43,805 nucleotides of DNA from Asaia bogorensis (GTDB lineage Bacteria; Pseudomonadota; Alphaproteobacteria; Acetobacterales; Acetobacteraceae): positions 1 through 43,805 of the forward strand of contig CAMDAM010000003.1 in assembly GCA_945888575.1 (NCBI GenBank), written 5' to 3'. Shown here piece after piece: positions 1 through 43,805 of the stretch. Below the pieces are notes generated by a model. It was not told the DNA's origin, ran no database searches, and was given only the letters and a program-made list of their open reading frames with translations. Numbering within the stretch: the first letter of the stretch is position 1; each line of letters starts with the position of its first letter. The position numbers were made by a program, and so were the translations under genes.

Positions 1-320
1 CCGGCCCAGCGCACCCCCGGCGCCAGAACCCAGGCGATCGCCCCCGCCAGCGCCCCGGCAACCCCCACCAGCACCGAAAGCGCCACCCGCAACCCGGCCA
101 CGCTCCCGCCGCTCGCGGCCTCCATCCCGGCCACCAGCACGAACAGCCCCACCGGCTTGCGGTCCCACACCTCCAGATACGGCGCCACCCCCGCCAGCAG
201 CCGCCCGGCCACCAGCCGGTACAGCCCCTCGTCCCAGTTCAGTTCAAGGAACCAAAGCGCCGGCAGCCGCACCGCCACCGCCGCCACCACCATCGCCGCC
301 AGGAACCGCACCGAACCCAT
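1..320 (-). CDS. Membrane glycosyltransferase, GT39/ArnT-like (5' part only; 3' end outside window)
   Basis: Leftward open frame starting at ATG 318-320 and running off the left edge (106 codons visible). The N-terminus is hydrophobic (about residues 5-25, first membrane segment), followed by an acidic pair in the sequence NWDEGLY and then APYLEVWDRKPVGLF. A D-E pair just after the first membrane helix, followed by a P-Y and K-P-x-G loop, is the pattern of polyprenyl-phosphate-sugar-dependent membrane glycosyltransferases (PMT/ArnT type). A second hydrophobic stretch follows. These enzymes move a sugar from a lipid carrier at the periplasmic face of the inner membrane; the acceptor cannot be told from this fragment. 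A GTG at 333-335 is a possible alternative start. The gene is divergent from the PLP enzyme at 398. Confidence 0.7.
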   Translation of the reverse strand, partial: MGSVRFLAAMVVAAVAVRLPALWFLELNWDEGLYRLVAGRLLAGVAPYLEVWDRKPVGLFVLVAGMEAASGGSVAGLRVALSVLVGVAGALAGAIAWVLAPGVRWA

Positions 321-397
321 CCCCCATCCTGGCACCCCACTGGACGCCCACCGCCCCACCTGCCAAACCCGGCGCACTCCCACTGCCGAGGCCCGCC

Positions 398-1543
398 ATG
401 ACCGAAATGCCGAACTGGACCCCCCGCACCCTCCTCGCCCAGGCCCTCGGCCATGTCGACCCGGCCACCCGCGCTGTCGTCCCGCCCATTCACCTCGCCA
501 CCACCTACATCCGCGACCCCGACAACGGCTACAGCTCAGGCTTCATCTACGGCCGGCCAGACAACGCCACCATCCGCGAGGCGGAGGCCATCATCGCCAT
601 GCTGGAGAACGCCGAGGCCGCGATGGTGCTGGGCTCCGGCATGTCGGCGGCCACCGCGGTGTTCCTGGCCCTGAAGCCCGGCGACCACATCCTGGCCTCC
701 TCGGTCATGTACTGGGCCCTGCGCAACTGGCTGATGAACGACGCCACCCACTGGGGCCTGAAGGTCGATGTGGTGGACACGTCCGATCTCGCCGCCGTGG
801 AAGCCGCCATCCGCCCGGGCGAAACCAAGCTGATCTGGCTCGAAACCCCGTCCAACCCGCTCTGGTCGATCACCGATATCCGCGCCGTGTCCGATCTCGC
901 ACACAGGCACGGCGCCCGCGTGGCGGTGGACAGCACCGGCGCCAGCCCCATCCTCACCCGCCCGCTCGATTTCGGCGCCGACATCGTCATGCACTCGGCC
1001 ACCAAATACCTGAACGGCCATTCCGATGTCATCGCCGGCGCACTGGCCACCAACCAGGCCGATGATTTCTGGGCCCGCATCAAGCGCGTCCGCTCCACCC
1101 TCGGCCAGATCCTCGGCCCGCTGGAGGCCTACCTGCTCATCCGCGGCATGCGCACGCTGGATCTGCGCGTGCGCGCCGCCTGCGCCTCGGCCATGGAACT
1201 CGCCACCCGCCTGTCGAACCACGCCGCCATCAGCGAGGTCCTCTACCCCGGCCTGCCCACCCATCCCGGCCACGAACTGGCCAAGCGCCAGATGCAGGGC
1301 GGCTTCGGCGGCATGCTCTCCATCCGCATCCGCGCGGGTGAACAAGCCGCCATCAAGGCCGCCGCCAACGTCAATCTCTGGAAGCGCGCCACCTCGCTGG
1401 GCGGCGTCGAAAGCCTCATCGAACACCGCGCCACCATCGAAGGCGCCGGCTCCCCCTGCCCGCCCGACCTGCTGCGCCTCTCCACCGGCATCGAAGACGT
1501 CAACGACCTCTACACCGACCTCGACCGCGCCCTGCGCGCGTAG
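398..1543 (+). CDS. PLP-dependent trans-sulfuration family enzyme (cystathionine gamma-synthase / beta-lyase like)
   Basis: 381-residue fold-type I PLP enzyme of the Cys/Met metabolism family, usual length for the family. Visible landmarks are Y51-G-R53 (phosphate-binding YxR of the partner subunit), the S-G-M-S turn near residue 88, Y105 (ring-stacking position), D178 (pairs with the pyridine nitrogen) and the Schiff-base lysine K203 in SATKYLNGHSD. The family cleaves or forms C-S bonds of cystathionine, homocysteine or related thioethers in the cytoplasm. Several motifs are off-consensus: YWALRNW instead of YGGT around Y105, and VDSTGASP instead of VDNTxxxP. This points to a divergent subfamily, so the reaction (MetB, MetC or another lyase) is not assigned. 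The start has a GAGG about 7 nt upstream. It stands alone; the next gene is separated by a repeat element. Confidence 0.85.
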   Translation: MTEMPNWTPRTLLAQALGHVDPATRAVVPPIHLATTYIRDPDNGYSSGFIYGRPDNATIREAEAIIAMLENAEAAMVLGSGMSAATAVFLALKPGDHILASSVMYWALRNWLMNDATHWGLKVDVVDTSDLAAVEAAIRPGETKLIWLETPSNPLWSITDIRAVSDLAHRHGARVAVDSTGASPILTRPLDFGADIVMHSATKYLNGHSDVIAGALATNQADDFWARIKRVRSTLGQILGPLEAYLLIRGMRTLDLRVRAACASAMELATRLSNHAAISEVLYPGLPTHPGHELAKRQMQGGFGGMLSIRIRAGEQAAIKAAANVNLWKRATSLGGVESLIEHRATIEGAGSPCPPDLLRLSTGIEDVNDLYTDLDRALRA

Positions 1544-1552
1544 TCGTCGAGA

Positions 1553-1717
1553 GAAAGCAAGAAAGCAAGCGGCCACAGAGACACAGAGGCACAGAGAAGC
1601 AAGACAAGGGAGAAGGCACTACCTGTAGGGTGGAACGCGAAGCGGTTCCGCCATCTTCCTCCTGTCTTGCCTTGCTTCTCTGTGTCTCTGTGCCTCTGTG
1701 GCCACTTTCTTGCTTTC
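1553..1717. repeat. Composite palindromic interspersed repeat
   Basis: Two long imperfect inverted arms, 1553-1603 and 1671-1717, match over nearly their whole length. They differ mainly by a 4-nt indel and by swapped ACA/GCA units inside a repeating CACAGAG pattern. The centre (about 1626-1652) holds a second small palindrome, GGAAC...GTTCC around CGCGAAGCG. It lies directly behind the stop of the PLP enzyme gene. Arms of this 'cacagaggcacagag' type recur as intergenic elements in many unrelated bacterial genomes (recalled, not searched). In translation they give the spurious peptides TETQRHRE and LCASVSLW, which is why open frames across this stretch are not genes. Confidence 0.75.
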
Positions 1718-1772
1718 GTGCCCCACCCCACACACCGACAAAGCCCCCCCCAAAAAAACCGCCCCCCACCCC

Positions 1773-1801
1773 TTGCATCTCTAACGCACGTTAGTTATAT
1801 T
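1773..1801 (+). promoter_or_regulatory. Promoter with palindromic operator between -35 and -10
   Basis: TTGCAT (1773-1778), a 17-nt spacer and TATATT (1796-1801) form a plausible sigma-70 promoter. The -10 matches the consensus at 5 of 6 positions; the -35 at 3 of 6. The spacer contains the perfect palindrome CTAACG-CA-CGTTAG (1781-1794), placed to block RNA polymerase. The start ATG of the next gene is at 1808, just 6 nt after the -10 box, so transcription should begin at or next to the ATG. Confidence 0.6.
1781..1794. promoter_or_regulatory. Palindromic operator CTAACG-CA-CGTTAG
   Basis: Perfect 6+6 bp inverted repeat with a 2-bp centre, sitting in the spacer of the promoter for the gene at 1808. 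Size and symmetry suit a dimeric helix-turn-helix repressor of the TetR or MarR kind. No regulator gene of these families is in the window, so the binding protein is unknown. Confidence 0.55.
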
Positions 1802-1807
1802 CCCGTC

Positions 1808-2185
1808 ATGCACACCTCTCCTCCCACCCTCCCGGCCCTCATCGCCGGCCTGCGCACCGCCCTGGAAGCGGACGCCCGAGGTGTGTCCAATCTCCTCCTC
1901 ACCCTCCTCCTCCGCCTGCTCGCAAGCCTCGAACCCCTCGCCCGCACCTGGCACGCCACCACCCGCCAAGCCCCGTCCGAATACGACCAGGATGGCCGCC
2001 TGCGCTTCCACCTGCGCCTGCGCGATGCCCGCCGCGCCCGGATTCTGTCCCGCGGCTCCCGTGGCCGCCGCCGCATCCCCACCTGGCGCGCCCGCAACCG
2101 CGGCGCCCGCTCCCTCCCCAGCCGCGCCCGGGCCCCCGCGCGCCCCATCCCCGCCCGCGCACCACCCCACGCCCACCCCGCCTGA
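1808..2185 (+). CDS. Small Arg/Pro-rich protein of unknown function
   Basis: 125 codons, ATG at 1808. The reading frame uses almost only G/C-ending codons, like the accepted genes around it, which supports real coding. The N-terminal half carries a leucine-rich stretch (SNLLLTLLLRLLASLEPLA, about residues 27-45) that could be an amphipathic helix. A short acidic segment with YDQDGRLRFHLRLRDA follows, and then a very basic tail of Arg, Pro and Ala. No helix-turn-helix, signal peptide or known domain is recognised. There is no Shine-Dalgarno sequence; the ATG lies where transcription should start, so a leaderless mRNA is likely. It precedes the dioxygenase gene by 121 bp on the same strand. Function unknown; overprediction is possible given the low-complexity tail. 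Confidence 0.5.
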   Translation: MHTSPPTLPALIAGLRTALEADARGVSNLLLTLLLRLLASLEPLARTWHATTRQAPSEYDQDGRLRFHLRLRDARRARILSRGSRGRRRIPTWRARNRGARSLPSRARAPARPIPARAPPHAHPA

Positions 2186-2306
2186 CTCCAGCGCCAAACC
2201 CATCCCGCCAACCCATGCCTATTTTATTACGATATCAAAATTAATTTCCCCAACTTGCCTCCACCCCGCTCCCCCGCCATCCTCCCCGCACCGGAGGAAA
2301 CCAACG
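2186..2306 (+). promoter_or_regulatory. AT-rich upstream region of the dioxygenase operon
   Basis: Within otherwise GC-rich DNA, about 2217-2250 is strongly AT-rich and contains GATATC and an ATTTT...AAAAT inverted repeat. This is the likely promoter region for the TauD/GMC pair. No convincing -35/-10 pair can be singled out. The Shine-Dalgarno GGAGGA is at 2293-2298, 8 nt before the ATG. Confidence 0.4.
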
Positions 2307-3134
2307 ATGTCCATCCAATACACCCCCCTCTCCGGCGCCATCGGCGCCGAGATCCAAGGCATCGACCTCGCCCGCGCGACGGATGCCGAGATCGCCGAGA
2401 TCCGCCAGATCTGGCTCGCCCACAACGTCGTCTTCTTCCGCGGCCAGAACCTCCCCCCGGCAGAGTTCCTCGCCCTCGCCCGCCGCTTCGGCCAGCCCAT
2501 CGAATACCCCTTCGTGAAGGGCATCGAAGGCTTCGCGGAGATCATCCCCGTCCTCAAGCTGCCGCATGAAAAGGTCAATTTCGGCGGCATCTGGCACAGC
2601 GACACCACCTATCTGGAGCAGCCCCCGGCGGCCACGATGCTGGTCGCCCGCGAGATCCCCAGCCACGGCGGCGACACCCTCTTCGCCAACATGACCCTGG
2701 CCTACGAAACCCTGTCCGACGGCATGAAAAAGCTGCTCGACGGCCTGCGCTACATCTCCTCCTCCGCCAAGGCGGACGTCTCCCGAACCCGCGAAGACCG
2801 CATCAAGGACAGCAAGCGCGACGACGCGAAAACCCTCTACGAAGCCACCCACCCCGTCGTCCGCACCCACCCGGAAACCGGCCGGAAGGCGCTCTACGTC
2901 AACGTCGCCCACGCGCTGCGCTTCGAGAACATGACGGTGGAGGAAAGCGCCCCCCTGCTGGACTATCTCTGCCAGCACGCCATCCGCCCGGAATACACCT
3001 GCCGCTTCCGCTGGACCCCGGGCGCGCTCGCCCTGTGGGACAATCGCTGCACCCTGCACAACCCGGTCAACGACTACCACGGCCAGCTGCGCTCCATGCA
3101 CCGCATCACCCTGGCCGGCGACCGTCCAACCTGA
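2307..3134 (+). CDS. TauD/TfdA-family Fe(II)/2-oxoglutarate dioxygenase
   Basis: 275-residue cytoplasmic dioxygenase. It couples decarboxylation of 2-oxoglutarate to hydroxylation of a substrate, which in this family often leads to loss of sulfite, an alcohol or an ether partner. The iron ligands are visible as H97-x-D99 (WHSDTTY) and H251 in DNRCTLHNP. R262, eleven residues after H251, occupies the 2-oxoglutarate-binding position, the same spacing as in E. coli TauD. Length is typical. ATG 2307 is chosen because of the strong GGAGGA upstream; the frame stays open further upstream but without such a site. The GMC oxidoreductase gene follows after 58 bp on the same strand, so the two probably act on one compound. 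The substrate is not taurine by default; it cannot be read from the sequence. Confidence 0.9.
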   Translation: MSIQYTPLSGAIGAEIQGIDLARATDAEIAEIRQIWLAHNVVFFRGQNLPPAEFLALARRFGQPIEYPFVKGIEGFAEIIPVLKLPHEKVNFGGIWHSDTTYLEQPPAATMLVAREIPSHGGDTLFANMTLAYETLSDGMKKLLDGLRYISSSAKADVSRTREDRIKDSKRDDAKTLYEATHPVVRTHPETGRKALYVNVAHALRFENMTVEESAPLLDYLCQHAIRPEYTCRFRWTPGALALWDNRCTLHNPVNDYHGQLRSMHRITLAGDRPT

Positions 3135-3192
3135 TCCCTTGCAGCGCCCCCGCGCCGCGCGCAAAAGTCGCGCCACGCAGGGGAAACGACCA

Positions 3193-4800
3193 ATGACCGA
3201 GTTCGACTACATCGTGGTGGGTGCCGGCGCCGCCGGTTGCGTGCTGGCCAACCGCCTCAGCGCCAATGGCCGCCACAAGGTCGCCGTGCTGGAAGCCGGC
3301 GGGCCCGACCGCAACATCTTCATCAAGATCCCCGCGGGCTTCAACAAGACCGTCTACAACCCCAACCTCAACTGGGGCTACACCACCGCCCCGGGCCCGC
3401 ATATCGACAACCGCCGCATCGCCTATCCCCGCGGCAAGGTGCTCGGCGGCTCAGGCTCGATCAACGGCCACCTCTACGTCCGCGGCCAGGCGGCCGACTA
3501 CGACATGTGGGCCCAGCTCGGCTGCCGCGGCTGGTCGTGGGATGACGTGCTGCCCTACTTCAAGCGCGCCGAAACCCGCGGCAATGGCGGCGGCGACCCC
3601 ACCGTGCGCGGCAATGATGGGCCCCTCAACATCCAGGACCAGCGCGACCCGCACCCGCTGTCGGATGCCTACATCGCCGCCAACGAGGCGCTCGGCCTGA
3701 AGCGCACGCCGGACTACAACTCCGGCGACCAGGAAGGCACCTTCCTCTACCAGCAGATGATGAAGAACGGCCGCCGCTGGTCCCCGGCCGATGCCTATCT
3801 CCGCCCGGCCCTGGCCCGCCCCAACGTCACCCTGCTGCAGCATTGCATGGCCAGGCGCATCGTGTTCGAAGGCCGCCGCGCCACCGGCATCGCCGTCTCC
3901 ATCAAGGGCGGGCAGGAGACGATCCTGAAGGCAGGGAAAGACATCGTGCTCGCCGGCGGCAGCATCAACTCGCCGCAGCTGCTGCAGATCTCCGGCGTCG
4001 GCGACCCCGATTGGCTCGCCGATATCGGCGTGCAGGTGCACCACGCCCTGCCCGGCGTCGGCCGCAACTTCCGCGACCACTACGCCACCCGCGTCTCCGC
4101 CCGCGTAAAAGGCACCGGCTCGCTCAACGAACGCGCCCGCGGCGTCCGCCTCGTCGGCGAGGTGCTGCGCTACGCCCTCACCCGCAAGGGCCTACTCACT
4201 GCCAGCCCCAGCCACGCCGGCGGCTACATGAAGACCCGCGAAGGGCTGGAAACGCCCGACATGCAGCTCTACTTCGCCCCCGCCAGCTACGCCGCCGGCA
4301 ACTATGGAACGTCAGACCTTGATCCCCTGCCGGGCATGACCCTGGGCTGTTCCCAGCTCCGCCCCGACAGCATCGGCCACCTCAAGGCCGTCTCGGCAGA
4401 CCCGCTGGTCCACCCGGAGATCCAGCCCAACTACCTCGCCACCCAGTCCGACAAGGACGCCCTGCTCGCCGCCATGAAATACCTCCGCACCCTGCTCCAC
4501 ACCCGCCCGCTGGCCGATTTCGTCGACCACGAGAACTTCCCGGGCAAGGACGTGGTGACCGATGCCGACTGGATGGCCCACGCCCGCGCCACCGGCTCCA
4601 CCACCTACCACCCGGTGGGTAGCTGCAAGCTCGGCACCGACCCGATGGCCGTGGTCGATCCCGCCACCATGAAGGTCCATGGGCTGGAAGGCCTGCGCGT
4701 GGCCGATGCCTCGCTGATGCCCACCATGGTCAGCGGCAACACCTACGCCGCCACCAACATGATCGCCGAAAAGGGCAGCGACCTGATCCTGGCCGGCTAG
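3193..4800 (+). CDS. GMC-family FAD-dependent oxidoreductase (choline/alcohol dehydrogenase type)
   Basis: 535-residue flavoprotein. The N-terminus has the Rossmann FAD motif VGAGAAGCVLANRL, followed further in by PRGKVLGGSGSINGHLYVRG, the GMC signature 1. The C-terminal catalytic pair is H473 in TTYHPVGSCKLG and N516 in SGNTYAATNMIAEKG. Members oxidise a primary alcohol to an aldehyde and pass electrons to quinone or oxygen; choline dehydrogenase and medium-chain alcohol dehydrogenases are close relatives. The start at 3193 is preferred over an upstream TTG because of the AGGGGAA site and because the FAD motif then lies at the usual distance. It is co-transcribed with the TauD-type dioxygenase. 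Its stop codon overlaps the stop of the convergent ATP12 gene. Confidence 0.9.
   Translation: MTEFDYIVVGAGAAGCVLANRLSANGRHKVAVLEAGGPDRNIFIKIPAGFNKTVYNPNLNWGYTTAPGPHIDNRRIAYPRGKVLGGSGSINGHLYVRGQAADYDMWAQLGCRGWSWDDVLPYFKRAETRGNGGGDPTVRGNDGPLNIQDQRDPHPLSDAYIAANEALGLKRTPDYNSGDQEGTFLYQQMMKNGRRWSPADAYLRPALARPNVTLLQHCMARRIVFEGRRATGIAVSIKGGQETILKAGKDIVLAGGSINSPQLLQISGVGDPDWLADIGVQVHHALPGVGRNFRDHYATRVSARVKGTGSLNERARGVRLVGEVLRYALTRKGLLTASPSHAGGYMKTREGLETPDMQLYFAPASYAAGNYGTSDLDPLPGMTLGCSQLRPDSIGHLKAVSADPLVHPEIQPNYLATQSDKDALLAAMKYLRTLLHTRPLADFVDHENFPGKDVVTDADWMAHARATGSTTYHPVGSCKLGTDPMAVVDPATMKVHGLEGLRVADASLMPTMVSGNTYAATNMIAEKGSDLILAG
4797..4800. other. Tail-to-tail stop codon overlap on CTAG
   Basis: The bases CTAG at 4797-4800 give TAG on both strands, ending the GMC gene (+) and the ATP12 gene (-). 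There is no room for a terminator between the two convergent genes. Confidence 0.95.
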
Positions 4801-5507
4801 CCCCCTCGGCTCAGCAAAAGATACCGCGTGGCCAGCGCGATCTCGCCGGCCACGCGCTCGCGCCGTTCCTGCGATTCCCACTCCACGCCCCACTGTTCCG
4901 CCTGGAACAGCTCGTCCAGCTGCGATGCCGCCGTGGCGCCGGCGGCATCCAGCACCCCCTCTGCCACCGCCAGCCCCAGCACCAGGCTGCCGGTCGAGGG
5001 AACGATGATCCCCAGCGCCGCCAGCGCCGAGACCTTCTGCGCCGCCACCGCCGCCGCCAATGCCGCCACCGCCGAGGCCGGCTGCGCGCGGTGCATCACC
5101 CCCGCGGTCACCTCCAGCCGCGCGCCGTAGCGCTCCGCCGCCCAGTCCAGCCAGGGCTGCCATTCCGCCGCCTGCCGCGCCACCAGCGCCGCCGGATCTT
5201 CGGCGCGGTAGCAGAGCAGGTCGCTCTCGGCATACTTCGCCAGCTCCAGCGCCACCGCCTCCGCATTGGGCGCCACGCGTTCCTGCGCCGTGCCGGCCAG
5301 CCGGGTCAGCGGCGTGTCGGCAAAGCTCATCTCGCCGCCCTTCTTCCCGCCCGCCGCCTGCCACTCCGCCGCGATCGCCTCCGCCAGGCCGGGCTGCCCC
5401 AGCAGCAACGGCGCCCCACCGGGCAGGCGCATCGGCTTGCCGTCCAACAGCACCTGCCACCGATCGCCCACCGGCTCCGCCGCGGCGTTGTCCCAGAACC
5501 GCTTCAT
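4797..5507 (-). CDS. ATP12-family F1-ATPase assembly chaperone
   Basis: 236 residues, typical for the family. It begins MKRFWDNA and continues with the conserved LDGKPMRLPGG, AIAAEWQAAG, PLTRLAGTA and YAESDLLCYRAEDP segments that mark ATP12 (AtpAF2). In mitochondria ATP12 holds the F1 alpha subunit before assembly; the bacterial homologues are assumed to do the same in the cytoplasm. Start at 5507 is chosen because homologues begin at KRFW; the upstream extension is unrelated to the family. The gene follows the AsmA gene after 10 bp on the same strand. Its TAG overlaps the GMC gene's TAG in the palindrome CTAG. ATP12 next to rluC/rarA is a familiar alphaproteobacterial neighbourhood. Confidence 0.9.
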   Translation of the reverse strand: MKRFWDNAAAEPVGDRWQVLLDGKPMRLPGGAPLLLGQPGLAEAIAAEWQAAGGKKGGEMSFADTPLTRLAGTAQERVAPNAEAVALELAKYAESDLLCYRAEDPAALVARQAAEWQPWLDWAAERYGARLEVTAGVMHRAQPASAVAALAAAVAAQKVSALAALGIIVPSTGSLVLGLAVAEGVLDAAGATAASQLDELFQAEQWGVEWESQERRERVAGEIALATRYLLLSRGG

Positions 5508-5517
5508 CGCCGAACTC

Positions 5518-8013
5518 CTATCTGCGCCGCTCCGGCGGGGCCACCAGGTCGGGGCGGGCATTGCGCCCCTCCGGCATCACCCCCATCCGCCCCGCGCGCG
5601 CCTGTTCCAGCACCGCCGGGCAGGTATCCGGCACCGCCGCCTCCACCCGCGCCTGCGCGGGAAGCTGCGACTCCAGCTCCATCCGCGGCACCCGGAAGGT
5701 GCCATCCAACCTGGAAGGGACAGTGACACCCTGCCCCGCCATCCGGATCGAAGACCGCAGCCGCAGCGCCAGTTCCTCGGTCTTGAGGTCGATCGTGCCG
5801 TCGCCCTGGATCGTCACCCGCCCGCTTTCCAGCAGCAGCCCGGCCACCGTCACCTTGCCGCGCTCGGCATCGACGCGGGCCGCAAAGCAGCGCAACCGCG
5901 CCAGCGTACCGGCCAGCGTCGTCAGGTTCATGGGCACCCGCGCCGCCCCCATCACGCCGGACAGCGGGTCCAGCAGCAGCCGGCTGTCGATGTTGCCCTC
6001 CACGATCGCAAGCCCCAGCCGCCCCGTCAGGCTGTCTACGATCGCCCGGATCGAATCGCCCTCGGCGCTCAGGTCGGCATCGATCTCCAGATCCCCGAAC
6101 AGGTTGTCCCGCCGGGTGGGGGAGGCAAGCAACGGCTGTACCGGAATCCCGGGGATCGCCGCGCGCAGCCGCATCGGGATCTTCGCGTCGGAGGCATCGA
6201 CCTCCAGCCGCACGGTGGCCTGCCCGTTCGGCAGATCCGACACCAGCGGATCAGCCATCAGCTTGCCGCCCTCCAGCACCACCCGCCCGGCGACGTTGCG
6301 CCACGTCGCGCCGGCCGCCACCAGCTCGCCCAGCGCCAGCGTCAGGTCGGCATCGGCCTGTCGCAGCGCGTCCAGGTGCAGGCGTCGGTTCGGGATCACC
6401 CGCGTATCGTCCCAGCCCTGGCGCCGGAACGGCGAGGGTCGGTCGGCCAGTTCCAGCGCGCCGAACGCATCCGCCAGCACCTCGCCCAGCTCATCCGCAT
6501 CCAGCTTCGTGCTGCGCAACGTGCCAGACAGCCCAGCCCGCGGGGACAAATGCAGCACGAAGTCGCCGCCGAGATCCCCGTGCGGGGTGACGATCGCCAC
6601 GCTGCGCAGCGCCACGCGCTCGGCAAAGCCGTCGGCCGCACCATCGGCCAGCCGCCCCTCCAGGGAGACGTTGAGCAACCGGGGCAGGCGCTGGCCGACC
6701 AGCGGCGAGAGCAGTTCGAGATCCGCGACCCGCGCGCTGACGGCAAGATCGAGCCCGCTGCGCTTGCCCGGTGCCGCCACGCCCCCCTTGAGCACCACCC
6801 GCGTGGCGCCGGCCTCGGCCTCGATGTCGATCGGGAAGAACAGTGCCTCCCCGGCATTCTCCGGCAGGAAGGCCGACAGCCCGCCAAGCGCGCCGCGCAG
6901 CTTCACCGGCACGCCATTCAGCGTGCCGAGCACCTCGCCACGCAGCGCCTGTTCCAGCCCGGGCATGGTGATATCGGCCGTATCCACCTTCAGGCCCGGC
7001 ACCCAGGCGGAGAAATCGGAGGCGCCCATCTGCAACCGCGCGCCGGAGATGTCCGGCACGCTGCCGATGCCATCGGCAATGCGGGCGGTGAGGGAGACAG
7101 TGCGCATGGCCGGCAGGCGGTAGGGCAGCAGCCCGACCAGCGTGCTGGTATCGCCCACCCAGGCATCGATCTTCACGGCATAGCCGGAGAGTTCCAGCGG
7201 GCGCTGGATGCCGCCGGCGACCGTCAGCTTGGCGCCTTGCGATTCTAGCGCCACGCGCAGCGGCCAAGGCGTGGTGGCGGTGTTATCGAGCAGCCGGGGC
7301 AGCGGCCCCACCTGGCCGTTGGCGGAGACGCGCTGGGTGCCGTAGCCGAGATCGGCGGAGAGCGACATCAGCCCGCCGCCCTCCGCCTCCGTGAGCGTGA
7401 TCCGGCGCAGCACCAGGTTGGTGGCCCGGCCGGCCCGGGCATCGGCCAGGGTCAGCCGGCCATCCTTCAAATGGAAGCTCCGCGGCATAGCATGGGCCGG
7501 CGCGGCGGTGGGGCGGGTGCCGGGCGGAGCGGGCGGGTTGCGCCAGTTCGGCACGCCGTCGGCGTCGATCGCCAGGTGGATCTCGGGGTCGGCGATCACC
7601 AGGCGCTTGATGACGGTGCGGCCGGTGAGCAGGGAGGAGCGCGACAGTTCCGCCTCCAGCCGGCCGATACGGGCCAGCGGCGGGCCGTCGAACCCGGCGC
7701 GGGTGGGAATGACCACGTTCTCCAGCGCCACAGTGGCCTTGGCGATCGAATCGATCACCAACGGGCCGGTGATGGTCACCTCCCGCCCGGTGGCCTGGCG
7801 CAGGGCGGTCTGGGCTTCTTCGCGCAGGGCATCGGTATCGATCAGCAGGCGAATGATCCCGAGGCCGGCACCGACAAGGATACTGATGCCCAGCACCACG
7901 GCCAGGACGAGGCGCAGCCACGGGAAGGGCGGCGGCCGGCCCTCGCGCAGCTGGGCGAGGGGAAACGCACCCTGCCCCGCCCGCTCGATCCTGATCCCGC
8001 TGCGCCCCGACAT
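5518..8013 (-). CDS. AsmA-family inner-membrane protein
   Basis: 831 residues. The short basic N-terminus is followed by one membrane segment (about residues 31-56) and then the AsmA start pattern, with ALREEAQTALRQATGREVTITGPL. The long remainder is predicted periplasmic, made of repeating beta-rich stretches. AsmA-like proteins (relatives of TamB/YhdP) are anchored in the inner membrane and bridge the periplasm; they are linked to outer-membrane lipid or protein homeostasis. The C-terminal part contains the usual LDG-F-R-V-P and D-L-K-T-E-E-L motifs of the family. A Shine-Dalgarno GGGAG lies 7 nt before the ATG. It is followed after 10 bp by ATP12 on the same strand. The upstream gap contains a palindromic repeat (8082-8190). 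Confidence 0.88.
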   Translation of the reverse strand: MSGRSGIRIERAGQGAFPLAQLREGRPPPFPWLRLVLAVVLGISILVGAGLGIIRLLIDTDALREEAQTALRQATGREVTITGPLVIDSIAKATVALENVVIPTRAGFDGPPLARIGRLEAELSRSSLLTGRTVIKRLVIADPEIHLAIDADGVPNWRNPPAPPGTRPTAAPAHAMPRSFHLKDGRLTLADARAGRATNLVLRRITLTEAEGGGLMSLSADLGYGTQRVSANGQVGPLPRLLDNTATTPWPLRVALESQGAKLTVAGGIQRPLELSGYAVKIDAWVGDTSTLVGLLPYRLPAMRTVSLTARIADGIGSVPDISGARLQMGASDFSAWVPGLKVDTADITMPGLEQALRGEVLGTLNGVPVKLRGALGGLSAFLPENAGEALFFPIDIEAEAGATRVVLKGGVAAPGKRSGLDLAVSARVADLELLSPLVGQRLPRLLNVSLEGRLADGAADGFAERVALRSVAIVTPHGDLGGDFVLHLSPRAGLSGTLRSTKLDADELGEVLADAFGALELADRPSPFRRQGWDDTRVIPNRRLHLDALRQADADLTLALGELVAAGATWRNVAGRVVLEGGKLMADPLVSDLPNGQATVRLEVDASDAKIPMRLRAAIPGIPVQPLLASPTRRDNLFGDLEIDADLSAEGDSIRAIVDSLTGRLGLAIVEGNIDSRLLLDPLSGVMGAARVPMNLTTLAGTLARLRCFAARVDAERGKVTVAGLLLESGRVTIQGDGTIDLKTEELALRLRSSIRMAGQGVTVPSRLDGTFRVPRMELESQLPAQARVEAAVPDTCPAVLEQARAGRMGVMPEGRNARPDLVAPPERRR

Positions 8014-8081
8014 GCCTGCTCCCGTTCGGTCCGGACTGTCCTAGCGCATGCAGCGAGGGGAGGGAAAGGGAAGGGAAGCGT

Positions 8082-8190
8082 CTTCTTTTTCTGTAGAAAA
8101 AGAAGCAAAAAGACTTTTGTGAGCTTGTGCCCGTGCCAGCACGCGCCAAACGAACAAAAGTTTTTTGGTTCTTTTTTTCAAAAAAGAACC
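8082..8190. repeat. Paired-hairpin palindromic repeat (REP/BIME-like)
   Basis: Two hairpins face each other. The left one has stems CTTCTTTTTC (8082-8091) and GAAAAAGAAG (8096-8105). The right one has stems GGTTCTTTTTT (8167-8177) and AAAAAAGAACC (8180-8190). Next to each, on the inner side, is a matching tail (AAAAAGACTTTTGT at 8107-8120, and its near inverse around 8153-8166), so the whole unit is one large dyad. It sits between the AsmA start and the RluC-like stop. A frame through it gives the spurious peptide KKNQKTF, a phrase I recall from many mis-annotated alphaproteobacterial hypothetical proteins. The T-runs lie inside the stems, so it is not a standard terminator on either strand. 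Confidence 0.75.
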
Positions 8191-8192
8191 CC

Positions 8193-9191
8193 TTACTTGC
8201 TTCGCTTCGGCTTGAAGGGCGGCGGCGCGGAGAACGCAAGCGCCTTGAACGTCTCAATCATATGCGCCGGCATCTCCGCCTCCACGGTGAGCGTGCCGCC
8301 GCCAGGATGCGGCAGGGACAGACGGCGGGCGTGCAGGTGCAGGCGCTCCGGGAAGCCTTCCACCAGGGCGGAGTTACGGTTGCCTTCGTCCTGCTTCTCG
8401 CTGCCGTAGGGCGCATCGCCAAGGATGGGGGCGCCGATGGACGCACAGTGCACGCGCAGCTGGTGGGTGCGGCCGGTGAGCGGGCTGAGTTCCAGCCAGG
8501 CGAGCTTGCGGCCGGCGTGATCCAGCGTGCGGTAGTCGGTGATGGAGTGGGCGGTGTCTTCGTCGTAGGGGCCAGCGACGGCCGCGCGTTCGCCGCGGAA
8601 GCCGTCGATGCGGACGAGGTCACGTTCGATCCGGCCTTCCACCGGCACCGGGCGGCCGGTGACGACGGCCCAGTAGGTTTTCTCCACCGTGCGGCCGCGG
8701 AAGGCGGCGGCGAGCTTGGCGGCGATGCCGGGGGTGCGGGCAACGACGAGAACGCCGGAGGTATCCTTGTCCAGCCGGTGGACGAGGCGGGGCTTCTCGC
8801 CATCGGCGTTGCGCAGGGCGGCCAGCATCATGTCCAGATGCTTGCTGATGCCCGGGCCGCCCTGGGTAGGTAGGCCGGACGGCTTGTTGAGGACGATGAG
8901 CTGATCATCCTGGTAGAGGATCATCGACTCCAGCTCGCGGCCCAGGGCGGGGTCGAGCGGCGGCGGAGCGGGTGCGGGGGCGGGGCCGCTGGGCAAAGGC
9001 GGGATGCGGATGGCCTGGCCGGGGGTGAGGCGGGTGGCGGCATCGGCGCGCTTGCCGTCCACGCGCACCTGGCCGGTGCGGCACAGCTTGTGGATCACCC
9101 CCTGGGTGACGCCCGGGAAATGGCGACGAAACCAGCGGTCGAGGCGGATATCGGCCTCGTCCTCGGTGATTGTTCTCATGGTGACGGTCAT
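8193..9191 (-). CDS. rluC: RluA-family 23S rRNA pseudouridine synthase, RluC-like
   Basis: 332 residues. An N-terminal S4 RNA-binding domain (about residues 10-65: DIRLDRWFRRHFPG...QVRVDGKRA) is followed by the RluA catalytic domain. The catalytic aspartate is D141 in HRLDKDTSG. NKPSGLPTQGG and GRTHQLRVH are the other family motifs. RluC converts three uridines of 23S rRNA to pseudouridine. S4 plus catalytic domain and the neighbourhood (rarA upstream, ATP12 cluster downstream) favour RluC over RluD, but this is inference. Its ATG overlaps the rarA stop as ATGA (9188-9191), so translation is coupled. The C-terminal tail runs up to the palindromic repeat. Confidence 0.85.
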   Translation of the reverse strand: MTVTMRTITEDEADIRLDRWFRRHFPGVTQGVIHKLCRTGQVRVDGKRADAATRLTPGQAIRIPPLPSGPAPAPAPPPLDPALGRELESMILYQDDQLIVLNKPSGLPTQGGPGISKHLDMMLAALRNADGEKPRLVHRLDKDTSGVLVVARTPGIAAKLAAAFRGRTVEKTYWAVVTGRPVPVEGRIERDLVRIDGFRGERAAVAGPYDEDTAHSITDYRTLDHAGRKLAWLELSPLTGRTHQLRVHCASIGAPILGDAPYGSEKQDEGNRNSALVEGFPERLHLHARRLSLPHPGGGTLTVEAEMPAHMIETFKALAFSAPPPFKPKRSK

Positions 9192-10492
9192 GCGCCGCGG
9201 TCCTGGCGGAGTTTGGACCAGTAGGCAAGGCGTTTGCCGATCTCGCGTTCAAAGCCCCGTTCCACGGGGCGGTAGAAATCCTGCCGGGGCATGCCGTCCG
9301 GGAAGTAGTTCTGGCCGCTGAAACCGTCCTCGGTGTCGTGGTCGTAGGCATAGCCGGCGCCGTAGCCGAGGTTCTTCATCAGCTTGGTCGGCGCGTTGAG
9401 GATGTGGGCCGGGGGCATCAGGCTGCCGGTGCCTTTTGCGGCGCGCTGGGCGGCGCCCAGCGCAGTGTAGAGCGCATTCGATTTGGGGGCGGTGCCGAGA
9501 TAGACCACGGCCTGGGCGATGGCGAGTTCGCCTTCCGGGGAGCCGAGGCGTTCGTAGGTTTCCCAGGCGGCGAGCGTGATCTGCAGCGCCTGGGGGTCGG
9601 CCATGCCGATATCCTCGCTGGCGAAGCGCAGCAGGCGGCGGGCGATGTAGCGCGGGTCTTCCCCGCCCACCAGCATGCGGGCGAGCCAGTAGAGGGCGGC
9701 GTCGCAATCGCTGCCGCGCAGGGATTTGTGGAGTGCCGAGATGAGGTTGTAGTGCTCCTCCCGGTCCTTGTCGTAGAGGGCTGCACGCTTGGCCAGGAGC
9801 TCGGAGAGTTCCGGCACGTCGAGCGGGGGCGTTTCCGGCGGCAGGGCGGCGAGCTGTTCGGCGAGGTTGAGGAGGTAGCGGCCATCGCCATCGGCCATGG
9901 CGCGCAGGGTGGCGCGGGCTTCGGGGTCCACCGGCAGGGGGTGGCCGATGGCGGCCTCGGCGCGGTGCAGCAGCAGGTCCAGCCCGGCATCGTCCAGGCG
10001 CTTGAGGACGAGAACCTGGCAGCGGGAGAGTAGCGCGCCGTTGAGGGCGAAGCTGGGGTTCTCGGTGGTGGCGCCGATCAGGGTGACGGTGCCGTTTTCC
10101 ACCACCGGCAGGAATCCGTCCTGCTGGGCGCGGTTGAAGCGGTGAATCTCGTCGACGAAGAGCAGGGTGGCCTGGCCGTGGGCGCGGCGGCGGGTGGCTT
10201 CCTCGAAGCATTTCTTGAGGTCGGCGACGCCGGAGAACACGGCGGAGAGCTGGACGAAATGCAGGTTGGCCTGTTCGGCCAGCAGGCGGGCGATGGTGGT
10301 CTTGCCGACGCCCGGGGGGCCCCAGAGGATGAGCGAGGCGAGCGAGCCGCGCTGGAGCATGCGAGTGAGCGTGCCGGCGGGGCCGAGCAGGTGGTCCTGG
10401 CCCACCACCTCTCCGAGCGCGCGCGGGCGCAAGCGGTCCGCGAGGGGGCCGGTGGTGGGCGTGGGCTCCGGGAGCGGGAGGGACAGGGACAC
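9188..10492 (-). CDS. rarA: Replication-associated recombination ATPase RarA (MgsA)
   Basis: 434-residue AAA+ ATPase acting at stalled replication forks, related to clamp loaders and RuvB. Walker A is GPPGVGKTT (residues 58-66), Walker B is LLFVDEIHR with D114-E115, and sensor 1 is IGATTENPSF. The C-terminal tetramerisation region is complete (HILNAPTKLMKN...GYAYDHDTEDGFSGQNYFPDG). The start is GTG at 10490-10492. No other usable start lies before the conserved PLADRLRP segment, and no Shine-Dalgarno is visible. The preceding EamA gene ends 19 bp upstream. A perfect TATAAT lies 6 nt before the GTG, so a leaderless transcript is possible. It is coupled to the RluC-like gene by ATGA. Confidence 0.93.
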   Translation of the reverse strand: MSLSLPLPEPTPTTGPLADRLRPRALGEVVGQDHLLGPAGTLTRMLQRGSLASLILWGPPGVGKTTIARLLAEQANLHFVQLSAVFSGVADLKKCFEEATRRRAHGQATLLFVDEIHRFNRAQQDGFLPVVENGTVTLIGATTENPSFALNGALLSRCQVLVLKRLDDAGLDLLLHRAEAAIGHPLPVDPEARATLRAMADGDGRYLLNLAEQLAALPPETPPLDVPELSELLAKRAALYDKDREEHYNLISALHKSLRGSDCDAALYWLARMLVGGEDPRYIARRLLRFASEDIGMADPQALQITLAAWETYERLGSPEGELAIAQAVVYLGTAPKSNALYTALGAAQRAAKGTGSLMPPAHILNAPTKLMKNLGYGAGYAYDHDTEDGFSGQNYFPDGMPRQDFYRPVERGFEREIGKRLAYWSKLRQDRGA

Positions 10493-10498
10493 GCCGGG

Positions 10499-10507
10499 AT
10501 TATAGCA
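10499..10507 (-). promoter_or_regulatory. Extended -10 promoter in front of rarA
   Basis: On the minus strand this reads TGCTATAAT: a perfect -10 hexamer with the extended TGn element. There is no convincing -35 at 17 nt, as is usual for extended -10 promoters. The GTG of rarA begins 6 nt downstream, at the expected transcription start. It lies in the 19-bp gap after the EamA transporter gene. Confidence 0.55.
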
Positions 10508-10511
10508 GGTG

Positions 10512-11402
10512 TCAGCGCCGCAGGGTGCCGATCGCGATGCCCGAGAGGATCATGGCGGCTGCGACCATAAGGGGGATGTCGATACCCTCGCCGAGGAAGA
10601 TGGCGGAGCCGGCTATGCCCACCACGGGGGTGGCGAGGATGCCGAGTGCCGTGGTGGAGGCGGGCAGCGAGCGGTTGACGATGGCCAGCGCCCAGAAGGC
10701 GTAGGCGGTGGCGATCAGGCCCGTGTAGGCAAACAGCGCAGCCAGCCAGAGCGAGAAGGTGAAAGTGGGCGCCCCCTCGACCAGCGGGGCCAGGATGAAC
10801 AGCACCACCGTGGCCAGCAGCGCCTGCCAGAACACCAGCTGGAAGGGCGAGCTGATCCATTTATGGGCGCGGGTGTAGAGGATCGACACCGACCATGACA
10901 GCGCCGAGAGCAGCAGCATGGCGTTGCCGAACAGGGCGTTGCGGTTCGACCAGTCGAAGGCCAGCGGGTTGAACAGGAAGGCAAGGCCGGCGAGGCCGAG
11001 CGCGATGCCGGCCATGCGGGCGGGGGGAATGCGCTCCCGCAGGAACGGCCAGGCGCCGAGGGCGACCCAGAGCGGCGTGGTGTAGGCGAGCACGACGGAG
11101 CGGCCAACGGGCACGTGCATCAGCCCGTAGGACATCAGCACCGAGAAGACGATCATGTGCGGGACGGAGATCATGAAGATCACCGGCACATCCCCACGCT
11201 TGGGGATGATCATCTGGCCGCGGGCCACCAGCAGCACGCCAAGACCGACGGTGGCGACAAGGCTGCGGATGGCCGACATCCAGAACGGCGGCACCTCCAT
11301 CACGATCAGCTTGGCCACCGTCCAGGTGATGCCCCAGGCGAGGACGATCGAGGCGAACAGGGCGATGGCGGCGGCGCGGGAGGGCGGGGCGGGTTGGGGC
11401 AT
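10512..11402 (-). CDS. EamA/DMT-superfamily membrane transporter
   Basis: About 296 residues with ten hydrophobic segments in two repeated halves, the layout of drug/metabolite (EamA) exporters in the inner membrane. The first half opens with ALFASIVLAWGITWTVAKLIV. The second half contains TAYAFWALAIVNRSLPASTTALGILATPVVGI, the typical second EamA repeat, and it ends GIAIGTLRR. The substrate cannot be predicted. The start at 11402 (MPQPAPPSRAA) places the first helix at the usual distance; an in-frame ATG at 11474 would add 24 residues of low complexity. Neither has a strong ribosome site. Divergent from the GGDEF-EAL gene. Confidence 0.85.
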   Translation of the reverse strand: MPQPAPPSRAAAIALFASIVLAWGITWTVAKLIVMEVPPFWMSAIRSLVATVGLGVLLVARGQMIIPKRGDVPVIFMISVPHMIVFSVLMSYGLMHVPVGRSVVLAYTTPLWVALGAWPFLRERIPPARMAGIALGLAGLAFLFNPLAFDWSNRNALFGNAMLLLSALSWSVSILYTRAHKWISSPFQLVFWQALLATVVLFILAPLVEGAPTFTFSLWLAALFAYTGLIATAYAFWALAIVNRSLPASTTALGILATPVVGIAGSAIFLGEGIDIPLMVAAAMILSGIAIGTLRR

Positions 11403-11525
11403 GGCGGGGTCCACCGGCCAGGGATTGGCCGCCACGTCAAGCCCGCCCCGGGGCGGCCCGCCGCGCGTGTTCATCCCGGGTTAAGGCTGTTGTCGTTGGC
11501 TGTGGGCCCCTTGGTGGCACCCTTC

Positions 11526-13223
11526 ATGAACGACATCCTCCATGTTTCGGTCCCGGAGTGCGCTGTCGCGGCGGCACCGTCCCGCGACCCGGTCGTTGCC
11601 GCCATGACCGCCGCCGTGGCGGAACCCTTCCTCATTCTCGATCGGCGCCGCCGGGTGCGCGGCTGGAACCCGGCCGCAACGGGCCTGCTGGGGTTGGAGG
11701 CGACGCAGCCGGACACGGGCTTGGCGCGGTTGCTGGCCGGCGCCACGCGGATGGATGCCGCCACGCGTGAGGCGGTTGCGGCGACCGCCAGCGCGGCGAT
11801 CGAGGGTGGGGCGCTATCGCCGTCCCGCCCCTTGGGGTTGCGGGTGCACCAGATCGGTCCGCATCGCTGGATGCTGGTGTTCCCTGCTGAGCAGGACGCG
11901 AAGATGGCGGACCTCGTGCTGACCGATCCGCTGACCGGCCTGGCCAACCGGCGCGCCTTCCAGCAGGCTTTGGCCGGCCTGATGCCTGCCACGGCCACGC
12001 GCCCAGGCGGGCCTTCGGTTCTGCTGATCGACCTCGACCAGTTCAAGCAGGTCAACGACCGGCTGGGCCATCCCATTGGCGACGCGCTGCTGATGGCCGT
12101 GGGGCGACGGCTGCGCTCGGCGCTGCGCGACACGGACCGGGTGTTCCGGCTGGGCGGCGATGAGTTCGCGGTGATCGTCGACACGCCTGACCGGGCCGAG
12201 GCGGTGGCCACGCGGCTGGTGGATCTGCTGAGCCGGACCTACCTGGTGCAGGGGCATGTGTGCACCATCGGCGCCAGCATCGGCATCGCCACCGCGCCCG
12301 GCGACGGCGACACCGGGGACGAGCTGGTGCGTTGCGCCGACCTCGCGCTGTACCAGGCCAAGGCCGAGGGGCGGCAATGCGTGCGCCGGTTCCATCCCGA
12401 ACTGGACGCCAAGGCGCGCACGCGGCACGCGATCGAGGCGGATCTTCGCCTGGCGCTGGTGCGCGACCAGCTGGAGCTGCACTACCAGGCGCAGATCGAT
12501 CTCGCCGGCGGGCACCTGGCCGGATTTGAGGCGCTGTTGCGCTGGCGCCACCCCGAGCGTGGGCTGGTGCCGCCCGATTCCTTCATCCGCATCGCCGAGG
12601 AGATCGGCCTGATCGTGCCGTTCGGGGAATGGGTGATCCGCACCGCGTGCCGCGTTTGTGCGAGCTGGCCGGCGCCGCTGGTGGTCGCGGTGAATGTCTC
12701 CGTGCTGCAGCTGACCGCGGCGGCTAACCTGGTGGAGACGGTGAAATCCGCCCTGGCAGCCTCCGGCCTGCCGGCGGCCCGGCTGGAGATCGAGATCACC
12801 GAGTCTGCCCTGCTGGGCGATCAGGCGACGCCGCGGGCCATCCTGCTGGCCCTGCGCGACATGGGCGTGCGCATCTCCATGGACGATTTCGGCACTGGCT
12901 ATTCCTCGCTGAGCCAGCTGCGGTCCTTCCCGTTCGACAAGATCAAGATCGACCGATCGTTCATCGGCGACATGGCCAGCAGCAGCGAGGCGACCGCCAT
13001 GGTGCGGGCGGTGACGACACTGGGCGCCTCCCTGGGCATGACGACGACGGCCGAAGGCGTGGAAACGGCGGAGCAGGCGCGCCAGCTGGGCATCGAGGGC
13101 TGCACCTACATGCAGGGATACCTGATCAGTCGGCCGCTGCCGCAGGACCAGATCCAGGCGCTGATCGCGCGCCACGCCACCCACGAACCCTTGCCCCCCT
13201 TTCGTGCAGAGAGCGAAACATGA
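11526..13223 (+). CDS. PAS-GGDEF-EAL cyclic-di-GMP turnover protein
   Basis: 565 residues, no membrane segment. The N-terminal part (about 20-120) resembles a PAS domain (EPFLILDRRRRVRGWNPAATGLLGL). The diguanylate cyclase domain has GGDEF at 210-214 and an inhibitory RxxD site at R201-D204, exactly five residues ahead. The phosphodiesterase domain has EAL at 335-337, EITES for metal binding, DDFGTGYSS at 453-461 and KIDRSFI. Both active sites look intact, so the protein could make and degrade c-di-GMP. The ATG at 11526 follows a modest GGTGG site; the frame is open further upstream without family similarity. The last four bases are shared with the ATG of the BLUF gene (ATGA), which strongly suggests the two proteins work together. 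Confidence 0.92.
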   Translation: MNDILHVSVPECAVAAAPSRDPVVAAMTAAVAEPFLILDRRRRVRGWNPAATGLLGLEATQPDTGLARLLAGATRMDAATREAVAATASAAIEGGALSPSRPLGLRVHQIGPHRWMLVFPAEQDAKMADLVLTDPLTGLANRRAFQQALAGLMPATATRPGGPSVLLIDLDQFKQVNDRLGHPIGDALLMAVGRRLRSALRDTDRVFRLGGDEFAVIVDTPDRAEAVATRLVDLLSRTYLVQGHVCTIGASIGIATAPGDGDTGDELVRCADLALYQAKAEGRQCVRRFHPELDAKARTRHAIEADLRLALVRDQLELHYQAQIDLAGGHLAGFEALLRWRHPERGLVPPDSFIRIAEEIGLIVPFGEWVIRTACRVCASWPAPLVVAVNVSVLQLTAAANLVETVKSALAASGLPAARLEIEITESALLGDQATPRAILLALRDMGVRISMDDFGTGYSSLSQLRSFPFDKIKIDRSFIGDMASSSEATAMVRAVTTLGASLGMTTTAEGVETAEQARQLGIEGCTYMQGYLISRPLPQDQIQALIARHATHEPLPPFRAESET

Positions 13224-13645
13224 GCGAGCCCCTGTTTCGCCTTCTCTATTGCAGCCGGTCACTGCTGGACCCTGCGAGCGCCGAGGCGGACATCCGCAAC
13301 ATCCTGGAAGTGGCCCGCCGCAACAACCGGGCAGCCGGGCTGAGCGGGGCGCTGCTTTTCACCACCCACGCCTTTGCCCAGGTGCTGGAAGGACCGCAGC
13401 ATGCTGTGGAGGCAACGTTCGAGCGCATCCAGTGCGACCCGCGCCATCGCGACTCGCAAGTCATCGAAGTTGGCCCGATCGAGGCACGGGAATTCGGTGC
13501 CTGGAGCATGGCCTATAGCGGCATGGGCGACGCGCTGGCGGGCCTGGCGTTGGACAAGGCCTTCGCACTCCCTCCAGCGGAAGCTGGCACCCGGGTGCTG
13601 GGGATATTGCGCGACGTGATGGCACGCGAAGGCGAATGGGCCTGA
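13220..13645 (+). CDS. Stand-alone BLUF blue-light photoreceptor
   Basis: 141 residues, a single BLUF domain (FAD-binding blue-light sensor) with a short C-terminal tail. Key positions are visible: Y10 in RLLYCSR, the N35-N36 pair before RAAGLSGALLF, Q54 in FAQVLEG, and W95-x-M97 in EFGAWSMAY. Tyr, Asn and Gln form the light-switched hydrogen-bond network around the flavin. No output domain is attached, so signalling must go through a partner protein. Its ATG overlaps the TGA of the PAS-GGDEF-EAL gene. In Rhodopseudomonas palustris a short BLUF protein (PapB) controls an EAL phosphodiesterase (PapA), a close precedent. It is convergent with rplQ; a hairpin lies between them. Confidence 0.92.
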   Translation: MSEPLFRLLYCSRSLLDPASAEADIRNILEVARRNNRAAGLSGALLFTTHAFAQVLEGPQHAVEATFERIQCDPRHRDSQVIEVGPIEAREFGAWSMAYSGMGDALAGLALDKAFALPPAEAGTRVLGILRDVMAREGEWA

Positions 13646-13711
13646 ACCCAAGGCGACGCGGGAACGCGACGTTTCCGGCAGCCATGGCAGCGCCGCCATG
13701 GTTCAAAACGA

Positions 13712-13747
13712 AACGGCCGACCTGGACGTAAGTCCGGGCCGGCCGTT
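13712..13747 (-). terminator. Rho-independent terminator of the rpsM-rplQ operon
   Basis: Arms AACGGCCG-A-CCTGGAC and GTCCGGG-C-CGGCCGTT fold into a 15-bp stem with one mismatch, one G-U pair and a GTAA loop. Read leftward it is followed by TTTCGTTTTG, a good U-tract, so it terminates transcription after rplQ. It lies between the convergent rplQ and BLUF genes and may also slow rightward transcripts, though the T-run there is weak. Confidence 0.8.
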
Positions 13748-13779
13748 GTGTTGTCGTGCCTGGGCGAAGTGCCCGAAGG

Positions 13780-14202
13780 CTATTCGGTCTCGTTTTCCTC
13801 CGCGCGCTCCGCCACCGGGCCGCTATCCTGGCCCTTGGCGGTGGGGTCGCGGTCGACCAGCTCGATCACGGCCATGTCGGCGGCATCGCCATAGCGGATG
13901 CCGGCCTTTAGCACGCGGCAGTAGCCGCCCGGGCGGGCCTTGTAGCGATCGGCCAGCGTGGTGAAGAGCTTCGACACCATCGCGTTGTCGCGCAGCTCGG
14001 CATAGGCCTGGCGACGGGCATGGAGGCCGCCGCGCTTGCCCAGGGTGATGAGCTTTTCCGCCACCGGCCGCAGCTCCTTGGCTTTGGGCAGGGTGGTGGT
14101 GATCTGCTCGTGCTTGATCAGCGCATTGGCCATGTTGCGGAACATGGCAAAGCGATGGGTGGAGGTGACGCCGAGCTTTCGGCCGGCAACGCCATGGCGC
14201 AT
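13780..14202 (-). CDS. rplQ: 50S ribosomal protein L17
   Basis: 140 residues. The conserved core is complete: [17 protein letters not shown], then [42 protein letters not shown], and the [26 protein letters not shown] end. A short acidic tail ([10 protein letters not shown]) follows, as in other alphaproteobacteria. L17 lies near the exit of the peptide tunnel. Last gene of the alpha operon, 25 bp behind rpoA, followed by a clear terminator. Confidence 0.97.
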
Positions 14203-14227
14203 GGTTGTCTTCCTAACTCAGCTTCGA

Positions 14228-15259
14228 TCAGAACGGCTCTTCAAGCCGCTTGGCGAGGTCTTCGATGTTCTCAGGCGGCCAGCCGGTGACGGTCATGCCC
14301 AGGGCGAGGCCCATGGAGGAGAGAACCTCCTTGATCTCGTTGAGCGACTTGCGGCCGAAGTTCGGCGTGCGCAGCATTTCCTGTTCGGACTTCTGCACGA
14401 GGTCGCCGATGTAGACGATATTGTCGTTCTTGAGGCAGTTGGCGCTACGCACCGACAGCTCCAGCTCATCGACCTTGCGCAGCAGGTTACGGTTGAACGG
14501 CAGGTCGTCCTGCGGCTCTTCCATGCGGGCGGCCTGCGGCTCATCGAAGTTGATGAACAGCTTCAGCTGGTCTTGCAGGATGCGCGCGGCGACGGCCACC
14601 GCATCCTCCGGCGAGACGGCGCCGTTGGTTTCCACCTGCAGCAGCAGCTTGTCGTAGTCCGTGACCTGGCCCACACGGGTGGGTTCCACGCGGTAGGAGA
14701 CGCGGCGGACCGGCGAGTAGATGGCATCGACGGGGATGAGGCCGATCGGGGCGTCCTCGGGGCGATTGGCGGACGAAGGCACGTAGCCCTTGCCCATCTG
14801 CACCGTGAACTCCATGCCGAGCTTCACGCCATCATCGAGCGTGCAGATGACGAGATCGGGGTTCATCACCTCGATGTCGTGGCCGGTCTGGATCTGGCCG
14901 GCCTTCACTTCGCCGGGGCCGGTGGCCTGCAGCACCATGCGCTTCGGGCCTTCGCCGTGCATGCGGAGCGCGAGCTGCTTGATGTTCAGCACGATGTCGG
15001 TGACGTCTTCGCGGACGCCGGCAATGCTGCTGAATTCGTGCAGCACGCCATCGATCTGCACGGCGGTGACGGCGGCACCCTGGAGGGAGGAGAGCAGCAC
15101 GCGGCGCAGCGCGTTGCCGAGCGTCATGCCGAAGCCGCGCTCTAGCGGCTCCGCCACCACGGTGGCCGTGCGGGACGGATCAGAGCCGTGCTCGACGCCG
15201 AGCTTCTCCGGCTTGATCAGCGAGTCCCAGTTCTTCTGCAAGACGACGCTAAGTCGCAT
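14228..15259 (-). CDS. rpoA: RNA polymerase alpha subunit
   Basis: 343 residues, normal length. The N-terminal assembly domain carries [24 protein letters not shown] linker follows and then the C-terminal domain with helix-hairpin-helix pattern ([20 protein letters not shown]...[13 protein letters not shown]), which contacts UP elements and activators. The start at 15259 ([11 protein letters not shown]) is set by family alignment; the frame is open further upstream into the intercistronic hairpin, which is not coding. Between rpsK and rplQ as in other alphaproteobacteria. Confidence 0.98.
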
Positions 15260-15317
15260 GGATGAATGCCCTGTTCGGTCGGGGCCCGCCGCGGGGACGG
15301 GACCTGCCATGGGAGGG

Positions 15318-15350
15318 GCGGCCCCACCCAAGCCATCGGGGTGGGGCCGC
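15318..15350. other. Intercistronic hairpin rpsK-rpoA
   Basis: Perfect 12-bp stem GCGGCCCCACCC / GGGTGGGGCCGC with a 9-nt loop in the 116-bp gap between rpsK and rpoA. No U-tract follows in the direction of transcription, so it is more likely an mRNA processing, stability or attenuation element than a full terminator. Confidence 0.7.
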
Positions 15351-15375
15351 AAGGCTCAGGCAAGGCGCCGGGGAA

Positions 15376-15768
15376 TCAGACGCGGCGGCGCTTGCGGGGG
15401 CGGCAGCCGTTGTGCGGGATCGGGGTCATGTCGCGGATGGCGCTGATGGTGAAACCCACGGCCTGCAGGGCGCGCAGCGCGCTCTCGCGGCCGGAGCCGG
15501 GGCCGGACACCTCGATCTCCAGCGTCTCCATGCCGTGCTCGCGGGCCTTCTTGCCGGCATCCTCGGCGGCGACCTGGGCGGCGTACGGGGTGGACTTGCG
15601 GCTGCCCTTAAAGCCCTGGGCGCCCGAAGACGACCACGCTATGGCGTTGCCCTGCGCGTCGGTGATGGTGATCATCGTGTTGTTGAAGGTCGCGGCCACG
15701 TGGGCGACGCCCGACGTGATGTTCTTGCGTTCCTTCTTGCGGGTGCGGGCTTGCGCGGGCTTGGCCAT
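15376..15768 (-). CDS. rpsK: 30S ribosomal protein S11
   Basis: 130 residues. Core motifs are present: [40 protein letters not shown], and the [11 protein letters not shown]-terminus. S11 lies on the 30S platform near the mRNA exit. The N-terminus ([16 protein letters not shown]) is the usual basic tail. 111 bp behind rpsM; that gap holds another strong hairpin. Confidence 0.98.
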
Positions 15769-15800
15769 CCGAGGTGATCCTGTTCAAACGGTGGCGACGG

Positions 15801-15834
15801 GCGCCCCAGCGCCGATGATTTGGGCTGGGGGCGC
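15801..15834. other. Intercistronic hairpin rpsM-rpsK
   Basis: GCGCCCCAGC (15801-15810) pairs with GCTGGGGGCGC (15824-15834), a 10-bp stem with one bulged base and a 13-nt loop, in the gap between rpsM and rpsK. No U-tract follows. Confidence 0.65.
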
Positions 15835-15879
15835 ACCGCCGCTGGTAGCGTGGGCGGCGAAGGCGAAGGGGCCGAAGGG

Positions 15880-16257
15880 CTACTTCGTGACCTTCTTCTT
15901 GCCGGCGATGGCCACGGCCTTGCCCTTGCGGGTGCGGGCGTTGGTGTGGGTGCGCTGGCCGCGCACCGGCAGGCCACGACGATGGCGCAGGCCGCGGTAG
16001 CAGCCCAGGTCCATCAGGCGCTTGATGTTCATGGCCACTTCGCGGCGCAGATCGCCCTCGACGCGGTAGTCGCGGTCCACGATCTCACGGATGCGCAGCA
16101 CTTCCTCGTCGGAAAGCTGGTTCACGCGCTTGTCGTCGGCGATACCGAGCTTGGTGCAGATCTCCTGCGCCTTGGCCGGGCCGATACCGAAGATATAGCG
16201 CAGGCTGATAGTCACCCGCTTATTGGTGGGGATGTTCACGCCGGCAATACGCGCCAC
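15880..16257 (-). CDS. rpsM: 30S ribosomal protein S13
   Basis: 125 residues. [26 protein letters not shown] at the N-terminus and [13 protein letters not shown] near the C-terminus identify S13 of the 30S head. The start is GTG at 16255-16257 with AAGGAG 8 nt upstream; the frame remains open upstream but only the GTG fits the family. First gene of a separate transcript (rpsM-rpsK-rpoA-rplQ) driven by the promoter at 16444-16471. Confidence 0.97.
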
Positions 16258-16338
16258 GCCGTCTACTCCTTCATCATCGGGGCCAGTGCAGAGGATGCCT
16301 GTGCCCGATCCAGCCCTTAACCCTACGGCCTTTCGGCC

Positions 16339-16364
16339 AACCGGCACGAAGCCCGACGCCGGTT
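16339..16364. promoter_or_regulatory. Leader hairpin upstream of rpsM
   Basis: Within the roughly 180-nt leader between the promoter and the rpsM GTG, AACCGGC (16339-16345) pairs with GCCGGTT (16358-16364). Immediately beside it (16327-16338) is a GGCC-GAAA-GGCC stem on the transcribed strand. It could be a site for feedback by a ribosomal protein, but no known leader class is recognised. Confidence 0.45.
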
Positions 16365-16443
16365 TGAAGCCGGTGGGCCGTGGCCTGATGCCGCAAACAT
16401 CACGGATGGCGGCCGGTGTGAACCGGGGTCGCCAAGGGCGCGC

Positions 16444-16471
16444 ACTATAGCGGCGGCCCTTTGGGAGTCAA
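16444..16471 (-). promoter_or_regulatory. Promoter of the rpsM-rpsK-rpoA-rplQ operon
   Basis: On the minus strand TTGACT (16466-16471), a 16-nt spacer and TATAGT (16444-16449): both boxes match consensus at 5 of 6 positions. It lies in the 284-bp gap between adk and rpsM, the longest gap in the S10-to-rplQ run, so the alpha operon has its own start. Confidence 0.7.
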
Positions 16472-16541
16472 CGCGCTCACATCACTTCTTCGTGAGCACG
16501 CCCGAGCCCTGCGTCTTGCGGGACGCTGGGGTTGAACCTGT

Positions 16542-17210
16542 TCAGGCTTTGTTCGTCTTCACCAGCGGATCCAGCAGGGTAACAAGTTCCTGCGTGACCG
16601 CATCGGGGTCTGCCATGCCGTCGACTGCATGCAGGCGGCCGCGAGCGGCGTAGTGCGGCAGGATCGGCGCGGTCTGCTTGTGGTAGGCGGCCAGGCGGGC
16701 ACCCACCGTCTCACGGTTGTCATCCGCGCGGCGGGTGAATTCGGTGCCGCCGCAGCGATCGCACACGCCGGCGACCTTGGGGGGCTGCAACGTGTCGTTG
16801 TAGCCCTCGCCGCACTTGGCGCAGGTGAAGCGGCCGGCGATGCGTTCCACGAGGGCGCCGTCATCCACCTTCAGCTCCACCACGGCATCCAGCGGCATTG
16901 CCTGGCTGGCCAGCATGGTATCCAGCGCCTCGGCCTGCGGCACGGTGCGCGGGAAGCCATCCAGGATAAAGCCGCGCGCGCAATCCGGGCGCGCGATGCG
17001 GCCGGCGAGCATGCGGATGAGGATATCGTCGGACACCAGCTGGCCCGCGGCCATCACGGCCTTGGCCTGCAGGCCGACTTCACTGCCGGCGGCGACCTCG
17101 GCCCTCAGCATGTCCCCGGTGGAGATCTGCACGATGCCGTAGCGGTCCTGCAGGCGCTTGGCCTGGGTGCCTTTACCGGCCCCCGGGGGGCCCAGCAGGA
17201 TCAGGTTCAC
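16542..17210 (-). CDS. adk: Adenylate kinase with zinc-binding lid
   Basis: 222 residues. P-loop GPPGAGKGT at 7-15; DGFPRT is the AMP-side motif. The long LID domain has four cysteines, C130-x-x-C133 and C150-x-x-C153, arranged as a zinc site, as in many alphaproteobacterial and Gram-positive enzymes but not E. coli. It balances ATP, ADP and AMP. The start is GTG at 17208-17210, overlapping the secY stop in GTGA, so translation is coupled. adk behind secY is the normal order. Confidence 0.97.
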
Positions 17211-18553
17211 CTTCCCCTCCCTTTGACACGGGCCTTCTTGATCAGACCCTCATACTGGTGTGCCAGCAGATGCGACTGGATCTGCGTGACGGTGTCCATC
17301 GTGACGGAGACAATGATCATCACGCTGGTACCGCCGAAGTAGAAGGGCACGCCGTACTGGGCGATCAACACCTCCGGCGTGAGGCAGACGATGCAGAGAT
17401 AGATCGCGCCGAGGGTGGTGAGGCGGGTGAGGATCGTGTCGAAGTAGCTGGACGTGGCGCTACCGGGACGAATGCCGGGAATGAAGCCGCCATGCTTCTT
17501 GAGGTTGTCGGCGGTCTCTTCCGGGTTGAACACCACGGCAGTGTAGAAATAGGCGAAGAAGACGATCATCGCCGCGTAGGTGAGCATGTAGAGCGGCGTG
17601 CCGTGGGCCAGCGCCGCGCCGATGCTGGACAGCCAGCCGGGCTCGCCCGTGGCGCCGGAAAAACCGGTGATGGTGGCCGGCACCAGCAGGATGGAGCTGG
17701 CGAAAATGGGCGGGATGACGCCCGCGGTGTTGATCTTCAGCGGCATGTGCGTGCTGTCGCCGCCGAACATGCGGTTGCCGACCTGGCGCTTCGGATACTG
17801 GATGATGATGCGACGCTGCGCGCGTTCGATGAACACGATGAACATGATCACGGCCGCTGCGACGATGAAGAAGGCGATGATGAACACCGGGCTGAGCGCG
17901 CCGGTTCGGCCGAGTTCGAACAGCGAGGCCAGTGCGCTGGGCACGCTGGCCACAATGCCGACCATGATGATGAGGCTGGTGCCGTTGCCGATGCCACGCG
18001 CGGTGATCTGCTCGCCGAGCCACATCAGGAACATCGTGCCGCCAACCAGCGAGACCACGCAGGAAATACGGAAGAACAGGCCGGGATCGATCACAGCCGC
18101 GCCGAAGCTGCCGCGCATACCTTCCAGCCCCACAGCGATGCCGTAGCTCTGGATGATCGCGATCACAACGGTGAGGTAGCGGGTGTATTGGTTGATCCGC
18201 TTGCGGCCCTGCTCGCCTTCCTTCTTCAGCGTCTCCAGCGCCGGCACCGCGGCTGTCATGAGCTGGATGATGATGCTGGCGCTGATGTAGGGCATGATGT
18301 TGAGCGCAAACACGGTCATGCGCCCAAGGGCCCCGCCCGAGAACATGTCGAACATGCCCAGGATACCGCCGCCGTGCTGGGCCAGCATCTCACCCATCAC
18401 AGAGGCATCCACGCCCGGCACCGGGATGTAGGTGCCGATGCGGTAGACGATCAGCGCACCCAGGGTGAACCAGATACGCTTCTTGAGCTCAGTCGCCTTG
18501 GAAAAGCTGGCGAGGTTCAGGTTTGCCGCGAGCTGTTCGGCCGCCGACGCCAT
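17207..18553 (-). CDS. secY: Preprotein translocase channel subunit SecY
   Basis: 448 residues with ten hydrophobic segments, the protein-conducting channel of the inner membrane. Recognisable parts are [23 protein letters not shown] at helix 1, the plug region [22 protein letters not shown], and the cytoplasmic loops with [11 protein letters not shown] and [17 protein letters not shown] that bind SecA and ribosomes. The C-terminus is basic. GAGGA lies 10 nt before the ATG. Preceded by rplO across a 124-bp gap with a hairpin, followed by adk with a 4-bp overlap. Confidence 0.98.
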
Positions 18554-18576
18554 CTGTTTGCATTCCTCATCATGCC

Positions 18577-18609
18577 GACGGCGCCAGCGGGTCCTCCCGA
18601 GGCGCCGTC
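18577..18609. other. Intercistronic hairpin rplO-secY
   Basis: Perfect 9-bp stem GACGGCGCC / GGCGCCGTC with a 15-nt loop in the gap before secY. No U-tract follows. It may separate expression of the ribosomal genes from secY-adk. Confidence 0.6.
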
Positions 18610-18677
18610 GAGCACTTACATAGCGCGCGCCCCCGGGCGGAGGAAGCCCGAGGGCTCCCTCCCCGAGGGCGGGAACA

Positions 18678-19163
18678 TCAGGCTGCGTCCGCCGCCGGCT
18701 TGGTCACCGTGGTGGTGACGCTGCCGCCCGCTGCCTCGATCGCGGCAATCGCGGTCGCAGACGCACCGGAAACGGTGATGGTCACGGCCCGGCCGATCTC
18801 GCCCATGGCGAGCAGGCGAACGCCGGCCACCTTGCCGCCGCGCACGAGACCCGCGGCGATCATCGCCGCCTCGGTGATCGGCTGGCTGCCGTCGATGCGG
18901 CCCGACTCGATGGCCTTGGCCAGCGCGCCGAGATTCACCGGGGCATATTCCTTGCGGAAGATGTTGTTGAAGCCACGCTTCGGCAGGCGGCGGTAGATCG
19001 GGAGCTGACCGCCCTCGAAGCCGTTCAGCGCCACGCCTTCACGTGCCTTCTGACCCTTGACGCCCTTGCCGGAGGTCTTGCCCTTGCCGGAGCCGATCCC
19101 GCGGCCAAGACGCTTGGACTTCAGGCGCGAGCCGGGGTTGTCGCGCAGTTCATTGAGATTCAT
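18678..19163 (-). CDS. rplO: 50S ribosomal protein L15
   Basis: 161 residues. The glycine/lysine-rich N-terminus ([21 protein letters not shown]) and the [11 protein letters not shown] segment are diagnostic of L15, a late-assembling 50S protein. The C-terminal domain ends with an alanine-rich tail. Located between rpmD and secY as usual, 48 bp behind rpmD. Confidence 0.98.
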
Positions 19164-19211
19164 CGCACTCTCCTATGGGCTCTTGCGAGCCCGGTCCGAA
19201 CCCTTGCGGGT

Positions 19212-19403
19212 TCAGGACTCGTCGACCTTCACCAGGTGGGCGACCTTGCGGATCATGCCGCGCACGGACGGAGTATCCTCCAGCTCGCGCGAACGGCGGA
19301 TCTTGTTCAGGCCCAGGCCGATCAGAGTCTCCTTCTGGCCCGGCTTGCGGCCAGCCACGGAGGCAATCTGAGTGACCTTCACGGTCTTCTTGGGATCAGG
19401 CAT
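19212..19403 (-). CDS. rpmD: 50S ribosomal protein L30
   Basis: 63 residues: [24 protein letters not shown], then [19 protein letters not shown], the standard small bacterial L30. ATG at 19401-19403 lies inside the end of rpsE, an 8-bp overlap. The frame is open further upstream, but that part is a shadow of rpsE. Confidence 0.96.
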
Positions 19404-19998
19404 CAGCCGCGCCCTCCTGGGCCGGATTGTCGCGCTTGCCAAGCAGGTCGGAGACCTTCTTGCCGCGGCGCTGGGCCACCGAACGCGGGCTGGCACAACG
19501 CTGCAGGGCTGCAAACGTGGCCTTGACCATGTTGTGCGGGTTGCGGCTGCCGAGGCTCTTGGCCACGACGTCGCCGATGCCCAGCGTTTCGAACACGGCG
19601 CGCATCGGGCCGCCGGCGATGATGCCGGTGCCAGCCGTGGCGCTGCGCAGCACAACGGAGCCAGCGCCGAAGCTGCCGGTAACGTCGTGATGCAGCGTGC
19701 GGCCTTCCTTCATCGGGACGCGGATCAAGCCCTTCTTGGCCCGCTCCGTCGCCTTGCGGATGGCCTCAGGCACTTCGCGTGCCTTACCGGCGCCGTAGCC
19801 GACGCGGCCCTTCTGATCACCCACCACCACCAGCGCGGCGAAGGCGAAACGACGGCCACCCTTCACCACCTTGGCGACACGGTTGATGGTGACCAGCTTG
19901 TCGATCAGATCGTCGCCGCCCTCGCCGCCGCGGTCGTTGTTGCGATCGCGATCGCGACCGCCACGGCCACCGCCGCCTTCCCTCGGTTCACGTGCCAT
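19396..19998 (-). CDS. rpsE: 30S ribosomal protein S5
   Basis: 200 residues. The S5 core ([54 protein letters not shown]) is complete. Ahead of it is a roughly 28-residue Gly/Arg/Asp-rich, probably disordered extension ([18 protein letters not shown]). S5 helps decoding accuracy and mRNA unwinding at the 30S entry. 12 bp behind rplR and overlapping rpmD. Confidence 0.98.
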
Positions 19999-20010
19999 TG
20001 CTTCGATTCC

Positions 20011-20376
20011 CTAGAAGGACAGTCCGCCCTCACGGGCGGCTTCGGCCAGCGCCTTGACGCGGCCGTGGTAGAGGTAGGAGCCGCGGTCGAAGACCACGGC
20101 GGTGACACCGGCTGCGAGCGCACGCTCGGCCACCAGCTTGCCAACGGCCGTTGCCGCGTCCTTGTCGGCACCCGTCTTGAGCTGGGCGCGGAGCGCGGTA
20201 TCGAGCGTGGAAGCGGCGGCCACGGTACGGCCCTGCGCGTCGTCGATAACCTGGGCGTAGATGTTCTTGCCCGAGCGGAACACCGACAGGCGCGGCCGCC
20301 CGATGGCCTTGAGGCGCAGCTGAAAGCGAAGGCGCGTGCGCCGGCGCTGCTGCAGGTCCTTGTTGTCGGCGCTCAC
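20011..20376 (-). CDS. rplR: 50S ribosomal protein L18
   Basis: 121 residues. [36 protein letters not shown] and the C-terminal [24 protein letters not shown] identify L18, which binds 5S rRNA. The start is GTG at 20374-20376 within the rplF stop (GTGA overlap). Confidence 0.97.
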
Positions 20377-20906
20377 TTCTTCTTCCCTTCCTTGCGCAGG
20401 ATCTGCTCGCCCTCAAACTTCACACCCTTGCCCTTGTAGGGTTCGGGCGGACGCCAGGCGCGGATCTCGGCGCAGACCTGACCGACGAGGCGCTTGTCGG
20501 TGCCGGCAATCTTGATCGCCGTCGGACGCTCGCAGGTAACGGTGATGCCCGGAGGAATGGCATACACGACGTCATGCGAGAAACCGAGGTTGATCACCAG
20601 GTTGGAGCCCTGGACCGCGGCCCGATAGCCGGTGCCGGTGATCTCCATGGACTTGGAATAGCCCTCGGAGACGCCCTTCACCATGTTGGCCACATTGGCG
20701 CGGGTGGTTCCCCACATCATGCGTGCCGGCGCAGAGTTGCCGCGCGGCGCGATGGCAATCTTGTTGCCTTCCACCGTCGCGTCGACGTTGTCGGTGAGCT
20801 CCAGCTTGAGCTCCCCGAGCTTGCCCTTGGCCGAGAGCACGCGGCCCGCGAGGACCACCTGCACGCCGGCGGGGATCTCGACGGGGTACTTGCCTACCCG
20901 TGACAT
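20373..20906 (-). CDS. rplF: 50S ribosomal protein L6
   Basis: 177 residues, normal. [17 protein letters not shown] at the start and the [18 protein letters not shown] motif near the end are typical of L6, located near the factor-binding site. Start at 20906 is set by the family; the frame upstream overlaps rpsH and is a shadow. 10 bp behind rpsH, 4-bp overlap with rplR. Confidence 0.98.
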
Positions 20907-20916
20907 GCCAGCCTCC

Positions 20917-21315
20917 TCAGAACACGCGGCAAAGGACTTCGCCGCCAACATGGGCAGCGCGGGCCTCCGCATCGGACAGCACGCCGCGAGGCGTGGACAG
21001 GATCGAGATGCCGAGACCGGCGTAGACGCGCGGCAGCTCCTCGATCTTCGAGTACACCCGGCGACCCGGCTTGGAGATGCGAGTGATCTCCTTGATGACG
21101 GGCTCGCCCTCATTGTACTTCAGCTCGATGCGCAGCTGGGCGACGCCGGGGCGAAGTTCCTCGGCAGCGAAACCGCGGATGAAGCCTTCGCGCTTCAGCG
21201 CATCCAGAACATTGGCGCGCAGCTTGGAAGCCGGCGACAGGCAGCTCGCATGGCGCGCGCGCTGCGCATTACGAATGCGGGTGAGCATGTCACCCAAGGG
21301 ATCGGACATCGACAT
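20917..21315 (-). CDS. rpsH: 30S ribosomal protein S8
   Basis: 132 residues. [18 protein letters not shown] at the N-terminus and [24 protein letters not shown] near the C-terminus are S8 signatures. S8 binds 16S rRNA early in assembly and in E. coli represses the spc operon. ATG 21315 is preferred over 21309 because TAGGAG lies 7 nt upstream. 10 bp behind rpsN. Confidence 0.97.
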
Positions 21316-21325
21316 GTTCCGGCTC

Positions 21326-21631
21326 CTACCAGCTGGCCTTGACCATGCCGGGGATCTGCCCGGCACTGGCGAGGTCGCGCAGCGCGATGCGGCTGAGCTT
21401 GAACTTGCGGTAGTTGGCACGCGCGCGGCCGGTGAGCTCGCAGCGCAGGCGCCAGCGCACCTTCGCCCCGTTGCGCGGCAGCTGTGCGAGCCGCAGCGTT
21501 GCCTCGAAACGGTCCTCCACGGGGAGGGTCTTGTCCATCACAACCGCCTTCAGCGTGGCGCGCTTCGCCTTGTCGCGCTCTGCCATGTAGGCGCGCTTGG
21601 CATTGCGGTTGACCTGGGATGTCTTGGCCAT
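21326..21631 (-). CDS. rpsN: 30S ribosomal protein S14 (zinc-free form)
   Basis: 101 residues, the long form without the CxxC...CxxC zinc site. [24 protein letters not shown] and [26 protein letters not shown] are characteristic. Start set by family alignment. Separated from rplE by 104 bp with a hairpin. Confidence 0.97.
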
Positions 21632-21648
21632 CCTGTCTTGTCCTCCGG

Positions 21649-21673
21649 AACCTGCCGGCCTGGGCCGGTGGTT
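21649..21673. other. Intercistronic hairpin rplE-rpsN
   Basis: Nested palindrome: AACC, then CCGGCC / GGCCGG around a 2-nt centre, then GGTT (21649-21673). It lies in the gap between rplE and rpsN. Read leftward it is followed by CCGGAGGA, close to the rpsN ribosome-binding site, so folding may affect rpsN initiation. Confidence 0.5.
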
Positions 21674-21735
21674 TTCCAAATCGTCGGCGTTGATACCAGG
21701 CGCCCGCGCCAGGTGGCGAGGGCCGCCCCCTCTCC

Positions 21736-22443
21736 TTAGCCGGAGAAGGGGATGTCGAACTTCTTCAGCAGGGCCTTCGCCTCGGCATCGGTCTTCGCGG
21801 TGGTCACGAAGACGATGTCCATGCCCCGGATCTCGTCCACCTTGTCGTAGACGATCTCGGGGAACACGATCTGCTCCTTCAGGCCCATGGCGAAGTTGCC
21901 ACGGCCGTCGAAACCCTTGGTGCCCGGGATGCCGCGGAAGTCACGCACGCGCGGGAGCGCGATAGTGACCAGGCGGTCCAGGAACTCATACATGCGGGTC
22001 TTGCGCAGCGTGACCTTGCAGCCGATCGGCAGACCCTTGCGGATCTTGAAGCCGGCGATCGCCTTCTTGGCCACGGTCTTGACCGGCTTCTGGCCGCTGA
22101 TCAGCGCCAGTTCGGAGACGGCGGCATCAAGCTTCTTCTGGTCGCCAGCGGCTTCGCCGACGCCCATGTTGATGACGATCTTCTCGAGCTTCGGCACCTG
22201 CATCGGGTTGGTGTAGCCGAACTCACCGAGCATCGCCGCGCGGATCTCGTCCACGTAGCGCTGCTGCATGCGCGGCATCTCGCCGGTTCCGGCCGTAACC
22301 TCGGCTGCAACGGCGTAGGTGACCTCGCCGCGCGCGGCGCGGGATTCGGCCTTGGTCGGGGGGGCAGCACCGCGGCCGCCGCCGGCCGACTTGCCGCCGG
22401 ATTTGGCGCCGCCCTTGGGGGCGCCCTTCTTGGTTCCGCTCAT
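21736..22443 (-). CDS. rplE: 50S ribosomal protein L5 with N-terminal extension
   Basis: 235 residues against about 180 for most bacterial L5. The core from about residue 56 ([20 protein letters not shown], then [22 protein letters not shown]) is normal and binds 5S rRNA and the tRNA elbow. Ahead of it is a Gly/Lys/Ala-rich, basic, probably disordered stretch beginning [19 protein letters not shown]. The long form is supported by a strong GAGGAGG 5 nt before ATG 22443 and by the usual 10-bp spacing to rplX. The internal ATG at 22278 has only a weak site. Confidence 0.95.
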
Positions 22444-22453
22444 CGAAGCCTCC

Positions 22454-22774
22454 TCAGCTCTCGATCACGTTGCCATTGGCCTTGGCAACGCGGACCTTGC
22501 GGCCGTCGTCCAGGGTACGGAACGCGACCTTCGTCGGGGTTCCGGTCTTGGGATCGACCAGCTTCAGGTTTGACAGGTGAAGGCTCGCCTCGACGGACAC
22601 GATGCCGCCGGGGTTGCCCATGCCAGTGGGCTTGGTGTGCTTCTTGGCGACATTCACGCCCTGAACCACCGCGCGGTTGTCCGTGGGGAGCACGCGCAGG
22701 ACTTCGCCACGCTTGCCGCGCTCGGCGCCGCTGATGACCAGGACGGTATCGCCCTTCTTGATGCGGGCCGCCAT
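22454..22774 (-). CDS. rplX: 50S ribosomal protein L24
   Basis: 106 residues. [23 protein letters not shown] is the KOW motif of L24, an early assembly initiator of the 50S subunit at the tunnel exit. [31 protein letters not shown] follows as expected. One base from rplN. Confidence 0.97.
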
Positions 22775-22775
22775 G

Positions 22776-23144
22776 TTACAGCACCTCCGGAGCCAGCGAG
22801 ATGATCTTCATGAACTTGCGCGCGCGCAGTTCGCGAACAACCGGCCCGAAGATGCGGGTGCCGATCGGCTCCTGCTGCTTGTTGATCAGGACGGCCGCAT
22901 TGCGGTCGAAGCGAATGGCGCTGCCATCGGCCCGGCGCACGGGGAAGCTGGTGCGAACGATCACCGCCTGGTGCACGTCGCCCTTCTTCACCTTGCCGCG
23001 GGGGATAGCGTCCTTCACGGACACCACAATCACATCGCCCACCGAGGCGGTCTTGCGCTTGGAGCCGCCGAGCACCTTGATGCACTGCACGCGCCGGGCG
23101 CCGGAGTTGTCGGCGACTTCCAGGTTGGATTCGACGGAGATCAT
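22776..23144 (-). CDS. rplN: 50S ribosomal protein L14
   Basis: 122 residues, exact usual length. [31 protein letters not shown] and [24 protein letters not shown] are the conserved ends. L14 sits at the subunit interface and is the docking site of the silencing factor RsfS. 13 bp behind rpsQ. Confidence 0.98.
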
Positions 23145-23157
23145 CTAGCTCTCTCCC

Positions 23158-23442
23158 TCAACCCTGGACCGCTTCGGCCGCAACGGGGGCCTCGGCACCC
23201 AGCGGCTGGCCATTGCGCTCAACGACCAGCCACGTCTTGCGCTTGCTGATCGGCCGGCATTCCTCGATGCGCACCATGTCGCCGACCTTGCACAGGTTGG
23301 CCTCATCGTGTGCCGCATAGTTCTTCGACCGGCGAATGAACTTCTTGTACAGCGGGTGCATGATACGACGAGCAACAAGAACGGTAATCGTCTTGTCCAT
23401 CTTGTCGCTGGTCACCCGCCCCGTCAGGACGCGCCTTGGCAT
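23158..23442 (-). CDS. rpsQ: 30S ribosomal protein S17
   Basis: 94 residues. [23 protein letters not shown], then [21 protein letters not shown] and the [13 protein letters not shown] motif identify S17. A short Ala/Val/Glu-rich C-terminal tail extends it beyond the common 80 or so residues, frequent in alphaproteobacteria. 13 bp behind rpmC. Confidence 0.97.
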
Positions 23443-23455
23443 CGCCCCTACTCCT

Positions 23456-23683
23456 TTACGACTGCGCGGCGGGCTTGGGGGCCGCGCGCTTCTGTTCGGT
23501 CATGATCGTCTTCACCCGTGCGATATCGCGACGGACTGCCTTCACCCGGCCCACGCCTTCAGTCTGGCCTGTGGCCTTCTGGAAGCGGAGGTTGAACTGC
23601 TCCTTGCGGAGGTCCAGGAGCTGCGTCGCCAGCTGATCGCCAGACTTGGCGCGGATGTCGGCCGGCTTGGTTTGCTTGGCCAT
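23456..23683 (-). CDS. rpmC: 50S ribosomal protein L29
   Basis: 75 residues of two long helices. [35 protein letters not shown] and [17 protein letters not shown] are characteristic of L29, at the tunnel exit next to L23 where SRP and trigger factor bind. A short Pro/Ala tail ends it. One base from rplP. Confidence 0.96.
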
Positions 23684-23684
23684 C

Positions 23685-24101
23685 TCACGCGTCTCCGATG
23701 CGGGTGATGAACTTCGTCTTGATCGGCAGCTTGGCGGCGCCGAGGGTCAGCGCCTCCTTGGCCAGCTCGGGGGCCACGCCGTCGATCTCGAACATGATGC
23801 GGCCGGGCTTCACGCGGCACACCCAGAACTCCGGCGAACCCTTGCCGGAGCCCATCCGGACTTCGGCCGGCTTCTGAGAGACGGGCACATCGGGGAAGAT
23901 CCGGATCCACACGCGGCCGGCACGGCGCATGGCGCGCGTGATGGCACGACGGGCGGACTCGATCTGCCTGGCGGTGACCCGCTCCGGCTCCATGGCCTTG
24001 AGGCCGAAGGCGCCGAAATTGAGCGAGGTGCCGCCCTTGGCGACGCCGTGAATGCGGCCCTTATGGGCCTTGCGGTACTTGGTCCGCTTCGGGGAAAGCA
24101 T
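23685..24101 (-). CDS. rplP: 50S ribosomal protein L16
   Basis: 138 residues. [19 protein letters not shown] at the N-terminus and the [27 protein letters not shown] block are diagnostic for L16, which organises the A-site region and is the essential late assembly protein. Start fixed by the family; 11 bp behind rpsC. Confidence 0.98.
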
Positions 24102-24112
24102 GGCTCTGATCC

Positions 24113-24790
24113 TTAGCGCTGCGGCGCCTGCTCGGCGGCGCGACGGTCCTGTGCCAGCGGATCGTGGGCGAGGATCTCGCCCTTGAAGATCCAAACCTTG
24201 ACGCCGCAGGTGCCGTAGGTGGTCTTTGCGGTGGCGGTGCCGAAATCGATATCGGCGCGCAGCGTGTGCAACGGAACGCGGCCTTCGCGATACCACTCCA
24301 CGCGGGCGATTTCCGCGCCACCGAGACGGCCACCGCAGTTGATGCGGATGCCCTGGGCGCCAAGACGCATAGCGGACTGCACGGCGCGCTTCATCGCACG
24401 GCGAAAGGCCACCCGGCGCTCCAGCTGCTGAGAGATGTTCTCAGCCACCAGGGTCGCGTCGATCTCGGGCTTGCGGATCTCGACGATGTTCAGCGAGACC
24501 TCGCCCTTGGCCATCTTGCCGAGATCCTTGCGCAGGTTCTCGATGTCCTGGCCCTTCTTGCCGATCACCACGCCGGGGCGGGCGGCATAGATGGTCACGC
24601 GCGGCTTCTTGGCCGGGCGCTCGATCACCACGCGGGAGACCCCGGCACCGGCCAGCTTCTTGCGCAGGTGGGCGCGCAGCTTCAGGTCGTCGTGCAGCAG
24701 CTTGGAATAGTCGGCGCCGGCGTACCAGCGGCTGTCCCAGGTGCGGTTGATGCCGAGCCGCAGCCCGATCGGATTGACTTTGTGACCCAT
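24113..24790 (-). CDS. rpsC: 30S ribosomal protein S3
   Basis: 225 residues. [23 protein letters not shown] opens it, the KH domain has [15 protein letters not shown], and [31 protein letters not shown] is the C-terminal S3 block. S3 forms part of the mRNA entry helicase with S4 and S5. 3 bp behind rplV. Confidence 0.98.
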
Positions 24791-24793
24791 CGG

Positions 24794-25192
24794 TTATGCC
24801 GCCTCGTTCTGGGTTTCGGCCTGCTGGCGTTCGGCGACCACGATCTTCAGGTGGCTGAACCACTTTTCGATGCGCGAAGCGCGACCGCGGCCGCGAGCGT
24901 GGAAGCGGCGCATGACCACCGACTTGCCCACCTCGGCGCGGGTGACGACCAGGCGGTCGACATCCAGCTGATGGTTGTTCTCGGCGTTCGCGATCGCGCT
25001 TTCCAGCGCCTTCTTCACGGTGCCGGCGATGCGGCGCTTGGAGAAGGTGAGGGTGGCGACGGCCGCGGAGGCCGGCTTGTTGCGGATGAGGCCAGCAACC
25101 AGGTTCAGCTTGCGGGGGCTGATCCGGATGTTGGAGAGGATGGCCTGCGCCTCGGTCTCGGCCAGGGCGCGCGGGGTTTTCGGCTTGCTCAT
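24794..25192 (-). CDS. rplV: 50S ribosomal protein L22
   Basis: 132 residues. [25 protein letters not shown] and the beta-hairpin region near [22 protein letters not shown] are L22; the hairpin lines the peptide tunnel and is where macrolide-resistance changes occur. ATG at 25192 lies one base after the rpsS stop. Confidence 0.97.
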
Positions 25193-25193
25193 G

Positions 25194-25472
25194 TCAGCCT
25201 CGCTTCGCCTTCTTGTCCGACGCATGGCCGGTAAAGGTGCGGGTAGGCGAGAACTCGCCGAACTTGTGCCCGACCATGTTCTCCGTGACCTGCACCGGCA
25301 GGAACTTGTGGCCGTTGTAAACGCCGAACGTGAGCCCGACGAACTGCGGCAGGATGGTGGAGCGACGCGACCAGATCTTGATCACTTCGCTGCGCCCGGA
25401 CGCCCGCGAGGCATCTGCCTTGTTCAGCAGGTACCCGTCCACGAACGGGCCCTTCCATGTGGAACGTGTCAT
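25194..25472 (-). CDS. rpsS: 30S ribosomal protein S19
   Basis: 92 residues. [16 protein letters not shown], then TWSR-type core [27 protein letters not shown] and the [12 protein letters not shown] end identify S19 in the 30S head, contacting the A-site tRNA and 50S bridges. 4 bp behind rplB. Confidence 0.98.
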
Positions 25473-25476
25473 GGCC

Positions 25477-26310
25477 TCAGCCCTTGCCCTTGTTGCGGCT
25501 GCGGATGATCAGCCTGTCCGTGCGCTTGTTGACCCTGGTCTTGTAGCCCTTCGTCGGCTTGCCCCACGGGGTGACCGGATGGCGGCCACCCGAGGTGCGG
25601 CCTTCGCCGCCGCCGTGCGGATGGTCGACCGGGTTCATCACCACGCCTCGGTTGTGCGGCTTGCGGCCGAGCCAGCGCGAACGGCCGGCCTTGCCTAGGC
25701 TCTGGTTGGAGTTGTCCGGGTTGGACACGGCGCCAATGGCGGCCATGCACTCGCCGCGGACCATGCGGAGCTCACCGGACATCAGCTTGATCTGGGCGTA
25801 GCCCGCGTCCTTGCCGACCAGCTGGGCATACTGCCCGGCCGCACGAGCGATCTTGCCACCAGCGCCGGGCTTCATCTCGATGTTGTGCACGATCGTGCCC
25901 ACCGGGATCGCCGACAGCGGCATCGCGTTGCCCGGCTTGATGTCCGCGCGCGCCGAAGCCACCACCTGGTCGCCGGCCTTCAGGCGCTGCGGGGCCAGGA
26001 TGTAGGACAGCTCACCATCGCGATACTTGATCAGCGCGATGAAGGCGGTGCGGTTCGGGTCGTATTCCAGCCGCTGCACGATCGCGATCACATCGCGCTT
26101 GCGGCGCTTGAAATCGACCATGCGGTAGGTCTGCTTGTGACCGCCGCCGCGGAACCGGCTGGTGATGCGGCCGTGGTTGTTGCGACCACCGGTCTGCGAA
26201 AGGCCCTCGGTGAGGCCCTTGATCGGCTTGCCCTTCCACAGCTCGGCCCGGCTGATCAGCACGGTGCCGCGAAGGCTGGGCGTGACGGGATTAAAGTTCT
26301 TCAGTGCCAT
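25477..26310 (-). CDS. rplB: 50S ribosomal protein L2
   Basis: 277 residues, usual length. [38 protein letters not shown] and the highly conserved C-terminal [29 protein letters not shown] loop, with the histidine needed for peptidyl transfer, are all present. 15 bp behind rplW. Confidence 0.98.
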
Positions 26311-26325
26311 CTGCGTCGTCCCCGC

Positions 26326-26658
26326 TTACGCCAGGCCGGTGGAGAGGTCGATCGACTGCCCCTCCGCCAGGGTGACATAGGCCTTCTTCACGTCGGAGCG
26401 CACACCGGGGCGACCCCGGAAGCGCTTGGTCTTGCCCTTGGTGATCAGCGTGTTCACCGCCAGCACCTTGACCCCGAACAGGCCTTCGACCGCCGCCTTG
26501 ATCTCGGGCTTCTTGGCGTCGATCGCCACCCGGAAGACGAACTGGCCCCGCTCACTCACGATCGTCGCCTTCTCGGTGACGATCGGGTTGCGGATGATGG
26601 TGTACATCGCCTCGCGCGACAGCTGCTTCTGGCGCTTGGCGGGCTTTGCGTCGCTCAT
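26326..26658 (-). CDS. rplW: 50S ribosomal protein L23
   Basis: 110 residues. After a lysine/arginine-rich start of about 15 residues comes [28 protein letters not shown], then the [24 protein letters not shown] loop of L23. L23 is the docking point for trigger factor and SRP at the tunnel exit. Its ATG directly abuts the rplD stop with no bases between. Confidence 0.97.
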
Positions 26659-27294
26659 TTACTGGCCTCCCTCAGCCGCACCGAGGCGGGCCTTGAGCCC
26701 CTCGACGCCGGCGGTGGTGATCGCCAGCACGTCATGGGCGAGGATGTCATACACGTTGGCGCCCACCGTCGGCAGCACGTCCACGCCGATGATGTTGCGG
26801 CTGGCGAGCAGGAAGGAGGAGTCCACGGTGTGGTCCACGACCAGCACGGACTTCCAGCCCAGCGCGATCAGCTTCGCCTTCAGCTCCTTGGTCTTGCCGG
26901 AGCCGCCCGAAGCCGCATCCAGCACCACCAGCTTGCCGTCGCGCTGCTTCTGCGACAGGGCAGAGATCAGGCCGAGGCGACGTACCTTCTTCGGCAGGTC
27001 GTAGGCATGGCTGCGAACCACCGGACCGTGAACGGCGCCACCAGTGCGGAACTGCGGCGCGCGCAGGCTGCCCTGACGGGCGTTGCCGGTGCCCTTCTGG
27101 CGATACGGCTTCTTCGTGGTGCCGCTCACCTCGCCCATGCCCTTCACCTTGTGGGTGCCGGCACGGCGCTTGGCCTGCTGCCAGTGGACCACGCGGGCCA
27201 TGATGTCGGGGCGCGGCGCGGCGCCGAACAGGTCATCCGGCAGCTCGGTGGAGCCGGCGGTGGTGTTGTCGAGGGTCTTGATGTCGATCTGCAT
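26659..27294 (-). CDS. rplD: 50S ribosomal protein L4
   Basis: 211 residues. The extended loop [30 protein letters not shown] lines the tunnel and is unmistakable. In E. coli L4 also represses the S10 operon by attenuation in its leader; whether that applies here is unknown. 12 bp behind rplC. Confidence 0.98.
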
Positions 27295-27306
27295 GGTCCT
27301 GCCCCC

Positions 27307-27990
27307 TTAGCTCGCCGTCTCGACGAGGCCGGCCGGGAACGGCGCCTCCGCCGGACGGGCGCGCTTCACGGCATCGCGCACAAGCACGTAGCCGCCCTTG
27401 GCGCCCGGGACGGCGCCCTTGATCATCAGAAGGCCCTTGGCGGCATCCACAGCGGCAACCACCAGGTTCTGGGTGGTGATCCGCTCCTGGCCGAGATGAC
27501 CGGCCATCTTCTTGTTCTTGAAGGTCTTGCCGGGATCCTGGCGGTTACCCGTGGAACCGTGCGAGCGGTGGCTGATCGAAACGCCGTGGCTGGCTTCAAG
27601 ACCCGAGAAGTTCCAGCGCTTCATCGCGCCAGCGAACCCCTTGCCCTTGGTGGTGCCGGAGATGTCGACGATCTGGCCAGCGACGAAATGCGCGGCGGAA
27701 AGGGTCGCACCAGGTTCCAGCATGGCGTCGGCGTCGACGCGGAACTCGACCAGCTTCGCCTTGGGCTCCACCTTCGCCTTGGCGTAGTGGCCCTTGTTCG
27801 GCTGGGAGACGTTCTTCACCTTGGCCTTGCCATACCCGATCTGGACGGCGGTATAGCCATCCTTCTCTTCGGTACGGGCGGCCACGACCTGCACGTTGTC
27901 CACGTGCAGCACGGTGACCGGCACATGCGTGCCGTCTTCCTTGAAGATCCGGGTCATGCCCAGCTTCTTCGCAAGCAGTCCTGTTCGCAT
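27307..27990 (-). CDS. rplC: 50S ribosomal protein L3
   Basis: 227 residues. [28 protein letters not shown] and the [28 protein letters not shown] loop, which reaches the peptidyl-transferase centre, identify L3. The Gln in the GNRQDPG motif is the residue methylated by PrmB in E. coli. It lies 83 bp behind rpsJ; the gap contains two hairpins. Confidence 0.98.
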
Positions 27991-28042
27991 TTTCTTCCGT
28001 TCCCCAGAGGAACCCGACGGGCGGGTTCATAGGCCAAAACGA

Positions 28043-28063
28043 CGCCCGGGACAGTCCCGGGCG
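28043..28063. other. Intercistronic hairpin rpsJ-rplC
   Basis: CGCCCGGGAC / GTCCCGGGCG around a single base, in practice an 8-bp or longer stem, lies between rpsJ and rplC. A second small palindrome, GAACCCG...CGGGTTC (28010-28028), follows nearer to rplC. No U-tract. Confidence 0.6.
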
Positions 28064-28073
28064 GGAGGGTAGG

Positions 28074-28382
28074 CTAGAGCTTGATTTCCACGTCGACACC
28101 GGCGGCCAGGTCGAGCTTCATCAGCGCGTCCACGGTCTGCGGGGTGGGGTCGACGATATCCAGCAGGCGGCGATGGGTGCGGATCTCGAACTGCTCGCGG
28201 CTCTTCTTGTCCACGTGTGGCGAGCGGTTCACGGTGAAGCGCTCAATGTGCGTGGGCAGGGGAATGGGGCCGCGGATCTGCGCACCCGTGCGCTTGGCCG
28301 TGTTCACGATCTCCTTCGTGCTGTTGTCCAGCACGCGGTGATCATACGCCTTGAGGCGGATGCGGATGTTCTGGTTGTCCAT
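28074..28382 (-). CDS. rpsJ: 30S ribosomal protein S10
   Basis: 102 residues. [26 protein letters not shown] and the conserved loop [36 protein letters not shown] are S10, which also binds NusB/NusE in antitermination. ATG 28382 is preferred; a GTG sits immediately ahead of it at 28385. It heads the S10 run after a 138-bp gap behind tuf. Confidence 0.97.
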
Positions 28383-28477
28383 CACTCGGTTCCGATCAGC
28401 GGGCAGTCGTCAATCGCTGAAGTCATAGTCGCTAAAGGCAAAAATCTCGGTAGGCAAAGGCACTTCCGAAACGTCAC

Positions 28478-28506
28478 ACCGCCGGGGCCAGGATGGCCCC
28501 GGCGGT
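28478..28506 (-). terminator. Strong hairpin behind tuf (terminator- or attenuator-like)
   Basis: Perfect 12-bp stem ACCGCCGGGGCC / GGCCCCGGCGGT, closed by an extra A-T pair and a 3-nt loop, 14 bp after the tuf stop. Read leftward it is followed by GTGACGTTTCGG, a poor U-tract, so termination may be partial and allow read-through into rpsJ. Confidence 0.6.
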
Positions 28507-28520
28507 GCTGATCAGCTGGC

Positions 28521-29708
<1,188 letters not shown>

Positions 29709-29774
29709 CGTGGTATTCTCCGTGCCCGACGTCTGTTCCGGGGTGGGGGGATCTGTCTAGCCGTGCCTCGTGCT

Positions 29775-29795
29775 GCCCGCCGGCTGGCGGCGGGC
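29775..29795. other. Intercistronic hairpin rpsG-tuf
   Basis: Perfect 8-bp stem GCCCGCCG / CGGCGGGC with a 5-nt loop just behind the rpsG stop, in the gap where fusA would be expected. No U-tract follows. Confidence 0.55.
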
Positions 29796-29800
29796 GGCCC

Positions 29801-30277
29801 TTACCACCGGTAGTGGCTGAAGGCCTTGTTTGCCTCTGCCATACGGTGCGTGTCTTCGCGCTTCTTTACCGCCGAGCCGCGGTTGTTCACCGCATCGAGC
29901 AGCTCATTCGAAAGCCGCTCTTCCATCGTGTGCTCGCCACGCTTCCGCGCGGCGTCGATGATCCAGCGGATGGCCAGAGCCTGCCGGCGCTCGGTGCGCA
30001 CCTCGACAGGAACCTGGTAGGTGGCGCCACCAACGCGGCGCGAGCGCACCTCGACGGCCGGCTTCACGTTGTCCAGCGCCTCGTGGAACATCCGCACCGG
30101 ATCGGCGGCATTGCCACCACGGCGCTTCATCACGTCGAGTGCGCCATACACGATGGTCTCGGCAGAGGACTTCTTGCCGTCGTACATCAGCGCATTCATG
30201 AAGCGCGTGATGACAACGTCACCAAACTTGGGGTCGGGAAGGATTTCGCGCTTCACTGCGCGGCGACGGCGGCTCAT
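29801..30277 (-). CDS. rpsG: 30S ribosomal protein S7
   Basis: 158 residues, close to the common 156. [31 protein letters not shown] and [28 protein letters not shown] are S7, the assembly initiator of the 30S head, contacting E-site tRNA. It ends [11 protein letters not shown], the usual terminus. 11 bp behind rpsL. Confidence 0.98.
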
Positions 30278-30288
30278 CGTTCCTCTCC

Positions 30289-30660
30289 TTACTTCGGACG
30301 CTTCGCGCCGTAGAGCGAACGGCGTTGACGACGCTTGGCGATGCCCTGGGTATCCAGCACGCCGCGCAGGATGTGATAGCGCACGCCGGGAAGGTCCTTC
30401 ACGCGCCCGCCGCGGATCAGCACCACGCTGTGCTCCTGCAGGTTGTGGCCTTCGCCGGGGATGTAGCTCACCACCTCGAAGCCGTTGGTCAGCCGAACCT
30501 TGGCGACCTTACGAAGCGCCGAGTTCGGCTTCTTCGGGGTGGTGGTGTACACGCGGGTGCAAACGCCGCGCTTCTGCGGGCAACCCTGCAGCGCGGGAAC
30601 CTTGTTGCGTGCCCGGGCGGGAACCCGGCCCGAAGCGATCAACTGGTTGATGGTCGGCAT
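30289..30660 (-). CDS. rpsL: 30S ribosomal protein S12
   Basis: 123 residues. [49 protein letters not shown] is the classic S12 start (quoted here in outline), and [18 protein letters not shown] follows. Lysines in TTPKKPNS and GGRVKDLPG, the streptomycin-resistance positions, are wild type. First gene of the str-S10-spc run, after the rpoC terminator and a candidate promoter at 30891-30919. Confidence 0.98.
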
Positions 30661-31030
30661 AGACCCTCTTTCCGATCCTGTCAGCGATGGCCCGGAAAAC
30701 CCGCACCATCGTCAAGCCAAACGCACATCACGCCACACGCAAACCCCGCGGCGGATGGCTGTGCCACCCTGCGGGGGTCGACCTGCGTGCGGCCTGAGTC
30801 ACCCGGTGGCCTGGGGGACGGCGCCGCACACAACCGGTGCCTGCAAACGCGAGCCGACCGATCCTTGGGAGGGGCCGGCTGAGGGCGCGATACCTACGGG
30901 CTGAGGCAGGACGAGTCAAGCACGAGACGACGGGAACCGCTGTGAATCAGGCGTTGCGCCATGCGTCCGCTGCGGGGCGGGCGTGCAAGGGCCCAGCGGT
31001 TCCCCGCCATTCCACCTGCGCTGCATAAAG
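30661..31030 (-). other. Intergenic region between rpoC and rpsL (leader of the rpsL operon)
   Basis: Roughly 430 bp without a gene separate rpoC from rpsL. It holds the rpoC terminator at the right, a candidate promoter at 30891-30919 and a leader of about 225 nt before rpsL. No open frame with normal codon use and no tRNA is seen. Confidence 0.6.
30891..30919 (-). promoter_or_regulatory. Candidate promoter of the rpsL operon
   Basis: On the minus strand TTGACT (30914-30919), 17 nt, then TAGGTA (30891-30896). The -35 is good; the -10 is weak. It is the best pair in the gap. Confidence 0.45.
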
Positions 31031-31062
31031 AAAGGGTGGGGAGGTTGCCCTCCCCACCCTTT
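31031..31062 (-). terminator. Rho-independent terminator of the rpoBC operon
   Basis: Perfect 13-bp stem AAAGGGTGGGGAG / CTCCCCACCCTTT with a 6-nt loop, 26 bp after the rpoC stop. Read leftward it continues CTTTATGCAG, giving with the stem end a TTTCTTTAT U-tract. Confidence 0.88.
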
Positions 31063-31088
31063 CCAGCACGTGAATGCACGGAGTCGCG

Positions 31089-35285
<4,197 letters not shown>

Positions 35286-35305
35286 TCAGGCGGCGGAACC
35301 GACCG

Positions 35306-39481
<4,176 letters not shown>

Positions 39482-39650
39482 GCCCGTGTCCTGAACAATG
39501 GGTCATTCGGTAGTCCCGGTCCTGGCCCGAAGCATGGGCCCAACCGTTCGCAGGTCGCCAGAAACGCCGACACGAGCGGAGACCGCCCCCCTGCGGGGGT
39601 AGCCTCCGCCCGATCAGCGCAGTTGCGCGGCTGTCACGCCGCGCAGCTTA
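39482..39650 (-). promoter_or_regulatory. rplL-rpoB intercistronic region with attenuator-like hairpin
   Basis: A perfect 7-bp stem GCGCGGC / GCCGCGC with a 6-nt loop (39625-39644) lies right behind rplL, and further CCCCC/GGGGG pairing follows at about 39584-39600. In E. coli a partial terminator and an RNase III site lie in the same place and set the ratio of L7/L12 to RNA polymerase; a similar role here is inference. No U-tract after the stem. Confidence 0.5.
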
Positions 39651-40028
39651 TCACTTAATCTCAACCTTAGCGCCGTTATCTTCCAGCACCTTCTTGATCT
39701 TGCCGGCTTCTTCCTTGTTCACGCCTTCCTTCACCGTCTTGGGAGCGCCCTCGACCAGGTCCTTGGCTTCCTTCAGGCCCAGGCCGGTGATCGTGCGGAT
39801 CTCCTTAATTACGTTGATCTTCTTGTCGCCGGCTTCGGCGAGGATCACGGTGAATTCCGTCTGCTCCTCAACCGGGGCGGCGGCAGCAGCGGCGGCCACC
39901 GGCGCGGCGGCAGCCACCGGCGCGGCGGCGGAAACGCCCCACTTCTCTTCCAGCATCTTCGACAGCTCGGCGGCTTCCAGCACGGTCAGGCTGGACAGCT
40001 GCTCCACCAGGTTTGCGAGATCGGCCAT
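39651..40028 (-). CDS. rplL: 50S ribosomal protein L7/L12
   Basis: 125 residues. N-terminal dimerisation part ([29 protein letters not shown]), an alanine/proline hinge ([16 protein letters not shown]), and the C-terminal globular domain with [27 protein letters not shown]-type sequence that recruits GTPase factors. 97 bp behind rplJ. Confidence 0.98.
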
Positions 40029-40125
40029 CAGAATATTCCTTTAACTTAGTCACTGGTCGGTTCCAAGCAAGCCCGCCTGTCCCATCGGGGGGCGCGCCTG
40101 CCACTCAGTCAGCGATGTGCAGCCC

Positions 40126-40659
40126 TTAGGCCGCCTCGTCCGTTGCCGCTTCGTCCTTGGTGGCATACGCCGCCAAAACCCGGGCGACCTGCCCGCCCGG
40201 CGCCTGCAGCACAGCCGCGATCTTGGTCGCCGGGGCATTGAGCAGCCCCAGGATCGAAGAGCGAAGTGCATCCAGCGACGGAAGCTCGGACAGCGCCTTC
40301 ACACCCGATGCATCCAGCATCTGGGTGCCAAGGGCACCACCGAGCACCACGAACTTGTCGTTGGTCTTGGCGAACTCGATAGCCGCCTTGGCCACCGCCA
40401 CGGGGTCCCGGCACCACGCAAGCGCGGTCGGGCCCTTCAGCAGGGGGGCGATGCCATCGAAGCGGGTCCCATCCAGGGCGAGGGTGGCCAGCCGGTTTTT
40501 CGCAACCTTGTAGGTTGCGCCCGCCGCGCGCATCTGCCGCCGCAGCTTCGTCACATCAGCCACGGTCATCCCCTTGTTCAGGGTGACCACAACCATGGAC
40601 GTCTCGGCGAACACCGCCGCCATCTCGGCGACGAACGCGTGCTTCTCCGTACGGTCCAA
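40126..40659 (-). CDS. rplJ: 50S ribosomal protein L10
   Basis: 177 residues. MDRTEKHAFVAEMAAVFAETSMVVVTLNKGMTVADV in outline, RRQMRAAGATYKVAKNRLA and the C-terminal L7/L12-binding helix identify L10, base of the ribosomal stalk. The start is TTG at 40657-40659, with GGAG 7 nt upstream; the family begins at exactly this residue and no ATG fits. The rare start, after a structured leader, suggests tuned expression. Confidence 0.96.
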   Translation of the reverse strand: MDRTEKHAFVAEMAAVFAETSMVVVTLNKGMTVADVTKLRRQMRAAGATYKVAKNRLATLALDGTRFDGIAPLLKGPTALAWCRDPVAVAKAAIEFAKTNDKFVVLGGALGTQMLDASGVKALSELPSLDALRSSILGLLNAPATKIAAVLQAPGGQVARVLAAYATKDEAATDEAA

Positions 40660-41009
40660 ATCCCGTCTCCGTCGGTGGCCAGAAGCGTATGGACCGCTCC
40701 CAGCCGGGTTGCCCTAAGGCCAGCACGCACGCCTGGCACCCGAAGGTACCATCCAGGCGCCCGGACCAGCCCGGTTCGCCTGTCCCCGACGGCACGGAAT
40801 GCCGTCAGTCGAGTCGGAACCGCCAAAAGACACGGGACCTCAGCCCCTTGATTCCCTTGGCATCCCCGTCTCCCACGCGCGCACCCGAAGGTGCCTTAAT
40901 GCCCCGCCGGCAAAAGCCTTGGGGCAACGTGCGGTCTCGGACAGGATCGGGGGCTCCCGCCCCCTGCCCACACCCGGCCCGAAAGCCGGGGTGTATCTCG
41001 TTGAAGCCG
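40660..41009 (-). promoter_or_regulatory. Candidate L10 leader (autoregulatory region upstream of rplJ)
   Basis: 350 bp between rplA and rplJ without a gene but with successive hairpins on the transcribed strand. These include ACACCC...GGGTGT right behind rplA, GGGGGC-GGGA-GCCCCC, GCACC-TTCG-GGTGC, GACGGCA-TTCCG-TGCCGTC, and near rplJ a longer one at 40730-40759: CGCCT, 4-nt bulge, GGTACC, TTCG loop, GGTGCC, AGGCG. In bacteria the L10-L12 complex commonly represses rplJL by binding a leader in this position. The bulged stem is the best candidate, but the kink-turn itself was not confirmed. Confidence 0.5.
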
Positions 41010-41699
41010 TTAGGCGAGCGTGCCCACGTCCACGCGAACGCCCGGGCCCATGGTGGAGCTGACCGCGACCTTCTGCACGTAGGTGCCCTTGGCGCCGGTC
41101 GGCTTGGCCTTCACGATCGCATCGGCGAACGCCTTGGCGTTCTCCAGCAGCTTCTCGGCCGGGAAGGACGCCTTGCCGATACCAGCATGCACGATCCCGG
41201 CCTTCTCGGCGCGGAACTCAACCTGGCCGGCCTTGGCGGCGGTGATCGCGCCCTTCACGTCCATGGTCACGGTGCCCAGGCGGGGGTTCGGCATCAGGCC
41301 GCGCGGGCCCAGGATCTTACCCAGGCGGCCGACGAGGCCCATCATGTCCGGGGTCGCGATGCAGCGGTCGAACTGGATGTCGCCGGCCTGGATCTTCTCG
41401 GCCAGATCGTCCGAACCCACCACGTCGGCCCCGGCGGCCAGCGCCTCCTCGGCCTTGGCGCCGCGGGCGAACACGCCCACGCGCAGGGTCTTGCCGGTGC
41501 CGTTCGGCAGGCCAACGAGCCCGCGCACCATCTGGTCGGCATGCCGCGGGTCGATGCCCAGGTTCATGCTGATCTCGATGGTCTCGTCGAACTTCGCCTT
41601 GGCATTGGCCTGCACCGTGGCGATCGCCTCGGCCAGGGAATACAGCTTCGCGGTGTCAATGGCCTGGTAGGCAGCGGCCAGACGCTTCTTGTGTGCCAT
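41010..41699 (-). CDS. rplA: 50S ribosomal protein L1
   Basis: 229 residues. [22 protein letters not shown] opens it and [19 protein letters not shown] is the RNA-binding block. L1 forms the mobile stalk at the E site and in many bacteria represses its own operon. Start fixed by the family; 4 bp behind rplK. Confidence 0.98.
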
Positions 41700-41703
41700 G
41701 ATC

Positions 41704-42138
41704 TCAGCCCTCCACCACGGTGAGGCCCATAGAGCGGGCGCTGCCGACGAGCATGCGCACCGCGCCGTCGACGTCGTTGGCATTCATGTCGACCATCTTC
41801 TGCGCCGCGATCTCGCGCAGCTGCTCCATGGTCACGCGGCCGCTCGCCGCACCCTTGCCCGGGGTGGTGGTCCCCTTCTGGATGCCGGCGGCCTTCTTCA
41901 GGAAGTAGGTGTTCGGCGGCGTCTTGGTGATGAAGCTGAACGTGCGGTCGCCGAAGGCGGTGATCACCACCGGCACCGGCATCCCGGGCTCCATCTGCGC
42001 CGTCACGGCGTTGAATTCCTTCACGAACGCCATGATGTTCAGGCCGCGCTGGCCCAGCGCCGGGCCGACAGGCGGAGAAGGATTGGCCTTGCCGGCCGGA
42101 ATCTGCAACTTGATGTAGCCGACGATTTTCTTCGCCAT
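41704..42138 (-). CDS. rplK: 50S ribosomal protein L11
   Basis: 144 residues. [35 protein letters not shown] and the C-terminal [11 protein letters not shown] are L11, the thiostrepton-binding protein of the GTPase centre and partner of RelA signalling. First gene of the cluster. secE and nusG, normally directly upstream, are absent. Confidence 0.98.
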
Positions 42139-42399
42139 GATCCCTTGGCTCCTGTCTTCCAAACCCGCGGCCACATGGCCACAGGCGGGAAGGGGTTGGG
42201 GGACCGCGGTTCAACCGACACCCAGGGCGCGCAAGCGCACCCGGACATCTCCCGCGTTCCGGTGGAGGGCGGCATCTACGCCCCACCCGCCCCCGAGTCC
42301 AGCGCTTTCTCGCGCCCGGCCCGCGGGCCCGCCGGACTCCGGCGCATTGCAGATCCGCGCGCCCATGCCACACTGCCAGCCCCGGCGCCGGAGACAGGC
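42139..42399. other. Divergent intergenic region upstream of rplK
   Basis: 261 bp between the leftward rplK and the rightward membrane protein gene. It holds the candidate rplK promoter (42273-42301) and, ahead of the rightward ATG, a GGAGA ribosome site. No tRNA or small gene is seen. Confidence 0.6.
42273..42301 (-). promoter_or_regulatory. Candidate promoter of the rplKAJL-rpoBC cluster
   Basis: On the minus strand TGGACT (42296-42301), 17 nt, TAGATG (42273-42278). Four and three matches to consensus, correct spacing, leader of about 130 nt. The best candidate in this gap but not a strong one. Confidence 0.4.
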
Positions 42400-43344
42400 A
42401 TGACCGCCATCCTATTCGTCGCCGTGGCCACGGCGCTCGCCCTCGTCTCGGCGTTGCTGCTGTTCCTGCGGCGCTGGCGCATCGCCGCCCTGCTGGTTCT
42501 GATCCTGGCCTTCATGGCCATCGGCGCCGAAGGCCCACGCGCCGTCGCGGAACTGGCCGGCCAACGCCTGCCCGGCATCGTCGCCGCCACCCGCGAAACC
42601 CTGCGGCTGGAAAGTATGCGCGCCACCGGCCAGCGCAGCACTCACTACAACCCGAAGCACCGCTTCGGAGCCATCGTCTGCTACCGCGCCCTCGGCGCAC
42701 CCGGCCTGGGCGCCGCCACCCTGCCCGACCCCGCCGTGCTCGCCGCCATCGGCGAGGTGCCGGGCGAGGCCGACCGCCTCTGCCGCACCGCACCCGGCCA
42801 AGGCATCCTGCGCCAGGCCGAGGTGAAGCTCGACGAAGCAACCCACGACAGCACCACCGCCGGCCAACCCGTCATGCTCCACGTGCTGCGCCCCTTCGGC
42901 CTGCTCGAATGGGCCTGGACCACCGACGCCCCGCTGCTGCCCTGGCTTGCCCGCCCACGCTGGGGCGGCGGGGCGGAAACCACACTGTCGGCGCAGGTCG
43001 TCTCGATCACCATCGACCAACGTGGCCGAGGCCTGCTCAGCCGCCGCGCCCAGGACTATGCCGTGCCCATCGCCCATGTCCGCCTGCGCTACGCCCCGCC
43101 CGGCCACCCCGCCGGGGTGGAAGGCGTGGATGCCGTGGATGCCCCCTCCGTCACCCACCTCGCCCCAGGCAGCCGGGTTCAGGCGGTCGTCACTGCCGAC
43201 GCACCCCGCTCGCCCCGCCTGGCCAGCGCCACCCGCAAATACTGGTGGCGCAACCACGTGCTGGAAGCCGCCACCGCCCTGGCACTGCTCGCTGGTCTGG
43301 CCGCGCTCGTGGTCGCGCTGCGTCGCCGCCGCCGGCCACGCTAA
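42400..43344 (+). CDS. Membrane protein of unknown function (DUF3592-like layout)
   Basis: 314 residues. Two hydrophobic segments at the N-terminus (about 3-22 and 27-43), a large soluble middle part, one hydrophobic segment near the C-terminus (about 286-308) and a final arginine-rich end. The middle contains QDYAVPIAHVRLRYAPPGHP and, further on, HLAPGSRVQAVVTADAPRSPRLA. A strand of the form 'P-x-V-x-Y', then 'PG-x-x-V' and 'dP-x-x-P-x-L' between membrane segments resembles DUF3592 proteins, but this is a weak resemblance. GGAGA lies 6 nt before the ATG; the upstream open frame is antisense to rplK. It ends 64 bp before eutB on the same strand. Confidence 0.75.
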   Translation: MTAILFVAVATALALVSALLLFLRRWRIAALLVLILAFMAIGAEGPRAVAELAGQRLPGIVAATRETLRLESMRATGQRSTHYNPKHRFGAIVCYRALGAPGLGAATLPDPAVLAAIGEVPGEADRLCRTAPGQGILRQAEVKLDEATHDSTTAGQPVMLHVLRPFGLLEWAWTTDAPLLPWLARPRWGGGAETTLSAQVVSITIDQRGRGLLSRRAQDYAVPIAHVRLRYAPPGHPAGVEGVDAVDAPSVTHLAPGSRVQAVVTADAPRSPRLASATRKYWWRNHVLEAATALALLAGLAALVVALRRRRRPR

Positions 43345-43408
43345 AGCGGCGATTGCCCTCCCCCCCGGCATGCCGACTATCCTGCCGCTGCCCGCCGCAG
43401 GAGCCCGC

Positions 43409-43805
43409 ATGCCGCACGCCGCCACTGTCAACGGAACGCGCTACACCTTCCCCAACCTGCGCACCCTGCTCGCCCGCGCCACCCCCCTGCGCTCCGGCGA
43501 CATGTTGGCCGGCCTCGCCGCAGAATCCGCCAGCGAGCGTGTCGCCGCCCAGCTTGCCCTGGCCGACCTCCCGCTGCGCGCCTTCCTCAACGAGGCCGTG
43601 GTCCCCTACGAAACCGACGAGGTCACCCGCCTCATCATCGACAGCCACGACGCCGCGGCCTTCGCCCCGATCGCCCACCTCACCGTCGGCGGCTTCCGGG
43701 ACTGGCTGCTGGCCGAGGCCACCCCCGAAACCCTCACCGCGCTGCGCCCCGGCCTCACCCCCGAGATGGTCGCCGCCGTCTCCAAAATCTGCCGCCTGCA
43801 GGATC
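43409..43805 (+). CDS. eutB: Ethanolamine ammonia-lyase large subunit (5' part only)
   Basis: 132 codons visible, cut by the right edge. The N-terminus matches EutB closely: PNLRTLLARATPLRSGDMLAGLAAES, ADLPLRAFLNEAVVPYETDEVTRLIID, then HDAAAFAPIAHLTVGGFRDWLL and LTPEMVAAVSKICRLQD. EutB with EutC forms the adenosylcobalamin-dependent enzyme that splits ethanolamine into acetaldehyde and ammonia. AGGAG lies 6 nt before ATG 43409. eutC would be expected just beyond the window; no microcompartment gene is visible here. Confidence 0.93.
   Translation, partial: MPHAATVNGTRYTFPNLRTLLARATPLRSGDMLAGLAAESASERVAAQLALADLPLRAFLNEAVVPYETDEVTRLIIDSHDAAAFAPIAHLTVGGFRDWLLAEATPETLTALRPGLTPEMVAAVSKICRLQD

Follow-up and report, generated by a model that had tools for sequence, protein, structure and literature searches.

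An inverted repeat that sits between the two recognition elements of a promoter raises a simple question, namely whether it serves only the gene that follows or marks a larger set of genes under shared control. We studied such a site in a window of 43,805 nucleotides (the whole stretch of DNA analyzed here). The original prediction described a promoter with a palindrome in its spacer and an apparently leaderless start, driving a small gene of unknown kind under a repressor encoded elsewhere, and it allowed for a wider regulon. The features of the locus, in window coordinates, are these:

1743 to 2244, plus strand: whole cassette (A-tract, promoter, ORF, 3' palindrome), delimited by inter-locus homology and by an empty site in relatives
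1752 to 1758, plus strand: A-tract 5' of the -35 region, recurring in the family
1772 to 1778, plus strand: -35 region CTTGCAT, with TTGCAT at 1773-1778 and a CTTG that is invariant in the family promoter alignment
1781 to 1794, no strand: operator-like inverted repeat CTAACGCACGTTAG, arms at 1781-1785 and 1790-1794, read from the sequence and supported by arm enrichment and the sister genus
1796 to 1801, plus strand: -10 hexamer TATATT, from the sequence and the promoter alignment
1808 to 2185, plus strand: class B cassette protein, 125 aa and stop, with its start codon at the predicted transcription start
2223 to 2243, no strand: 3' palindromic element TTTATTACGATATCAAAATTA, the sole match in the window (0 mismatches), conserved across genera

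The sequence confirms the coordinates of TTGCAT-N17-TATATT and of its palindrome. The 17-nt spacer (1779-1795) contains a perfect inverted repeat, CTAACG-CA-CGTTAG, and the ATG (1808-1810) lies 6 nt past the -10, behind a pyrimidine-rich stretch with no Shine-Dalgarno (SD) sequence. The A-tract at 1752-1758 is possibly an UP-element-like sequence. The transcription start is predicted at about 1807-1809, at the ATG; position 1796, which had been given as the limit for it, is the -10 itself.

Judged by its full length, the palindrome would look like an isolated site. The pattern has a single match in the 43.8-kb window at two or fewer mismatches (0.41 expected by shuffling), and the 4.95-Mb genome has a single occurrence of the exact pattern CTAACGNNCGTTAG. 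This uniqueness would suit an operator of one small gene under a distant TetR/MarR repressor, a reading that we consider very improbable and that is largely refuted by recurrence: a looser core turns up some 30 times per genome, ahead of genes for related members of the family. Because the exact 14-mer is unique, the genome scan originally proposed, for the 14-bp palindrome alone, would miss the regulon. Relatives keep only the 5-bp arms CTAAC-N4-GTTAG, and the inner G:C pair of the 14-mer is variable; as a part of the operator this pair was rejected, having been lost in orthologs and paralogs. The expected conservation in related genomes is found for the arms: orthologs retain them, although in G005 they have partly decayed, and they also persist in several subfamilies of paralogs and in a sister genus.

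Upstream regions of orthologs and paralogs have in common an A-tract, CTTGC, GTTAG, TATAT, and an ATG a few nucleotides on. The pattern CTTG-N14..19-AGTTANNTAT-N5..13-ATG has 33 matches in eight of the nine genomes of the window's genus, and the reversed pattern has none. A 39-nt, sequence-only promoter model, which matches the window at 1766-1802 with 33.5 bits, finds 14-32 sites per genome in all nine, counts that are lower bounds because the searches behind them were capped; most of the genomes are, moreover, fragmented assemblies and MAGs, in which copies may be missed. At E<=0.01 the model matches only 7 of 150 Acetobacteraceae genomes, three of them in the window's genus; it was trained on family members, and its matches are therefore no unbiased sample of the genome. 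Of the 61 sites read in the genus, almost every one precedes the start of a member of one diverse protein family. The suggestion of a wider regulon thus stands insofar as the site is multi-copy, but the regulon would consist essentially of the gene's own hyper-expanded paralog family and not of assorted genes.

The promoters of this set share a fixed core, CTTGCA-N12-GTTAGT-TATATA, in which CTTG and the GTTAG directly before the -10 are nearly invariant across the genus. The gap from -10 to ATG is 6-9 nt at 52 of the 61 sites, and none of 53 units has an SD-like 4-mer. The apparently leaderless layout predicted for the window is accordingly a group property, about 53 of 61 units sharing its geometry, and it is from this spacing of -10 and ATG that we infer a leaderless start. 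Leaderless mRNAs are common in alphaproteobacteria (PMC4117421). As in those of Caulobacter and Sinorhizobium (PMC4117421), the start codon coincides with the transcription start (here a predicted one) and SD sequences are absent, whereas here the arrangement is a fixed trait of one dispersed paralog family.

The partner arm, CTAAC, is less regular. It lies within the 14-nt spacer at 24 of the 61 sites against 1.6 expected (maximum of 8 in 2000 shuffles) and downstream at 20 of the 61 against 1.5 expected by shuffling. These shuffles take no account of common descent, but about eight divergent subfamilies show the N4 form. The commonest geometries are GTTAG-N8-CTAAC (18 sites) and CTAAC-N4-GTTAG (14 sites, spread over those subfamilies), and across the genus an upstream partner stands at N1-N4 and a downstream partner at N8. 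This recurrence of both arms in family promoters supports the view of the window palindrome as operator-like. At about one-third of the 61 sites, a GTTAG-like box stands without an exact CTAAC partner, a point that counts against a dedicated regulator and fits an account in which there is none. GTTAG and TTATAT would then form the extended -10 of a particular, possibly alternative, sigma factor, the promoters would have been copied together with their genes, and CTAAC would be incidental. Consistent with this account, GTTAG in genus g1 abuts the -10 and keeps a constant distance from CTTG; moreover, only copies of one family carry the motif, as co-duplication predicts. We nevertheless regard it as unlikely, given the 13- to 15-fold enrichment of CTAAC on both sides of the -10.

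The sister genus (g5) bears on the same choice. In its genome G134 the arms are longer (AACTAAC-N3..6-GTTAGTT, 14 sites; reversed-pattern control, none), and all 14 sites stand before family genes: the 11 read directly lead into class A proteins (see below), and the others lie beside class A matches. On one strand, one of these sites reads CTAACGCACGTTAG, identical to the repeat of the window. The 7-bp arms are kept while the distance from -35 to GTTAG shifts between 14 and 18, which argues against the sigma-factor account. A second g5 genome, G012, has none of the AACTAAC/GTTAGTT sites. In a further genus, a single locus (L138/L336; G098:C23:204529-204543) carries the promoter CTTGCA-CTAAC-N3-GTTAG-TTATATAT along with a second palindrome, CTAACC-N5-GGTTAG, and an SD-like GGAG; it precedes an unrelated predicted Pro-rich protein with a hydrophobic segment, and the class A search gave no match in that genus.

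In its placement between the -35 and -10 of a single-gene promoter, the inverted repeat resembles operators of dimeric repressors (TetR, MarR, XRE). It differs from them in that the arm spacing is variable (N1-N4 and N8, or N3-N6 in the sister genus), a variation that is unusual for a rigid dimer and weighs against our preferred reading, in that the partner arm may be on either side, and in that no regulator gene has the site among the family sites read. No repressor gene lies near the window site, as had been foreseen. The TetR/MarR gene that was expected to carry the palindrome upstream was not among the sites read, and neither the 61 genus sites nor the sister-genus sites read include any regulator gene, a search that covers regulators bearing the site. 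A conserved S24 phage-repressor-like protein (L272, L274, L277, L279) was considered as an autoregulated repressor and rejected, as the DNA scanned has no CTAAC/GTTAG upstream of the S24 region.

A clearer parallel comes from genera in which the family has another operator. GTTC-N7-GTTC, the reported alphaproteobacterial LexA motif (PMC8565304, PMC7987155), lies at the -10/start of 12 of the 12 family genes read in G122 and G123, is absent elsewhere in 46 kb (both strands) of family loci there, and is found also at single family genes in three more genera (G065, G136, and G074). Read from its promoter boxes, the family in G122 and G123 looks to be under LexA control, like the LexA/SOS genes of Alphaproteobacteria. 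The window's genus and its sister differ in having CTAAC/GTTAG at family promoters, while in the window's genus the classical box is retained at lexA and recA. This box is upstream of lexA in 12 of 12 genomes tested (four of the window's genus) and of recA in 10 of 11 (three of the window's genus), the exception, G122, being cut at a contig end; no CTAAC/GTTAG repeat occurs upstream of lexA in four genomes of the genus or of recA in three. Conversely, 0.6 Mb of cassette loci in the window's genus (both strands) contain three GTTC-N7-GTTC boxes, none at a cassette promoter, and the window site has none. Because lexA and recA keep their box, CTAAC/GTTAG is not LexA's operator, and we rejected its interpretation as a diverged LexA box; since it stands in place of that box in the window's genus and its sister, a different regulator would act there. 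That LexA operators occupy the same place in other genera is a further argument against the sigma-factor account.

The proteins behind these promoters form a family of their own. A search with the 125-aa ORF returned orthologs at 62-94% identity and paralogs, in the same genus only. Class A proteins (~210-230 aa) have the form ...APQAARLLRPLCHALG...PPRPRKPR..., and class B proteins (~110-200 aa), among them that of the window gene, combine a helix rich in L with a conserved W and a tail rich in Arg and Pro. BLASTP at E<=1e-4 connects most members; the window pair, L091/L118, and L134 are linked to the remaining family only via shared architecture and weak alignment. Values of dN/dS are 0.36-0.46 for the window protein against close orthologs and 0.16-0.55 in most family pairs, and the latter range indicates protein-coding (purifying) selection. 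Class A proteins were found in 33 of 150 genomes and 24 of the 102 genera sampled in Acetobacteraceae, often at >=20 copies per genome, and a search of genome contigs gave one match, in an Acetobacteraceae pond MAG. The description of the gene as unknown holds: the family has no Pfam match above cut-off, none in NCBIfam or PADLOC, a chance-level match only in PHROGs, none in a PDB sequence search, and none at E<=0.001 in fold searches of PDB and BFVD. The plasmid and phage records searched contained no family member, and a literature search found no paper on it. The predicted model is confidently helical for class A (pLDDT 84, pTM 0.69) and a single long helix with a low-confidence tail for class B; the KPRPPKPRR-like tails suggest that the proteins may bind nucleic acid.

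Promoter and gene are parts of a discrete unit. Homology to a second locus of the subfamily covers 1743-2236 (L083) or 1760-2244 (L326) of the window, that is, about 1743-2244 if an upstream dispersed repeat is set aside, giving a cassette of ~500 bp whose junctions are approximate because neighboring repeats differ. Among paralogs, similarity begins some 30-40 nt ahead of CTTG and fades out 45-60 nt or so past the stop, and some of them have a further dispersed repeat in common upstream. The window cassette is flanked by a PLP-enzyme gene and a tauD-like gene, which in G008 and G003 are adjacent with the cassette absent. The second locus, which adjoins an acyl-CoA-dehydrogenase-like gene (annotation by reading), is intact in G007 and G008, frameshifted in the window's genome (L083), and reduced to remnants in G001 and G005. 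The unit is thus discrete, present or absent at one site, and found also at non-homologous sites, as a mobile cassette would be, and its history at the two subfamily loci is one of birth and death. A family 3' palindrome, GTTACGATATCGTAAC (consensus TTRTTACGATATCGTAACWA), follows shortly past the stop; like the cassette limits and the LexA boxes of other genera, it was no part of the original prediction. Of 60 genus loci, 45 have it, and 298 kb contain one chance-like spot outside the units. It is recognizable at about +20 to +27 past the stop in about ten genera, and at <=3 mismatches is essentially absent from shuffles.

Such properties would also be expected if the cassettes were a mobile or selfish element whose operator and 3' palindromes are recombination or hairpin ends with no regulatory role; the presence or absence of the ~500-bp unit at a site, the decaying old copies, and the conserved 3' palindrome all agree with this. 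We find it doubtful, since the 5' palindrome is internal to the unit and is replaced in other genera by a LexA box, which is no inverted repeat, since no recombinase was found, and since many cassette sites are conserved between G000 and G005. Mobility and regulation are, in any case, not mutually exclusive. REP/RAYT elements, integron cassettes, and IS200/IS605-type units likewise have many dispersed copies, a 3' palindrome, and presence/absence between species, but each unit of this family comes with a promoter of its own and encodes a conserved, divergent protein, and no transposase, integrase, or array was identified with the cassettes.

Our preferred reading, to which we give a probability of about 0.72, is that positions 1743-2244 of the window hold one of the many copies of a dispersed cassette with a family-dedicated regulator, most likely a repressor, acting at a leaderless promoter. 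Transcription from TTGCAT-N17-TATATT would begin at the ATG or within a few nucleotides of it. The regulator would recognize GTTAG beside the -10 together with its CTAAC partner and, when bound, would block RNA polymerase; we infer repression because the operator overlaps the promoter and because of the LexA parallel in other genera. A single signal may then de-repress all copies together. Given the LexA boxes on the same family in related genera, silence until DNA damage or similar stress is probably the common logic.

This looks like a previously undescribed cassette family, large and jointly switched, with dozens of copies across a group of freshwater Acetobacteraceae. It would matter as a database-orphan family under purifying selection whose copies within a lineage are, to judge from their promoters, tied to a single kind of operator, that of LexA in some lineages and a different one in others. 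The difference between lineages would be a natural experiment in how the operators of a whole regulon are replaced, and the family-wide operators predict a large, unrecognized SOS-type response. More tentatively, the cassettes could be a new, self-contained kind (regulated leaderless promoter, helical Arg/Pro-rich protein, and 3' palindrome) that has reached >=20 copies per genome in some Acetobacteraceae; LexA or a lineage-specific repressor would silence the whole set, and DNA damage or another signal would switch it on and perhaps mobilize it.

Several minor observations concern the surroundings and decay of the cassettes. Directly upstream of the window cassette, positions 1557-1715 hold two copies, in inverted orientation, of a dispersed repeat (ggccacagagacacagaggcacagag / ctctgtgcctctgtggcc) that is also upstream of many other cassettes. 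The cassette-less intergenic regions before tauD (L310/L311) have other dispersed hairpin repeats instead, for example CTTCTTTTTGTGAACAAAAAGAAG, which are common near cassettes. One downstream neighbor gene is preceded by different cassette types across species of the genus (L100 and L122 vs. L134), which we read as possible site re-use or replacement. Decaying copies exist besides L083: in L104 (G005, MIQ-type), a frameshift interrupts the class A reading frame some 46 codons in. Finally, in MIQ-type copies (e.g., L079, L086, and L090) a GGCCGCG...CGCGGCC inverted repeat spans the stop codon and is followed by ATATTATT, possibly an intrinsic terminator overlapping the 3' element.
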